Below are positions 1-64,000 of a stretch of 64,000 bases of DNA, one piece after another; positions within the stretch are counted from its first letter, which is position 1, and the number at the start of each line of letters is the position of its first letter. The DNA is from Billgrantia antri. GTDB lineage: Bacteria; Pseudomonadota; Gammaproteobacteria; Pseudomonadales; Halomonadaceae. Both the position numbers and the translations under genes were made by a program. The notes beneath the pieces are model-generated. The model was given only the letters and a program-made list of their open reading frames with translations, did no database searches and was not told the DNA's origin. The stretch spans positions 248,001-312,000 of the forward strand of contig NZ_JAHYCA010000003.1 of NCBI RefSeq assembly GCF_019430905.1. The letters are read 5' to 3'.

Positions 1-237
1 GGGCTGCAGGACCTGGGCCTGAGCTTCTTGAAGGTTGAAGGTGCGCTGAGCCAGGAGATCGAGAGCCGCAGCGATCAGCAGAGCCTGCTGCGCGGCATGG
101 CCACACTGGCCCACTCTCTTGGCATCATGGCCATTGCGGAAGGCGTGGAAAGCCAGGGAGCCGCAAAGACGCTCTTCGAGCTGGGGCTGGATGGCGTGAC
201 GGGGCCGGGAGTGCGTGAACACGGCGTTCACGGGTGA
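1..237 (+). CDS. C-terminal end of an EAL-domain protein (LapD-like?), partial
   Basis: The reading frame is open from base 1, so the gene starts left of the window. The 78 visible residues are the end of an EAL (c-di-GMP phosphodiesterase-fold) domain: a degenerate LKVEG where active enzymes have LKIDR, then the conserved AEGVES. The usual QGYLF ending is replaced by GVTGPGV, and the protein stops a few residues later. That degenerate ending and the adjacent Lap-type adhesins suggest a LapD-like c-di-GMP receptor rather than an active enzyme. LapD identity is inference, because the HAMP/periplasmic part that would decide it is outside the window. A strong terminator follows. Confidence 0.6.
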   Translation, partial: GLQDLGLSFLKVEGALSQEIESRSDQQSLLRGMATLAHSLGIMAIAEGVESQGAAKTLFELGLDGVTGPGVREHGVHG

Positions 238-257
238 GACAAGACACCCTGCTAGCG

Positions 258-286
258 AAACGGCCGGCATTGCGCCGGCCGTTTTC
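258..286. terminator. Intrinsic terminator between convergent genes
   Basis: Perfect 8-bp GC stem (261-268 with 274-281, extended by two A-T pairs) and a 5-base loop, followed on the plus strand by TTTTC. The A-rich side also serves the minus strand. It ends the EAL-protein gene and lies just beyond the stop of the convergent small gene at 297-623. Confidence 0.75.
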
Positions 287-296
287 GTTCGTAGCC

Positions 297-623
297 TCAA
301 ATGGTGTCGTTGTCCTCTTCCGACATCAGCCCGACGCTGTTCCTGCGCTTGCGCAGCGACTGGCGCTCCATCAGCTTCTGCTGGGCGGGCTCGGGCAGGT
401 CGGTAAAACTGATCACGCCCTTGTCCATCAGCACGTTGATCACGTCTTCGAGTACCCGCACGAAAGCCAGGTCGGATTTGGATAGCGCCAGGTTCTCGGC
501 GTCATCCTCCGCGACGAAGCTCTGAAGCTCGGGTGAACACGGCGGCACGAATTCACGGCACTCTGCCGTTGCCTCACGGCTAACTTGCACGACCTGGCCC
601 GATTCGTTGCGCTTGATGTACAT
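297..623 (-). CDS. Small conserved protein (family often mislabelled 'tryptophan synthase beta subunit-like')
   Basis: 108 residues with no signal peptide or membrane segment. The core around SDLAFVRVLEDVINVL and FTDLPEPAQQKL matches a short protein common in Pseudomonas and relatives that databases have labelled tryptophan synthase subunit beta. It is far too short for that enzyme and has no PLP-binding lysine context, so the label should not be believed. It begins MYIKRN, typical for the family. Function is unknown. It is convergent with the EAL gene and sits upstream of nothing obvious in its own direction. Confidence 0.7.
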   Translation of the reverse strand: MYIKRNESGQVVQVSREATAECREFVPPCSPELQSFVAEDDAENLALSKSDLAFVRVLEDVINVLMDKGVISFTDLPEPAQQKLMERQSLRKRRNSVGLMSEEDNDTI

Positions 624-657
624 GGCTCTGCCCTTGAATGGTCCTTACGTAGAGTAA

Positions 658-692
658 CAAACGCCCTGCCCGGTGTCTCCAGGCAGGGCGCA
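658..692 (-). terminator. Probable terminator of the first adhesin gene
   Basis: Perfect 9-bp stem (662-670 with 682-690) and an 11-base loop, located about 20 bases past the minus-strand stop at 713 and followed in that direction by a short TTTGTT tract. The T-run is weak, so efficiency is uncertain. Confidence 0.6.
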
Positions 693-712
693 GTGTCTAG
701 CTCAACGGTACG

Positions 713-3700
713 TTACTGGTCGATTTGCAGTTGCCCGCTCTCCAGCATTTCCTGGAGGAAGTCCGCCGAGCTGACTTCTCCCATGTTGTAGTTCTCGAGC
801 ACGATCACCTGGGTGGCGTTGCTGCCGTCCACATTGATACCGCCTTCGTGGTTGATATAAAGCACGGTATCCGAGCCCTGCTGTGCCGCGACGATGAAGC
901 TGTCGATGGTTTCGACACTTTCACTCTGCAACAGGTCCGCCAGGTCCAGCACGTCCTCGCCGATACCGAAGTCCTTGATGGTATCGACGGCCGGTGTGCC
1001 CTCCCCGCCTTGGTCGCCCAGGCTCCACAGGAAGACATCATCGCCATCGCCGCCGATGAGGATGTCATCGCCTTCGGTACCGTGTACCACGTCGTCACTA
1101 TCAGTGCCGGTGATCTCATAAGTACCGTCTTCGGTGGTCTTGACCGAAACCGTGAACGCTGCGGTCGCCAGATCCCCGTCTGCATCCGAGCCGGTCAGCT
1201 CAAAGTCGAGTTGGTAATCGTCCGGGTAGATCTGGGTCACGTAGCTGGTCGAGAGTCCATCGATCTTGAAGCTGTTATTACCAGCCGGACGCAGTTCCAT
1301 ATAGTCGAGATTGAGGGTCGGGTCGATATTGAAGACGAACTCCCCATCGGCGGTCGCCAGTGTGGCCGTATAGACCTGCGACGACCCATCCTCGTCATAG
1401 ACGGTCAGCTTGGCCTGGTCACCCGCCCTGGTCCCTCCCGTGCCGGATACACTGAAGACGAAGGAGGAAATACCGATCACTCCCGCATCGCCCACGGGCC
1501 GGACATCAAACCTCAGCATGTCATTCTTGTTGCCCTGCACCACGTTAGAATGCACGCCCAAGTCCGTTGACGACAGGCTGACATTCGCTCGACCACCGTT
1601 ACTGAATGCCTCGACGGCGAGTTCAAACTTTCCATCGAAGACATCCGCTGAGAACAGGTAGGCGTCCTTGCCCCCTTCCTTGTAGAAGCCATCTGGATCG
1701 AAGGCGCTCAACAAACTCTCTATTTCCGTCTCGACGACAGGAGCGGGAGATACCAGTTCGAAGCTGTAGGTAGCATCGGCGTTCAATGTGAGATGGAAGA
1801 ACTCAAAGGAACCCGATTGCGCAGTGTAGGTAATCGAGGTCAAGGATGTACCGGTAATGATCAGCTCGTAGCCTGCCGGCATTCCCGACCAGATCAGTGA
1901 ACTTTCACCGAAGCTGTCGAGGAAGCCTTGGCTATCAGCCCCCACGTCGAATTCATAGACACCATCGTACGCTCCGGCTACGTTCCCGATAGCCAGGTTG
2001 AGGCTGGTCAGGCTGGGTGTGTCGTCGATGACGTCCACGGTCAGCGTTGCTTCTGCTGTGCTGCCACCCACGCCGCTAACGCTCAGCGCCACGCTGTCGG
2101 TCAGGGAGCCATCGGTGCTGCTCCCCGGAGCCCCATGCACCTGGGCCTCACTCAGGGTGTAGGTGTAGCTGACGGTGCCTGCTATGGCCGTACCGGTGTA
2201 GCCAGTCAGGAGGAGCGTACCCATGCTGGTTACGATGGCGCCAGAGGGTGACGAGGCAGTAAAGCCTTGCAGTTGGGCCAGAGTGAAGCTCTGCCCACCC
2301 ACAGTGACGCTGGCGATGCCATCGCTAGCCGAGACCTGGAAGCTGCCCGTCGCTGTCTCGCTCGTGTTGGCCACGGAGGTCAGGCCAGCTTCGTGGACGG
2401 TGCTATCGGCGCCGCTGGCATTGACGATCACCTGGGCACTGTCGTCCGCGCCCCGGATGGAGATGCTCAGGGTGGCGCTGGATGTGTCGCCATCGGCATC
2501 GGTAATGGTATAGCCAAGTTCGAAGTTCAGCAGGTCATCGGCGTTCAATGCCTGCACGGCGGCCAGGCTGTTATCGAGGGTGAAGCTCCAGCTTCCGTCG
2601 GAATTCAGCACCAGCGTTCCGTATTGGCCGATGTCGGTCAACTGTGCCGCGCTGGCGTTCCAGGTCACGCCCGCACTACTCCCAGCGGAACCATCGGCGC
2701 CAAAGCTATCGTTGCTGAGCACGTTGCCGCTGAGCACGTTCTGGGCGGCATCTTCCGTGACGGTGCCACCCGGGTCGTTGCTGGCCTGCGGCACGTCGTC
2801 GACGATGCTGACGGTCAGGCTGTCGCTGGTGGTGCTGCCGTCGCTGTCGGTGACGACCAGGGAGAAGCTGTCGCTGGTGGCGTCGCCGCTGGTCGGCCCA
2901 CTCAGGGTGTAGGTCCAGCTGTAGCTGCCGCCCGCCCCCGGCGTGACCACCAGGCTGCCGTGGCTGTCGGTGACGGTGCCGCCGGCGGTGACGTTGACGC
3001 CGTTGATTACCAGGCTCGCCAGGCCGTCATTGCCGGTGTCGATGACGAAGGTACCGCTGGTGACGTGGGAGTCATCGCCCGCCGCACTGCCGCCCGGCAG
3101 GCCGGCCTCGGCAACGCTGTCGCTATCGGCGTTGACAGAAATGGTGGGCTCGGAGTCGGGTACGACGGTCACGGTCAGAGTGGCGCTGGCGATGTCGCCA
3201 TCGGTGTCGGTGATGGTGATGGTGTAGTCGATCACCGCATCGCCTTCGAAGCCAGGCGCCGGGGTGAAGGTGACTTGGCCGTTGGCTGCGAAGCTCAGCG
3301 TGCCATGGCTCGGGTTGCGCAGGCTCGCCGCGGTCAGCGTGGCGCCATCGGCACCGGCGGTGTCGTTGCCCATCACGTTGACGGTGATGGGAGTGTCTTC
3401 ACCGGTATTGGCGGTGTCGTCCGATGCCAGAGGATTATCATCGACAATGGTAAGCTGGAGCGGACCATTAGCGCTGCCGCTACTGCTCGATACGGTATAG
3501 ACCAGACCGGCAAGCGCTTCGCCCATCCCCTCCGCATGCAGCAGGCTGTTCACCTGTGTAACGGTAAAGGCGCCGGTAGTGGGGTTGATCTGAATGCTGA
3601 AGATCGTGACGCCACGGGCTTCGGAAGCCGCCTGCAGCGTATTGGTGCCAGCATTCCAGCTGAAAGCGAGCGTCTCACCGCCCACCTGCTCGGTGACTCC

Positions 3701-4228
3701 ATCCATGGCGGTGAAAGACACGCTGCCACCACTACCGGAACCGAAGGTAAAGGGAAGCACGCCACTGGCTACCGAGCCAGGCTCATTCAATGTCTCTATA
3801 TCGAGCAACGTGGCGTCGAATCTTCCCGCAGTCGGCGGGATGCCGACAGGTTCTTGCGGTTCTTGCGGCTCCTCCACTTCCTCGGCTTGCGTCAAAAGGA
3901 AAGCCCCGCCCTGCTCATCCGGCGGGCCACCCAAGTCGTTCAGCCCGAAGTTGAACGCCAGGGGATCGACGTTTTCGGCAATGCGAGCCAGTCGCACGAA
4001 GCTATGCCCACCATCTGCCCCACCACCGGGGCCGGCTCCTGCCGCGGTGGCATCGAGCACGTCAAGCAGGTCAATCGACTCGTCATCCAGCGCTGACAGC
4101 AGCGCTTGAAGATCCTCGTCGAGGGCCGCGAAGTCGCTCGCATCGACCGGCTGGTCGGCACCCAACTCCTGGGTCATGACCACCTGCTCGCCACCCTGTA
4201 TCACAGGTGGGACCGAGGTTGTCGCCAA
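713..4228 (-). CDS. LapA-like RTX adhesin, main body (N-terminus lost by frameshift)
   Basis: 1171 codons open from a TTG at 4228, but the true 5' end is almost certainly in another frame at 4373 (next entry). Residues 1-65 are the second half of a retention module ending in TAAG (61-64), the kind of site cut by the LapG protease. After that come Ig-like/VCBS repeats rich in DSDGDxxSxxLxVxVVDD, including a cadherin-like block (about 265-355) nearly the same as one in the second adhesin. A unique stretch of about 300 residues follows, then a short RTX segment (GDDILIGGDGDD, about 1052-1068) and a C-terminal type I secretion region (VDTIKDFGIGEDVLDL). The product would be exported by the LapB/LapC-type system downstream and held at the outer membrane. 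Whether it is made depends on the frameshift being real. Confidence 0.8.
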   Translation of the reverse strand: MATTSVPPVIQGGEQVVMTQELGADQPVDASDFAALDEDLQALLSALDDESIDLLDVLDATAAGAGPGGGADGGHSFVRLARIAENVDPLAFNFGLNDLGGPPDEQGGAFLLTQAEEVEEPQEPQEPVGIPPTAGRFDATLLDIETLNEPGSVASGVLPFTFGSGSGGSVSFTAMDGVTEQVGGETLAFSWNAGTNTLQAASEARGVTIFSIQINPTTGAFTVTQVNSLLHAEGMGEALAGLVYTVSSSSGSANGPLQLTIVDDNPLASDDTANTGEDTPITVNVMGNDTAGADGATLTAASLRNPSHGTLSFAANGQVTFTPAPGFEGDAVIDYTITITDTDGDIASATLTVTVVPDSEPTISVNADSDSVAEAGLPGGSAAGDDSHVTSGTFVIDTGNDGLASLVINGVNVTAGGTVTDSHGSLVVTPGAGGSYSWTYTLSGPTSGDATSDSFSLVVTDSDGSTTSDSLTVSIVDDVPQASNDPGGTVTEDAAQNVLSGNVLSNDSFGADGSAGSSAGVTWNASAAQLTDIGQYGTLVLNSDGSWSFTLDNSLAAVQALNADDLLNFELGYTITDADGDTSSATLSISIRGADDSAQVIVNASGADSTVHEAGLTSVANTSETATGSFQVSASDGIASVTVGGQSFTLAQLQGFTASSPSGAIVTSMGTLLLTGYTGTAIAGTVSYTYTLSEAQVHGAPGSSTDGSLTDSVALSVSGVGGSTAEATLTVDVIDDTPSLTSLNLAIGNVAGAYDGVYEFDVGADSQGFLDSFGESSLIWSGMPAGYELIITGTSLTSITYTAQSGSFEFFHLTLNADATYSFELVSPAPVVETEIESLLSAFDPDGFYKEGGKDAYLFSADVFDGKFELAVEAFSNGGRANVSLSSTDLGVHSNVVQGNKNDMLRFDVRPVGDAGVIGISSFVFSVSGTGGTRAGDQAKLTVYDEDGSSQVYTATLATADGEFVFNIDPTLNLDYMELRPAGNNSFKIDGLSTSYVTQIYPDDYQLDFELTGSDADGDLATAAFTVSVKTTEDGTYEITGTDSDDVVHGTEGDDILIGGDGDDVFLWSLGDQGGEGTPAVDTIKDFGIGEDVLDLADLLQSESVETIDSFIVAAQQGSDTVLYINHEGGINVDGSNATQVIVLENYNMGEVSSADFLQEMLESGQLQIDQ

Positions 4229-4373
4229 AGTCTAGCTGCACATCCCCTCCATTGGATGTGATGACGGTTTCTCCTTCCTGCAGTGCGTCTCCGACGCGGA
4301 GTTCACGCAGGTTGCCCGAGGCATCACGAGCCCAGGCCTGACCGGAGATAGACAGAACAGTTGCAATAGACAT
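4209..4373 (-). pseudogene. 5' fragment of the first adhesin: retention-module N-terminus, out of frame
   Basis: From the ATG at 4373 the first 52 residues (MSIATVLSISGQAWARD onward) match the start of the second adhesin position by position. After DFGDNL the frame runs into unrelated residues, while the expected continuation (GGEQVVMTQEL) is found in the frame of the 713-4228 ORF. Counting bases against the paralogue between DNL/DGL and GEQVV gives 25 here versus 24 there. A single extra base is therefore the simplest cause, and the CCC run (plus-strand GGG 4209-4211) is the likely place. Removing one C gives LGPPVIQGGEQVV, a natural joint. It could be a true mutation, phase variation or a sequencing error. 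Confidence 0.75.
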
Positions 4374-4485
4374 GAGAAGTTACCCCGCAAAGTGGAAGAA
4401 CTTTTTACGAGGCTCGCCACGGCCAAACGGTCCGTGCCTGGAGGGGCGTGCTTAAGGTGAAGTATGAGCCAAGGCTTACAGCGCG

Positions 4486-4528
4486 ATATTGGACCGTAGT
4501 ACAGGGTGGAGAAAAAAGTTGAGTCCAA
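4486..4528 (-). promoter_or_regulatory. Upstream element shared by both adhesin genes (copy 1)
   Basis: ATATTGGACCG, four variable bases, then ACAGGG, on the plus strand from 4486, about 113 bp upstream of the first adhesin start. TTGGAC (4489-4494) and GTCCAA (4523-4528) form an inverted repeat with 28 bases between the arms. The same block, with identical internal spacing, lies about 107 bp upstream of the second adhesin. Conservation of sequence and position suggests a promoter or operator. No regulator is assigned. Confidence 0.45.
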
Positions 4529-4555
4529 TCAAGAGGCAATGTGAGTGATTATCAA

Positions 4556-4590
4556 TAAAAAAAGCGCCCAGCCTAGGCTGGGCGCTTTAA
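4556..4590 (-). terminator. Intrinsic terminator of the second adhesin gene
   Basis: GCGCCCAGCC/GGCTGGGCGC hairpin with a two-base centre, flanked on the plus strand by a run of seven A. Read on the minus strand it is a strong GC stem followed by a long T-run, about 15 bases after the stop of the 2817-residue adhesin. Confidence 0.9.
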
Positions 4591-4604
4591 CTCCTTACGG
4601 TAAA

Positions 4605-7600
4605 TCAGTCGATATTGAGGCTCGACTTCAGCGCCTCGAGATCCCCGCTGAAGTTCTCCAGCACGATGACCTGGTCGGCCAATGTATTGTCGAAGCTGCC
4701 CTCATCGGTTCCAAAGTTGCCTTCAGTACTGATGTAGAGCGTGGTGCTGCCACTCCCATCGGCTTCGAAGCGCAGGTGCTCGGGGCCGTTGCCATCGCTG
4801 AGCAATTCGCTCAAGTCGAGACTATCGCCTTCTTCCAGCGAGAAGTCCTTGACCGTGTCGATAGCGGCACTGCCCTCTTCACCCTGGTCACCAAGTTTCC
4901 AGGCGAAGGTATCGGCGCCGAGGCCGCCAACGAGAGTGTCGTTGCCTGCGCCGCCGTTGAGGGTGTCGTCACCCGCCCCACCGATCAGGATATCATTACC
5001 GGCACCACCGCTTAGGGTATCGATACCGCCATCAGGACGGACGCTATCCACCAGGTCCTGCCAGTTATCCCTGACGTAGGCAATGACCTCTGCATCGCTC
5101 GGCGCTTCACCCGGAGTGCCCTCCGCCCAGCGTAGGTACTCGACCAGTCCTGCATAGCCCAGTCCATCGTGGCTGCCAGCAGTAAACGATTCACCGGTAT
5201 CGCCGTTGGTCCACTCCAGATGATCCGTATTGACGCTGTCACCGAAGATGATGTCGTCGCCATCGCCTCCATTGAGCACGTCGTCGCCCAGCTCGGCTAG
5301 CTCGTCGCTGCTTGAGCCGCCCTGCAGCGCAGCGGCTAGATCCTCGGCAGTATTGACGATATCGACTTCGCCAACGGGGCCCGTGACGCTTTCATATTGA
5401 GGATACTGGCCAAATATATCCCACCAAGGATACCCAACGAAGAAGGTCTCGGTCCCCTCCCCTGAATCATCCGTATTATCGAAGAATCTCAGGTAGTTCT
5501 CGCTGACTCCGTTCCCGATGCCGGTTCCGTGCACCTGGCTGATATTGCTCAACGCTTCGAAGGCTTCGACGGAGTTCTTGAACACTTTATAACTCGTCTC
5601 ATTTCCCGAGCCCCTCAGGCCACCATCGGAGTCGTAGTATCTCGTCGGATCTCCATCGGTCAGGAAGTAGGTCAGGTTCTTGAAACCATCGACGACAGAA
5701 GCTCCGTTGCCATTCTGGGAGTTGAACCACGAGACGGCTTCTTCGAATGCAGCCTCGAAGTTGGTTGCACCACTCGCCGAGAGTGCGGTAATTGCCGAGA
5801 TGAGCTGGCCCACGTTCCCCGCATTCAAATTCTGAATACTGGCCGAGGTACTGGCGTGGGACGAGAAGGCCACCAGTTGTACGTTGACCGTGCCATCATG
5901 GTCCTTGAGCTGATTGGCCAGGTTCAGCAGCGCCTGCTTGGTCAGGTCCATGCGACTCAAGCTGCCGGAACCTGAGGCGTGCCCCATGCTCCCCGACCTG
6001 TCGACGATCAGAGAAATGTTATAGTTCTGGCCAGGTTCGGTGATGGTGAACTTGCCTCCCATGTCGCCAATCAGGACATCGTCTCCTGCCCCCGTCTCAA
6101 CCGTACTGTCGCCATTGCCCTCGACTTCCAATTTATCCACGGCAGCCGTATCGCTGGCCGTCGACTCTGCCGTCTCAACCGACACGTTGCCTTGCGGATT
6201 GGATTCGGTGGCCGTTGCCTTGACGGTGAGCGTGAACTCATCGGTGCCCTTCGGCACGGTGATGGTCAGGCCATTGGAGACATAGCTCTGGGTACCCGGC
6301 GCGACCTCGATCGTCCAGGTTCCATCCGGATTTTCCGTCCCCTGATTCAGCTCGGCGCCCTCCGGCACACCGGAGATCACCAGGCTCAGCGACTCGCTAC
6401 CGTCGGTATCTTTCAGGCTGGCCACAAGGTTAATACTGAAGGCGTAGCTGTCAGCTTCTCCGCCAAAGAAGTACGTATTTCCTGCTTGGTAGTTCCCAGC
6501 TGACCCTTCATCGTCCGCTCGGTTAGATAGCGGATCACTTGCCGGACCATTGTTGAACCCACCTAGGTACTCCCCACTAGAAGAGTAAACACCAGTACCT
6601 GCCTTGATGTAGTAGCTAACGACAGCCAGGCCGGTCTTCGCCTCGATATCGGCAATGTACTTGGTCGGATCGGAAGGATCCTTGATGTCTCCACCATAGC
6701 CATCCAGCTTGAGCGTAGTACCGTCGCTCAGCACGTATTTCACATGCGAAATACCATTGGGCAGTGGCGTGACATCGCCTGGCTCGGAGACAGGAGTTTG
6801 TTCACCTATTCCAATACTGACGTTCGGTGCATCCGCTACGGCATCGACGTTAATAGTTGCCGTGTTGGCCACTTCCGACCATGCGCCTTCGGCATCCTGT
6901 ACCTTGAAGGTGAAAGAACCCTCTGCGTCACTATCTTCATCAGGCGTGAAGGTCAGCTTTCCAGATACAATATCCGCTTCGCTGATAATGGCACCCGCCG
7001 CCACCGCCACCCCTGCGAGTTCCAGCACGCCGTTTTGTGGCAGAGTCACGATTTGCACGGCGCCAAGCGCATCGCCCTCGGCATCACTGTAGTTACCGAA
7101 GGCTTCGACACCCAGCGTGACGGTAACGTCTTCATCGGTGCTGATGGCACTGTCGGTGGTGAGCGGCGCATCGTTGTTACCGTTAATGGCGATCGTCAAA
7201 GAGCCGTCATCGCTATCCCCATCCTTGTCGGTAACCGTAAATTCCAGCTTGAAGCTCAGCTTATCACCATCGCCTAGCTCCTGGACCGCTGCCAGGGAAT
7301 TATTCAGAGTGAAGCTCCAGTTGCCGTTCGCATCGAGCGACAGTGTCCCATAGTTGGCAAGCGACTCGATAGCAGCACCACTCCAGGTGACGCTGCCTGC
7401 ACCGTCGGCGCCGAAGCTGGCATGCTGGTCGCTGAACAGATTACCGGACAGCGTAGTCGTGGCACCATCCTCTTCGACTGCCCCGGCACTCTGATCGCTG
7501 GCTGTGGGAACATCATCGACGATATCGATGACGAGACTATCGCTGGCTTTGTCGCCATCGCTATCGGTGACGACCAACTCGAAGCTGTCGGTAACGCCAT

Positions 7601-10600
7601 CGACATTAGGCCCTTGGGTCTCGTGATCGTCGGTGGCGCCGTCCAGGGTGTAGGTCCAGTTATACTCGCCATCGACGAGCGTGACGACCAAGGTGCCGTG
7701 GGTGCCGTTGACCGTGCCGCCGCCGGTGACGTTCACGCCGTTGATGACCAGCGACTGCAGACCGTCGTTGCCGGTGTTGATGGCCAAGGTGCCGCTGGTG
7801 GCGTGGGAGCCGTCGTTGGCACTGCCGTTCGGCAGGCTGGCTTCGTCGACGCTTGTCTGGCCGTCGTTGACGTCGGGTCCGCTGACCTCGATGGTCGGCT
7901 CGGAGTCTTCCGCCACGGTTACGGTCAGCGTGGCGCTGGAGGTGTCGCCGTCAGCGTCGGTGACGGTGTAGTCGATCACCGCATCGCCTTCGAAGCCCGC
8001 TGCCGGAGTGAAAGTGACTTCACCATTGGCGCCGAAGGTAATACTGCCCTGGCTCGGGTTACGCAAACTGGCCGCGGTCAGAGTGGCGCCGTCGGCGCCT
8101 TCGATGTCGTTGTCCATCACGTTATAGGTGATGGCAGTATCCTCCGCCGTTTCCGCAAGGTCATTCTGCGCAACCGGACCACCGTCGAGGAAGTGAATGA
8201 CCTGACCGATGTCGATCGTGGCGCTGGCTTCATCGCTATCGGTATCGACCACGGTCTTGGTCAGGAAGACGACATTGGCGAGAATATTGGTGACATCACT
8301 CGCCCCGATCTGACCGGCGCCCGAGTGGATGACAGCCCTCAACTGATCAAGCGTCACGACACCGGTTTCGGCATCGACACTCAGCGTGAAGACAGGAACC
8401 TCTTCGCCATCGATCACAACGTAGCCGACGATCTGGCCGTCATCCCCTTCCTTGACCAGCACTTCACCGCCTGTCTGCGTATCGACCAGGCCGGAGTCGG
8501 CGCCGTTCTCCGCCACGCTCAGGCTGTAGTCCCGCGTCGCCAGGCCGTCGGCACCGTACTCGGCGCTGAAGTAGCCGGAGAAGTCGAATTCAGCGTCGAC
8601 CTCGAGCTTGGACTCGTCCACGGTCAGGTTGGCAGGCGCCCACTCGACCTTGATGTTGACGTCGTTGTAATCCTTGTCGCCGCCGCCATAGACGTCTTCC
8701 CAGTTGATATCGCCTTCTTCGGCATTGTTCTCGACATGGGAGGCGCCGCCGGGGTTCAGCGAGGGATCATTGAAGAGAACGGGCGCGTTGGCGTTCTGCC
8801 CATTCAACTGGTCGCCATTCGGGGCAACTGCTACCCAGACGCCATTGACTTGCTGGAAGGTGACTTCAGTTTCGTTCCCGAGCCCAGAGTTGAGGTTTGC
8901 GCCATTGGGAATGATGAAATAGCCGACCTCACCAGGCGCATGTCCTTCGAGGACATAACTGGCCCCCTTGTCCTGCTTGACGTTGGCCCAGATGACCATA
9001 CCGACCGTCGGATTGCCGTTCTCGTCCTTGATGTAATAGCCAAAGCTGCTGTTGTAGCCGGCAAGGCTATTAAGATTGGTAATGGTGACTTCGTGGCCGG
9101 AAGGATCGGTTCCCTCGACGCTCGGCAGGTCGTCGTCGACACGCACGCTGATGGTACCCGGCGCGGAAACGTCGCCGTCGCTATCGGAGGCCACGACCTG
9201 CACACCGCCGATGGTGAGTTCATCCACGTTGGCGTTGTGGGGCAGGTTGCCGATCAGTTCGACATTGACCGTGACCGTACCGCTTTCTCCCGCAGCGATC
9301 TCGCCACCGTTTAGGGTCAGCTTGAGGACCGGGTCGCCTCCCAGGCTACCGATCAGCTCGCCCACTTCGTTGATTACCCAACTCAGCTCGACGCCTTCTT
9401 CGAGGCCGCTCACGTTGATGGCGCCCGGATTGACGAAGGCAAAGTCGACGATATTGTCACTGCCAGCGGTGAAGGTGAGCACTGCCTCGGCATTTGTCAG
9501 CTCGGCGTCACCAACTTCACGCAGACCAAGCTCGTCGACCACCAAGTCAACCGTGCCTCCCTCTCCGTTTTCGCCCCCCGGAGTCGGGCCTTCGCCGTCC
9601 TTGATCCTGATACGGTGGGTGTCGCTGGCCCGATCGCCGTCACCATCTATGGCGATCAGTTCGAAGCTCACCGGCACCTTGCCGTTGCTGTGGTCGAGGT
9701 TGGTGCCAGGCACGAAAGTCCAGGTGCCATTCTCGTTGATGGTCAGCGTACCTTCAGCCAGTTCATAGGCATGACCGATCTGCAGCGCCTGCTCGGGACC
9801 ACCGTTAATGGAGATGAGCTGCTGAGCGCCTTCGCTGTCGGCGCCGGACTCGGTGTTCCAGGTACCGACAACGGCCTCGCCATCCTCGATGGCACCACGA
9901 GCACCCGCCAGGTCGGCCTCTGGCGCGTCGTCGATGACCTTCACTTTCAAACTGCTGCTTGCGGTGTCGCCGTCACGATCCGTGATCGTGATGGAGAAGT
10001 TGCGGATCAGAGCGTCGTCTTCGCTACCCGCATGGGTCTTGTTGCCCTGCAGGGTGTAGGCGTAGTTAACGACATAGCCACCAAGCGGCAGTGGCGTAAT
10101 GCCGGTGACCTCGAGCCTGTATCCGTCCGGTACGTCGACGGAGGCGTCATCGAAGTTGAAGCTGCCGTCTTCGTTTCGCGTCACGGTCAGCGTCTGCTGA
10201 TCGCCGCCTTCGCCGATGGAAATGGTCAGTTGCTCAAGACCGTCCACCGCACTGACGAGGAAACCACCGCTCTGGGTCAGTTCGCCGGCATTGGGATCCG
10301 TTCCATTCGCCAGATTCGCCTCGTTGACGACCAGATGAGCGCCTTGACCAGCCACCGGGTTGTAGATAATAACCCCAGCGTCAAGGCCCTTGACGTTCAG
10401 CGTGGCCGTATCGGTATCGCCATCGCCGTCGGTCAGGGTGTAGGTGAACTTGTCGAGGAACAACCCCTGGTGGTTCGGGGTATCGCCGCGGACGTAGGTG
10501 TAGTCGCCATTTGAGTAAATGGTCAGCTCGCCGTGAACGCCTTGAATGGTTGCCTTACCATCGACCAGTTCAACCGTTTCCCCACCAAACTGGACGTGCG

Positions 10601-13058
10601 TAACCTCGGCGCCATCCGCCCCCTGCTCGTCATTGTTCATGACGTTGCCGGACTTCTCGAAGCGGCCTGGCTGCAACAGCAAGCCCCAATCAAAATCGCT
10701 GCTGGCCTGCGGACCGTCATCGACGAAGCTAAGCTGACCGCCCAGGTCGATACCGACAGTGATGGTGTCGCCGTCGCTGTCAGCCGCTGTGGCGTTGAGC
10801 GTAAGGCCGCTTCCTGCCAGGCCCAATACGTCGGCCGGATCGGTGCCATCGGGGTGCGACAGGGCGAGGTTCTGAGTCAGGGTGACCTCGCCGCTAGCGG
10901 CGTTGACGGTAATGGTGAAAGCCACACGGCCATCGGCGGCCTGGCCAATGATCGTGCCGTTATCGTCGATCAAGGTGATGGCTTGGCCGCCGTCCGTTGT
11001 TACAAGGCCAGTAGCACCATCGCCATCGATGCTCAGGCCGTAGCTGACGCTGCCCTCGCCATCGGCACCGAAGACGACCTCGAAGGCCCCGGAGAAGTCG
11101 GCCGTTGCCGGCTCGCCAAAGGCGCTTTCATCGACATCCAGTTCAGCCAGGTTGCCGGGAATAGGATCGACGCTCGGCATGTCGTCGACGATGGTGATGC
11201 TGCCGCTGAGGTCGGCGCTCAGACTATCGCTGACCACGTCGCCGTCGCTGTCGGTCACGGTGACCGTGGCTTCCACGCCGACCAGGCCGGCCGGCAGGCC
11301 GACGCTGTCGGTGCCCTGCTCGGCATGGTCTACCGGGCCCGACTGGGTCACGGTGACCGCGCCGGTGTCGGCATCGAGCTCGATGTGCAGAACCTCGGTG
11401 CCGTCGGCGCTGCCGATGACGACGCCGTCGACCAGCGTGAAGACGATCGGCTCGCCGCCGCTGGTGAGGTCGTGCTGGGCCTCGCCCAGGGTCAGGGCGT
11501 AGCCGTCGATCACGGTGCTGCCCGCGCCGTCGGCGCCGTACTGGGCGTCGACGGCGGCACTGAAGGCCGCCGCCACGCTGCCGGTGGCCACGGAGGTTCC
11601 GTCGAGGGTGTCGCTGTCCTGGGTCTCGAGGGCCACGTCGCTGAGGTCGACGTCGCCCAGCTCGACGCTCGGCATATCGTCGACGATGGTGATGCTGCCG
11701 CTGAGGTCGGCGCTCAGACTATCGCTGACCACGTCGCCGTCGCTGTCGGTCACGGTGACCGTGGCTTCCACGCCGACCAGGCCGGCCGGCAGGCCGACGC
11801 TGTCGGTGCCCTGCTCGGCATGGTCTACCGGGCCCGACTGGGTCACGGTGAGCGCGCCGGTGTCGGCATCGAGCTCGATGTGCAGAACCTCGGTACCGTC
11901 GGCGCTGCCGATGACGACGCCGTCGACCAGCGTGAAGACAATCGGCTCGCCGCCGCTGGTGAGGCCGTGTTCGACCTCGCCCAGGGTCAGGGCGTAGCCG
12001 TCGATCACGGTGCTGCCCGCGCTGTCGGCGCCGTACTGGGCGTCGACGGCGGCACTGAAGGCCGCCGCCACGCTGCCGGTGGCCACGGAAGTGCCGTCGA
12101 GGGTGTCGCTGTCCTGGGTCTCGAGGGTCACGTCGCTCAGGTCGACATCGCCCACCTCGACGCTCGGCGCATCATCCAGAATGGTGATGTTCAGCGTGCC
12201 AGAAGCCGTGCCACTGGTGCTGGTTACGGTATAGACCAGGCTGGCCAGCGCCTCATCCATGCCTTCTTCATGCAGCAGGTTGTTCAGCTGCGTGAGAGTG
12301 AACTCCCCGGTGCCGGGATTGACCTCGATGGTGAAGATATTGAGTTCACGCGCAGGCGAGAAAGCAGTCAACGTATTGCTGGAAGCGTTCCAGCTATAGG
12401 TGATGCTCTCCTGGCCGATCTGGGCTTGTACGCCGTCCATGTCTGCGAAGGTCACGCTGCCATTGACACCTGTGCCAAAGGAGAACGGCAGCACGCCGCC
12501 GGTAACCACGGACCCCGACTCGCTAAGGGTCTCGGCATCAAACAGGGAAGCATCGAGAAGGCCGGCAGACGGCTCGACGATCTCGAAGAAGGCGCCTTCG
12601 GTTTCTGGCAGATCGCTCGCCTGCCCCAGACCGAACTCGAACGCCAGCGGGTTGACGTCCTCCGCAATTCGCGCCAAGCGCACGAAACTATGGCCGCCAT
12701 CGGCACCACCACCCGGGCCGGCACCGGCCGCGGTGGCATCGAGCACGTCGAGCAGATCGACACTGTCGTCGTCCAGCGCCGTCAACAGGGCTTCAAGATC
12801 TTCATCCAGGGCTGCGAATTCGGAAGCATCGGCGGGTTCGTCACCATCGAGCTCGGGCATCATGACCACTTGCTCGCCATTCTCGATGAGCGCCGCCTCG
12901 AGGCCATCGCCAAAGTCGAGCTGTGCACTTCCGTTGTCAGAGGTGACCAGCACCTCTCCCTCCTGGAGGGTATCTCCCACGCGCAGCTCACGCAGGTTAC
13001 CTTCGGCATCGCGTGCCCAGGCCTGACCGGTAATCGAAATGACGGTGGCAATGGCCAT
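4605..13058 (-). CDS. Giant LapA-like RTX adhesin with retention module, tandem repeats, VWA and RTX domains
   Basis: 2817 residues, intact. Residues 1-125 form a retention module with TAAG at 109-112, the LapG-type cleavage signature; retention modules hold the protein in the outer-membrane pore. Two almost identical 165-residue repeats occupy about 300-464 and 465-629. Many Ig-like/VCBS modules follow. A DUF4114-like segment (GGGDKDYNDVNIKVEW) lies near 1450-1475. A von Willebrand A domain (about 2345-2560) carries the MIDAS motif DRSGS. Calcium-binding RTX nonapeptides (GGAGNDILIGG and similar, about 2680-2720) and a C-terminal type I secretion signal complete it. A biofilm adhesin is the natural reading, secreted by the operon at 13295-19850. 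The binding target cannot be told from sequence. Confidence 0.9.
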   Translation of the reverse strand: MAIATVISITGQAWARDAEGNLRELRVGDTLQEGEVLVTSDNGSAQLDFGDGLEAALIENGEQVVMMPELDGDEPADASEFAALDEDLEALLTALDDDSVDLLDVLDATAAGAGPGGGADGGHSFVRLARIAEDVNPLAFEFGLGQASDLPETEGAFFEIVEPSAGLLDASLFDAETLSESGSVVTGGVLPFSFGTGVNGSVTFADMDGVQAQIGQESITYSWNASSNTLTAFSPARELNIFTIEVNPGTGEFTLTQLNNLLHEEGMDEALASLVYTVTSTSGTASGTLNITILDDAPSVEVGDVDLSDVTLETQDSDTLDGTSVATGSVAAAFSAAVDAQYGADSAGSTVIDGYALTLGEVEHGLTSGGEPIVFTLVDGVVIGSADGTEVLHIELDADTGALTVTQSGPVDHAEQGTDSVGLPAGLVGVEATVTVTDSDGDVVSDSLSADLSGSITIVDDMPSVELGDVDLSDVALETQDSDTLDGTSVATGSVAAAFSAAVDAQYGADGAGSTVIDGYALTLGEAQHDLTSGGEPIVFTLVDGVVIGSADGTEVLHIELDADTGAVTVTQSGPVDHAEQGTDSVGLPAGLVGVEATVTVTDSDGDVVSDSLSADLSGSITIVDDMPSVDPIPGNLAELDVDESAFGEPATADFSGAFEVVFGADGEGSVSYGLSIDGDGATGLVTTDGGQAITLIDDNGTIIGQAADGRVAFTITVNAASGEVTLTQNLALSHPDGTDPADVLGLAGSGLTLNATAADSDGDTITVGIDLGGQLSFVDDGPQASSDFDWGLLLQPGRFEKSGNVMNNDEQGADGAEVTHVQFGGETVELVDGKATIQGVHGELTIYSNGDYTYVRGDTPNHQGLFLDKFTYTLTDGDGDTDTATLNVKGLDAGVIIYNPVAGQGAHLVVNEANLANGTDPNAGELTQSGGFLVSAVDGLEQLTISIGEGGDQQTLTVTRNEDGSFNFDDASVDVPDGYRLEVTGITPLPLGGYVVNYAYTLQGNKTHAGSEDDALIRNFSITITDRDGDTASSSLKVKVIDDAPEADLAGARGAIEDGEAVVGTWNTESGADSEGAQQLISINGGPEQALQIGHAYELAEGTLTINENGTWTFVPGTNLDHSNGKVPVSFELIAIDGDGDRASDTHRIRIKDGEGPTPGGENGEGGTVDLVVDELGLREVGDAELTNAEAVLTFTAGSDNIVDFAFVNPGAINVSGLEEGVELSWVINEVGELIGSLGGDPVLKLTLNGGEIAAGESGTVTVNVELIGNLPHNANVDELTIGGVQVVASDSDGDVSAPGTISVRVDDDLPSVEGTDPSGHEVTITNLNSLAGYNSSFGYYIKDENGNPTVGMVIWANVKQDKGASYVLEGHAPGEVGYFIIPNGANLNSGLGNETEVTFQQVNGVWVAVAPNGDQLNGQNANAPVLFNDPSLNPGGASHVENNAEEGDINWEDVYGGGDKDYNDVNIKVEWAPANLTVDESKLEVDAEFDFSGYFSAEYGADGLATRDYSLSVAENGADSGLVDTQTGGEVLVKEGDDGQIVGYVVIDGEEVPVFTLSVDAETGVVTLDQLRAVIHSGAGQIGASDVTNILANVVFLTKTVVDTDSDEASATIDIGQVIHFLDGGPVAQNDLAETAEDTAITYNVMDNDIEGADGATLTAASLRNPSQGSITFGANGEVTFTPAAGFEGDAVIDYTVTDADGDTSSATLTVTVAEDSEPTIEVSGPDVNDGQTSVDEASLPNGSANDGSHATSGTLAINTGNDGLQSLVINGVNVTGGGTVNGTHGTLVVTLVDGEYNWTYTLDGATDDHETQGPNVDGVTDSFELVVTDSDGDKASDSLVIDIVDDVPTASDQSAGAVEEDGATTTLSGNLFSDQHASFGADGAGSVTWSGAAIESLANYGTLSLDANGNWSFTLNNSLAAVQELGDGDKLSFKLEFTVTDKDGDSDDGSLTIAINGNNDAPLTTDSAISTDEDVTVTLGVEAFGNYSDAEGDALGAVQIVTLPQNGVLELAGVAVAAGAIISEADIVSGKLTFTPDEDSDAEGSFTFKVQDAEGAWSEVANTATINVDAVADAPNVSIGIGEQTPVSEPGDVTPLPNGISHVKYVLSDGTTLKLDGYGGDIKDPSDPTKYIADIEAKTGLAVVSYYIKAGTGVYSSSGEYLGGFNNGPASDPLSNRADDEGSAGNYQAGNTYFFGGEADSYAFSINLVASLKDTDGSESLSLVISGVPEGAELNQGTENPDGTWTIEVAPGTQSYVSNGLTITVPKGTDEFTLTVKATATESNPQGNVSVETAESTASDTAAVDKLEVEGNGDSTVETGAGDDVLIGDMGGKFTITEPGQNYNISLIVDRSGSMGHASGSGSLSRMDLTKQALLNLANQLKDHDGTVNVQLVAFSSHASTSASIQNLNAGNVGQLISAITALSASGATNFEAAFEEAVSWFNSQNGNGASVVDGFKNLTYFLTDGDPTRYYDSDGGLRGSGNETSYKVFKNSVEAFEALSNISQVHGTGIGNGVSENYLRFFDNTDDSGEGTETFFVGYPWWDIFGQYPQYESVTGPVGEVDIVNTAEDLAAALQGGSSSDELAELGDDVLNGGDGDDIIFGDSVNTDHLEWTNGDTGESFTAGSHDGLGYAGLVEYLRWAEGTPGEAPSDAEVIAYVRDNWQDLVDSVRPDGGIDTLSGGAGNDILIGGAGDDTLNGGAGNDTLVGGLGADTFAWKLGDQGEEGSAAIDTVKDFSLEEGDSLDLSELLSDGNGPEHLRFEADGSGSTTLYISTEGNFGTDEGSFDNTLADQVIVLENFSGDLEALKSSLNID
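11171..12160 (-). repeat. Two 495-bp direct tandem repeats inside the second adhesin
   Basis: Unit 1 is 11171-11665 and unit 2 is 11666-12160. Each begins with CGCTCGGCAT-like sequence, and the period of exactly 495 bp (165 codons) keeps the frame. The two units differ at only a small number of scattered bases by eye. A third, diverged start of the motif is at 12161. Such near-identity implies recent duplication or ongoing homogenisation, and copy number may vary between strains or be miscounted in short-read assemblies. Confidence 0.9.
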
Positions 13059-13164
13059 GTCTTATCTCCCTGAAGATCTTCGTTATTGTGACTCAGCCGT
13101 ACGACGCCCCTGCGTTATGACGGCCCATGGAGAAGCACAGTAAGTTACATGTCGAAACAAAAAT

Positions 13165-13216
13165 ATTGGACCGATGGACAGGGCAGGAAACGGATCGCTC
13201 GAAAGGTAGTGTCCAA
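13165..13216 (-). promoter_or_regulatory. Upstream element shared by both adhesin genes (copy 2)
   Basis: ATATTGGACCG, four bases, ACAGGG from 13165, with TTGGAC (13168-13173) and GTCCAA (13211-13216) as inverted arms, 37 bases apart versus 28 in copy 1. The difference is about one helical turn. It sits about 107 bp upstream of the 13058 start. A shared operator or promoter of the adhesin regulon is the likely role. Confidence 0.45.
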
Positions 13217-13221
13217 CAAAC

Positions 13222-13254
13222 CAAAGGGCTTGCTGCAGTCGCAGCAAGCCCTTG
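13222..13254 (-). terminator. Probable terminator after the LuxR-type gene
   Basis: Perfect 13-bp stem (13224-13236 with 13241-13253) and a four-base loop, about 40 bases past the minus-strand stop at 13295. The following tract is TGGTTTGTT, so the T-run is imperfect. It separates the secretion operon from the second adhesin promoter. Confidence 0.65.
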
Positions 13255-13294
13255 AATAAGCAACGGTCGATACCTGGCATGGAGCGAAGCGATA

Positions 13295-13909
13295 TCAGGC
13301 AATTTGCTCGTCCTGCCTGGCCAGCCTGAGCACCAGTTGCATGCGATCACGCACGCCGAGCTTGCGAAATATCGCGCCCAGATGAGCCTTGACCGTGCGC
13401 TCTGTAATATCGAGTTGACGAGCCACTTCTTTATTGGTGCGCCCCTCCGCTACCGCCAATGCTACGGCACGTTCACGCTCCGTCAGCATGGAGAGACTCT
13501 CCTGCGGCAGGTTTTCGCTACCGCCCAGGGCAGTGAAGGCTCCCCCGACGACCTTGCTGAGCAACTCGGCCGGCACCCATATGCCCTGATGGTGGGTGAC
13601 AAGGGCGACCTGCCCCAGCAACTCCGGGGGGGAGAGAGCGTGCACATAGCCACGCGCCCCAGCCTGTAGCGCCTTGAGTGCTTCGGCCTCGCTCGGTGCC
13701 AGCGACATGACGACGATGATGGCACCCTGCCCCGCCACTTCAGTCGCCACGACCGGCCAATCCGAGTGATCCGTCATCAGCCAGACTCGATCCCCTTTGT
13801 CCGCCATGACGCGCGCCTGATCGGGAGTGACACGCCTGACATCGGGAAAGGCGCTGCGCAGGCGCGGGACCTCAGCGCGCCGCTGGCTTACGAACAGGAC
13901 TGCCATCAT
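13295..13909 (-). CDS. LuxR-family regulator with degenerate receiver domain
   Basis: About 204 residues. The ATG at 13909 overlaps the TGA of the upstream adaptor gene (ATGA) and follows GGGGGA, so I prefer it to the longer start at 13933. The C-terminal 60 residues are a LuxR/GerE helix-turn-helix (LTERERAVALAVAEGRTNKEVA, TVKAHLGAIFRKLGV). The N-terminal 120 residues look like a receiver fold, but the paired acidic residues at the end of strand 1 are missing (VLFVSQRR) and the conserved lysine before the SPPEL turn is absent. Phosphorylation control is therefore doubtful. As the last gene of the secretion operon it is a candidate regulator of the adhesins (inference). Confidence 0.85.
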   Translation of the reverse strand: MMAVLFVSQRRAEVPRLRSAFPDVRRVTPDQARVMADKGDRVWLMTDHSDWPVVATEVAGQGAIIVVMSLAPSEAEALKALQAGARGYVHALSPPELLGQVALVTHHQGIWVPAELLSKVVGGAFTALGGSENLPQESLSMLTERERAVALAVAEGRTNKEVARQLDITERTVKAHLGAIFRKLGVRDRMQLVLRLARQDEQIA

Positions 13910-15342
13910 CGTTCCCCCATGGAGTCGCTCCATGCCCGCAAGACGGGTTTGAGCAGATACTGCATTACGGTACGCTTGCCGGTCATGATGTCGACCTGGG
14001 CCGTCATACCGGGAATGACCTGGATGTCGCTGCCCAGGTTTTCCCCTTGCAGCGTTCTTACACGCACCAGATAGAAGGTGTTGCCCTCGTCATCAGTGAT
14101 GGTATCGGCACTGATATGATCCAGCTCGGCCTGGAGGCCGCCGTAAATGGCAAAGTCGTAGGCCGTCAGCTTGATGGTGGCCGGCTGGCCTGGACGCAGG
14201 AAGGCGATATCCTGCGGAGCAATACGCGCTTCGACGAGCAGCTGATCGTCGCTGGGGATGATGTCCACCACCTCCTGGCCGGGTTGCACCACGCCGCCTA
14301 GGGTATTGATCCCCAGGCGTTGGACGACACCATCCACCGGCGAACGGACCTCGGCCAGTCGCACGCGATCCTGAAGTCCGGCGCTGGACTCGTCGAGTGC
14401 CCCCAGGTCACCCAGTGTCTGGGCCAAGTCGTTGCGCCACTCGCTACGCCGCTCGGCGCCGAGCTCGCGCAATTGGGTAAGCGACTCCTCGACTGCCGCC
14501 TCGAGGCGTGCCACCGAGGCCGTTGCCTGGTTGCGCTCACCCGTCGCACGCGATACCTCCCGCTCGAGACGCAGGATGTCGACTTCCGACACCGCACCCG
14601 AGGCCAGCAGTGGCCGAGTCAGGTTGAGTTCCTGGCTAGCCATGTTGGCTTCCCGCTGGGCGGTATCACGCCTTGCCTCCGCCTCGTTCAGCTCTTCTTC
14701 ACGCTGGCGAACGCGATCCCGCAAGATCGCCTCCTGTTCACGCATCTCTTCGCGACGGCTTTCGTAGACCTCTCGCTCCTGGGCAACGATCTCCGGCACC
14801 TCGCTGCGCAGTTCTTCATCCGGATTGAAGGGCGTATCCGTGGCAAGCGCCCGTAGCCGCTCTGCACGGGCACGAAGGGCCAATGCCTGGGCACGGTTTT
14901 CACGGAAATTGGCGATGAAGCGTGTGGGGTCGATTCGCATCAGCACTTGGCCCGCCTCGACCATCTCACCCTCACGTACCATGATCTCCTGGACCACCCC
15001 GCCGTCGAACGACTGCACCTTCTGCAGCTGGCTGGAGGGAATCACCCGGCCCGTGCCACGCGTGACCTCATCGATCGAGGCGAAATAGGCCCAGGCGATC
15101 AGCGCGCCGAAAGCGAGCAGTACGACGTACAGGAACAACCGCGCGCGGATCGGGTCCTGCTGCATGCGCGCCCAGTCGGCGTCACTCGCCCAGTCGCGAT
15201 TGAGGTGGGCGGAGGTGACACGCTTGGAGAACAGACGATCCATGAAGGGACGAAACGGCTTGCCGCCGACATCTGTGAAACGTCCAATTGCTTCGAAGCC
15301 CTGCTGCTCGGCGCTCTTGCCCTGGACCTTGGAATTCATCAA
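13906..15342 (-). CDS. lapC: Type I secretion membrane-fusion protein (LapC/HlyD family)
   Basis: 478 residues, the usual length for the family. A cytoplasmic N-terminus is followed by one membrane helix (about 65-84), then a lipoyl-like half motif (GGVVQEIMVREGEMVEAGQVL), a long coiled coil (about 160-310), a second lipoyl half (SPVDGVVQRLGI), and a beta-barrel ending in PGMTAQVDIMTGKRTV, characteristic of HlyD/LapC. It links the inner-membrane ABC transporter to the outer-membrane channel. Its ATG overlaps the stop of the transporter gene (ATGA), and its own stop overlaps the luxR-type start. Confidence 0.92.
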   Translation of the reverse strand: MMNSKVQGKSAEQQGFEAIGRFTDVGGKPFRPFMDRLFSKRVTSAHLNRDWASDADWARMQQDPIRARLFLYVVLLAFGALIAWAYFASIDEVTRGTGRVIPSSQLQKVQSFDGGVVQEIMVREGEMVEAGQVLMRIDPTRFIANFRENRAQALALRARAERLRALATDTPFNPDEELRSEVPEIVAQEREVYESRREEMREQEAILRDRVRQREEELNEAEARRDTAQREANMASQELNLTRPLLASGAVSEVDILRLEREVSRATGERNQATASVARLEAAVEESLTQLRELGAERRSEWRNDLAQTLGDLGALDESSAGLQDRVRLAEVRSPVDGVVQRLGINTLGGVVQPGQEVVDIIPSDDQLLVEARIAPQDIAFLRPGQPATIKLTAYDFAIYGGLQAELDHISADTITDDEGNTFYLVRVRTLQGENLGSDIQVIPGMTAQVDIMTGKRTVMQYLLKPVLRAWSDSMGER

Positions 15343-17525
15343 CTGGCCCTCCCGATCTGGCCCTTGCGCAAGGCCTCAACCACCTTGTCGCGCGGACCGT
15401 CGGCGACAATCTTGCCGGCATCTATCACGATGATGCGATCGACCAGCGACAGCAGCGAGGTGCGATGGGTCACGACCACCAAGGTCTTGCCCTGTCCATA
15501 CGCCGCCAGATTGGCCTTGAAGGCTTCTTCGCTGGCGTGGTCCATGGAGCTGGTAGGCTCGTCGAGCAGCAGTATCTGCGGATCGTTGACCATCGCTCTG
15601 GCAATGGCGACGGCCTGCCGCTGGCCGCCGGATAGCATCTGTCCGCGCTCCCCGACCTGGAGTTCGACGCCCTGGGGGTGTGTGTTGACCAGGCCCTCCA
15701 GGCCGCTGAGCTTGATCGCGCGCAGCAGCGCTTCGTCATCGACGCCATCACTACCGCCACCGGCCACGATGTTGTCACGCAGCGAGCCGAAGAACAGGCT
15801 TACGTCCTGCGGCACATAGCCGATGTGACGGCGCAACTCCACGGGATCGAACTGGCGCAGGTCGACACCGTCGAGCATGACCGAGCCCACCGTGGGGGTA
15901 TACAACCCCAACAACAGCTTGTTGAGTGAGGTTTTGCCACAGCCGACGCGCCCGAGCAGTGCCACTTTCTCGCCAGGCTCGATCTTGAGCGAAATGTCCC
16001 GCAGGGCATCGCGCTCTTCTTCCGGATAACGCAGCGAAACCTTGTCAAAGCGGATCTCACCGCGAACGACAGGCCGCGAGATGAACGACTTGCCTTCGGG
16101 CCGCTCTACGGGGCGCTGCATGACATCGTCGAGGGACTTCAAGGCAGTAGCCGACTGGTGGTACTGCGCCAGCAGTGCCGCCGCCTGGCTCACCGGCGCC
16201 ATGGCGCGCGATGAAAGCATGTATGCGGCAATCAGCCCACCCTGGGTGAGGTTGCCGTCGATAATCAGGTAGACCCCGATGAGGATCACACATACCGCCA
16301 CGGTATGCTGGGCCCACATCGCCACGTTGGATACCGAAGTGCTGACCAGGCGCAACTGGGCCGAGGTACGGGAAAGAAAGGCCGTCGCCTTCTCCCAGGT
16401 ACTCTGAAGTCGGCTCTCGGCGCGCAGGGTCTTGACCGTTTCCAGATGCGACAGCGATTCGACCAGTGTGGCATTGCGCTGGGCGCTGACCCGCCAGGTG
16501 GTCTCCGAAAGCTCATGCAGCTTGCCCTGGGCCGCCATGGCATAAAGCAGCACGATGACGATGCCCGCGATGACCGGCAGCGCCAGCGGCACGCCTATCA
16601 GGGCGATGATGGCGGCAAAGAACAGCACGAAAGGCAGGTCGACCAATGCCACCACCGTGGCCGAGCCTATGAAGGCCCGCACCGACTCGAAGGATTGCAG
16701 GGTCGACGCAAACGAGCCGGTCGAGGCAGGTCGAGCCTCCATGCGCAAGCCCAGCACTTGGGACATGATACGAGAGGAAAGTTTGACATCGGCCCGGCTC
16801 GCCGCCAGGTCGATGAAGGCGCTGCGCATCAGGCGCAATGCCAGATCGAAACAGAGCACGATGAAGATACCGGCAGCCAGTACCCACAGCGTTTCGGTGG
16901 CGTGGTTGGGTACCACACGATCATAGACGTTGAGCACGAACAGCGGCATGGCCACTGCAAACAAGTTGATTACCAGGGAGCCGGCGATCACGTCGCGATA
17001 GAGCCGCCGATTCTCACGTATGACGCCCCAGAACCAATGGCGTGATCGCTGCTTGCCGACCTCGGGACCGCGCGCATCGAAGCGAAAACGCGGGCGTACG
17101 TATATGGCCTGGCCGCTGTAGCTTTGGCTCAGTCCATCGAGATCGACCTCGCTCACGGCATCGCCAAGCTCGGGAAAGATCACCCTGGCACGGCGCGCCT
17201 TGAGGTCCAGCGCCACCAGCACGCAGGCACGTCCCGGTTCCAGCAGCAGTACCGCGGGGAACAGGGCCGGGTTGAGCTGCGCCAGCCGGCTCTTGACGAT
17301 ACGTGCGGTCATTCCGGCGCGGGCAGCGGCGCGGGAGAAAACCCCCGGAGTGAGGCATCCTTCCTCCAGCGGCAAGCCTGCCGTCAAGGCATCAGGCGTG
17401 ACTGCATGGTCATGAGCGAGCGCAATGGTTTGCAGGCACTCGAGCAGTTCGTCGCGAACCGCCGACCGGGCAGTACCTTGGGAGGAATCCAGTACTTCTT
17501 GCTGCGTCACGGGAACCTCGGGCAT
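15339..17525 (-). CDS. lapB: Type I secretion ABC transporter (LapB-like, C39-like domain without catalytic Cys)
   Basis: 728 residues. Residues 20-140 form a C39-peptidase-like domain lacking the catalytic cysteine signature, as expected for transporters of RTX/LapA proteins that are not cleaved on export. A six-helix membrane domain (about 175-460) follows. The ATPase domain has Walker A GRVGCGKTS, signature LSGGQRQ, Walker B ILLLDEPTSSMD and switch histidine in THR. It resembles the LssB/LapB group. It is co-transcribed with the adaptor (4-base overlap) and the outer-membrane fusion 90 bp upstream. The likely cargo is the two adhesins nearby. Confidence 0.93.
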   Translation of the reverse strand: MPEVPVTQQEVLDSSQGTARSAVRDELLECLQTIALAHDHAVTPDALTAGLPLEEGCLTPGVFSRAAARAGMTARIVKSRLAQLNPALFPAVLLLEPGRACVLVALDLKARRARVIFPELGDAVSEVDLDGLSQSYSGQAIYVRPRFRFDARGPEVGKQRSRHWFWGVIRENRRLYRDVIAGSLVINLFAVAMPLFVLNVYDRVVPNHATETLWVLAAGIFIVLCFDLALRLMRSAFIDLAASRADVKLSSRIMSQVLGLRMEARPASTGSFASTLQSFESVRAFIGSATVVALVDLPFVLFFAAIIALIGVPLALPVIAGIVIVLLYAMAAQGKLHELSETTWRVSAQRNATLVESLSHLETVKTLRAESRLQSTWEKATAFLSRTSAQLRLVSTSVSNVAMWAQHTVAVCVILIGVYLIIDGNLTQGGLIAAYMLSSRAMAPVSQAAALLAQYHQSATALKSLDDVMQRPVERPEGKSFISRPVVRGEIRFDKVSLRYPEEERDALRDISLKIEPGEKVALLGRVGCGKTSLNKLLLGLYTPTVGSVMLDGVDLRQFDPVELRRHIGYVPQDVSLFFGSLRDNIVAGGGSDGVDDEALLRAIKLSGLEGLVNTHPQGVELQVGERGQMLSGGQRQAVAIARAMVNDPQILLLDEPTSSMDHASEEAFKANLAAYGQGKTLVVVTHRTSLLSLVDRIIVIDAGKIVADGPRDKVVEALRKGQIGRAS

Positions 17526-17571
17526 GAGGCCCGCCCGGCCATGCCGGACGGGCTCGGGCTAAATGACGATA

Positions 17572-17599
17572 CTGCCTACGCCGCCTTCGGCGCAGGCAG
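17572..17599 (-). other. Hairpin in the gap between the TolC-fusion and ABC genes
   Basis: An 11-bp stem with one mismatch (17572-17582 with 17589-17599) and a 6-base loop lie in the 90-bp spacer. No T-run follows on either strand, so this is more likely an mRNA-stability or attenuation element than a full terminator. Confidence 0.4.
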
Positions 17600-17615
17600 G
17601 TTTACCCCAGGTCGT

Positions 17616-19850
17616 TCAACCCTGTACGACGTAGCTGTCAGCATAGCCAAGGCGTTTCAGCTCGCCACGCAGGGCCGCCAGTTCTCCAAGGTCGCCAATG
17701 GGGCCGAGCTGCACTCGATGCAGGTCGGAACTACTGACCAGCCGCATCGGCTGGGCAAGCGCTTCACTGAGCTGGTAGCCAACATTCCGGGCATGTTCAG
17801 AGTTGCTGAGGGCGACGACCTGCAGGAAGGCACCGGGCTGCACGCTTGCCACCGGCTGCCGCTGCTCAAGCTGCGCCAAGCCTTCCAGTTCGCCATAAAC
17901 GCTGGCCACGGGCTGGGTCTCGGCCCATGCCGCGGCCAGGCTCGGCTCCGTATCGCCGGCTTCCAGAATCGGCTCGCTCGGCCACTGAGACGCCGCGCCG
18001 AGATCAAGATTCTCGCCTACGCGCTCGAGGGTGACTTCCACGCGGCGATTCTGACGCCGTCCCTCGACCGTATCGTTGGAGGCGACCGGCTGGCGAGAAC
18101 CGTAGCCGCGGGTCTGGATCAGACTGCGTTCGACCCCCTGGCTGGCCAGGTAGTCCGCCACGCTGTCGGCACGCCGCTGGGAGAGCGGATCGTTGATGGC
18201 ATCGCTGCCGGTACTGTCGGCGTGACCGGCGATGAACACCCGCGCCAGGTCGTTACGATCGCGGATCCGGCCGGCCAGCGCGCTGAGCTCCTGACGCGCA
18301 TCGGGACCCAGTTCGGCGCTGTTGACGGCAAACAGGGCATCGGCAGAGAGCGTGACATCCGGGGCGCGCGTCGGCGCCGGCGCACTGATATCGCCAACGA
18401 AGTCGGACAGCGTGTAGCCCATCGGACCTTCGACCGGGCACAGCGCCTCGGGCTCGATCGCCACGCCGTCGCTTCCCAGTTCAGCCAACGTCGGCATGTC
18501 GTCACGCATCACACCCAGCGTCTGCATCAACTGGCCCATGGCAGCCAGGGTGCGCGCATCGGCAAGAGCGATGTCGTACTCGGCATTGGCATAGGCACGG
18601 CTTGCCTCGAAGTACTCGTTCTCGCTGTCGAGCACGTCGAGCAGGGTACGCTGACCGATGTCGAACTGCTGCTGGTAGGCGCCGCGAACGCGGTCGATCG
18701 ACTGACGATGGTCGTTGAGGTAGCGGATCTGCTCACGCAGGCGCTGGGTGTCGTTGTAGGCGATCTGGGTGGTCTGTCTTACGTTGGTACATGCCAGGTC
18801 GCGCTGATCGATCGCCTGCTCGACACGGTCGCTTGCCGCCCGAAACGAAGCCAGGTCACTGCCTCCGTTATACAGGTTCATGCTGGCGACCAGCTCGATG
18901 CTGTGACGATCGCGCCGGCCGAAGCCGTCGAAGCCGTTCTCGTTATTGTCGATACCGGTACGGCCGCGCAGGTCAAGACGCGGCTGGAATGCCGAGCGGG
19001 TACCGCTCTTCTCGGCCCTGGCCGCCTCGATGTTCGCGATCGCGGCGTGAAACTCAGGGTTGCCCTGGAAGGCGAGGTTGACCGCCTCGGCAACGGATGG
19101 CGGCAGTTGGCCGTCCAGCTGCGGCGTCGGAGCCAGGCTCTCGGCCGGCAGGCTGCCGACGATGCGCTGATAGCGGGCCGTGACGTCATGCAGGTTGGAC
19201 GCCTCTGTCATCAGGTTCGACTCGGCCAGGGCCAGACGTCCGCTGATCTGCTCGAGGTCGACACCACGTCCGGCCCCGGAGCGCACGCGCTCTTCGATCT
19301 GGTTGTAGACACGCAGATGTTCGGCGTAGTTGCTCTGGGCCAGCCGGACGAGTTCGCGATAGCGACTGACGTCGAGATACGCCTGCGTGGCCTCGAGCGT
19401 CACGCTTTCGCTGGCGTCGAGCAACTCGTAGTAACGCACCAGCTCGGCACGGTCGAGACGCTCGACCTCGCTACGGGTGGCGAAACCGTCATAGATCATC
19501 TGCGTCAGCCGCAGTTCGGCAAAATCGGTATCGTAGCTGCCTCGCCCGTCGCCCTCACGATCTTCCAGGCCGACACCGGCAGACGCGTCGATACTCGGCA
19601 GATAGTTGCCACGCGCCACATCGACGTCATGCCCGGCAGCGCTCAGCCCGTTCAGGGCGGCCCTCACTTCCGGGTTGGTGGTGAGCGCCTGGCGCACCAC
19701 CTGCTGGATGTCGGCAGCGCCCGGTGCCGCCAAGCCCGGCGGCAGTGTCTGGGCTACCGCCGCCGCCACGGGAAGAAGCGCAAGAGATGAGCCCACCACC
19801 ACTGATTTGGCCAGTCGATGGGCACGAGAGAGGTCAATCGCATATGTCAT
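17616..19850 (-). CDS. TolC-family outer-membrane channel fused to OmpA-like and SPOR domains
   Basis: 744 residues, against about 450 for a plain TolC/LapE. A signal peptide (1-34, ending AAAVAQ) precedes an outer-membrane efflux domain (about 45-480) with the two TolC half repeats. Next comes an OmpA-like peptidoglycan-binding domain (about 497-606: SADALFAVNSAEL, GHADSTGSDAIN, LSQRRADSVADYL, NRRVEV). A SPOR-like domain (about 672-744: LQVVALSNSEHARNV, RVQLGPI) ends the protein. Role: outer-membrane pore of the Lap-type secretion system. The two extra domains should bind the peptidoglycan wall, and SPOR domains favour denuded septal glycan. An AGGGAAC ribosome site precedes the ATG. It is first in the operon. 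Confidence 0.9.
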   Translation of the reverse strand: MTYAIDLSRAHRLAKSVVVGSSLALLPVAAAVAQTLPPGLAAPGAADIQQVVRQALTTNPEVRAALNGLSAAGHDVDVARGNYLPSIDASAGVGLEDREGDGRGSYDTDFAELRLTQMIYDGFATRSEVERLDRAELVRYYELLDASESVTLEATQAYLDVSRYRELVRLAQSNYAEHLRVYNQIEERVRSGAGRGVDLEQISGRLALAESNLMTEASNLHDVTARYQRIVGSLPAESLAPTPQLDGQLPPSVAEAVNLAFQGNPEFHAAIANIEAARAEKSGTRSAFQPRLDLRGRTGIDNNENGFDGFGRRDRHSIELVASMNLYNGGSDLASFRAASDRVEQAIDQRDLACTNVRQTTQIAYNDTQRLREQIRYLNDHRQSIDRVRGAYQQQFDIGQRTLLDVLDSENEYFEASRAYANAEYDIALADARTLAAMGQLMQTLGVMRDDMPTLAELGSDGVAIEPEALCPVEGPMGYTLSDFVGDISAPAPTRAPDVTLSADALFAVNSAELGPDARQELSALAGRIRDRNDLARVFIAGHADSTGSDAINDPLSQRRADSVADYLASQGVERSLIQTRGYGSRQPVASNDTVEGRRQNRRVEVTLERVGENLDLGAASQWPSEPILEAGDTEPSLAAAWAETQPVASVYGELEGLAQLEQRQPVASVQPGAFLQVVALSNSEHARNVGYQLSEALAQPMRLVSSSDLHRVQLGPIGDLGELAALRGELKRLGYADSYVVQG

Positions 19851-20314
19851 GGGTGTTCCCTTTCATGATTCGGATGCCCCGTCTGCACAGGCAATCCGTC
19901 GAGTTGTGGAGACATGTTCTTGTTATTACGGGGCTCATCCGGAGCGGCCGGATGGTGCATCCATTCCCGATTCCCTTAATTAATCAACTACCTAAGGCCT
20001 GTCGGCTGCGTGTGGAGAAAGCGTAACTTCCCTGGCAATAGCCGAAGTAAACTTAACTACTCATGTCACTTTCTTACGACGCCATCAGGCATTGTTGTTG
20101 ACTTTTGTAAGCTAGCGTAAACGAGAGGATAAAAAAATCCAATAGTTTTAACCACGCGGCATCAACCTTTGGCATGGGTCTGCGCTATATCAAGCAGGAG
20201 AACGCCAGGTCGCATCCAGCCGGGATATCAGCGGGCAGCGCTCTCCCAGCACTCATCAAACATGCTATCGTCAGGCCATTGTCCAACCTGGGCCATCAGC
20301 ACAAGGAGAGACGC
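19851..20314. promoter_or_regulatory. 464-bp divergent intergenic region
   Basis: Separates the minus-strand secretion operon from the plus-strand small gene. It is distinctly AT-richer than its surroundings, especially 19975-20150. A short perfect hairpin (19937-19943 with 19949-19955) lies about 90 bp upstream of the TolC-fusion start. I see no convincing open reading frame and no clear sigma-70 hexamer pair. It most likely holds promoters in both directions. Confidence 0.5.
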
Positions 20315-20599
20315 ATGTCTGCCTCATCCGAAATTCAAAAAACACGTGTCATCAATGAGCTGCGCGGCTTCATCAAGAAGCTGCTTCAGGAACCGCAGAT
20401 TTTGGAGCGCTCCCTCGAGATAGCACGCCGTCATTACGCCGAGGGCAATCCGGAAGGCGCCCAGGCACGCATTGCCAACGAGATCTCAGACACGACGAGT
20501 GTGCACATTCCCGAAGACCCGCAGGAACACTCGGAAGCTGACAAGCTGTTTCTCGAGTTGCTCAAGGAAGTGATCAGCGAGGAGCAGGCCCTCTACTGA
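20315..20599 (+). CDS. Small conserved-looking protein of unknown function
   Basis: 94 residues from the ATG at 20315, chosen because AAGGAGAG (20303-20310) sits just before it; the longer frame from 20174 has no such site. The protein is hydrophilic and probably all-helical, starting MSASSEIQKTRVINEL and ending in acidic residues. It has no signal peptide, membrane helix or cysteine. I do not recognise a family. It lies divergently from the secretion operon and upstream of thiI, which has its own promoter. Confidence 0.7.
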   Translation: MSASSEIQKTRVINELRGFIKKLLQEPQILERSLEIARRHYAEGNPEGAQARIANEISDTTSVHIPEDPQEHSEADKLFLELLKEVISEEQALY

Positions 20600-20672
20600 G
20601 CGGTTGTCACGCCGGGCGGTCAGCGCCCGCCCGGCTCCATCACGAACCCGGCGAACGTCGGCCCCTCAGCTC

Positions 20673-20681
20673 TGGTATAAT
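20673..20681 (+). promoter_or_regulatory. Extended -10 promoter of thiI
   Basis: TGGTATAAT: a perfect TATAAT (20676-20681) with the extended TGn element, 43 bp before the thiI ATG. The -35 region is poor, as usual for extended -10 promoters. Confidence 0.65.
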
Positions 20682-20723
20682 GGCAAGCAATTGTTTTCCA
20701 GTTCTTTTACAAGTGCCTCGCCG

Positions 20724-22199
20724 ATGTATTACCTGCTGAAGCTGTTTCCCGAGATCACCATCAAGTCGCGCTCCGTACGTCGCCAGATGACGCGCTGCCT
20801 GGTCGGCAACATTCGCAACGTGCTGCGCCCGCTGGGCGATACCCTGCAGGTTCAGGGTGGCTGGGACGCCCTGAAGGTACGCATTCCCGACGAGGCCAGT
20901 TCAGAATGGCTTCGCCAGTTGGAGGAGATGCTGTGCCGTATCCCGGGCATTCACGAAGTTCAATGTGTCGAGGAGGTCCCCTTCGTTTCCTTTGCCGACA
21001 CGACGGAGCGGCTGTTGCCGGTCTGGCGGGATGTCATCACGGGGCGCACCTTTCGCATCACGGTAAAGCGCCGCGGACAGCATGATTTCACTTCGGAGGA
21101 TCTCGAGCGCCATCTCGGCAGAGCACTGCTGGATGCCGCGCCGGGCTCCAAGGTTAGGCTCAAGGCACCCGACGTGGACGTACGAGTGGACGTGGTCGAG
21201 GGTCGCTTGCGCCTGGTACGCCAGCGCTGGCCCGGCCTGGGCGGTTACCCTCTGGGCCTGCAGGGCCAGGCCCTGGCATTGATCTCGGGCGGCTACGACT
21301 CGCCCGTCGCCGCATGGAAGATGATGCGACGCGGTATCAAGACACATTTCCTGTTTTTCGAGCTCGGCGGTGCCGGTCACGAAGCCGCCGTGCGAGAAGT
21401 CTCCTCCCATCTATGGGAGACCTACGGCCGCTCGCACCGGGTGAAGTTTTTTGCGGTGCCGTTCGAAGGCATCGTGGCGGAACTGCAGCGCAGCATACCC
21501 GACGGGCTCATCGGCGTGGTTCTCAAGCGCATGATGGTAAGAGCAGCGAGCCGTATCGCATCGCGCTCGCGCATCCCCATGCTGGTGACCGGGGATGCCA
21601 TCGCCCAGGTCTCGAGCCAGAGCCTGACCAACCTGGTGCTGATCGATGAGGCCAGCGACGTACCGATCCTGCGCCCGTTGATCGCCGAGGACAAGCAGTC
21701 GATCATCGATACCGCGCGTGAGATCGGCACCGCCCCCTTTGCCGAAGGCATGCCGGAGGTATGCGGTGCAGTCTCCCAACGGCCCAACACCCAAGCGCGG
21801 CACGAAAAGGTCGCTGCCGCCGAAATGAACTTCGATTTCAGCGTGCTTGATGCCGCCGTGGAACAGGCAGTCCTCACTCGCTCCGATCATCTCCTCGAGT
21901 CACCGCCCAGCAACGACGCTCCGCTGGAAGTCGTGACGGACCTGCAGGGAGTGGCCAGTGCATCGAACGTCAGCGTGATCGACATTCGCCCTCCGGCAGA
22001 GCGCGAGGCCGCTCCCCTCTCGCTCGAGCAGGTCGAGTGCCTGGAGATTCCCTTCTTCGAACTTCAATCGCGCGCCGCGACACTCCCCAGCGATCGCCGC
22101 TACCTGCTCTACTGTGACCAGGGTGTGATGAGTCGCATGCAGGCCATGCACCTGCACGACAGAGGGCTGAAGCACTTCGGCGTCTACCGTACTCGATAG
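20724..22199 (+). CDS. thiI: tRNA 4-thiouridine synthase / thiamine thiazole sulfurtransferase ThiI
   Basis: 491 residues from the ATG at 20724 (MYYLLKLFPEITIKSR is the family start; the frame extends upstream without support). The order is a ferredoxin-like plus THUMP RNA-binding region (about 1-165), a PP-loop AANH domain with SGGYDSPVAAW, then CGAVSQRP with the resolving cysteine, and a C-terminal rhodanese domain with the persulfide cysteine in LLYCDQGV. This is the long, rhodanese-containing form found in gammaproteobacteria. It transfers sulfur to uridine 8 of tRNA and can support thiamine synthesis. Confidence 0.96.
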   Translation: MYYLLKLFPEITIKSRSVRRQMTRCLVGNIRNVLRPLGDTLQVQGGWDALKVRIPDEASSEWLRQLEEMLCRIPGIHEVQCVEEVPFVSFADTTERLLPVWRDVITGRTFRITVKRRGQHDFTSEDLERHLGRALLDAAPGSKVRLKAPDVDVRVDVVEGRLRLVRQRWPGLGGYPLGLQGQALALISGGYDSPVAAWKMMRRGIKTHFLFFELGGAGHEAAVREVSSHLWETYGRSHRVKFFAVPFEGIVAELQRSIPDGLIGVVLKRMMVRAASRIASRSRIPMLVTGDAIAQVSSQSLTNLVLIDEASDVPILRPLIAEDKQSIIDTAREIGTAPFAEGMPEVCGAVSQRPNTQARHEKVAAAEMNFDFSVLDAAVEQAVLTRSDHLLESPPSNDAPLEVVTDLQGVASASNVSVIDIRPPAEREAAPLSLEQVECLEIPFFELQSRAATLPSDRRYLLYCDQGVMSRMQAMHLHDRGLKHFGVYRTR

Positions 22200-22331
22200 C
22201 AACCCCTTGCTTGGCACATGGACTCGCCCGCTGGCCGTCCCTGTTACAAATTCTTTTTTAGCAGCCACTTTATTGCCCCGCTGGACTGAGCTAAAACGAA
22301 ATTAACAGGTCGCGGTCGGTGGGGGTGACGC

Positions 22332-25300
22332 ATGGGGGTTCGCAGGGCTTCGTCACGCCGGACTTCGTCTACCGTGGCGTGGCGCGACAGTGGCGAGTCG
22401 CTCGAGACGCACTCGCCCTTCATTCAGGAACCGAGACTCGCTCCGGCTCCTCAGGATCAGCCGTCTCACCGCTATCTCTACCTGGGCCTGGGCATCCTGC
22501 TACTGCTGTTCGGGATATCACTTGCCACGCTGCTGGTTGCCGAAGCCAAGACATCGCACTTCCAGGCTCAGGAAATCTCGCGCTATGCCGCCACTCTGCG
22601 CTACACGCTGGAGCCCGGTAGCAGCAACCGCATCCAATTCCCCAGCCACGGTCCTTTCGACCAGCGCCTGGGCTATACGCATCTGCCGGAACTGGAAGCA
22701 CGCCTGCTGTCACGTGGCTATGATGTCATCGAGCAGGCCCATTTCACGCCTGCCCTGCTCGACTATACCCGCCGAGGTTTCTTCCCTCCCTATACGGAAA
22801 AGACCCAGGCAGGACTGACCATTGAGGAATGCCGGGGCGACACCCTCTACCAGTTCCGGCACCCTCAGCGCCAGTACGCCAGTTTCGACAGCATTCCTCC
22901 GATCGTTCTGCAGACCCTGCTGTTCATCGAGAACCGCCAGCTGCTGGACGAGAGTACGCCTTACGCCAACCCAGCCGTCGATTGGCCGCGCTTCACCAAG
23001 GCGGCCCTGTCCCAGGTTGGCCGGGCACTGGATCTGCCCGGACAGGCAGCAGGTGGCAGCACCCTCGCCACGCAGTTGGAAAAGTATCGCCACTCCCCCC
23101 AAGGCTTGACTTACTCCCCTCGGGAGAAGCTGCGCCAGATGATCTCGGCAAGTGTACGCAGCTACCGTGACGGTCCTCAGACCTTGACCGCTCGCCAGGA
23201 CGTGGCGCTCGACTACCTCAATACCGTGCCGCTCTCGGCAGCCCCCGGCTATGGCGAGGTACATGGTATCGGCGACGGGCTGTGGGTCTGGTTCGGCACC
23301 GATTTCGATGCCTTCAATCGCCGTCTTGCCGTCGGCTTCGATGAAGTCGAAGAGCGCGCCGAACAGGGGCTTGCCCTGCGTCAGGTCGTGGCCCTCATGA
23401 TCGCGCAGCGGCGCCCCTCGTGGTATCTCACCGGCGGTCGGGTGGCTCTGGAGGATCTGACCGACAGCTACCTGCGACTGCTGCGTCAGGAAGGCGTGGT
23501 AGCAGATGCGCTCGCCCAGGAGGCGCTGGCTCAACGCCTGACGTTTCGCGATTACAACGAGACTCCTTTTGACCTGAGCGTGGAAGCCGACAAGGCGCTC
23601 CAGGTCGCGCGCCAGCGCCTGAGCGGCATGCTGGGCATGTCGCTCTACGACCTCGACCGCCTCGACCTCAGCGCTCGCACCACCCTCGATGCCGGGCTGC
23701 AACGGGAAGTGACCCATTACTTGCATCGCTTGGCCGATCCCGAGTTTGCCAGTGAGGTCGGCCTGCTGGGAGATCGCTTGCTCACAGCGGAGCGAACACA
23801 GGACGTACGCTACAGCTTTACATTGTTCGAACGCAGCGAAGAGGGATTCGTGGTTCGCGTGCAGACCGACAATACCGACCAGCCGTTCGACATCAACCAG
23901 GGCAGCAAGCTCGAGCTCGGTTCGACCGCCAAATTGAGGGTACTGGCCACCTACCTGGAAGTGATCGCCGAGCTGCACGCACGGCACTCGGGGAGCAGCC
24001 GCGAAGCGCTACGTGCGGTCGAAATCGATCGTCAGGACGTCCTCAGCCGCTGGGTACTGGACCGGCTCATCGAGAACCCCGAGCTGGCGCTCGCCGAGCT
24101 ATTGAACTTGGCCATGGAGCGTCGCTATTCGGCAAGCCCGGCGGAGGCCTTCTTCACCGGCGGCGGGCGCCATACGTTCAACAATTTCCGTCGTGAAGAC
24201 AACGGGCGCAACCCGACCCTGGCCGAAGCCATGCGCGAGTCGCTCAACCTGCCCTTCATCCGACTGATGCGTGATCTGGTGCGCTACAGTACCCACGGTA
24301 GCGAACCACGCAGCCAACTGCTGGAGGACGACAGCGATCCACGGCGCATGGAGTACCTGCGCCTATTCGCCGATCGCGAGGGGCGCACCTACCTGCAGCG
24401 GTTCTGGCGCAAGTATCACCACCTCGATACCGACCAGCGCCTCGTCACTTTTCTCGAAGGGCTCAATATCTCGGCGCCACGACTGGCTGCCGTCCATCGC
24501 TACCTGTTTCCCGAGGCCAACCTCGACAATTTCGCCGCTTTTCTCATCGCCTGGCTACCCGACGCCAGCCGCCTGAGCGAGCGCGAAGTCGATACGCTCT
24601 ACGAGCGCTATGCGCCGGGAAACTATTCGCTTACCGATCAGGGCTATATCGCCAAGGTACATCCGCTGGAGCTATGGCTGCTGGGCTATCTGCTCGATTA
24701 CCCCGACGCCAGCTTCAGCGAGGCCGCATCCGCCAGCGCAGACGAACGCCAGGAGGTCTACCAGTGGCTGTTCAGGACCCGACATCGTAGCGCACGCGAT
24801 GTGCGTATTCGCACCATGCTCGAGGTCGAGGCATTCAGCGACATCCACAAGCGCTGGCAGCGTCTGGGCTATCCCTTCGATCATCTCGTGCCTTCGCTGG
24901 CCACTGCCATAGGCTCATCGGGAGATCGCCCGGCGGCATTGGCAGAACTGATGGGCATCATCCTCAACGACGGCGTACGGCTCCCCACCCTGCGCATTGA
25001 CGAGCTGCACTTCGCCGCCAATACCCCTTACGAGACTCGATTACTGCCAGCCAGCGGGCGAGCCCAGCGCGTCATGGCTCCCGAAGTGGCCGCGGTACTG
25101 CGTGAGACACTGTCGCAAGTGGTCGAGGGCGGCACCGCCCGACGCCTCCAGGGCAGCTTCACGCTCGAGGATGGCTCGCCGCTGGTACTCGGGGGCAAGA
25201 CCGGCACCGGCAACAACCGGATCGAAACGGTGGGCCGTGGTGGCCAGGTCATCAGCTCCCGGGCACGCAATCGTACGGCGACCTTCGTCTTCTATCTCGG

Positions 25301-25553
25301 CGAGGACCATTTCGGCACCCTGACCGCCTATGTTCCCGGCAGCGCTTCGGACGACTTCCGCTTCACTTCGGCGCTGCCGGTACAGGCGCTCAAGGGGATG
25401 GAGCCGATCCTGCGCCCCTATCTCTCAGCGGGCGACGGCGCATGCCGCCCCTCTCCGAGCGGTGAATACCACTTCGCCGAAGACGAAGCCGATCGCTCAC
25501 CCGATGCCTCGGGCGACGCTCCTGCCGTGCCCTCCGACCTGGCTCTGCGCTAA
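22332..25553 (+). CDS. Unusually large bifunctional penicillin-binding protein (GT51 + transpeptidase)
   Basis: 1073 residues. There is a cytoplasmic N-terminus of about 47 residues and one membrane anchor (about 48-70). The glycosyltransferase family 51 domain shows the catalytic glutamate in IENRQLL and GGSTLATQLEKY. The transpeptidase domain has SxxK as STAK (in LELGSTAKL), SxN as SLN and KTG as GGKTGTG, so both activities look intact. Between SLN and KTG lies an insertion of over 250 residues without a recognised domain, which makes the protein longer than PBP1a/1b (about 800-850). It resembles stand-alone class A-like proteins of Pseudomonas and relatives and is not a clear ponA/mrcB orthologue. 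Confidence 0.88.
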   Translation: MGVRRASSRRTSSTVAWRDSGESLETHSPFIQEPRLAPAPQDQPSHRYLYLGLGILLLLFGISLATLLVAEAKTSHFQAQEISRYAATLRYTLEPGSSNRIQFPSHGPFDQRLGYTHLPELEARLLSRGYDVIEQAHFTPALLDYTRRGFFPPYTEKTQAGLTIEECRGDTLYQFRHPQRQYASFDSIPPIVLQTLLFIENRQLLDESTPYANPAVDWPRFTKAALSQVGRALDLPGQAAGGSTLATQLEKYRHSPQGLTYSPREKLRQMISASVRSYRDGPQTLTARQDVALDYLNTVPLSAAPGYGEVHGIGDGLWVWFGTDFDAFNRRLAVGFDEVEERAEQGLALRQVVALMIAQRRPSWYLTGGRVALEDLTDSYLRLLRQEGVVADALAQEALAQRLTFRDYNETPFDLSVEADKALQVARQRLSGMLGMSLYDLDRLDLSARTTLDAGLQREVTHYLHRLADPEFASEVGLLGDRLLTAERTQDVRYSFTLFERSEEGFVVRVQTDNTDQPFDINQGSKLELGSTAKLRVLATYLEVIAELHARHSGSSREALRAVEIDRQDVLSRWVLDRLIENPELALAELLNLAMERRYSASPAEAFFTGGGRHTFNNFRREDNGRNPTLAEAMRESLNLPFIRLMRDLVRYSTHGSEPRSQLLEDDSDPRRMEYLRLFADREGRTYLQRFWRKYHHLDTDQRLVTFLEGLNISAPRLAAVHRYLFPEANLDNFAAFLIAWLPDASRLSEREVDTLYERYAPGNYSLTDQGYIAKVHPLELWLLGYLLDYPDASFSEAASASADERQEVYQWLFRTRHRSARDVRIRTMLEVEAFSDIHKRWQRLGYPFDHLVPSLATAIGSSGDRPAALAELMGIILNDGVRLPTLRIDELHFAANTPYETRLLPASGRAQRVMAPEVAAVLRETLSQVVEGGTARRLQGSFTLEDGSPLVLGGKTGTGNNRIETVGRGGQVISSRARNRTATFVFYLGEDHFGTLTAYVPGSASDDFRFTSALPVQALKGMEPILRPYLSAGDGACRPSPSGEYHFAEDEADRSPDASGDAPAVPSDLALR

Positions 25554-25586
25554 GGACCGGGGCCATGGCCGAGGAAGATGAGTGCC

Positions 25587-27965
25587 TCAGAACAACCCAA
25601 GTTGCCTATCGATCAGGTTGGCAAAGTCTGCGTCGACGAAGGGCAGAATAGCGTCTGCCACCGGCTGAAGTTGACGGGAGAGGTAGTGCTGATAGTCGAG
25701 CGCGGAGCGGTGGGCCTCGAGCGGTTCCGGCCCCGCCACGGTAATCACATAGCGAATCCAGCCGCCGTGCTGATATTGCAGTGGACGTCCGAGCCGGTCA
25801 TTGAGTTCATCAGCCATGCGCGCGGCGCGTACATGGGGAGGCACGTTGCGGCGATACGCGTCGAGCCGGCGGCGCAGGCGCTTACGGTAAACCAGACGCT
25901 CGTCGAACTCGCCGGCCAGGGTTCTGCTGACGTAGTCGCGGACATAGTCCCGGAAAGGCTCGCCGAGGAAAATGCGCCGGTACAGCTCCTGCTGGAAGCG
26001 CTTTGCCAACGGCGTCCAGTCGGCACGTACCGTCTCCAGTCCCTTGAACACGACGCGCTCGCCACCATCGGCATCCCGTACCAGCCCGGCATACCGCTTC
26101 TTGCTGCCCTCCTCGGCCCCGCGAATGGTTGGCATCAAAAAGCGCCGAAAATGAGTTTCGAACTGCAGCTCAAGCGCACTCGTCAAGCCGAGTTCACTGT
26201 CGAGGTGTTGTGCCCACCAGTGGTTGACGCGCTCCGTCAGGTGTTGACCGATGGCATGGGCGTCATCCTCCTCATGGGCACTCCCCAGCCAGACGAAGGT
26301 GGAGTCGGTGTCGCCATAGATCACCGTGTAACCCTCGGCCTCGATCAGTTCACGGGTACGGCGCATGATTTCGTGGCCGCGCAGCGTGATCGACGAGGCC
26401 AGTCGCGGATCGAAGAAGCGACAGCCGCGCGAGCCGAGCACACCGTAGAACGAGTTCATGATGATCTTCAGTGCCTGGGACAGCGGTCCATTGCCATCGC
26501 GCTTGGCGGCCTCTCGTCCTTGCCATACCCGCTCCACCATGTCGGGCAGCGCGTGCCGGGTACGCGAAAAGCGTGCGCCGCGAAAGCCCGGTACGGTCTG
26601 GGCCTCGGTCTCGCACAGGCCCGCCACCAGGCCGACCGGATCGACAAGAAAGGTGCGAATGATCGAGGGATAGAGGCTCTTGAAATCGAGCACCAGCACC
26701 GAGTCGTAGAGCCCCGGCCGGGAGTCCATGACGAAGCCGCCCGGGCTGTCTTCCCCGCCGCGCCCCTCCACGAGGTTAGGCGCCACGAACCCCAGCCGGT
26801 GCATGCGCGGCAGATAAAGATGCGAGAAGGCCGCCACCGACCCACCGCTGCGGTCGGCCGGAAGCCCGGTGACGCTGGCTCTTTCGAGCAGAAAATCGAT
26901 GAGCTCGGTCTTGGCGAAGATGCGGCTGACCAACTCACAGTCCTTGAGGTTGTAACGGGCCAGGGCCGGCTTGTCTTCGGCGAACAGGCGGTCGATCTCC
27001 TCGATGCGCTGGTAGGGATTGTCGATCGCCTTGCCCTCGCCAAGCAGCTCCCGGGCAACGTTCTCCAGGCTGAACGAGTCGAATCGCCAGGTCGCCTGGC
27101 GCAGGGCTTCGATGCCGTCGATGATCAGCCGCCCCGCGGCCGAGGCGAAGAAGTGATTGGGATTGCTGCCATGGGCGCGCCAGCCGAGCGGCTCGCCACC
27201 GCGTCCCAGCAGCAGCGGCACGCCGAGACGTTCGGCGTGTCGCTGCAGGATGCGCAGGTCGAACTGAACCAGATTCCAGCCGATGATCGCGTCGGGGTCG
27301 TGCCGGGCTAGCCAGCGGTTGAGTGCTTCCAGCAGCTCTTCAACGCCAGCACAGTAATCCAGTGCGAAGTCTCGCTTGCGCTCGGCCTCGCCGTTCCCAC
27401 CGTTGGCGGGCCCCAGCATGTAGACCTGGCGCTGGCCGCAGCCCTCGAGCGCGATTGAGTAGAGCTCGCCGCGAACATCGGTCTCGATATCCAGCGAGAC
27501 CAGCTTGAGCCGAGGGCGATAGCCACGCTGCGGCCGCAACTGGGCGTCATGCAGAGTGCCATCCACGCCTTCCTGTCCGGAAAACGTTACCGGTGCGGTA
27601 ATGAAGCGCTCCATCAGGTAGCGCTCCGGTGGACGCACGTCGGCTTCGTAGATATCGATGCCGGCATCGCCCAGGCGCTTGGCAAGGTTCATCAACTGGC
27701 GATGCTGGCGACAGTAAAGGCCGATTACGGTGCGGTGTTTAAAATCCCGCAGGTTCAACTGGCGCAGCTCGCCGTCGCGCTCGCCACGCAGCAGTACCTC
27801 GGCCTGGTCGCGCTGCTCTGCGGGCAAGAACATCACCGAAGGCTGTGGCGGCAAACGCACATAGCGCGGCCCGGCGTCGGTCGCCAACCAAAACCCCACT
27901 TCACAGCCCGCGGGGGTATCCCGCCAGTGCCGTGTCAGCACGAACCCCTGCCATTGCTCCACCAC
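25587..27965 (-). CDS. polB: DNA polymerase II (family B)
   Basis: 792 residues, the family's normal size. The 3'-5' exonuclease motif I is SLDIETD. The polymerase motif A is DFKSLYPSI, motif B is KIIMNSFYGVLG, and motif C is YGDTDS. It starts with GTG at 27965; a second GTG follows directly. It is a translesion/repair polymerase, LexA-controlled in E. coli, but I found no clear SOS box here. It converges on the penicillin-binding gene with 33 bp between stops. Confidence 0.96.
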   Translation of the reverse strand: MVEQWQGFVLTRHWRDTPAGCEVGFWLATDAGPRYVRLPPQPSVMFLPAEQRDQAEVLLRGERDGELRQLNLRDFKHRTVIGLYCRQHRQLMNLAKRLGDAGIDIYEADVRPPERYLMERFITAPVTFSGQEGVDGTLHDAQLRPQRGYRPRLKLVSLDIETDVRGELYSIALEGCGQRQVYMLGPANGGNGEAERKRDFALDYCAGVEELLEALNRWLARHDPDAIIGWNLVQFDLRILQRHAERLGVPLLLGRGGEPLGWRAHGSNPNHFFASAAGRLIIDGIEALRQATWRFDSFSLENVARELLGEGKAIDNPYQRIEEIDRLFAEDKPALARYNLKDCELVSRIFAKTELIDFLLERASVTGLPADRSGGSVAAFSHLYLPRMHRLGFVAPNLVEGRGGEDSPGGFVMDSRPGLYDSVLVLDFKSLYPSIIRTFLVDPVGLVAGLCETEAQTVPGFRGARFSRTRHALPDMVERVWQGREAAKRDGNGPLSQALKIIMNSFYGVLGSRGCRFFDPRLASSITLRGHEIMRRTRELIEAEGYTVIYGDTDSTFVWLGSAHEEDDAHAIGQHLTERVNHWWAQHLDSELGLTSALELQFETHFRRFLMPTIRGAEEGSKKRYAGLVRDADGGERVVFKGLETVRADWTPLAKRFQQELYRRIFLGEPFRDYVRDYVSRTLAGEFDERLVYRKRLRRRLDAYRRNVPPHVRAARMADELNDRLGRPLQYQHGGWIRYVITVAGPEPLEAHRSALDYQHYLSRQLQPVADAILPFVDADFANLIDRQLGLF

Positions 27966-28071
27966 AGCCTCGCATCATCCCACCGTCATGCCTGTCATTC
28001 TATACAGTAGGGCAAGGGAAGTCGCCGATCGATGATGTTTTCCTCGATGCCAGAGGCGGGGCAAGCAAACG

Positions 28072-28110
28072 ACACCTCAACAAAATCGGCCCATGCCTCG
28101 GCATGGGCCG
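28072..28110 (-). terminator. Terminator of the lipoprotein gene
   Basis: 11-bp perfect inverted repeat (28087-28097 with 28100-28110) followed on the minus strand by ATTTTGTT, about 40 bp after the stop at 28147. Confidence 0.75.
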
Positions 28111-28146
28111 GGCTGAGTGCCGCTAGTTCGTCATCCTGGCCAAGGC

Positions 28147-28419
28147 TCAGTCACATGGAACGACAGCGCGCTGGGTGTCCTTGGCCCACAGGGTCTGGCC
28201 ATTGGGCGTTTCGCCGTGAGCGTTCCAGGTCTCGGTGACTTCCACACAGTAGGAGCCGAGATCCTCGACGGTCTTCTCGGGGTTGGCGGGTTGCTCTTCG
28301 CTGATGCGCATGATGTCGGGATTCGAGCTGGTATAGCGCGGGGCAACGGCGTTCGTGCCACAGCCCACCAACAGGCCGGCAATCAACAGCAGGGGCAGAG
28401 TCAGTCGCAGTTTCATCAT
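28147..28419 (-). CDS. Small putative lipoprotein
   Basis: 90 residues. Two lysine/arginine-flanked start methionines lead into a hydrophobic stretch and the lipobox LLVGC (Cys about 20), so the mature protein is a lipoprotein of about 70 residues. The mature part has two further cysteines (SYCVEV, VVPC) that could form a disulfide. No family recognised. It is followed by its own terminator and probably transcribed alone. Confidence 0.75.
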   Translation of the reverse strand: MMKLRLTLPLLLIAGLLVGCGTNAVAPRYTSSNPDIMRISEEQPANPEKTVEDLGSYCVEVTETWNAHGETPNGQTLWAKDTQRAVVPCD

Positions 28420-28547
28420 TTCATCCTCAGCATTGGTCGTTCGGCTATGAGAATGATGCGTAACCTGCGATGCGTGAGTCGTGTACGGAACCCATCCTTG
28501 GATTCATTCATTTGTATTGTAACGAAGCAGGCAGCCGATCGCATCCA

Positions 28548-29156
28548 TCAGCGTTCCGGCGGCCCCTTGCGGTCGGCTCCGATCGGCTCGCCGGGCCGGG
28601 CTCCGGGCACTTTCACCCCGGCGAGACTGGGTACATCAGAGCGGTTTTCCCCCTTCACCACGCTGAACGAGCCGTCGGTCTCGAGGACCACGGCCGCGAT
28701 GGCGGCGAGCTCGGCCGTGCCGGCGGCCCGCATCGCCGCTCGCACTTCTTCCTCGGTGACACGCGCCCGGCGCATGGCATCAGGCAGGTAACAGCCACGG
28801 TAGAACAGTAGCGCCGGCTCACCGGTGACCAGCTGCCGGACCCAGCGATGGCGCACGCTCGACCAGGTCACCAAATACTGCATGCCTATGAGAAGCGCGA
28901 AGGCCAGCATGCCCTGCGCCAGGGTCACGTCCTTGCTGAGCATGACCGTGGCCAGCACCGAGCCCAGCGCGACGGTGACGACGAGGTCGAAGGCATTCAT
29001 CTTCGATAGCGTGCGCCGACCGGAAATACGCAGCAGGAACACCAGCCCCGCATAGCCCAGCACGCCAAGTACGGCCGTGCGAAACAGAGCCTGCCATTGA
29101 TCGAAGAATATCGGGTCCAAGCCTGCCTCCTTGTCGTGCCTGTAGAGTCTGTCCAT
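28548..29156 (-). CDS. DUF421 (YetF-like) membrane protein
   Basis: About 202 residues from the ATG at 29156; a longer frame reaches 29219, and neither start has a strong ribosome site. Three membrane helices occupy roughly residues 25-105, with RISGRRTLSKMNAFDLVVTVALGS, the DUF421 hallmark, split between the first two. A soluble C-terminal domain follows. The last 25 residues (GARPGEPIGADRKGPPER) are low complexity. Function of the family is unknown; some members affect envelope or spore-germination traits in Gram-positives. Confidence 0.85.
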   Translation of the reverse strand: MDRLYRHDKEAGLDPIFFDQWQALFRTAVLGVLGYAGLVFLLRISGRRTLSKMNAFDLVVTVALGSVLATVMLSKDVTLAQGMLAFALLIGMQYLVTWSSVRHRWVRQLVTGEPALLFYRGCYLPDAMRRARVTEEEVRAAMRAAGTAELAAIAAVVLETDGSFSVVKGENRSDVPSLAGVKVPGARPGEPIGADRKGPPER

Positions 29157-29287
29157 GTCTGGCCATAGCGTAGTGCACCGGGCAAGGCCTCGATGACTTC
29201 GGGTGCCTTTGCCTGCCATCGGATGCAGGGACGCGCCAACAGGGATACAATCGAAAGCCTGTTTTTCTTGGGAATTCCAGAGCCGAT

Positions 29288-31330
29288 ATGTCGAACTCCA
29301 CCAGCGCCCCGCGCAAGATACTGGTCACCAGCGCCCTGCCCTACGCCAACGGCTCGATCCACCTTGGCCATCTCCTGGAGTACATCCAGACCGATATCTG
29401 GGTGCGCTTCCAGAAGAGCCGCGGCCATGAGTGCCACTACGTTTGCGCCGACGATGCCCACGGCACTGCCATCATGCTTCGCGCCGAGCAGGAAGGGATC
29501 AGCTCCGAGGCGCTGATCGAGCGCGTCTCGAAGGAGCACCAGGCGGATTTCGCCACCTTCGGCGTGGCCTTCGACAACTATCACTCGACCCACTCCGAGG
29601 AGAACCGTTACTTCAGCGAGCTGATCTATACCCGCCTACGCGACCGTGGCCATATCGCCACCCGTGACATCGAGCAGATGTACGACCCTGTCAAGGGCCT
29701 GTTCCTGGCCGACCGCTTCATCAAGGGCACCTGCCCCAAGTGCAAGACACCCGACCAGTACGGCGACAACTGCGAAGCGTGCGGCGCCACCTATACTCCT
29801 GCGGAACTGATCGACCCCGTATCGGCCATTTCCGGCGCCACGCCCGAGGTGCGCAGCTCCACCCATTACTTCTTCAAGCTGCCGGACTTCGCCGACTTCC
29901 TCAAGCAGTGGACACGCGGCGGCCACGTGCAGACGCAGATAGGCAACAAGCTGCAGGAGTGGTTCGAATCGGGGCTCAACGAGTGGGACATTTCCCGCGA
30001 TGCACCCTATTTCGGCTTCGAGATCCCCGACGCCCCCGGCAAGTATTTCTATGTCTGGCTGGACGCGCCGATCGGCTACCTGGCCAGCTTCAAGAACCTG
30101 TGCGACCGCACCGGCCTCGACTTCGATGCCTACTGGCAAAAGGACTCCGAGGCCGAGGTCTATCACTTCATCGGCAAGGACATCGTCTACTTCCACGCCC
30201 TGTTCTGGCCGGCCATGCTGCACGGCGCCGACTTCCGCACGCCCACGGCGGTGAACTGCCATGGCTTCGTTACCGTCAATGGCGCCAAGATGTCGAAGTC
30301 CCGCGGCACCTTCATCAAGGCAGCGACCTATGCCGAGCACCTCAACCCCGAATACCTGCGCTACTACTTCGCGGCCAAGCTCACTTCGCGGGTCGACGAC
30401 CTGGACCTCAACCTCGAGGACTTCTCCGCTCGAGTGAACGCCGACCTCGTCGGCAAGGTCGTCAATATCGCCAGTCGCTGTGCCGGGTTCGTCAAGAAGC
30501 TGGGTGACGGCGTGCTCTCGTCGCACTGCGCCGAGCCGGAACTGCTCGCTCGTTTCATCGCCGCCGGTGACGACATCGCCGAGGACTTCGAGGCCCGTGA
30601 GTTCGGCCGTGCGGTGCGCAAGATCATGGAGCTGGCCGACGAGGCCAACACCTACATTGCCGACAAGGAACCCTGGGTGCTGGCCAAGCAGGAGGGTCGC
30701 GAGCAGGAGGTGCTGGAGATCTGCTCGGTGGGGATCAACCTGTTCCGCCAGCTGATGGTCTATCTTGCCCCGATCGTCCCGGCCATGGCCCAGCAGTCAC
30801 GCCGTTTCCTGCAGCTGGAGTCACTCGACTGGGAAAGCCGTCACGACGTGCTGCTCGCGCATGAGATTGCCAAATTCAAGCCATTGATGACCCGCGTCGA
30901 GCGGGAGAAGATCGATGCCATGATTGAGGCATCGAAGGAGGACCTGGTGGAAGAACAGAAACTCAAGGAGGCGGCCAAGGGGCCGCTTGCCGACGATCCC
31001 ATCGCTGAGACGATCGCCTTCGACGATTTCGCCAAGGTCGACCTGCGCATCGCCCGCATCGCCAAGGCCGAGTACGTCGAAGGTGCCGATAAGCTGCTCC
31101 AGTTGACCCTCGACCTGGGCGGCGAGACGCGCAACGTCTTCGCCGGTATCCGCTCGGCCTATGCTCCCGAGGCTCTGGAGGGGCGTCTGACGGTCATGGT
31201 GGCCAACCTGGCACCGCGCAAGATGCGCTTCGGCCTCTCCGAAGGCATGGTACTGGCAGCCGGAGACAACGACGGTATCTATCTGCTGTCACCGGATTCG
31301 GGGGCAGAACCCGGCCAGCGCGTCAGGTAG
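29288..31330 (+). CDS. metG: Methionyl-tRNA synthetase
   Basis: 680 residues, the long dimeric form. HIGH motif as HLGH in [13 protein letters not shown], zinc knuckle CPKC...CEAC, KMSKS motif in [11 protein letters not shown], anticodon-binding helices, and a C-terminal tRNA-binding (EMAP/Trbp111) domain from about residue 575. It charges tRNA-Met with methionine. It is followed by a good terminator, so it is probably a single-gene unit. Confidence 0.98.
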
Positions 31331-31349
31331 ACAGCCTCGTAACGGTAAA

Positions 31350-31380
31350 TCAGCGCGGCTTCGGCCGCGCTTTTCTTTTC
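31350..31380 (+). terminator. Intrinsic terminator of metG
   Basis: AGCGCGGC/GCCGCGCT stem (31352-31359 with 31364-31371) closed by the stable TTCG tetraloop, followed by TTTTCTTTT. Confidence 0.92.
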
Positions 31381-31455
31381 CAAGGAGCGCGAACTGCAAT
31401 GCTTGATCTGGATTCTGAGGGGGTCAGTATTTGTGGATTAGAATTTCCAGTTCAT

Positions 31456-31482
31456 TTAAGTTTTGTAATACCAAGCCGATAG
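31456..31482 (+). promoter_or_regulatory. Sigma-28 (FliA) promoter candidate for the diguanylate cyclase gene
   Basis: TTAAGTTT (31456-31463), exactly 11 bases, then GCCGATAG (31475-31482). The enterobacterial FliA consensus is TAAAGTTT-N11-GCCGATAA, so seven of eight bases match in each element with the exact spacing. It lies about 75 bp before the GGDEF gene start. Confidence 0.65.
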
Positions 31483-31557
31483 TCCTTGTAAGCGAAAACC
31501 TACACTAGTGCCGACACCTGACACCCGCGGTGACGGCACATAAACAGGCATGCCTCG

Positions 31558-33144
31558 ATGATGACAAGGCTCCATTCGTTGCGTAACCGATTCCTGCTGT
31601 CATTGTGTGGCGTGCTGTGCTTGGCGTTGCTGGCCCTGGTCCTGGTCGCTCGCTACCAGATCATGCCGATCCTGCTGGAAGACGAGGAAAGTTTTGCCGG
31701 CGCCGAACTCGATCGGGCCGAGCGTGCGCTGGACAGCGAACTCAACCATATGCGCCGCCTGGTGGAGGACTGGGCCTACTGGGACGATTCCTATGACTTC
31801 GTCAGCGGGAAACGGCCCGAATACGTCGACTCGAACCTCTACGAGGACACCCTCGAGACGCTGGATCTCAAGATGATGCTCTTTCTCGATGCCGACCTTG
31901 ATGTCCACTGGGTCATTGGTTTCGACGAAGCGGGTGAATTTACCACATGCCCTGGTGCAGAACCTCCCTGCGATTGGGCAACACCGGCCGTAGCCTTCCT
32001 CGTACGTCATATCGAACGCAAGCCGGACGAAGCCACGGACACTTGGCTGCTGGCCCGTTCCAAGATGGGCATGGCCGCCTTGTCACCGATTCACCAGAGC
32101 CGGGAGGAGTCCTCGGCCGCCGGCTGGCTGGCCATGGTTCGCCCACTCGATGCCTCCTGGATCGAGCAGTTGCGCGATACCACCGGTATCCAGTTGGAAC
32201 TGACTCCCGCGCCTGAACAGGATGGCCCCGTCCAGCAGTTGGAGCGCATCTCACCGACGCACATGGCAGCGCATCGCTTAATCCCGGCTCTGCCGCCGGG
32301 TCGCGTCGTGCGCATCGAGGCCCTGTTGCCTCGACAGCGCTACCAGGCAAGCCTCGAAACCTTCCGCTTCGCCCTCTACTGGACCGGCGGCGTGCTGATC
32401 GTCACGCTGCTAATCGTACTGTGGCTGCTCGAACGCATGGTGCTGTTGCCCCTGCGCCAGTTCACCCACTACACCCAATGTCTTCACCATGAAGCAGTGG
32501 CGCCCGACATGCCCGATCACCTGGTGACACGCCGCGACGAGATCGGCACCCTGTCGCGGGAGTTCCGCAGCCTGCTGGAGCATCAGAACAGCCAATCCGA
32601 ACAGCTGCGCGAACTGAGTCAACACGATCCCCTGACGGGCGTCGCCAACCGGCGTCTTTTCGACGAGCGTTTTGCCCAGGCATTGAGCCGCCCTGTCCCT
32701 ACACCCCGTGCCGCCGCCATGATGATCGACATCGACCATTTCAAACTCTACAACGATCACTATGGGCACCAGGCGGGCGATGTCTGCCTGATTACCCTGG
32801 CGCAGCGCATGGACCAGTTGCTCAGTGCTCACGGCTTCCTGCTGGCGCGCACCGGCGGCGAGGAGTTCAGCGTGCTGCTCCCCGGAACATCGCTGGAGGC
32901 GGCCCTCGCCCATGCCGAAGCGCTGCTCCGGGCCATAGAAGAGCTGAACCTTCCCCACGAAATCTCCCCGACCCGTTCCAGCGTCACCGTCAGCATTGGC
33001 GTCGCCGCGCACCGAGCGGACCTGTCGACGCCGTACGACATCATGCGAGCCGCCGACCAGGCCATGTACCAGGCCAAGACGGAGGGGCGCAACCGAGTGG
33101 AAGCCTATCGTGTCGGCGAGCCGCTCAGCCCCCTCGAGCGCTGA
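31558..33144 (+). CDS. Membrane diguanylate cyclase with CHASE4-like sensor (GGDEF)
   Basis: 528 residues. A first membrane helix (about 13-33), a periplasmic domain (35-260) with DWAYWDDSYDFVSG as in CHASE4 sensors, and a second helix (about 268-290) lead through a HAMP-like linker to the GGDEF domain (about 355-520) with signature GGEEF. The substrate motifs DIDHFKLYNDHYGHQAGD are intact, so it should make c-di-GMP. The RxxD inhibitory site that usually precedes the signature is absent. The upstream sigma-28-like site would couple it to flagellar expression. Confidence 0.92.
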   Translation: MMTRLHSLRNRFLLSLCGVLCLALLALVLVARYQIMPILLEDEESFAGAELDRAERALDSELNHMRRLVEDWAYWDDSYDFVSGKRPEYVDSNLYEDTLETLDLKMMLFLDADLDVHWVIGFDEAGEFTTCPGAEPPCDWATPAVAFLVRHIERKPDEATDTWLLARSKMGMAALSPIHQSREESSAAGWLAMVRPLDASWIEQLRDTTGIQLELTPAPEQDGPVQQLERISPTHMAAHRLIPALPPGRVVRIEALLPRQRYQASLETFRFALYWTGGVLIVTLLIVLWLLERMVLLPLRQFTHYTQCLHHEAVAPDMPDHLVTRRDEIGTLSREFRSLLEHQNSQSEQLRELSQHDPLTGVANRRLFDERFAQALSRPVPTPRAAAMMIDIDHFKLYNDHYGHQAGDVCLITLAQRMDQLLSAHGFLLARTGGEEFSVLLPGTSLEAALAHAEALLRAIEELNLPHEISPTRSSVTVSIGVAAHRADLSTPYDIMRAADQAMYQAKTEGRNRVEAYRVGEPLSPLER

Positions 33145-33246
33145 GGTGCGGCAACGGGCCGGCCGGTATGCCCACCCCGGTCTCGCGGCGTATAATAGCC
33201 GACCGCCAGTTACCTCTGGCACTCCCTGCCCCCAACAGGAGACGAC

Positions 33247-34017
33247 GTGACGGGCCACAGCACTTTGATCGACGCCATCGACGCGCTGCTGCCACAGACC
33301 CAGTGCGGGAAGTGCGGTCACCCAGGCTGCCGCCCCTACGCCGAGGCCATCGTGGCGGGCGAGCCGATCAACCGCTGCCCGCCCGGCGGTGAGGAAACTG
33401 TCGAACGCCTCGCCGAGCTGACCGGGCGGCAGATCGAGGCGCTCGAACAACCGGCCCAAACACCCCTGGCGGCTGTCATCCGCGAAGCAGAATGCATCGG
33501 CTGCACCAAGTGCATTCAGGCGTGCCCGGTGGATGCCATCCTTGGGGCCAGCAAGCGGATGCACAGCGTGATCACCTCCGAGTGCACCGGCTGCGAGCTG
33601 TGCGTGGCGCCCTGCCCCGTCGACTGCATCGACCTGATTCCCCATCCCGAGTGGCAGGCGGCCAATGACGAGGCCGAACGCCAGGACTACCTGAATCGCC
33701 GGGCACGACTGGGCCGGCAGCGGCACCGGGCCCGCCTGGAGCGGGAGAAGCGCCTGGAGCGGGAGAAGCGCCTGGAGCGGCAGCGCCGTATGATCCAGCA
33801 ACGGTCACGCGGTTCGCGCAACGGCCCAGCTCCACAGCGCCAGCGCCAGATGGCCGTGAAGGCAGCCGAACAGGCGGTACGCAGAGCTCGCCAGCAGTTC
33901 GAGCACGCCCAGCGATGCCATGACAGCGAAGCCTGCCGCCTGGCCGAAGTGCAGCTCGAACGCGCCACCGCTCTGCTGGAGGAGGCCCGCGCCTCCCTGA
34001 CACCCGATCCGCAGTGA
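33247..34017 (+). CDS. rnfB: Orphan soluble RnfB-like iron-sulfur protein
   Basis: 256 residues from GTG at 33247 with AGGAGA about 7 bases upstream. It begins directly with the Fe-S cluster domain ([18 protein letters not shown], then NRCPPGG) and has two 4Fe-4S ferredoxin motifs ([24 protein letters not shown]). The N-terminal membrane helix of normal RnfB is missing, and no rnfA, C, D, G or E gene is nearby. The C-terminal 110 residues are a highly charged coiled coil with a short DNA repeat. It sits next to nth, as in complete rnf operons. Electron transfer is likely; the partner is unknown. Confidence 0.85.
33733..33780 (+). repeat. 18-bp tandem repeat in the rnfB-like gene
   Basis: CGCCTGGAGCGGGAGAAG occurs twice in a row (33733-33750, 33751-33768), then 12 bases of a third copy. 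It encodes RLEREK units in a basic coiled coil and keeps frame. Confidence 0.85.
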
Positions 34018-34040
34018 GCACCTTCACCACGAGTCCACGC

Positions 34041-34679
34041 ATGAATGCACAGAAACGCTACGAGATCTTTTCCCGCCTGCGCGCTCACAACCCCGAGCCG
34101 ACCACGGAACTGAACTGGAACACGCCGTTCGAGTTGCTCACCGCCGTGCTGCTCTCCGCCCAGGCCACCGATGTCGGGGTCAACAAGGCCACAGCTCGGC
34201 TGTTCCCTGCGGCCAATACGCCCCAGGCCGTCATCGACCTCGGCCTCGAAGCGCTCAAGGAGCACATCAAGACCATCGGGCTCTACAATACCAAGGCAGA
34301 GAACCTGATGAAGACCTGCCGCATCCTGGTCGAACGGCATGGCGGCGAGGTGCCGCGCACCCGCGCCGAACTCGAGGCACTGCCCGGCGTAGGGCGCAAG
34401 ACCGCCAACGTGATACTCAACACCGCCTTCGGCGAGCCCACCATCGCCGTGGACACGCACATCTTCCGTGTGGCCAACCGCACCCGCCTGGCACCCGGCA
34501 AGAACGTCGACGAGGTCGAACAAAAACTGCTGCGCCACGTGCCCCGGGAGTTTCTCCGCGACGCCCATCACTGGCTGATCCTGCATGGCCGCTACACCTG
34601 CGTGGCGCGCAGGCCACGCTGCGGCAGTTGCGTGATCGAGGATCTCTGCGAATACAAGGAGAAGGTGGATATCGCATAA
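34041..34679 (+). CDS. nth: Endonuclease III (DNA glycosylase/AP lyase)
   Basis: 212 residues from ATG 34041 (MNAQKRYEIF aligns with the E. coli start; the open frame back to GTG 34014 overlaps the rnfB stop and is less likely). Helix-hairpin-helix LPGVGRKTANV with the catalytic lysine, catalytic aspartate in AVDTHIFRV, and the C-terminal 4Fe-4S loop with Cys in CVARRPRCGSCVIEDLC. It removes oxidised pyrimidines. Probably co-transcribed with the rnfB-like gene. Confidence 0.97.
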   Translation: MNAQKRYEIFSRLRAHNPEPTTELNWNTPFELLTAVLLSAQATDVGVNKATARLFPAANTPQAVIDLGLEALKEHIKTIGLYNTKAENLMKTCRILVERHGGEVPRTRAELEALPGVGRKTANVILNTAFGEPTIAVDTHIFRVANRTRLAPGKNVDEVEQKLLRHVPREFLRDAHHWLILHGRYTCVARRPRCGSCVIEDLCEYKEKVDIA

Positions 34680-34792
34680 GCCGGTATCGGTTAAGCGAAT
34701 TTCGAACTTAAAATGCGACTAATGGGGGTTTTGCATATAACGGTACAGTCATGGACGATGCCGGATAGATAACAATAACCAGAGCCGGATGC

Positions 34793-35854
34793 ATGCCATT
34801 GCACGACCGCCCCATCGAAGAGCGCATCGAAGCGCTGCTCGCCCTTTCGCGAGAGCATGCCGACACTTTCTGCAGTCCCTCGGCCTGGCTGGCCCGTGAG
34901 CGCTACCTGGCCAACCATCCCACACGGATAGTGACCATGAAGTGCATGGATGGTCGTCTCCACCTCCCCCATGCCACGCGCACGCCGTTGGGCATCATCA
35001 CTCCGTTTCGCAACCTCGGTGGCATCTTCAACCTGGGTTGGCCTTATCTCGGCGAGATCCTCACCGAGACCGTCGAAAGCGCCGTACGACGCGGCAACGG
35101 CGTACTGTTGATCATCACCTACCACTTCTCCCGCGGCGAAAAACTGCGCGGTTGTGCCGGCTTTGCCTGCGACACGCATGCCGCTCTGGCGCATGCCCGC
35201 GAGATACGCCGCCAGGCAGAGCGTATCTTCGGCCGCGACCATCGCCATGTTTATCCTCTGGTATGCGGCTTCGAAACCGACTCCGACGCGCTCATCGTGC
35301 ATGGTGCCGACGACGCCACGCTCGATATCAGCGAACTCGCGGCAGATGCCGAAGACGACCTCGAACGCCGCCTCGCCAACCTGTGCCCCGACATGCCGGT
35401 CGACATTCGCCGCGATCTGCTGCCGCTGTTGAAAGGCAACCTGCAGCACGTCGATTCACTGCGCGGGATCGATCGCGAACTCGGCATCGAGCATCGCGAG
35501 TGGGTGATCTGCGTCGGTCGCGGCTTCGATTTCCTGCACCTGCCCAATACCGCGCTGATCGTCGGCCCCTACAGTCCCGACCTTTCCGGCCCCATCGGCA
35601 CCGCCGCGGCGATCATCGCCGCCAACATGAAGGCGGGGCGCATCCGCGACGACGGTTTCCTACTGCTGGCCTCGACCCCCTACGAAACGGTCGGCGTGGA
35701 TCGCGCCCGCGCCGAGCTGAAATCATGTTTCCTTGCCGAGTTCGCCGCCCAGGTCATCGCCCGGGAGCATCCCGCGCTGGCAGACTGCATGACATTGCGC
35801 ACCGCCGTCGTCCACTGGCCCAGCCGCCGGCTGGAGCTCCTCCATCACGCTTGA
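34793..35854 (+). CDS. Carbonic-anhydrase-like zinc protein (CsoSCA-type ligand pattern)
   Basis: 353 residues, cytosolic. MKCMDGR (C51, D53, R55) followed by RNLGG, then H111 and C121 in YHFSRGEKLRGCAG, reproduce the Cys-Asp-Arg...His...Cys arrangement of beta-class carbonic anhydrases. The nine residues between His and the second Cys match the long spacing of the carboxysome-shell type better than the usual HxxC. No carboxysome or Rubisco genes are present. Carbonic anhydrase activity is plausible but untested. ElyC-like gene follows 13 bp later, perhaps in the same transcript. Confidence 0.65.
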   Translation: MPLHDRPIEERIEALLALSREHADTFCSPSAWLARERYLANHPTRIVTMKCMDGRLHLPHATRTPLGIITPFRNLGGIFNLGWPYLGEILTETVESAVRRGNGVLLIITYHFSRGEKLRGCAGFACDTHAALAHAREIRRQAERIFGRDHRHVYPLVCGFETDSDALIVHGADDATLDISELAADAEDDLERRLANLCPDMPVDIRRDLLPLLKGNLQHVDSLRGIDRELGIEHREWVICVGRGFDFLHLPNTALIVGPYSPDLSGPIGTAAAIIAANMKAGRIRDDGFLLLASTPYETVGVDRARAELKSCFLAEFAAQVIAREHPALADCMTLRTAVVHWPSRRLELLHHA

Positions 35855-35867
35855 ACGGATCGCCACG

Positions 35868-36611
35868 ATGACGCTGCTGAAGATCTTGCTGCTGCCACCC
35901 GCGCTCAACGTATGGCTGGTACTACTGGGACTATGGCTCAGCCCCAAGCGCTTCCTTGGTGCCCTGCTGATCGTGGTGGGCCTGCTCGGCCTGCTGCTGC
36001 TCGCCACGCCGATGGCCAGCCATACCCTGCGTCAGGGGCTGGAACCTTACGCAACCCCGACGCACAGCCAGTTGGAAAGCGCCGAAGCGATCGTGATCCT
36101 GGGAGGTGGACGGGACTACGATGCCCCCGAATTCGGCTGGGGCGATGCGCCGGCGAACCCCACCTGGCGCCGACTCGCCTATGGTGTTCATCTGCATCGC
36201 CAGACAGAATTGCCGCTGCTGGTCAGCGGAGGACGGCGTCATGGCGAGCAAGCCGCCGAGGCAAGTCTGATGACAGCCGCGCTGCGCGACGTCTTCGACG
36301 TGCCCGTGCGCTGGCGGGAGGAGGAAAGCCGCAACACCGCTGAGAATGCCCGCTTCAGCGCCGAGAGGCTGCGTGCCGATGGCATAGAACGGATAGCCTT
36401 GGTCTCGCAGGCCTGGCATCTCCCCCGGGCCGTGGCAGAATTCGAGGCCCAGGGCCTGGAAGTGATCCCCGCGCCCACCGAGTTCGCCAGCCCACCGCCT
36501 GCGGGCCTGGCGGCCTGGCTACCCCGCGCCTATCACCTCAACCAGAGTACGCGAGCGCTGAACGAGTGGCTGGGGCGTGCCGGTCAGGCGCTTCATCAAC
36601 TGCTGCCATAG
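35868..36611 (+). CDS. DUF218 / ElyC-like membrane protein
   Basis: 247 residues with two N-terminal membrane helices (about 5-22 and 28-47), then the DUF218 domain: AIVILGGGRDY, LLVSGGRRHGE, ESRNTAENARFSAE, LVSQAWHLPRA. Relatives (ElyC, SanA, YdcF) affect the cell envelope and lipid-carrier homeostasis in E. coli. The biochemical activity of this copy is unknown. It follows the carbonic-anhydrase-like gene closely. Confidence 0.85.
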   Translation: MTLLKILLLPPALNVWLVLLGLWLSPKRFLGALLIVVGLLGLLLLATPMASHTLRQGLEPYATPTHSQLESAEAIVILGGGRDYDAPEFGWGDAPANPTWRRLAYGVHLHRQTELPLLVSGGRRHGEQAAEASLMTAALRDVFDVPVRWREEESRNTAENARFSAERLRADGIERIALVSQAWHLPRAVAEFEAQGLEVIPAPTEFASPPPAGLAAWLPRAYHLNQSTRALNEWLGRAGQALHQLLP

Positions 36612-36649
36612 GTTGCGGCCTGTAGCACGGAACGCAAGTAGGGATCACC

Positions 36650-37564
36650 TCACGCCGATGCTGGCTCGCACCGCGGCGCCACGGCGTCCAAACCCTCGGG
36701 CCAGTGTTGCAACGTGGTGACGAGCTGGTTTGGCCAGTCACGGTCATTGTCCACCTGAGCCTGTGCGCGACTGAGTTCCAGCCTGGCCACGTCGACCTCA
36801 TGGCAGGCCCACAGCGCATCGCCCTGGGTAGCGGCGAGTATCCCGTCGGCAGGAAAGCCGTGATCCATCGGCGCGTAGAGGGTCGCCTCGCCGGTGTTGA
36901 CGTCGAGCGCCGGGCTCCATGGCGCCTCACCAGCGGTCACCGCCTGGGCCACGAAGAAGCGATTCTCGAGCGCACGAGCGAGACAGCCGATCCTCACACG
37001 GGTCGCACCGGCAGCGGTGTCGGTGCAACTGGGCACCAGTAGCAGGCGTATGCCTGCCTCGAACTGGGCGCGTACCGGCAGCGGGAACTCCACATCATAG
37101 CAGACCGCGATGCCGACCCGATGACCGTCGCAGTCGAAGCCGTGCAGCGCGTCGCCCGGTTCGATGATGCCGCTCTGCTTCTCGTAGCCGGTGAGCTGCA
37201 GCTTGTCCTGCCAGCCATGAACGCCGTTGGGGGCGAACCAGTCGGCCCGGTTGCGGTAGCGCCCGCTGCCCACATCGAGCAGGAAGGTGCCCGGCACCAG
37301 GTACATGTCGAGCTCCCGCGCCAAGCGGCCATAAAACTCGCACCAGGCGCCTCGCCATGCTTGAATGGCAGCCAGCGAGGCCGCGAGGTCGCCGTGCACC
37401 TCGGGCGAAAAGCCGGCCGCGAGTTCAAGGCTCAGGTATTCTGGCAAGACCGCGATCCGGGCACCCAGCTCGCGCGCCTGCCTCAGGCAGGCTTCCTGGC
37501 GCCGGGCGAAATCGTCGAAGCTTGCCGGCATGCCGATGGGATATTTGGCCACGGCCACGCGCAT
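36650..37564 (-). CDS. Nitrilase-superfamily carbon-nitrogen hydrolase
   Basis: 304 residues. The catalytic triad of the family is visible: Glu in AVLPEYLSLE, Lys in GWQDKLQLTG and Cys in VGIAVCYDVEFP. GGAGGAG-type ribosome site (GGGAGGAG) precedes ATG 37564. Substrate class (amide, carbamoyl or deaminated glutathione) cannot be assigned from sequence. The SnoaL-like gene ends 37 bp upstream on the same strand, so the two are likely an operon. Confidence 0.88.
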   Translation of the reverse strand: MRVAVAKYPIGMPASFDDFARRQEACLRQARELGARIAVLPEYLSLELAAGFSPEVHGDLAASLAAIQAWRGAWCEFYGRLARELDMYLVPGTFLLDVGSGRYRNRADWFAPNGVHGWQDKLQLTGYEKQSGIIEPGDALHGFDCDGHRVGIAVCYDVEFPLPVRAQFEAGIRLLLVPSCTDTAAGATRVRIGCLARALENRFFVAQAVTAGEAPWSPALDVNTGEATLYAPMDHGFPADGILAATQGDALWACHEVDVARLELSRAQAQVDNDRDWPNQLVTTLQHWPEGLDAVAPRCEPASA

Positions 37565-37601
37565 CGCTACTCCTCCCTCATGTTCCTGGTCTCGGTCGTT
37601 C

Positions 37602-38009
37602 TCACGCCTGGGCCACCTGACGCAGCCACTCCTCCAGGTTGTAGTAGTTGGTCACGCGCGTGATCCGACCATTCGCCACCTCGAAGAAGGCGCCGCCCGG
37701 CAGCACGTAGCGCTGCCCCTTGGCCGGCGGAAGCCCCTCGTCGGTGATGCGGTACTCGCCGTGGACGACGTATTCTGCGGCGACTCGTCGACCGTCGGCG
37801 GTAGGCATGAGCACGACGTCTTCCAGTCGCTCCACGTAGCTGCGATCCATGCGCGCCAGAAACTGACGAAAGGCGTCACGCCCCGTCTCCCGCGGCCCCT
37901 GGTTCAGGTCGTGCGCCACTTCGGGATCGAGACAGTCGAGCATGGCGTCCCAGTCGCCGCGATTGAAGGCATCGTAGTATCGCTGGATCAATTGCACGCT
38001 ATCGGACAT
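37602..38009 (-). CDS. SnoaL-like / ketosteroid-isomerase-fold protein
   Basis: 135 residues from ATG 38009, chosen for the AGGAGAG site 8 bases before it; the frame extends to 38096 without one. LIQRYYDAFNRGDWDAMLDCLDPEVAHD is typical of the NTF2/SnoaL fold used by many small isomerases, dehydratases and polyketide cyclases. Ligand unknown. First gene of a likely two-gene unit with the hydrolase. Confidence 0.82.
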   Translation of the reverse strand: MSDSVQLIQRYYDAFNRGDWDAMLDCLDPEVAHDLNQGPRETGRDAFRQFLARMDRSYVERLEDVVLMPTADGRRVAAEYVVHGEYRITDEGLPPAKGQRYVLPGGAFFEVANGRITRVTNYYNLEEWLRQVAQA

Positions 38010-38239
38010 GAACAGGCTCTCCTGGCTGGGTTCGAGGGGCGCAAGTGTAAACGCCCCGGCCCGGTGGCGATAGCCTGTCGCCCTGCATTTATCCATTGCC
38101 GTACAGCAATGGCCAGGTAACCTCGCGCGCCTTGGAAGGTGGGACCCTCTCCCCGGCTTGACCCAAGGTCTTACAGCTCCGGGGCCTGGGGCACGTTACC
38201 CTGCCGGTAGAAGCCACCCTCCGCGCGACGAGACCCTAC

Positions 38240-38527
38240 ATGCAAGCGACCCTGCTACAACTCGCCATGGCCGGTGCCTTCGGTGCCTTCCTTGGCCTGC
38301 TGTTCCGTGTCACCCGCCAGCCGGGCCGGACGCGCGCCTTTGCCTTCACCCTGGTGGGCATGGCTGCCGGCGTTACCGCCTACGTGATATTCCACGTGCT
38401 GAGCCGTACCACCGGCGCGCCCGCCTGGCTGCTGCCCATGCTGGTGCTGCTGCAGGTATGGCTGTGGCTCGGCCCACTCGGACCCAAGTGGCGAGCGCTC
38501 GAAAGGAACGGCGACGAACCGCGCTGA
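38240..38527 (+). CDS. Small membrane protein, unknown
   Basis: 95 residues with three hydrophobic segments (about 5-22, 34-55 and 62-80) and a charged C-terminus. No family recognised. It is divergent from the SnoaL-like gene and precedes the signalling cluster by 135 bp, but shows no direct coupling to it. Confidence 0.6.
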   Translation: MQATLLQLAMAGAFGAFLGLLFRVTRQPGRTRAFAFTLVGMAAGVTAYVIFHVLSRTTGAPAWLLPMLVLLQVWLWLGPLGPKWRALERNGDEPR

Positions 38528-38662
38528 GCGCTTGCTGCCAGCCCGTTTCCACGCATACGGACACTGCTACGGACGCCTTGTGCCAAGGTCGTCTTTGCCG
38601 CCGAAGCCGTGCGCACTAGACTGACAATCAACAAGATACAAAGACGCTTCAAGGAGTCATGC

Positions 38663-39034
38663 ATGGCCAAGGTGCTGGTGGTGGACGATGAGCCCAACAT
38701 CGTCCTGTCGCTGGAGTTCCTTATGCAGCAGGCCGGCTTCGAGGTGGAGACGGCCGAAGATGGCGAAGGCGCCCTGGCCAAGGTCGAGCACGCCGCTCCC
38801 GACCTGATCCTCCTCGATATCAGCCTGCCGGGGATAAGTGGCTTCGATGTACTGGAGCAACTGCGTCAGGACGACCGACACGCCAGGCTGCCGATCATCA
38901 TGCTCACCGCCCATGGTCGCGAAGTGGAGCGTGAAAAGGGGCTGGCCCTGGGTGCCGACGACTACGTGACCAAGCCTTTCTCGACCCAGGCTCTGGTCGA
39001 GAAGGTAAAGGCCCTGCTCGCCGAGGACGCCTGA
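38663..39034 (+). CDS. Stand-alone response-regulator receiver
   Basis: 123 residues from ATG 38663, preceded by AAGGAG (38651-38656). Complete receiver: VDDEP acidic pair, phosphoacceptor aspartate in [14 protein letters not shown] threonine region, and lysine in VTKPFS. There is no output domain. Its TGA overlaps the next ATG by one base (TGATG), so it is translationally coupled to the exonuclease fusion and, through it, to the symporter-kinase, its likely phosphodonor. Confidence 0.92.
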
Positions 39035-41097
39035 TGAAGGGAGGCAAGCTGCCCAAGCGCCAGCGCCTGATCGGCCTGTGGCTGCTGCTCAGCGGCATCA
39101 GCCTGCTGGGGGGTGCGCTCTTCGCCGCCTGGCTCGACAGCTTGTTCCAGCCCCAGGGCGTCGCCAGAGTGGTACTGTGGCTCGGCTGCTTCTCGGGCGG
39201 CGGCACCATCTTTCTGGTCGGCCTGCTGCTCGAGCGCATGTTGTTTACCCCGTTGCGCCATCTGCAGGTGCAGCTGGCGCGCCTGGTGGCCAACCCGGAT
39301 GCCCGCGAGGACTACCCTCCCGAAGGCTGGTTGCGCGGCCTGGGTCCGGATCTGGTAAGGGTACGGGAGGCCTGGCGTGGCGATCGTCAGCGCCTGGCCA
39401 CCGCGCACGCCGAAGGCGCGCGCAGCGCGGCTCGCATCCGCCAGGAACTCGAGACGCTGTTGCAGGTACTCGACACGCCACTGCTGCTCTGCGACCACCA
39501 CCGCCGGATATTATTGTTCAACCAGGCCGCCGAGAAGCTGTTCGAGGCGCACACCGGGCTCGGGCTGGGCAAACGCCTGGAGGCGCTGCTGCCCATATCG
39601 AGCCTTCAGGATGCCCTGGGGAAACTTCCGGCAGATGGCGCACCGCGCGAACTGCTGATCCCCTGCGACGAACGCTGGCTGCACATGGTGATGCGCCGGG
39701 TACCCCAGAGCAACGGCGAAACGCTGCTTACCCTGACCGATGCCACCGCGGCCTGGACCAGCGAGATGGGAGCCCGCGCCGGCCTGACCCAGCACATGGG
39801 ACCGTTGCGCCGCCACGGCGCCAGCCTCGCCAGTGCTGCCGAAGCGCTGGGCAGCGTACGCCATGCCAGGCATATCGACGACACGCTGCGCCAGCGCCTG
39901 GAGGCGGTGATCGACGAGGAGAGCCGTGCACTGGGCAACGAGATCGAGAATCTCGGACGCTTGATCGAGGACATGCAGCAACAGGGCGAACGGTTGGTCC
40001 CCCTGTGGTCGAACGATCTCTGGCAGTCGCTCAATGAGCGGCTTGGAGACCGCTCTATCGAGGTGCTTCCCATCGGCATGCCCGCCTGGTTCAAGGGCGA
40101 TGCTCCGGCGTTGCTGGTCATGCTTGCGACTCTACTGGAGCGGCTGAGCCAGCATGCCGGCACCCGCCATTTCGAAGGCGAGATCCTGCTTGGCAATCGC
40201 CGCGTCTACCTCGACTTGATCTGGCCCGGAAAACCGTTGCCGCAGCGGGAGCTGGCGGCATGGTGCGAGCAGCGACTCGAGATGCTACCGCTCTCACCGC
40301 GGGTTGGCGACCTGCTGCGCCAGCACGCCAGCGATGCCTGGAGCTTGGCGGACGGCGATGGGCAGCACGCTCGCCTGCGCCTGCCGCTGCCTGCCATGGA
40401 TCGAGTCGGCGCACCGCCCAGCCAACTGCCGCCGCGTCCCGAGTTCCACGATTTCGGCATCGCTGACCTGCCGCCACCGGATGCCGAGCTGGCCCGGCGC
40501 TCCTTGCGCGCACTGGAGATCGTTGCCTTCGATACCGAGACCACCGGGCTCGAACTGCGTAGGGGCGATACCGTCATCAGTATCGGTGCCTGTCGTATCG
40601 TCAACGGGCGGCTATTGGCCAGTGACACCTTCGATGCGCGAGTCGATCCCGGCAAGCCGATACCGCCCGCCAGTACCGCGATTCACGGCATCACCGACAG
40701 CGAGGTGGCCGGTGCCCCACCGCTGCCGGTGATGCTGCCGCGCTTTCGCGACTATATCGGCGATGCCGTGATTCTCGCCCACAATGCTGCCTTCGATCTG
40801 CTGGCATTGCAGCCCACCGGCAGCGGTACGGCCCTGGACATGCCGGTACTCGATACGCTGCTGCTCTCACGGGCGCTCGACGAGAGCCTGGACGGGCACG
40901 ACCTGGATACGCTCGCCGAGCGCTACGACCTAAGCTTCCCCCCGGGGACTCGTCATACGGCACTCGGCGATGCACGCGTGACTGCCGAACTGTGGCTGGC
41001 GTTGATGCCTCGCCTCGAGGCGCGCGGCATCGAGACCCTGGAGCAGGCGCTAGCCCTACAGGCCACTGCCTTCGATCGGGAGGACGCCTGCACATGA
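39034..41097 (+). CDS. Membrane PAS/kinase-like protein fused to a DnaQ-type 3'-5' exonuclease
   Basis: 687 residues. Two membrane helices (about 13-34 and 45-68), a PAS-like domain (about 140-235: LLCDHHRRILLFNQAAEKLF), and a helical and alpha/beta stretch (about 240-460) resembling a histidine-kinase core but without recognisable N or G boxes. A DEDDh exonuclease domain follows (about 498-670) with FDTETTGL, HNAAFD and H-x4-D in RHTALGDA; all five catalytic residues are present. So a membrane sensor-like protein carries an apparently active nuclease. Plain exonuclease genes of this type accompany acetate-permease genes in pseudomonads (known); the sensor fusion is unusual. Stop overlaps the next start. 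Confidence 0.88.
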   Translation: MKGGKLPKRQRLIGLWLLLSGISLLGGALFAAWLDSLFQPQGVARVVLWLGCFSGGGTIFLVGLLLERMLFTPLRHLQVQLARLVANPDAREDYPPEGWLRGLGPDLVRVREAWRGDRQRLATAHAEGARSAARIRQELETLLQVLDTPLLLCDHHRRILLFNQAAEKLFEAHTGLGLGKRLEALLPISSLQDALGKLPADGAPRELLIPCDERWLHMVMRRVPQSNGETLLTLTDATAAWTSEMGARAGLTQHMGPLRRHGASLASAAEALGSVRHARHIDDTLRQRLEAVIDEESRALGNEIENLGRLIEDMQQQGERLVPLWSNDLWQSLNERLGDRSIEVLPIGMPAWFKGDAPALLVMLATLLERLSQHAGTRHFEGEILLGNRRVYLDLIWPGKPLPQRELAAWCEQRLEMLPLSPRVGDLLRQHASDAWSLADGDGQHARLRLPLPAMDRVGAPPSQLPPRPEFHDFGIADLPPPDAELARRSLRALEIVAFDTETTGLELRRGDTVISIGACRIVNGRLLASDTFDARVDPGKPIPPASTAIHGITDSEVAGAPPLPVMLPRFRDYIGDAVILAHNAAFDLLALQPTGSGTALDMPVLDTLLLSRALDESLDGHDLDTLAERYDLSFPPGTRHTALGDARVTAELWLALMPRLEARGIETLEQALALQATAFDREDACT

Positions 41098-41294
41098 ACA
41101 GCTCCGGCCCACAGGCTCGCCTGGTTGCCCTGATCGGTCTGGCGGCCCTGCTCTTCTCGCCGCCACTGGTGCTGATCTTCGATGGACCGCCCGGTGCCGG
41201 CCCGTCCTGGCTGCCGCTCTACCTGTTCGCGGCCTGGCTGCTGGTCATCGGCCTCGCCGCCTGGCTGATGGAGCACCGGCAGGAGGAAAGCTGA
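41094..41294 (+). CDS. Two-helix small membrane protein
   Basis: 66 residues; ATG 41094 overlaps the preceding TGA (ATGA). Helices at about 9-26 and 37-57 with a short loop and a charged tail (MEHRQEES). Position directly before a sodium:solute symporter domain, 4 bp away, matches the small membrane partner (DUF4212/DUF485-like) of such symporters. Sequence alone does not prove the family. Confidence 0.75.
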   Translation: MNSSGPQARLVALIGLAALLFSPPLVLIFDGPPGAGPSWLPLYLFAAWLLVIGLAAWLMEHRQEES

Positions 41295-41298
41295 CATA

Positions 41299-44028
41299 AT
41301 GAGCGCCGACCCGGTCGTACTGGCGGTCGCCTTCGGCTATCTGGCGCTGCTGTTCGTGATCGCTGCCTGGGGCGACCGGCGCGCCGAACAGGGCCGCTCG
41401 GTAATAGGCTCGCCCACCGTGTATGCCCTTTCGATCGCCGTTTACTGTACCGCCTGGACCTTCTACGGCAGCGTGGGTCGAGCGGCGGTTTACGGTCCCA
41501 GCTTCCTGCTGATCTACCTGGGGCCGACGCTCGCCATGCTCATGGCGCCGTTGCTGATCCGCAAGATGGTGCGTATCGCCAGCACCCAGCGCATCACCTC
41601 CATCGCCGACTTCATCAGCGCACGCTACGGCAAGAGCTCCAGCCTCGGTGCACTGGTAGCCCTCATCGCACTGATCGGCATCACGCCTTATATCGCCCTC
41701 CAGCTCAAGGCGATCACCCTTAGCCATGCGGTGCTGGTCAACTATCCCGAAGCGACGGAGTTTCGCCTCGCCGAGGAGAGCTTCTGGACCGACAAGTCGT
41801 TCTGGGTAGCGCTGGTGCTGGCCGTGTTCATCATCCTGTTCGGTACCCGCCACCTGGATGCCAGCGAGCGCCACGAGGGCATGGTGGCAGCCATCGCCTT
41901 CGAGTCGCTGGTCAAGCTGGTGGCATTTCTCACCGTCGGCATCTTCGTCACCTTCGTGCTGTTCAACGGGCCTGGCGACCTGTTCCGCCAAGTAGCCGAC
42001 TCGCCAGAGCTGGCCGGCGCGCTGAGCCTCGATGCAGTCCCCGGTGGCGCCATCGGCTGGGTCGGCACCCTGGTGCTCGCCTTTCTCGCCTTCCTCACAC
42101 TGCCGCGCCAGTTCCAGGTACTGGTGGTAGAGAACGTCGACGAGCGTCACCTGCGACGCGCCAGCTGGCTGTTCCCGCTCTATCTGGTAGCGATCAACCT
42201 GTTCGTGATTCCCATCGCCATGGCCGGCCTGCTGCTGCCGATGGGCAACAGCAATCCCGACAGCTTCGTGCTGACCCTACCGCTCTCCGCCGGTGTCGAG
42301 GGCATACCGCTGCTGGTCTTCATCGGTGGGCTATCGGCAGCGACCGGCATGGTGATCGTCGAGACCATTGCGCTCTCCACCATGGTCAGCAACCAATTGA
42401 TGATGCCCCTGCTACTGCGCTCCAAGCGTCTTCACCTCAGTTCCCAGGGTGAGCTGGCAGGCTGGCTGCTGGGCATTCGCCGTGTGGCGATCGTGATGAT
42501 TCTGCTGCTGGGCTACCTCTACCACGCCCTGATCGGCGACTCCTACAGCCTGGTGACCATCGGCCTGGTGTCGTTCGTCGGCGCGGCCCAGTTCGCCCCG
42601 GCCATGCTGATCGGCATGTACTGGCGCGGGGCGACCCGGGCTGGGGCGACCCTGGGGTTGCTCGCCGGTTTTCTCACCTGGTGCTATACCCTGCTGCTGC
42701 CGGGCTTCGCCCAGTCGGGCTGGCTCGATTCCACCTTTCTCGAGCAGGGCCTGTTGGGTCTGCCGTGGCTGCGGCCTTATGCGCTGTTCGGCCTGGAAGG
42801 CTTCGACATCTATAGTCACGCCCTGCTGTGGAGCCTGCTGGCCAATGCCGGCCTGCTGATCGGTGTATCGCTGTTCACCCGTCAAAGCCCGGTGGAACAG
42901 ACCCAGGCCGCCCTATTCACCGAAGCCATGAATCCGGGGCTTCAGCACACCTCGCTGTGGCGCGGCCAGACCACCCGCGGCGAGCTCAAGAGCCTGCTCA
43001 ACCGCTACCTGGGCGCCGGCGCCACGGCGCGGATCCTATACGAAACGCACGATAGTCATGCCGACGAGACGCCGGCTCCGCCGGCACTGATTGCCCGCGC
43101 CGAGAAGGCTCTGTCGGGCGCCCTGGGCAGCGCGTCGGCGCGGGTGCTGATCAACTCGGTGGTACGCGGCGAGGCACTGGACCTGGAGGCCATTCTCAGC
43201 ATTCTCGACACTACCTCTCAGACGCTGGAGTACAACCGTCGCCTGGAGCAGAAGTCCAACGAATTGGCGCGTATTGGAGAGGAGCTGCGGGCCGCCAATG
43301 AACGCCTGCGAGAACTCGACCGACTCAAGGACGAATTCGTCGCCATGGTCAGTCACGAGCTACGCACACCGCTCACCTCGATCCGTGCCTTTGCCGAGAT
43401 ACTGCGCGACAATCAGGAGCTACCGGAGGAGAAACGCGTCCACTTTCTCGAGGTGGTGGTGCTCGAAAGCCAGCGGCTCTCACGTCTGATCGAGGAGATC
43501 CTCGATCTGGCGCGGCTGGAGAGCGGCCGTCTGACGCTCAACCCTCAGCGGCTCGATCTGGTGGCCCTGGTCCGCCACAGCGTGGATGCGGTGCACCGGC
43601 TGCAGGAGGATCGCGGTGTTGCGCTGGACGTCGACCTGGAGCTCGACGAGGCGCCTGTCATCGGCGACCCCGACCGCCTGGAGCAGGTGATCATCAATCT
43701 GCTCGACAACGCCGGCAAGTTCGCCGCCGACGAGGATCCCCACGTGCGCCTTCATCTGGCACGCTACAAGCAGAACTTCCGACTCAGCGTCGAGGACAAC
43801 GGGCCGGGGATCGCCCCCGATGAGCGCGAGCGGGTCTTCGAGAAGTTCCATCAGGTCAAGCGGTTTGGCACCACCAGCGGCAAGGCCCGCGGTCGCCCTC
43901 GCGGCAGCGGGTTGGGCCTGCCGATCAGCCGCGGCATCGTCGCTCACCTTGGCGGGCGGCTGTGGGTCGACGAGGCGCCGACGCTGCACGGCGCCTGCCT
44001 GATCATGGAACTGCCCAGCGCCCCTTGA
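41299..44028 (+). CDS. Sodium:solute symporter-histidine kinase fusion (CrbS/MxtR-like)
   Basis: 909 residues. Residues 1-500 are a multi-helix SLC5-type symporter (YCTAWTFYGSVG, STQRITSIADFISARYGKSS). A linker and coiled coil (about 640-675) connect to a kinase: H-box MVSHELRTPL (His about 686), N-box NLLDNAGKF, G boxes DNGPGI and GSGLGLPI. The order matches CrbS/MxtR sensors that control acetate use, but it is shorter than those (about 1130 residues) and I see no separate PAS or receiver module. It probably phosphorylates the receiver at 38663. Substrate is not deducible. Confidence 0.93.
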   Translation: MSADPVVLAVAFGYLALLFVIAAWGDRRAEQGRSVIGSPTVYALSIAVYCTAWTFYGSVGRAAVYGPSFLLIYLGPTLAMLMAPLLIRKMVRIASTQRITSIADFISARYGKSSSLGALVALIALIGITPYIALQLKAITLSHAVLVNYPEATEFRLAEESFWTDKSFWVALVLAVFIILFGTRHLDASERHEGMVAAIAFESLVKLVAFLTVGIFVTFVLFNGPGDLFRQVADSPELAGALSLDAVPGGAIGWVGTLVLAFLAFLTLPRQFQVLVVENVDERHLRRASWLFPLYLVAINLFVIPIAMAGLLLPMGNSNPDSFVLTLPLSAGVEGIPLLVFIGGLSAATGMVIVETIALSTMVSNQLMMPLLLRSKRLHLSSQGELAGWLLGIRRVAIVMILLLGYLYHALIGDSYSLVTIGLVSFVGAAQFAPAMLIGMYWRGATRAGATLGLLAGFLTWCYTLLLPGFAQSGWLDSTFLEQGLLGLPWLRPYALFGLEGFDIYSHALLWSLLANAGLLIGVSLFTRQSPVEQTQAALFTEAMNPGLQHTSLWRGQTTRGELKSLLNRYLGAGATARILYETHDSHADETPAPPALIARAEKALSGALGSASARVLINSVVRGEALDLEAILSILDTTSQTLEYNRRLEQKSNELARIGEELRAANERLRELDRLKDEFVAMVSHELRTPLTSIRAFAEILRDNQELPEEKRVHFLEVVVLESQRLSRLIEEILDLARLESGRLTLNPQRLDLVALVRHSVDAVHRLQEDRGVALDVDLELDEAPVIGDPDRLEQVIINLLDNAGKFAADEDPHVRLHLARYKQNFRLSVEDNGPGIAPDERERVFEKFHQVKRFGTTSGKARGRPRGSGLGLPISRGIVAHLGGRLWVDEAPTLHGACLIMELPSAP

Positions 44029-44062
44029 GGGAGGTTGCTGATCGAGCATATGGTGCCCATGC

Positions 44063-44097
44063 CCGCGCCGGATGACTTCGCCCTCATCCCGGCGCGG
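44063..44097. terminator. Hairpin between convergent genes
   Basis: Stable stem (CGCGCCGG with CCGGCGCG, extended by ATGA/TCAT) in the 169-bp gap between the symporter-kinase and the DUF294 gene. No T-run on either side, so at best a rho-independent-like barrier. The rest of the gap has nothing I recognise. Confidence 0.4.
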
Positions 44098-44197
44098 AAT
44101 CTACCCCTGGCGTCGTACATCAAGATCGATATCCAAACGATGCCATGGGACGACGAGGCATCGGCCTGACGGCAAGTGCCGCGTTGGGCGATATGGG

Positions 44198-45325
44198 CTA
44201 TGCGCCCGCCCGCCCTTGGGCAAGCCTGACCAGGCGGCGAATGGTCTGCATATCGTGGCGCAGCATGAGACGCTGGTCGTCCTCCAGCCTGGCCACGTCG
44301 ACCCAGCCATCGACGGCTCCTCCGGCCTTGAGGTTGGCCTGCTGTACCACGAGCAGCCGCTCCTGCAGGCGATCCATTGCCGCTATTCCCGCTCTGGCCT
44401 GTCGTGCCGGGAGCACCTCCTTCAGCACCAGCGTCGACAGCCTGCGGCGCGTATCGGGCACCCTGACGCCATGACGCAGCGACAGCAAGCGAACAGCATT
44501 GACCAACGGCAGCAGGCCCTGGCGCTTGAGATCGAGGGCATTCATATGAGGCGCCTCTTCGACGCTTCCGGCGAGCCGCCCGAAGCGGTCCAGCGCCACG
44601 GGTAGCTCATCGAGCAGTTGCGCCATTTCATCGAGGAACAGGCCGGCCCGCGGCATGAGACCGGTGACATGCTCGGCCAGCGCCTCGGCCAAGCTGGCGT
44701 CGCCGAAGACCGGATGGAAATCGAGCAGGATATTGCTCTGCTGAACACGCTTTACCCGCCTGTCGCGGGTCCACAGCGAGAGTTGCTCGCACCACTCCGA
44801 GAGACGCTTGCGCCACATCGGCCAGCGGGCCATCACATGGCCATGACACAGCGGGATCCCGGCCTCATCGAGGCGCGCAGTGAAGCGCTCCCCCAGCGCC
44901 TGGAAGAAGCCGTCGATCTCGGTATGGCGAGCATCCGGATAGTCGGCCACGATCATGGCGTTGCCCTGATCGGGAGCGAGCAGACTTTCGTGGCGGCCGG
45001 CCGAACCCAGCGTCAGCACGCAGAACGCGACCGGCGGGCTGCCCCACCCCTGCCCCTGCATCTCATTGAGCGAGAGCTGAATGGCGCGGCGATAGAGTTG
45101 GTCGTTGTGGTCGCTGATCAGTTGGCTGATACGCCAAGCGGGCAGGTCGAGCCGCTGCAGTGCCTCAACCAGACGCGGCTGCCAGGCGTGAGCGGTAGCC
45201 AGATCGGCATCAGGCCCCAGTTCGCCCAGCGCTTCGCACAGGGGGGCCAGCAGCATGGTCGGCTCCGGCAGGCCATCGCCGGCGAACAGCGTGCGCCAGG
45301 GTGAGGCCCGATGCAGCAATTGCAT
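44198..45325 (-). CDS. DUF294 nucleotidyltransferase-like protein (GlnD-type fold), no CBS domains
   Basis: 375 residues from ATG 45325 (GGGAG just upstream; an upstream ATG at 45346 lacks one). LTLGSAGRHESLLAPDQGNAMI matches the nucleotidyltransferase motif (GSxGRxE...DQDN), but the second aspartate is glycine here (DQGN), so catalysis may be altered. A helical DUF294 C-terminal domain follows (about 215-365). Relatives carry N-terminal cyclic-nucleotide and CBS domains that this one lacks. DUF294 genes commonly neighbour acetate permease and exonuclease genes, which fits its convergent position here. Confidence 0.85.
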   Translation of the reverse strand: MQLLHRASPWRTLFAGDGLPEPTMLLAPLCEALGELGPDADLATAHAWQPRLVEALQRLDLPAWRISQLISDHNDQLYRRAIQLSLNEMQGQGWGSPPVAFCVLTLGSAGRHESLLAPDQGNAMIVADYPDARHTEIDGFFQALGERFTARLDEAGIPLCHGHVMARWPMWRKRLSEWCEQLSLWTRDRRVKRVQQSNILLDFHPVFGDASLAEALAEHVTGLMPRAGLFLDEMAQLLDELPVALDRFGRLAGSVEEAPHMNALDLKRQGLLPLVNAVRLLSLRHGVRVPDTRRRLSTLVLKEVLPARQARAGIAAMDRLQERLLVVQQANLKAGGAVDGWVDVARLEDDQRLMLRHDMQTIRRLVRLAQGRAGA

Positions 45326-45453
45326 ATCGTCTCCCGTCGCATACACACGTTAGCCGAGTGTAACCAGAATCGGGAGGCGGAGACACTTGGGCCAAGGGAT
45401 GACGCTCACCGGGCCGGGCCGCGAACACACTTGCGTAACGCCCCTCTACCTCG

Positions 45454-45753
45454 TCAGCGCGACTGGAACATGTCGTCGCCGATCTGGTCGATGTAGCGCT
45501 GCGCCTTGCTCACCATCAACTGGTCGCAGGCCTCCCGCCCCGGCACCAGGTCGGAACGCTCGAAGCGATGCTCTCGCATCTCGCCATTCTCGTCCGGCTT
45601 GCGTATCCAGCCGCTGACGCGGAACTGACCGCCCTGCTCGGCCGGCTCCGAGACGATCTGGTAGCCGTTGTACTCGACCGGCTCGGCGGCCTTGGCATTG
45701 CCCGGCTTGGCTTCGCCATTGCCGAACAGCCCGCCCAAGAGTTTCTTTAACAT
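45454..45753 (-). CDS. HlyU-like protein
   Basis: 99 residues: MLKKLLGGLFGN, then VEYNGYQIVSEPAEQGGQFRV and FERSDLVPGREACDQLMVSKAQRYIDQ. This matches the small HlyU family (named for a Vibrio haemolysin regulator). Many members outside Vibrio have no proven regulatory role. No DNA-binding motif is evident. It lies between argG and the DUF294 gene. Confidence 0.8.
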   Translation of the reverse strand: MLKKLLGGLFGNGEAKPGNAKAAEPVEYNGYQIVSEPAEQGGQFRVSGWIRKPDENGEMREHRFERSDLVPGREACDQLMVSKAQRYIDQIGDDMFQSR

Positions 45754-45772
45754 ATTTCACCCTCATGCCTGG

Positions 45773-45802
45773 AGACGAAAACGCCGGCCCACTGGACCGG
45801 CG
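45773..45802 (-). terminator. Terminator of argG
   Basis: Stem 45781-45789 with 45793-45801 (one mismatch), followed on the minus strand by TTTTC, about 25 bp past the argG stop. Confidence 0.75.
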
Positions 45803-45826
45803 CTGTCATAACACACCGCGGCAGGC

Positions 45827-47047
<1,221 letters not shown>

Positions 47048-47248
47048 TCGGGGGCTCCTCTGAGGTAGACGTCTCAAGGCGCTCAGTATAGCGTGGCTGC
47101 CGCCCGGCGAATACCGGCGGCGGGACGTATCACGGCCAAGCTGTTAGACTTTTCGCCCATGAGATTCGGCCTGGCCGCGGCAATGGCCCGTCGGCAAGGA
47201 GCCGTCCCCGATTTACCACAGTGAGAGGCACATGATGAGGAGAAGCGC

Positions 47249-47914
47249 ATGAGCGAGGCGATCACTCGCGACATGATGGCGCAGCGGTTTCGCAGTTTTC
47301 TGCCGGTGGTGGTCGACTTGGAAACCGGCGGTTTCAACGCGGAGCGCGACGCCATTCTCGAAATCGCCGCCGTAACGCTGACCATGGACGCGGAGGGCAA
47401 TCTGATGCCCGATGCGACCTACGCCTATCATGTGCAACCCTTCACAGGGGCCAACGTCGAGCAGTCGGCGCTGGACTTCACCGGCATCAAGCTCGACGAC
47501 CCGCTACGCCAGCGCGTCGCCCTGTCCGAGGCGGAAGCGCTGGGCGAGATCTTCCGCCCGGTACGCAAGGCGATCAAGTCGTATGGCTGCACCCGCGCCG
47601 TGCTGGTGGGCCACAATGCCGCCTTCGACCACGGCTTCCTCAATGCCGCGGTCAACCGTTGCGGCATCAAGCGCAACCCCTTCCATCCCTTCTCCAGCTT
47701 CGACACCGCCAGCCTGTCGGGTCTGGTCTACGGCCAGACGGTACTGGCTCGCGCATGCCGCGCGGCAGGTATTCCTTTCGACAACCAGGAAGCTCACTCG
47801 GCACGCTACGACACCGAGCGAACCGCGGAGCTGTTCTGCGCCATCGTCAACCGTTACAAGGATCTGGGCGGCTGGGCGTTGGCGCAGCGAGAGCAGGGCC
47901 TGGAGGACATCTAG
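47249..47914 (+). CDS. rnt: Ribonuclease T
   Basis: 221 residues. DEDDh motifs: [21 protein letters not shown] and HSARYDTE. This trims the 3' ends of tRNA and other stable RNAs and turns over the tRNA CCA end. Divergent from argG with about 200 bp between the starts. Length matches the family (about 215-225). Confidence 0.97.
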
Positions 47915-47952
47915 GCAACCTGCCAACCCTCAGGGATCCTGCGTGTCCTCGA

Positions 47953-48594
47953 TCAGTGGCGGGTGCCGGTCTCCCGCTCCCAGCCGGCGGGCATGTCGAG
48001 GTCGTCCTCGCCCGGCTCGCCGCCAACCCCGGGCTTGTCGATGATCTGCACCGTGCTGGCATGCAGCCCTTTTTCGCCCTCGTCGGGTTCGAAGCGCACC
48101 CGGGTACCCACGGTCAGCCGGTCGAAGTCACCGTGCAATACCGCGTTCTGGTGAAAGTAGAATTCCTCCCCGCTGAGGCTCTTGAGAAAGCCGTAGCCAT
48201 CCCCCCCGAACAGACGCACCACGGTAGCGACCGGTGGGATCGGCTCATCATTGTGCTGCTTGACCTTGCCATCACGCTTCGCCGTCTGCTTCTTGAGCTG
48301 CTTCTCCATCGCCTCGAAGGCGTGGCGAATGATCGGACGCAACTGAACCTGCGGATCGGTCACCTTGTCGCTTTTCTCGGCCACGAGCTCTCCCTTGGCT
48401 GGCAGGGAAACCTCGACCAGAGCCCGATAGGGATTGCCCGTCCTATGGGGGTTCTGCGTCTGTTCGATGGTGACGCGACAAGAGACGATGTCGCGGCTGA
48501 AATGCTCCAGCTTGTCCACCCGTGATCTGACGTATTCGTCGATCCATGCGGAGCGCGACACGTGCTGATAGGTAATTTCCAAAGGCGTCTGCAT
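47953..48594 (-). CDS. Ribosome-hibernation-factor-like domain fused to a cold-shock domain
   Basis: 213 residues, with a strong GGAGGT site before ATG 48594. Residues 1-105 resemble HPF/RaiA ribosome-associated factors (YVRSRVDKLEHFSRDIVSCRVTIEQ). Residues about 120-190 are a cold-shock domain with RNP-like GYGFLKSL and EFYFHQNAV. The 20-residue C-terminal tail is acidic. It probably binds ribosomes or RNA under stress. It is not the short hibernation factor encoded beside rpoN. Convergent with rnt. Confidence 0.88.
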   Translation of the reverse strand: MQTPLEITYQHVSRSAWIDEYVRSRVDKLEHFSRDIVSCRVTIEQTQNPHRTGNPYRALVEVSLPAKGELVAEKSDKVTDPQVQLRPIIRHAFEAMEKQLKKQTAKRDGKVKQHNDEPIPPVATVVRLFGGDGYGFLKSLSGEEFYFHQNAVLHGDFDRLTVGTRVRFEPDEGEKGLHASTVQIIDKPGVGGEPGEDDLDMPAGWERETGTRH

Positions 48595-48776
48595 GTTACC
48601 TCCCTGCCGAACAAGGAAACCGCTATCGGTTCCTCGATGCCTGTCTCCATTTGGCCATCAACCGCTAGCGTGGTAGCAGGCACGGGAGATTTCAATCGAC
48701 TCCGTTCGAGCATTTGGTTTCCCAACGTTACCTCATGCAATTCAGGACACTTCGCCCCTTGCATGGCCCCAGGAAG

Positions 48777-48812
48777 GCAAAAGGCCCGCAAACGAGCGTT
48801 CGCGGGCCTTGT
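48777..48812 (-). terminator. Terminator of grxD
   Basis: Stem 48781-48789 with 48802-48810 (perfect 9 bp), followed on the minus strand by TTTTGCC, about 22 bp past the grxD stop. Confidence 0.75.
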
Positions 48813-48833
48813 GAGGGGCGGACTGGAGTGGGC

Positions 48834-49184
48834 TCAGGCGTCGCCACCCTCCTCCTTGGCCTTGGCACGTGCCGCCGCGTCCTTGATCAACTTCTCAAGC
48901 TCACCGCTCTGGTGCAGCTCGCCGACGATGTCGCAGCCACCCACTAGCTCGCCCTCGACCCACAGCTGAGGGAAGGTTGGCCAGTTGGCATACTTCGGCA
49001 GCTCGGCGCGGATGTCCGGGTTGTCGAGCACGTTGACGAAGGCGAAACGCTCGCCGCAGGACATCAGGGCCTGGACGGTCTGGGCGGAAAAACCGCACTG
49101 GGGCAGCTGAGGCGTGCCCTTCATGTAGATCAGGATCGGGTTCTCGCTGATCTGGCGCTGGATGTTCTCGAGGGTAGTGCTCAT
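48834..49184 (-). CDS. grxD: Monothiol glutaredoxin, Grx4 type
   Basis: 116 residues from ATG 49184 (MSTTLENIQRQISENP). Active site QCGFS with the preceding KGTP loop, then WPTFPQLWVEGELVGGCDI, which are diagnostic for the CGFS class that carries 2Fe-2S clusters and helps iron homeostasis. The C-terminal lysine/alanine tail is slightly longer than in E. coli. Divergent from argF. Confidence 0.96.
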   Translation of the reverse strand: MSTTLENIQRQISENPILIYMKGTPQLPQCGFSAQTVQALMSCGERFAFVNVLDNPDIRAELPKYANWPTFPQLWVEGELVGGCDIVGELHQSGELEKLIKDAAARAKAKEEGGDA

Positions 49185-49345
49185 GTGCGCTCCGTGTTGG
49201 ATCGTGAATGCCGAGGCTGCCGGGCCGATACCCGAGTGCCGCACTCGGCCTTTCTCTCTTTGCCCTCATTCTACTGATGACGGGCGAATTGCGCATCCCC
49301 CGCCAGCTGGATAGGATGGTGGTTTTTTCGCGCGGAGAGTTCGCC

Positions 49346-50266
49346 ATGGCGACACGCCATTTCCTGACCCTGCTGGACCTGAGCCCAGAAGAGCTGCACT
49401 ACCTCATCCAGCGCGCCATCACGATCAAGAACCGCCTGCGTGCCCAGGGCCCGACCTATGCCCCGTTCACCAACCGCACGCTGGCGATGATCTTCGAGAA
49501 ATCCTCGACGCGCACCCGGGTCTCGTTCGAGACGGCCATGGCCCACTTCGGCGGCCATGCGCTGTTCCTCTCGCCGCGGGATACTCAGCTCGGTCGCGGC
49601 GAGCCGATCGAGGATACGGCCCGAGTACTGGCGGAGATGGTCGACATCGTGATGATCCGCACCTTTTCCCATGCCGGTCTCGAGACCTATGCCGGCTCCA
49701 GCAGGGTGCCGGTGATCAACGCGCTCTCCGACGACTACCATCCCTGCCAGCTGCTGGCCGACGTGATGACCTGGACCGAGCTGCGCGGCAGCGTGCGCGG
49801 GCGTACGGCAGTATGGATCGGCGACGGCAACAATATGTGTCATTCCTGGATCAATGCCGCCCGCCAGTTCGACTTCCAACTGCGCGTTTGCTGCCCCGAG
49901 GGCTACGAGCCGCGCCAGGACATTCTCGAGGCCGCCGGCGATCGTATCTCCCTGATGCGCGATCCAGACGAGGCCGTGGTTGGCGCCGATCTGGTCACTA
50001 CCGACGTGTGGGCCTCGATGGGCCAGGAGGAGGAGCAAGCCAAGCGCGAGGCAGACTTCGCCGGCTTCCAGGTCAGCGAAGCCATGCTGGACCGCGCCAA
50101 GCCCGACGTACTGTTCCTGCATTGCCTGCCCGCGCATCGCGGCGAGGAAATCAGTGAGACGCTGCTCGACGACCCGCGTGCGGTGGTGTGGCAGGAAGCC
50201 GGTAATCGACTGCATGCCCAGAAGGCGCTGATAGAATTCTTGCTGCTGGGTCGCGTCGATCACTGA
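49346..50266 (+). CDS. argF: Ornithine carbamoyltransferase (anabolic)
   Basis: 306 residues from ATG 49346 with GGAGAG (49334-49339); the open frame to 49208 is not supported. Carbamoyl-phosphate loop [12 protein letters not shown], ornithine loop region [11 protein letters not shown], and [10 protein letters not shown] with the catalytic cysteine. It makes citrulline for ArgG. Length fits the short ArgF type. Confidence 0.97.
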
Positions 50267-50353
50267 GCTTTCGCCGCGTCGTCGTGTACCGTTGCGCGAC
50301 GCCGCGGCGTTTCTCGGGCCTCCTTCGTTCACACGAGCCGCCTGTCGTTGCGT

Positions 50354-51037
50354 CTAGCCGTTCGCTTCCTGATGCAGCAACAGCTCGACTCGACGATTGG
50401 CGGCACGCCCCTCAGGGGTTTCGTTGCTGCCCAATGGGCGCGTCTCGGCATAGCCCACCGCCCGCAGCCGCTCGCCCGGTACGCCCAGTTCGGCCAGATA
50501 GCGCAATACGGCGATGGCCCGTCCTGAGGAGAGCTCCCAGTTCGACGGGAAGCGGAAACTGGCAATGGGGATGCTGTCGGTGTGCCCTTCCACGGAGATG
50601 TCCCCCTCGAATGACACGAGCACTTCGCGCAACCGGCCCAGCACTTCACGTCCCTGCCCCGTGAGAATGGCCTGGCCGCTGTCGAACAGCAGGTTGTCGT
50701 CGATACGCAGGGTAATGCCTTGCTGATCCTCCAGCACGCTCACCCCTTCGATCTCGAGCCCGGGAAAGCGCGGCTCGAGGCCATCGTGGCGCGGCTTGAG
50801 TCCCGCCCCGGCCACCATGCGAGCGGCAGCTTCGGCCTGAGGCGAAACTACGGCGGACACTTCGCCGCCATGCTGGCTACCCTTTATCGCCAGGCCGTTG
50901 CCGGCCAGGGAGAGCAGCAGCACGAACAATGTGATGAGCAGCGTCAGCACATCCAGATAGCTCACTAGCCAGCCTTCGCCCTCTGCCGCATCGACGGCGG
51001 GAGGCTGCAACATGTCTCGCGTGCTGCGATCAAGCAT
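50354..51037 (-). CDS. motB: Flagellar stator protein MotB (short form)
   Basis: 227 residues. A single N-terminal helix with the proton/sodium-binding aspartate D29 (LVSYLDVLTLLITLFVLLL). The OmpA-like peptidoglycan domain follows (about 105-220: LLFDSGQAIL, VEGHTDSIPI, NWELSSGRAIAVLRYL, NRRVEL). It is shorter than E. coli MotB (308), mainly in the linker and C-terminus. Overlaps motA by 8 bases. Confidence 0.92.
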   Translation of the reverse strand: MLDRSTRDMLQPPAVDAAEGEGWLVSYLDVLTLLITLFVLLLSLAGNGLAIKGSQHGGEVSAVVSPQAEAAARMVAGAGLKPRHDGLEPRFPGLEIEGVSVLEDQQGITLRIDDNLLFDSGQAILTGQGREVLGRLREVLVSFEGDISVEGHTDSIPIASFRFPSNWELSSGRAIAVLRYLAELGVPGERLRAVGYAETRPLGSNETPEGRAANRRVELLLHQEANG

Positions 51038-51848
51038 TCTGTGCCTGTCCGTCTGGGTCGTCGCGCTTGGCCACTTCCGGGTCGCGAATCTCGTCGTGAT
51101 AGTTGACGACGAAGGAGTGCAGGGTTTCTTCGATGAACGAGGGCAGACGACGCTTGGTAATCAGTGAAATGCCTTCGAGCACCATGTTCATGGCGATCAG
51201 GCGCTCCTCGGTACGCCGCTCTAGCTTCACGGCGATGGGCTTGAACACGAGGTTGGCCAGCAGGATGCCGTAGAAGGTCGTGAGCAGGGCCACGGCCATC
51301 CGCGGGCCGATGACGTGCAAGTCGCCCGACTCCATCACTTCGAGCATGTTGACCAGCCCGACCAGGGTGCCAATCATGCCGAAGGCCGGCGCATAGGTGG
51401 CCATGGTGCGAAAGATCTGGGCTTCGGCGTGCTCGCGCGCCTTGAGCCGGGCGATGCGCCAGCGCAGCAGGTCGAAGATCTCCTCCTCCTTGGTGTTGGC
51501 GATGACCAGTTGGATGCCGGTGCGCAGGAAGGGATTGCATGCCTTCTCCAGGGCCGCCTCGACTGCCCGCACGTCGCCCTTGAACCACAGCCGCGAGATG
51601 TCCACCAGCTCCTTGATGTCGTCGCGCATGTAGGTGTTCTCCCGGCGGAACACCAGGCCCACCAGGCGCACCACTCGCAGTACCTCCCGCAGCGGATAGC
51701 TGATGAAGGTGGCCGCCATGGTCCCTGCCAGCACGATGGCGAGACCCGGCAGGTTGATGAAGCTCTGCGGTGACTCGGCGGTAAAGAACAGCACGCTGAC
51801 CAGTAGAACGATGCTGGCGAACATGCCGATGATGGTAGACGGGTTCAT
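51030..51848 (-). CDS. motA: Flagellar stator protein MotA (PomA-like)
   Basis: 272 residues, four membrane helices (about 5-25, 30-50, 150-170, 180-202). TYAPAFGMIGTLVGLVNML and GILLANLVFKPIAVKL are typical of the MotA/PomA channel. With MotB it forms the torque-generating stator. Whether H+ or Na+ is used cannot be read with certainty, although the sequence looks closer to PomA. A sigma-28-type promoter lies upstream. Confidence 0.94.
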   Translation of the reverse strand: MNPSTIIGMFASIVLLVSVLFFTAESPQSFINLPGLAIVLAGTMAATFISYPLREVLRVVRLVGLVFRRENTYMRDDIKELVDISRLWFKGDVRAVEAALEKACNPFLRTGIQLVIANTKEEEIFDLLRWRIARLKAREHAEAQIFRTMATYAPAFGMIGTLVGLVNMLEVMESGDLHVIGPRMAVALLTTFYGILLANLVFKPIAVKLERRTEERLIAMNMVLEGISLITKRRLPSFIEETLHSFVVNYHDEIRDPEVAKRDDPDGQAQNA

Positions 51849-51885
51849 GCAAGCTCCTGAAAATACGGGGCGAGTCTAGGGAAAG

Positions 51886-51912
51886 ATATCGGCCGTGGGC
51901 ATAGGCACTTTA
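51886..51912 (-). promoter_or_regulatory. Sigma-28 (FliA) promoter candidate for motAB
   Basis: Reading the minus strand: TAAAGTGC, 11 bases, GCCGATAT (plus-strand 51912-51905 and 51893-51886). Six of eight and seven of eight bases match the FliA consensus, with exact spacing, about 38 bp before the motA ATG. Confidence 0.75.
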
Positions 51913-51970
51913 GCCGAAAGCGGAAAATGCCTGCAGCAAGTTGATCCAGGTCAATCTTTCCGCAAGACGC

Positions 51971-51997
51971 TAAAGTTTCCTCGATAACGGCCGATAC
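51971..51997 (+). promoter_or_regulatory. Sigma-28 (FliA) promoter for the EAL phosphodiesterase gene
   Basis: TAAAGTTT (51971-51978, perfect), 11 bases, GCCGATAC (51990-51997, one mismatch). It drives the plus strand towards the EAL gene at 52160 and leaves a leader of roughly 155 bases. Divergent from the motAB site. The rest of the 311-bp gap has no other feature I can support. Confidence 0.85.
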
Positions 51998-52159
51998 GAC
52001 AGTCATGAGATCCTTGTCGGCAACAGGTCCTGCGGTCAGGCCTGTCATGGAGGATGGTGCAAGCCACAGGCCTGCGCCTTGCCAGCGAGCGATTCCGGCG
52101 GCGACCAAGCCGCGCCGGGGAACCATCCGTTGGCCAACCGCGGCCAAACAGGAGTAGTC

Positions 52160-52936
52160 ATGCCACGATGCGCCGAGAAGGAAGGACATTGCGAACGCTG
52201 CGAGGGGCCGCTGCCGTTCGCGTTCACCATGGCCTTCCAACCGATCGTCGACCTCGCCTCGGCCCGCATCGCCACTTACGAAGCACTGGTGAGAGGGCCG
52301 GCCGGCGAGTCGGCAGCCAGCATTCTGGCCCAGGTCACCCCCCGGCTGCTCTATCGCTTCGACCAGGCGTGTCGCATCCGTGCCATCGAACTTGCCAGTC
52401 GTCTCGGCATGCGCGAGACCCTGTCGATCAACTTTCTGCCCAACGCAGTTTACGAACCGATGGCCTGTATCCAGGCAACGCTGGCGATTTCCGAGCAGGT
52501 CGGCTGGCCGCTTCAGCGGCTGATATTCGAGGTGACCGAAAGCGAGAGGGTGCAGGACCAACAGCATCTGCGCAGCATCATCGAGGCCTACCGCAAAACG
52601 GGCTTCCTGACCGCCCTGGATGACTTCGGCAACGGTTTCGCCAACCTCGACCTGCTGGTCGAGCTGCACCCCGACCGACTCAAGATCGATCGCACCCTGG
52701 TGATGAACTGCGACAGCGACACCCGCCGTCAAGCCATCCTGCGTGCCATCGTCAACCTCGCCGGGGAGCTGGATATCGGCCTGGTAGCCGAAGGCGTCGA
52801 GACGCAGGCGGAAGCGTTGTGGCTGGCCCGCAGCGGCATTTTCCAGCAGCAAGGCTTCTTCTATGCCCGCCCCGGCCTCGAAAGCCTGACCCATGGCCTC
52901 GAGCCGACGCTCGTGGCATTGCAACGGGCTGTCTAG
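52160..52936 (+). CDS. EAL-domain c-di-GMP phosphodiesterase
   Basis: 258 residues from ATG 52160 (GGAG site at 52151). A cysteine-rich N-terminus (C4, C11, C14) is followed directly by a single EAL domain: YEALVRG, NFLPN, FEVTES, LDDFGNGFANLD, LKIDR, AEGVET, and the final QQGFFYARP. The metal and catalytic residues are all present, so it should be active. It has no sensor domain besides the cysteine segment. With a FliA promoter it parallels E. coli PdeH (YhjH), the class III enzyme that keeps c-di-GMP low in swimming cells. Confidence 0.93.
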   Translation: MPRCAEKEGHCERCEGPLPFAFTMAFQPIVDLASARIATYEALVRGPAGESAASILAQVTPRLLYRFDQACRIRAIELASRLGMRETLSINFLPNAVYEPMACIQATLAISEQVGWPLQRLIFEVTESERVQDQQHLRSIIEAYRKTGFLTALDDFGNGFANLDLLVELHPDRLKIDRTLVMNCDSDTRRQAILRAIVNLAGELDIGLVAEGVETQAEALWLARSGIFQQQGFFYARPGLESLTHGLEPTLVALQRAV

Positions 52937-53016
52937 CACAAACGATTCGATCATGAGCCTATCAGCCACCATTGAGAATGTCCGAGTGCATCACACTCAG
53001 CACGGAGCCAAGCAGC

Positions 53017-54219
53017 ATGCCTGAGCAAAGGGACACCGATCCTTTCACCGTCGCTCTTCACCCGATCCACGACGCCAGCCATCATCACGTTGCGGATCGT
53101 CTGGTCTATACCCGGCATACCGACACCGAAGCCGAGGACGTCATGGCCGCCACGGCCAGGGCGCTGGCCAGTGCCGTCTACGAACTCGGCGACGGCGGCC
53201 TGCTGGGCGACAGGACGCTGTTCGTCGACCTGCCCCTGGAGTGGCTGGAGCGCCCCGAACTGCTGCCTACGCCGGCACCACGCCTGGCACTTGGCATTGC
53301 CGAGACGCACACGGTCGATGCCGAGCTGCTCGTACGCCTGGATGATATCCGTGAGCGCGGCTACCGGGTCATCGTCCCGTCACGCCTGTTCAAGCAGGAC
53401 CCGGAAGCGATGCTCGAGCGCTGCGACATCATCGTGCTCTCCTCACCTCAGGATCTCGCCGACGAGACCCTGGAGCGACTTCCCGGGCGCAACATCAAGC
53501 TGCTGGTCGAAAATCTCGACAGCCGCGACGAGCTGGAGCGCTACCAGGCGATGGGCTGCGACTACTATCATGGCCGCTACCTCGCCAAACCCAGCTTCAT
53601 TGCCTCGGCCCCACGTGGTCGTCACGGCAATCGTGCCGCGCAGATCCGTCTGATCCGCGCCCTCTACGAGGACAACCACGACCTCAACCGCCTTCACGAG
53701 CTGGTCGTACAGGTGCCCCATCTGCACGTGGCCATCCTGCGTCGGGCCAACTCGAGCTACTTCCACCGTGGCGGCAAGGAAGTCGATCTGCACCGCGCGG
53801 TACAGCTGCTGGGCCTGATCGAGCTTCGCCGGCTGATCCTGACCCTGACGCTCGCCAGCCTGCAGCCCACATCGCGTATCGTACTGCGCATGGCGCTGAT
53901 CCGCGCCTTCATGTGCCGCAACCTGGCGGCCCCCTTTCCTGCCCTCGACCCCGAGGATGCCTTCACCACCGGCCTGTTCTCGATGATGGATGCGCTGCTG
54001 GAGGAGGACCGCAACACTCTGCTCGAGCACTTGCCGCTGGGGCAGCCGATCATCGACGCCCTGCGACACCGGGCCGGCCCCCTGGGCGCCGTGCTGACAC
54101 TGTGCGAGAACCACGAGCGTCAGGTCGAGGAAGCCATCGACGACGTACCAGCCGACCGGCTCCATGCTTGCTACATGAACGCCCTGGGAAGCACCAAGGC
54201 GCTGATGGAAAATCTTTAA
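53017..54219 (+). CDS. Degenerate EAL-HDOD protein (CdgJ/YuxH-like)
   Basis: 400 residues from ATG 53017 (GGAG at 53004); starts at 52972 or 52978 are possible. Residues 10-195 keep an EAL-like fold, but the EAL motif is replaced (DRLVYTR) and catalytic acidic residues are missing. Residues 195-400 form an HDOD domain (ILRRANSSYF, LHRAVQLLGLIELRRLI). Such proteins act as signalling scaffolds; CdgJ-type members in Vibrio affect motility. 80 bp after the EAL phosphodiesterase, so likely the same FliA-driven transcript. Its end overlaps the convergent fliA stop by 4 bases. Confidence 0.88.
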   Translation: MPEQRDTDPFTVALHPIHDASHHHVADRLVYTRHTDTEAEDVMAATARALASAVYELGDGGLLGDRTLFVDLPLEWLERPELLPTPAPRLALGIAETHTVDAELLVRLDDIRERGYRVIVPSRLFKQDPEAMLERCDIIVLSSPQDLADETLERLPGRNIKLLVENLDSRDELERYQAMGCDYYHGRYLAKPSFIASAPRGRHGNRAAQIRLIRALYEDNHDLNRLHELVVQVPHLHVAILRRANSSYFHRGGKEVDLHRAVQLLGLIELRRLILTLTLASLQPTSRIVLRMALIRAFMCRNLAAPFPALDPEDAFTTGLFSMMDALLEEDRNTLLEHLPLGQPIIDALRHRAGPLGAVLTLCENHERQVEEAIDDVPADRLHACYMNALGSTKALMENL

Positions 54220-54920
54220 CCGTGAACAGTCAGGCGCGCTCGGAGCCGGCTCACCGCCTGACTGTGCAGTTGGCATACCCGCGACTCGGTCACGCCGAGT
54301 ACGACGCCGATTTCCTTGAGGTTGAGCTCCTCCTGGTAGTACAGCGCCATCAGCAGCTTCTCGCGCTCGGGAAGCGCTTCGATCCCCTCGGCCAGTTGCT
54401 GGCGCTTCTCTTCGTCGATGAGCATGCGGTAGGGCGTGTCGATCGATGCATCTTCGATCCCGGGCTCGATGCCCTCGGCCATCAACGCCTCGAAGGGCAG
54501 CAGGTGCCCGCTGTTGGTATCGCTGAGCAACTGGCGATACTCCTCCAGGCCCATGTCGAGTTCGGCGGCGATCTCGGTTTCCTCGGCCGGCCGGCCCAGC
54601 GTCTGCTCCAGACGCCGTACCGCCTCGTCGACGGCTCGGGCGTTGCGTCTCACGCTGCGCGGCAGCCAGTCCCGACTGCGCAACTCATCGAGCATGGCGC
54701 CGCGAATACGCTGGCTGGCGAAAGTGGCAAAGCTGGCTCCCTGGCCCGCATCGAAGCGCCCCATGGCCTCGAGCAGCCCCACCGTGCCGGCCTGGATCAG
54801 GTCGTCGAGCTCGATGCTCGACGGTAGCCGAACCTGCATGGAGAGCGCCTGACGCCTAACCAACGGCAGGTACTCCTCCAGCAGGTCTGCCTGTTCGATC
54901 TTGCCTCGTGCTGTGTACAT
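54216..54920 (-). CDS. fliA: Flagellar sigma factor FliA (sigma-28)
   Basis: 234 residues. Region 2 IELDDLIQAGTVGLLEAMGRFD and FATFASQRIRGAMLDELRSRDW are diagnostic, and the region 4 helix-turn-helix is LKEIGVVLGVTESRVCQLHSQAVSRLR. It directs late flagellar genes; three matching promoters are visible in this window. Likely the last gene of the flhB operon, 54 bp after flhE. Confidence 0.97.
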   Translation of the reverse strand: MYTARGKIEQADLLEEYLPLVRRQALSMQVRLPSSIELDDLIQAGTVGLLEAMGRFDAGQGASFATFASQRIRGAMLDELRSRDWLPRSVRRNARAVDEAVRRLEQTLGRPAEETEIAAELDMGLEEYRQLLSDTNSGHLLPFEALMAEGIEPGIEDASIDTPYRMLIDEEKRQQLAEGIEALPEREKLLMALYYQEELNLKEIGVVLGVTESRVCQLHSQAVSRLRARLTVHG

Positions 54921-54974
54921 GCGCTTGCTCTCACGGCTGACAATTCCCTCGGGCGTCGATTCACGCCCGATGGG

Positions 54975-55394
54975 TCAGGGACGTTGCAGGGATTGGTGGT
55001 TGACGATCACCTGCAGCCCCTGCAGGGTCGCGGCGCGCTGCCGGCGATCCTGCAGTGAAAACTGAAAATGCAGTGGCGTGTCGGCAGGCAGGCCCGCCAA
55101 GTCATCGGTCTGGCCACGCGACGCCGGCAAGCGTGTGCAGCCTCCTGGATGACACAACCAGGCATTCACCACGCTGCCGGCCGGCGGCTGGAACTGCCAA
55201 CCGACCCGTCCCATGACCTGACCACTGGCCAGCTCGGGCGACGGTGGCAGCAACACAGCGGACGACATCGGCCGATCGGCCGTGACGACCGGCAGCGAGG
55301 GAGCAGTGGCCACCCAACTGCCACTGGCATACGCGCCTCCCATCCACCCACAGAGGACCACTGCCGCCAACCAGCGATGCGCTCGAACCATCAT
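54975..55394 (-). CDS. flhE: Flagellar protein FlhE
   Basis: 139 residues with a signal peptide (about 1-23, ending AYA). LPPSPELASGQVMGRVGWQF, then two cysteines in WLCHPGGCTRL, and a C-terminal VIVNHQ agree with periplasmic FlhE, which in Salmonella guards the export gate against proton leak. FlhE is mostly known from flhBAE operons of enterics; here it follows the flhG-like gene with a 4-base overlap (ATGA). Confidence 0.8.
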   Translation of the reverse strand: MMVRAHRWLAAVVLCGWMGGAYASGSWVATAPSLPVVTADRPMSSAVLLPPSPELASGQVMGRVGWQFQPPAGSVVNAWLCHPGGCTRLPASRGQTDDLAGLPADTPLHFQFSLQDRRQRAATLQGLQVIVNHQSLQRP

Positions 55395-55981
55395 CTCGCC
55401 AATACCAACAATTCGATGCCGAAATAAGCCTCCGCGACATACTGTAGATTGGTCAATAGACCCTGGCGCCCCACTCCTGGCGGATGCACGGCGATCAAAC
55501 GCCGCGGCCCACCCTGCTCGTCGATCTGCTTGAGCAGACGGTAGCCACGACGAAAGGCTTCGAGATCGTCATCTACCCACAGCGCCCAGTGCGACTGCTG
55601 GGTCGCCAGCACTGGCAGATGAGGGCTGCTGATGGGCAGCGCCACGATGCGCCATGAGTGTGGATTCCCCACCCAACGTCGTCCCTCGCTGGCCCAGCTT
55701 TGCAGCAGCTCGGTAACTCTGGCGGTGTGCCGTTCGGCGGTTCCCGGCAGGCCCAGCACCATCAGCGTCACCGTACTGCCCGTGTCAGGGACTCTGTTGC
55801 CAGTGTCAGTGGCTCTATGTGTCGATACGCGAGCGGTACTTGCCGGTTTGGCCGGCGCCCTTGCCGTGCCGTTGCCCCCGGCGGCTGCCAACTCGACCAG
55901 CGTCTCGGCCACATGTGCCGGGCAATCCTGTGCCTCCCCGTTCGCCCATTGGCGCAGCCCAGCGGCCTGGTCCCATCCCAT
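55391..55981 (-). CDS. Degenerate FlhG/FleN-like protein: DQAxxLR motif kept, P-loop lost
   Basis: 196 residues. It lies exactly where flhG (fleN) normally follows flhF, starting immediately after the flhF stop. D4-Q5-A6-A7-G8-L9-R10 is the N-terminal activator motif of FlhG that stimulates the FlhF GTPase. The KGGVGKT ATP-binding loop is absent; in its place is a low-complexity linker (about 30-70). The last 80 residues (DLEAFRRGYRLLKQIDEQGG...LTNLQYVAEAYFGIEL) resemble the C-terminal part of the MinD-like fold (dAYaliK...vvN...fl.i.L). So it looks like an FlhG that lost ATPase function but may still activate FlhF. Alternative: an unrelated protein with a chance motif. Confidence 0.7.
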   Translation of the reverse strand: MGWDQAAGLRQWANGEAQDCPAHVAETLVELAAAGGNGTARAPAKPASTARVSTHRATDTGNRVPDTGSTVTLMVLGLPGTAERHTARVTELLQSWASEGRRWVGNPHSWRIVALPISSPHLPVLATQQSHWALWVDDDLEAFRRGYRLLKQIDEQGGPRRLIAVHPPGVGRQGLLTNLQYVAEAYFGIELLVLAR

Positions 55982-58204
55982 CTAGCCTGTCTCCCTTTCA
56001 CCGAGACCCAGGTGGCGAATGGCATCGCGCACCATGAAGAGTTGTACCAACGACTCGAGCAGCGCGACATCGCGCCGCCTGCGACGCCCCCCGCCGAGCC
56101 CCAGCAATTCCGCTCGCAGATCCATCGCCGCTACGTCCTCGGCAAGATCCAGGTGCGCTGCCACCGTGGCCAGGCCACTGGCCATCAGCAGGCGCAGGTC
56201 GGCACGCAGCTCCCCCAATTCGGCTGGATCCAGGCGCTGCCACGCACTTCGGGCGAGCTGCGGCAGTACGTCGCCCTGCAGCAGGGTCAACAAGAGCGGC
56301 TGGGGCTCGCGCTTCAGCCGCAACGGCACTATCCAGTAGCGTTTCGCCAGCACCTTGCCACTCTCTTCATCACGCACCTCACCGAACCAGGCCTGCGCGT
56401 CGAGGCTCTGTTGGTCGCGCCGGGCTCCCTTGAACACCACGCCGACGGGAAGCGTAGCGAGACCGAGGCGTGCTGCAGCACCGCGGAATCGGCAGCGCAC
56501 GTCGCCAACGGCGTCGCCTATGCCACTGAGCGACGCCAGGGTACACCGCTCGCCGCCAAATTCGACACGCTGGCTGCCGCGTACCTGACTGCACCAGCTC
56601 AGTCCACCCTTCTGTAGCCAGTCTCCCGCGTCACTGTCGGGCAGCCCATTCAACAGATGCACGCCGACCCCGTATTGCTCCAGCATCTCTGCCAGGCGTG
56701 CCTGCTGGCCCGCCACTTGGCGATGCTGCAGCAACGGCAGCGCCAGCCAGGTACCCTCGGGACTGAGCGCCACGTCCGGCATCGACCAGCTCTCGCCCGG
56801 TACGCGACGGCGTTCGCTCCACAGCATGCCGAGTGCCTGATCACCCTGGGGGTAATCGGCCAACAGTCGATCCAGGCGCTGCTGCTGGACGGAGGCTGGC
56901 ATTCCCAACAGGTTCCACACCTCTTCGAAGCGCTTGAAGCCGGGCAGACGCTGGCGTAGCGCCTGCAGTACTGAAGCCAGGCGGCGGCCTTGTCCCAACA
57001 GATTGCCTGAACTTCGCACGGCCGCTTCCGGCATCTGACGTGCCGGAGACCTGGCGGACGGCGTGCGATCGGCAAGGGCATCGGCGATCAAGGCTTCGGG
57101 TTCGGCGAGCGCCATGTCCTCCGGAACGCGTTGGCCATGGGAGACAAACAGCAGACGCAAACCGTGACGCATGACGATATCGAGCACAGGCGCCAACCGC
57201 CCTGCCTCGTCCTGCTTGGTGATGATGCAATCGGTGAGCTCGCCACCGGCGGCCTGAGCGGCCTGCCGATAACGCACCACGACCTCCTCGAGGGTCTCGG
57301 GCTGGCTGGCAGCGTTGAGCAGCAGTACCAGGCGCACGGGCGAATCGCCGCCGTGCAAGTGGCTGACCTGCTCGATCACGCGGTGATCGCGCTGGCTCAT
57401 GCCGACCGTGTCGATGATGATCCAGGACTTGCCTTTCATGCGCCCCAGCAGCTCCGACACCGGCTGGTCGGCGTTGAGGGCGTACATCGGCACGTCGAGC
57501 AGGCGTGAGTAGATTCGCAACTGCTCGTGGGCACCGATACGGAAGCTGTCGGTCGTCACCAGTGCCACCGGTCGGGTGCCGTGACGCATGACATAGCGCG
57601 CTGCCAGCTTGGCCGTAGTCGTGGTCTTGCCTACCCCGGTGGGCCCGATCAGTGCCACGATCCCGGTGCGATCCATGAAGGCAGCCTCATCGTCCAGGCC
57701 ACCGAGTCGCTTGACCAGCTGTCGCGCCAGCCATGCCAAGGCACGCTCGTCGACTGCCCCGGCCAGCGCCAGCTCCTCGGGCAGTGCCGCGACAACCTCG
57801 TCGGCCAGCGCCTGGCTGAAACCGGTCTCCAGCATCGTGCCGATGAGCTGCTCACCAAGCGTACGCGTCGAGTCAGACGGGTCACGCTCGCGTGACAGCA
57901 GGGCACGCATGTCCCGCATCTCTTCGAGCAGCCTTGCACTCATGGCCTCGAAGGCCTGGGCGGGATCGGGGCTTGCCGGGGTGGCAGGCGCCGCCGCTGG
58001 CGGGCGACTCGGCTCCACCGAACGAGGTGCGGATTCGCCGACATTGGCTTCGCCCTGCGTGGCCGCCGACTCGGCCATCGCCAGAATCTCGACGCCATGC
58101 TCGGTCTGCCGGTTGGCCAGGATCAGGGCCTCGTCACCCAGGGCCGCGCGTACCTGACGCATGGCCTCACGACTGTTGCCCCCCACGAAACGCATGACAC
58201 TCAT
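55982..58204 (-). CDS. flhF: Flagellar GTPase FlhF with a long C-terminal extension
   Basis: 740 residues, against the usual 380-500. N-terminus MSVMRFVGGNSREAMRQVR is the FlhF B-domain start. The SRP-type NG domain (about 175-375) has GPTGVGKTTTTAKLA, TTDSFRIGAHEQL, IIIDTVGMSQRD and ITKQDEAG. The next ~365 residues (376-740) match nothing I recognise; they are mostly helical with some beta segments and end in a helical stretch. FlhF sets flagellar position and number. GGGAGGT precedes the ATG inside the end of flhA, so it is coupled. Confidence 0.93.
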   Translation of the reverse strand: MSVMRFVGGNSREAMRQVRAALGDEALILANRQTEHGVEILAMAESAATQGEANVGESAPRSVEPSRPPAAAPATPASPDPAQAFEAMSARLLEEMRDMRALLSRERDPSDSTRTLGEQLIGTMLETGFSQALADEVVAALPEELALAGAVDERALAWLARQLVKRLGGLDDEAAFMDRTGIVALIGPTGVGKTTTTAKLAARYVMRHGTRPVALVTTDSFRIGAHEQLRIYSRLLDVPMYALNADQPVSELLGRMKGKSWIIIDTVGMSQRDHRVIEQVSHLHGGDSPVRLVLLLNAASQPETLEEVVVRYRQAAQAAGGELTDCIITKQDEAGRLAPVLDIVMRHGLRLLFVSHGQRVPEDMALAEPEALIADALADRTPSARSPARQMPEAAVRSSGNLLGQGRRLASVLQALRQRLPGFKRFEEVWNLLGMPASVQQQRLDRLLADYPQGDQALGMLWSERRRVPGESWSMPDVALSPEGTWLALPLLQHRQVAGQQARLAEMLEQYGVGVHLLNGLPDSDAGDWLQKGGLSWCSQVRGSQRVEFGGERCTLASLSGIGDAVGDVRCRFRGAAARLGLATLPVGVVFKGARRDQQSLDAQAWFGEVRDEESGKVLAKRYWIVPLRLKREPQPLLLTLLQGDVLPQLARSAWQRLDPAELGELRADLRLLMASGLATVAAHLDLAEDVAAMDLRAELLGLGGGRRRRRDVALLESLVQLFMVRDAIRHLGLGERETG

Positions 58205-58207
58205 TGC

Positions 58208-60289
58208 TTATCGACCTCCCACCAGCGTCACGATGCGCAGCGTCCGATCATCAGGTATTTCCGCCTGCGACATGACCACCAGGTGGCGCATGCGCCGACG
58301 CAGGAAACGAGCCAGTAGCGGACGCAGGCTATGCTGCACCACCAGCACCGGTGGCTCGCCGCTCGCCTCATGCCGCTCGACGGCTTGCTCGGTCTGGCTC
58401 ATCAGTGTCTCGGCCAATCCTGGCTCGAGCGCCCCATTGCCGTTCATGGCTTGCATCAGGACCTGCTCGAGTTGGGCATCCAGGCCGATCACGTTCAGCG
58501 TATCGCGTCCAGGGAACCAGTGCTGAGTAATCGCGCGTCCCAGCATGATCCGAACCAGTGCTGTCAGCTCGTTGGCATCCTGTTGCTGCGGCGCATATTC
58601 TGCCAGGGTATCGAGGATGGTACGCATGTCGCGAATGGAGACATCTTCATCGAGCAGGTTCTGCAGGATGCGCTGGAGTACGGTCAGGCTGATGGCTTTG
58701 GGCACCACGTCCTCGACCAGCGACTTCTGCTCCTCGCCGAGCTTGTCGAGCAGCTTCTGGACCTCCTGGCGTCCCAGCATTTCGGCCGCGTGGCGATGCA
58801 GCAGGTGGTTGAGGTGCGTGGCGATCACGGTGCCGGCGTCGACTACGGTATAGCCGTAGACTTGGGCATGCTCGCGCTGTCCTCCATCGATCCACACCGC
58901 CGGCAGGCCGAAGGCCGGATCGGACGTCGGCGTGCCCTGCAACTGGCCAGTGACCTGCCCCGGATCGATGGCGAGCCACTGGCCCGGGAAGGCCTCGGCA
59001 CGGCCAATCTCGGCGCCTTTCAGCGTGATCACATAGGTGTTGGCACCCAGTTCCAGATTGTCGCGTATATGCACCACGGCGGGCAGAAAACCGACTTCCT
59101 GGGCGAACTTCTTGCGCACGCTCTTGATGCGGCCCAACAGTTCGCCATCCTGGCGCTGGTCGACCAGCGGAATCAGGCGATGACCGACCTCGAGCCCCAG
59201 GGTATCCACCAGTTGGACGTCCGACCAGCTGGCCTCGGGCGTTTCGGGCATCGGCGGCGGCTCGGCCTTGAGTTCCTCCGCCACCAGGCGCTGCTCCTGC
59301 TGTCGCGTTAGCATCCAGGCCAGGCCGGCCAAGAGTCCGGTGAAGATCAGAAACACCATGTTGGGCATGCCCGGCACCAGGCCAAGCAGTCCCATGACCA
59401 GTGCTGCCAACACCATGACTTGAGGATTGACGAACAGCTGGCCGATCATCTGCTGCCCGACGTCCTGCTCGGTATTGACGCGCGACACGGTCACGCCGGC
59501 GGCCGTGGAGATCACCAGTGCAGGGATCTGGGCGACCAGGCCGTCGCCGATGGTCATCAGGGTGTAGGTCCGGGCGGCATCGCCGAAGCCCATGTCGTGC
59601 TGGAGCATACCGATCAGCAGGCCGCCGATGACGTTGACCACCATGATCACCAGGCCGGCCATGGCATCGCCACGCACGAACTTGCTGGCACCGTCCATGG
59701 AGCCGTAGAAATCGGCCTCCTGGGCAACTTCGGCGCGACGCGTGCGAGCATCTTCTTCACCGATCAGGCCGGCGTTGAGGTCGGCATCGATAGCCATCTG
59801 CTTGCCCGGCATGGCATCGAGCATGAAGCGCGCGCCCACCTCGGCGATGCGCCCGGCCCCCTTGGTGATGACCATGAAGTTGATGATGACCAGGATCAGA
59901 AAGACCACCAGACCCACGGCGAAGTTGCCGCCGATGAGGAACTCACCGAAGGCCTCGATCACCTTGCCCGCCGAGTCACCGCCCTGGTGGCCTTCCATCA
60001 GGATCACCCGTGTGGAAGCGACGTTCAGCGATAGACGCAACAAGGTGGTGAACAACAGCACTGCAGGAAAGGCGGCAAAATCCAACGGCTTCTGGGTGAA
60101 CATGCTGACCAGCAGCACCATAACCGCCAGGGCGATATTGAAGGTGAACAGCAGGTCCAGCGCGAAAGGTGGCAGCGGCACGATCATCATGCCGAGGATC
60201 ATGATGATCAGGATCGGGCCGGCAAGCAGCTTCATGCGGACATCGCCCACCCAGTCACGTCGCCCCATGATCTGGCTGAGGGATTTCAT
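58208..60289 (-). CDS. flhA: Flagellar export gate protein FlhA
   Basis: 693 residues, normal size. N-terminal eight-helix domain with FAAFPAVLLFTTLLRLSLNVASTR and the FHIPEP-type cytosolic loop (FVRGDAMAGLVIMVVNVIGG), then the cytosolic nonameric-ring domain. It drives type III export of flagellar subunits. Its ATG overlaps the flhB stop (ATGA). Confidence 0.97.
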   Translation of the reverse strand: MKSLSQIMGRRDWVGDVRMKLLAGPILIIMILGMMIVPLPPFALDLLFTFNIALAVMVLLVSMFTQKPLDFAAFPAVLLFTTLLRLSLNVASTRVILMEGHQGGDSAGKVIEAFGEFLIGGNFAVGLVVFLILVIINFMVITKGAGRIAEVGARFMLDAMPGKQMAIDADLNAGLIGEEDARTRRAEVAQEADFYGSMDGASKFVRGDAMAGLVIMVVNVIGGLLIGMLQHDMGFGDAARTYTLMTIGDGLVAQIPALVISTAAGVTVSRVNTEQDVGQQMIGQLFVNPQVMVLAALVMGLLGLVPGMPNMVFLIFTGLLAGLAWMLTRQQEQRLVAEELKAEPPPMPETPEASWSDVQLVDTLGLEVGHRLIPLVDQRQDGELLGRIKSVRKKFAQEVGFLPAVVHIRDNLELGANTYVITLKGAEIGRAEAFPGQWLAIDPGQVTGQLQGTPTSDPAFGLPAVWIDGGQREHAQVYGYTVVDAGTVIATHLNHLLHRHAAEMLGRQEVQKLLDKLGEEQKSLVEDVVPKAISLTVLQRILQNLLDEDVSIRDMRTILDTLAEYAPQQQDANELTALVRIMLGRAITQHWFPGRDTLNVIGLDAQLEQVLMQAMNGNGALEPGLAETLMSQTEQAVERHEASGEPPVLVVQHSLRPLLARFLRRRMRHLVVMSQAEIPDDRTLRIVTLVGGR

Positions 60290-61482
60290 CGGCGTGCTCC
60301 GCCAGGCTCAAACGGCCCTGGTTCAGTAGTGCCATCGCCCGCATCGCCGGCGGGTACCGCCAGGCTCTCCGGTATCGGCAAGTTCACGGGTGTAGGCGGC
60401 ACCTCTCCCCCCTCTTGTGATACGTGCTTAAGGCGGAAAGCCCAAGCCAGGACTTCCGCCACGGCGGTATAAAGATCCAGCGGTATTTCTCGCTCGAGGT
60501 CAACGTGACGGTATAGGGCGCGAGCCAGCGGCGGTGCCTGCAACAGCGGCACTCCGGCCTCCTGGCCGAGCTCACGAATGCGCGCCGCGACCATGTCCGC
60601 ACCCTTAGCCACCACCCTGGGGGCCCCCATGCGAGCCTCATCGTACTGCAGGGCCACGGCATAATGGGTCGGGTTGGTGATGATCACGTCGGCCTCCGGT
60701 ACCTTGCTCATCATGCGGTTTCTCGCCATCGCCTGCTGCTGGGAGCGAATGCGCGCCTTGACGTGCGGATCACCTTCCGACTCCTTGTGCTCGCGCTTGA
60801 CCTCTTCCTTCGACATGCGCATCTTCTTGGCATGGCTGTAGAGCTGGTAGGGCACGTCGATCAGGATGACGACCAGCAGCGTCAGCACCATCAGGCCGCA
60901 AGCCTCGGCGGCCATCATCAGCGCCCGTGCCAATGCCTGGGTGGTCGGCTGATCCATCAGCGACAGATATTCCCCACGCTTGTAGTACAGGTACGCCATG
61001 CCGACCCCGCCGATGAGCACCGACTTGGCCACCGCCTTGAACAGCTCGATCAGCGCCTGGGTGCCGAACATGCGCTTCAGCCCCTTGAAGGGGTTGAGCT
61101 TCGACAGCTGGGGCTGGAGCGACTTGGCCGAGATCAACCAGCCGCCCAGCAGGGCCGGCGCCACCAGCGCCACCAGCGTGAGCAATAGAAACAGCGGCAA
61201 CATGGTCCACAGTGTGCGGCTTCCCAGATCGAGCACATTGCTCAGCATGGGGCCGGTCTCGAAGGCTTGGCGGCGCTCGAACAGAAAGGCCTGTTCCATC
61301 ACCAGCCCCAATTGATCGTAGAGCATCGTGCCCATCGACCACATTCCCACCACGCCACCCAACAGCAGCATGAAGGTGGTCAGCTCCCGTGAACGGGCAA
61401 CCTGGCCCTCCTCGCGCGCCTTTTCCAGGCGCCGTGGTGTGGCCTCTTCGGTCTTTTCCTGATCGCTGCTCTCGTCGGCCAT
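60286..61482 (-). CDS. flhB: Flagellar export switch protein FlhB
   Basis: 398 residues. Starts MADESSDQEKTEEATPRRLEKA, with four membrane helices, and the self-cleavage motif NPTH in ADVIITNPTHYAVAL. The 40-residue proline/glycine-rich tail after about 355 is longer than in enterics. Switches export from hook to filament substrates. First gene of flhB-flhA-flhF-flhG'-flhE-fliA. Confidence 0.97.
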   Translation of the reverse strand: MADESSDQEKTEEATPRRLEKAREEGQVARSRELTTFMLLLGGVVGMWSMGTMLYDQLGLVMEQAFLFERRQAFETGPMLSNVLDLGSRTLWTMLPLFLLLTLVALVAPALLGGWLISAKSLQPQLSKLNPFKGLKRMFGTQALIELFKAVAKSVLIGGVGMAYLYYKRGEYLSLMDQPTTQALARALMMAAEACGLMVLTLLVVILIDVPYQLYSHAKKMRMSKEEVKREHKESEGDPHVKARIRSQQQAMARNRMMSKVPEADVIITNPTHYAVALQYDEARMGAPRVVAKGADMVAARIRELGQEAGVPLLQAPPLARALYRHVDLEREIPLDLYTAVAEVLAWAFRLKHVSQEGGEVPPTPVNLPIPESLAVPAGDAGDGTTEPGPFEPGGARR

Positions 61483-61544
61483 GGCACCCGCACACTTTTC
61501 CGCACGGTGGCCATTGTGGCGTCAACGGCAGGCTGGCGATACGC

Positions 61545-61591
61545 CAAAAAGCGCCGATGATCGTGGCTTTATCGGCCACGACCATCGGCGC
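61545..61591 (-). terminator. Terminator between cheZ and flhB
   Basis: 17-bp stem with one mismatch (61551-61567 with 61575-61591), followed on the minus strand by TTTTT. It lies 140 bp after the cheZ stop and 63 bp before the flhB ATG, so the two units are separately transcribed. Confidence 0.85.
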
Positions 61592-61731
61592 CTGGGAAGG
61601 CAGCGAGGTGTTGAAAGCGACTCAGGGGGGGCGGCGCTTATCCATGCGCAGGGCGTCGCTGAGCGAATTGCCGAGCGGGATGCAGCGCAGCGTGCCACGC
61701 ATCGATTCGCTCATGCAGGCATTCGTACCTG

Positions 61732-62424
61732 CTAGAAGCCGAGCTGGTCGAGCAGGTCATCCACCTGATCCTGGTTGGTGACGATATCGGCCCCAGGCTT
61801 GATCTGAGGACCGTTGAGCAGCCCCTCCTCGCGGCGACGCGCCTCGTTCTCCCACTGATCGTTGGCCTTGCGCTGCATGTTCTCGCGCGCCACTTCCTCG
61901 GGCACGTTATCGATCAGCACCTGGACCAGCTGATGCTCGATCTCGCGGATGACATCCATCATCTTCTTGATCACCTGGCCGGTCAGATCCTGGAAGTCCT
62001 GGGCCATCATGATCTCGAGCAGTTCCTTCTGCGTCGCCTGCGTCTTGTCGGGCACACCGGCCAGATAGGAGCGCGTCTGCTTGACCAGATCTCGCGCCTC
62101 ATCGAGCTCCTTGGGCTCGGCGAACCATTCGGCCCAGCGCTTGTCCAGCGACTCGGCGCCACTGCTGATCGAATCCTGCAGCGGCTGTGCGCGGTCGATG
62201 GCGTTGAGGGCGCGCTCCGCGGCCTGCTCTGTCATGGTGGCTACGTAGCTCAGGCGATCGCGCGCGTCGGGAATCGCCTCTGCCGCCTTCTCGATCTCCT
62301 TGTCCAGACCCAGCTCGCGCATGCTTTCCCGCAGCATGCGGGTCAGCTGTCCGATGCGCTGGACCAGCTCCTCGCCAGCGGCGCCTGCCGGTTGAGCCTG
62401 GCCAGGCTGCTCGTTTGCGCTCAT
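61732..62424 (-). CDS. cheZ: CheY-P phosphatase CheZ
   Basis: 230 residues, mostly a long helical hairpin. The active-site segment [17 protein letters not shown] contains the catalytic glutamine, and the C-terminal helix [12 protein letters not shown] is the CheY-binding tail. Follows cheY by 37 bp, same operon. Dephosphorylates CheY-P to end tumbling signals. Confidence 0.96.
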
Positions 62425-62461
62425 CTTGTTCTCTCCTCCGCAAGCGGGACTATCGCCGGCG

Positions 62462-62851
62462 TCACTTGCCCAGTTTCTCGAAAATCTTGTTGAGCTTCTC
62501 TTCCAGGGTGGCGGCGGTGAATGGCTTCACCACGTAGCCGCTGGCCCCGGCCTGCGCCGCCGCGATGATATTCTCTTTCTTCGCCTCCGCGGTCACCATC
62601 AACACCGGCAGCTGCTTGAGTGCATCGTCGGCGCGGATCTGCTTGAGCATCTCCAGGCCGTCGAGGTTGGGCATGTTCCAGTCGGAAACCACGAACTCGA
62701 AGGAACCTGAACGCAGCTTGGTAAGCGCCTCTTGCCCGTCCTCGGCCTCCTCGACATTGGTGTAGCCCAACTCCTTGAGTAGGCTCCGAACGATCCGGCG
62801 CATGGTCGGGAAGTCGTCGACCACCAGAAAGCTCATGTTCTTGTCAGCCAT
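62462..62851 (-). CDS. cheY: Chemotaxis response regulator CheY
   Basis: 129 residues. [20 protein letters not shown], phosphoacceptor in [18 protein letters not shown] and [14 protein letters not shown] are the CheY signature. Preceded by GAGGT. Binds the flagellar switch when phosphorylated. Confidence 0.97.
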
Positions 62852-62925
62852 CGGAAATACCTCTTCTCTATCAATCGATGTTCATCTTCTGACGGCGACG
62901 GGCACCGTCGTGGTTGGAAGCACGT

Positions 62926-64000
62926 TCAGAATTCTTCCCAGTCACCCTCGACCACGGGCTCGGCCTGGCTCTTGCGCTTGGGGTCGACTTCGGCGGCACG
63001 CGACGTAGCGGAGCGCTCCCGGGCACCCGGTCCGACCAAGGCAGGCATGCCGCTGTGCGGCGCCTCATGCGCAGCCCCAGCGGGGGCTTGTCTCGCCGCC
63101 TCCCGGGGTGCTTGCTGGGCGTCGCCCGCAAGGCGGAATACGGCGACGGTCTGCTCGAGACGACTGGCCTGCTCTTCGAGCGAAGCCGCAGCAACAGAGG
63201 CTTGCTGCACCAGCGAGGCATTCTGCTGGGTCACCTGGTCCATTTGGCCTACCGCCTGACTGACCTGCTCGATGCCGTCGCTCTGCTCCTGGGAAGCCGC
63301 CGATATCTCGTCCATGATGTCGGTCACGCGGCGTACCGCCTTGACAACTTCGTCCATGGTTTCGCCGGCCTGCTCGGCCAGGGTCGAGCCCTCCTTCACC
63401 TGGGCCACCGAGCCGTCGATAAGCGCCTTGATCTCCTTCGCCGCCGTGGCACTGCGGCTGGCCAGGTTGCGCACCTCACCGGCCACCACGGCGAAGCCAC
63501 GCCCCTGCTCGCCGGCCCGAGCCGCCTCCACCGAGGCATTCAGCGCCAGGATGTTGGTCTGGAAGGCGATTGAGTCGATGACGCTGGTGATGTCGCTGAT
63601 TTTCTGCGAGCTTGTGGAAATACCGCCCATGGTCTTGACCACGCGATCGACCACTTCGCCGCCGCGCTCGGCCGTGGTCGAGGCATCCAGAGCCAGCCCG
63701 CTGGCCTGGCGCGCGTTGTCGGCGTTCTGGCGCACCGTGGCAGTGAGCTCTTCCATGCTCGAGGCGGTCTCCTCCAGCGAGGCCGCCTGCTGCTCGGTAC
63801 GAGACGACAGGTCGGCGTTGCCGCTGGCTATCTCACGCGTGCCCACATGGATCGAGCCACTGCTGTTGCGCACCTGGCCGACGATGCGGGTCAGGCTCTG
63901 CTGCATGTTGCGCATGGCGTTGAACAGCTTGCCGATCTCGTTGCGGCTGCCCTCGGGGATTTTGCCGGTGAGATCGGCCTTGGCAATGGTCTGCAGATGA
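62926..64000 (-). CDS. Methyl-accepting chemotaxis protein, C-terminal part (partial)
   Basis: The frame is open to the right edge, so the N-terminus lies outside. Visible from the edge: the end of a HAMP domain ([20 protein letters not shown]), then the signalling helices with the conserved hairpin tip ERG..VDRV...[21 protein letters not shown] and [20 protein letters not shown]. After a low-complexity linker the protein ends in DWEEF, a CheR/CheB-docking pentapeptide of the NWETF type. Ligand-binding part not visible. Confidence 0.94.

Follow-up and report, generated by a model that had tools for sequence, protein, structure and literature searches.

Flagellar place and number are set by a conserved GTPase–ATPase switch composed of FlhF and FlhG, in which an enhancer helix of FlhG stimulates FlhF via its glutamine, and FlhG itself forms ATP-dependent dimers and relies on a membrane-targeting sequence at its C-terminus (all as given in PMC12826062). 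The locus described here raises the question of what becomes of such a switch when the gene in the flhG slot has no ATPase site. It lies within a stretch of 64,000 nucleotides from Billgrantia antri (hereafter the window), in a genome of 4.39 Mb on 12 contigs, where a small protein that we term mini-FlhG was originally predicted to be an FlhG that has lost its ATPase and retained its FlhF-activating motif. The features of the locus, from flhA to fliA, are as follows.

58208..60289, minus strand: flhA (PF00771, E 3.9e-271)
55982..58204, minus strand: flhF, 740 aa, with conserved GTPase motifs G1–G5 (TIGR03499 FlhF, 220 bits, cut-off 174)
55985..57061, minus strand: C-terminal extension of FlhF, residues 382–740 (about 359 residues), without a Pfam match
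55391..55981, minus strand: mini-FlhG, the gene in the flhG slot, 196 aa (open reading frame and homologues)
55952..55972, minus strand: DQAAGLR activator motif, residues 4–10, in the predicted helix 2–15
55772..55879, minus strand: linker, residues 35–70, variable and predicted to be disordered (pLDDT <50 at 35–68)
55394..55771, minus strand: degenerate, probably MinD-like C-terminal domain, residues 71–196, without a P-loop (residues 118–193 match FlhG profiles)
54975..55394, minus strand: flhE (PF06366, E 5.6e-14)
54216..54920, minus strand: fliA, sigma-28 (PRK06986, 310 bits, cut-off 201)

The open reading frame of mini-FlhG runs on the minus strand from an ATG at 55981 to a stop codon at 55391–55393, and the plus-strand reading of 55391–55981 is not open. 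The flhG-slot position that had been claimed for it is confirmed, since flhF lies directly upstream with its last base (55982) adjoining the ATG and exceeds the TIGR03499 cut-off; the two genes abut in the window, and several relatives show a 4-base overlap between them. The 196-aa translation likewise contains DQAAGLR at residues 4–10 as predicted, and neither KGGxGK[ST] nor any other P-loop motif. The gene order in the window is flhA, flhF, mini-FlhG, flhE, fliA, and flhC is found approximately 13.5 kb past the window's end. A MotA/MotB-like stator pair is located near fliA (window 50354–51848, minus strand) and a second MotA/MotB pair past the window's end (L244:11426–13242), on the same stretch as flhC. 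Between the stator genes and fliA two plus-strand genes (window 52079–54219) encode EAL and HDOD/EAL-like domains, and perhaps link cyclic di-GMP to motility.

Mini-FlhG is not a peculiarity of a single genome. Homologues were detected at E <= 0.001 in 146 of 250 genomes of the family and in 11 of 24 genera, a count that includes at least one non-homologue (G036) and misses at least one divergent true member (G092), which was found via its flhF. A search with the profile of the mini-FlhG alignment across 369 genomes of the class matched four, namely the window's own, two of its family, and G482, where the motif of another slot protein was hit. The slot proteins of the Halomonadaceae range from 147 to 296 aa in length, and an alignment of 33 of them has a mean column identity of 29%, its invariant columns being D4, Q5, A6, G8, L9, R10, W110, W132, A183 and L191. 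All 42 Halomonadaceae genomes with a readable N-terminus carry DQAxGLR (43 slots were read, one of them cut by a contig end). Coding sequences were compared pairwise with those of ten named homologous loci, nine from Billgrantia and one from a Halomonas MAG. Across these ten comparisons the motif codons 4–10 accumulated 23 synonymous and 0 non-synonymous differences, residues 16–34 showed 43 and 68, and residues 71–196 showed 473 and 194, respectively; the corresponding 39 and 293 for the linker (35–70) derive from an unreliable alignment. Judged by these substitutions the motif is the most constrained part of mini-FlhG. The proposed reduction to a GTPase activator stands as far as the missing ATP site and the kept motif are concerned, but the C-terminal domain is also under selection (473 versus 194 differences), which argues that mini-FlhG is probably more than a bare activator.

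The identity of that domain was addressed by profile comparison and structure prediction. Pfam and NCBIfam searches with mini-FlhG returned only chance-level VPDSG-CTERM matches below cut-off, none of the 33 aligned members gave a Pfam NTPase match above chance, and sequence searches of the PDB with mini-FlhG or its alignment yielded nothing useful. The profile of the 33 mini-FlhG was then compared by hhalign to that of 34 FlhG from the order of genome G398, hereafter the Cupriavidus-type order, and residues 118–193, a part that excludes the DQAxxLR motif, matched with a probability of 97.4% and E 1.2e-11. With the N-terminal 70 residues removed the match to the same FlhG profile retained E 6.2e-9 and a score of 60.1, whereas none of 60 column-shuffled profiles scored above 17.2 and the reversed profile reached 13.4. 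The MinD-like character that had been claimed for the last third of the protein is upheld only via the FlhG of the Cupriavidus-type order, and not by the direct comparison with Pseudomonadales FleN, which was not significant (probability 2.6%, E 0.017). In this alignment the matched part reaches residue 211 of the 271 of FlhG, and mini-FlhG has only three further residues; it stops right after the last core strand and thus lacks the part in which canonical FlhG has its membrane-targeting helix. An AlphaFold model based on 11 sequences (pLDDT 68, pTM 0.62) comprises an N-terminal helix (2–15), a low-confidence segment (35–68) and a five-stranded alternating alpha/beta domain. In Foldseek searches with this model no hit reached E <= 0.001; the ranking is headed by reductases and flavodoxin, and FleN/FlhG chains take six of ranks 30–50 with E >0.02, so that the model is compatible with FlhG and not diagnostic of it.

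A search with one Pseudomonadales FleN query detected no full-length FlhG in the window's genome or in 19 other genomes of the family. All 20 contained weak matches only, the best at E 1.6e-17, whereas the query reached E 1.6e-174 in the control genome from which it was taken and 1.5e-128 in the other control genome. To judge from the resemblance of their opening residues, the MinD/ParA-group P-loop ATPases that were detected in the window's genome are presumably ParA/Soj, MinD and Mrp/ApbC proteins.

The co-occurrence of the slot gene with FlhF was examined in genomes of the family. All 24 same-genus genomes without a solid mini-FlhG match also lack an FlhF above the curated cut-off. FlhF is present in 10 of 17 further or control genomes of the family, and five of those ten (G024, G030, G078, G085 and G092) combine the slot gene with a long FlhF. 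G084 encodes a long FlhF (L131, flhF at 355–2565) with flhE directly after it and no slot gene. The G1–G5 motifs of FlhF are conserved in the window and in 14 other carriers of the slot gene, and G2 and G5 have drifted in the FlhF of G084, the single genome read with a long FlhF and no slot gene; it looks as if FlhF loosens after loss of its activator, in this one genome only. In G079, G081, G098 and G100 a short FlhF of 422–468 aa is followed by fliA with no flhG between them. These loci (L137–L140, in G081, G079, G100 and G098, respectively; four genera of the same family) carry a short FlhF of Pseudomonadales type, and apparently use FlhF without FlhG, as their genomes gave no FleN-like match that surpassed E 1e-17. 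In L118, a locus from another family, fliA also directly follows flhF.

The FlhG of the Cupriavidus-type order places the missing ATPase site in a wider context. We infer that this order is Burkholderiales, as the FlhG of G812, which belongs to the same order as G398, shares 76% identity with C. metallidurans FlhG, and the record lists Cupriavidus there. FlhF occurs in 254 of 399 genomes of the order, and 74 loci were read, comprising 72 slots from the 254 FlhF-bearing genomes and two Cupriavidus plasmid records; the 72 slots consist of the 30 highest-scoring loci, 40 hand-picked across families, and G398 and G612, with lower-scoring genomes unsampled. DQAxxLR is present in all 74 and KGGxGK[ST], by pattern count, in none. 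The P-loop GK[ST] has been kept in 18 and lost in 56. The same pattern count finds the classic GxxxxGK[ST] in 16, GK[ST] in another context in 4 (near-P-loops in L241 and L308, a lysine only at the signature position in L260 and L268), and no GK[ST] in 54. Counting by alignment columns gives both lysines in 1 locus, the P-loop lysine only in 31, the signature lysine only in 2 and neither in 40; at least 12 of the 31 P-loop-lysine rows represent an unrelated context, and the pattern count is preferred. The 18 loci with a P-loop GK[ST] may still bind nucleotide. Decay of the ATP site with retention of the motif is general across the loci read from this order. The ATPase-less FlhG of the window is real as predicted, but not an isolated case.

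Elsewhere in the class a canonical P-loop is found in 73 of 76 loci, 37 with DQAxxLR and 36 without, in a non-random set made up of 30 top-scoring FlhF matches, 30 loci chosen by similarity to Cupriavidus FlhG and 16 from Pseudomonadales. The other three are L118, with fliA directly after flhF as mentioned above, L128, which ends at a contig end, and L117, which was not resolved. The 13 readable Pseudomonadales loci all encode a FleN that has the P-loop and lacks DQAxxLR, in line with FleN as described in PMC12713375. One further case from the Cupriavidus-type order deserves mention, a 117-aa FlhG (L281, 1514–1864, genome G804) that consists of the motif fused to the C-terminal portion and is probably an independent mini-FlhG, the product of a separate reduction.

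A quick tree of FlhF NG domains (55 used of 101 extracted from 133 loci; L123 forms a very long branch) was used to trace the ancestry of the locus. Fifteen long Halomonadaceae FlhF, the window's included, group with the Cupriavidus-type order (SH-aLRT 99.9) and lie next to the Cupriavidus type (SH-aLRT 86), and four short Halomonadaceae FlhF fall with Pseudomonadales. The FlhF extensions of the window and Cupriavidus types are weakly collinear from end to end (320 columns aligned, E 9.4e-5, at a probability of only 58.7%), and a structure model of the extension is too poor to interpret (pLDDT 53). On the Cupriavidus megaplasmids the order is a long flhF (825 and 835 aa), flhG, fliA and flhE, the latter two identified by profile. 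The features of a betaproteobacterium-type cassette are present in the window's genome, namely the FlhF phylogeny, FlhC, and flhE beside flhF and fliA. Given this placement of FlhF and the occurrence of flhC and flhE, the flagellar cassette is probably betaproteobacterial in origin, with FlhG having shrunk further thereafter, and a betaproteobacterium-like origin is the simplest reading of the cassette. Enterobacterial flagella are likewise derived from betaproteobacteria (PMC12826062, section 12). Descent of mini-FlhG from Pseudomonadales FleN, that of the order to which the window belongs, was rejected, as FleN is without the motif in all 13 readable loci and the FlhF tree rejects a single clade of the long and short Halomonadaceae FlhF (p-AU 0.004).

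We consider it likely that the slot gene encodes a strongly reduced FlhG, a coupled putative GTPase activator of FlhF freed from ATP-dependent counting. An FlhG without its ATPase site and with the FlhF-activating motif is what had been proposed for this gene, and the FleN query, the profile homology of the C-terminal domain and the constraint on the motif support it. Since the ATPase feature fails, mini-FlhG is not to be filed as an FlhG ATPase; it is FlhG-derived and probably acts as the activator half of FlhG. According to this scheme mini-FlhG would have arrived with a betaproteobacterium-like cassette comprising an flhF of the long type, an flhG whose ATP site had decayed, fliA, flhE and flhC, and FlhG would have shrunk further within the Halomonadaceae. 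The helix of mini-FlhG would offer its glutamine to the FlhF dimer and thereby stimulate GTP hydrolysis. Because the canonical cycle of ATP-driven dimerisation and membrane binding could not run in mini-FlhG, the shut-off of FlhF would be set by the ratio of FlhF to mini-FlhG and by any partners of the C-terminal domain, and not by ATP-dependent counting. In monotrichous species FlhG/FleN restrains FlrA/FleQ (PMC12826062, section 8); as the genome described here has FlhC, such restraint may be unneeded.

The conservation of the C-terminal domain speaks against a bare activator, as a pure activator helix would presumably not need it. It is possible, though we think it doubtful, that this domain carries the main function, as an adaptor that binds a flagellar part or the FlhF extension, and that the helix serves as a tether to FlhF. 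Purifying selection on the domain, its near-invariant tryptophans and the joint occurrence of long FlhF extensions with the slot gene would all suit such an adaptor, but the domain is much shorter or diverged in G092 and in genus g31 (G078 and G117), where the motif is unchanged. That the gene is instead decaying, an FlhG on its way to loss and with no important present function, seems improbable: the lack of a slot gene in G084 and the varying lengths would be expected of it, but the motif is strictly conserved, synonymous differences are in excess, the gene persists across 11 of the 24 sampled genera of the family, and the 24 same-genus genomes that have lost it have all lost FlhF as well. 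Least credible of all is an unrelated small Rossmann-like protein that gained its DQAxxLR helix by convergence or fusion. The Foldseek results without an FlhG-specific signal and the absence of above-chance Pfam NTPase matches in the 33 members are what such a protein would give; against it stand the FlhG profile homology in the motif-free part, which passed the shuffled and reversed controls, the identity of the slot with that of flhG, and the separate 117-aa FlhG (L281) of another order, which consists of the motif and the C-terminal part.

Reading mini-FlhG as a strongly reduced FlhG, one may generalise with about even confidence that in two large groups (the Cupriavidus-like order and the flagellated Halomonadaceae with long FlhF) FlhG would no longer be an ATP-driven flagellar counter and would now be a GTPase activator of FlhF only. 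In that case the FlhF switch could operate with no ATPase cycle, and FlhG would be made up of two halves, the activator helix and the ATPase, each of them dropped independently in different lineages. Confidence in this generalisation and in the main reading is tempered by the P-loop lysine that 18 of the 74 loci keep and by the share of the order that was read. Among the open PubMed Central papers searched, none was found to describe mini-FlhG or a loss of the ATP site in the FlhG of the Cupriavidus-type order. Wide decay of the ATP site with strict retention of the activator helix amounts to a natural separation-of-function experiment, through which one can address whether ATP is needed for counting at all, which role FlhG plays in systems of the FlhDC type, and by which route lineages proceed towards the FlhF/FlhG-free state of enterobacteria.

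Compared to known systems, mini-FlhG shares with Bacillus FlhG/YlxH and with the FlhG of Shewanella and Vibrio its flhF neighbour and the DQAxxLR helix (described in PMC12826062). Canonical FlhG, in the same source, is a membrane-binding ATPase with ATP-dependent dimerisation, whereas mini-FlhG has no site for ATP and stops short of the membrane-targeting region. A close parallel is provided by the megaplasmid-borne FlhG of Cupriavidus metallidurans CH34 and C. campinensis (L198 and L199), which likewise follows a long flhF with fliA and flhE adjoining, and which combines DQAESLR with a decayed P-loop (ADAGAGATT and CEAGAGTTT). It differs from mini-FlhG in that it is MinD-like over its full length of about 270 aa, with matches to the MinD and ParA models retained, and in that fliA precedes flhE, whereas flhE precedes fliA in the window. 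The 117-aa FlhG of L281 resembles mini-FlhG in having the motif linked to the C-terminal portion with the P-loop region gone, but belongs to another order and has almost no linker. Pseudomonadales FleN occupies the same slot and bears a weak collinear resemblance in its C-terminal half, yet it is the exact inverse of mini-FlhG, with the P-loop kept and DQAxxLR absent.
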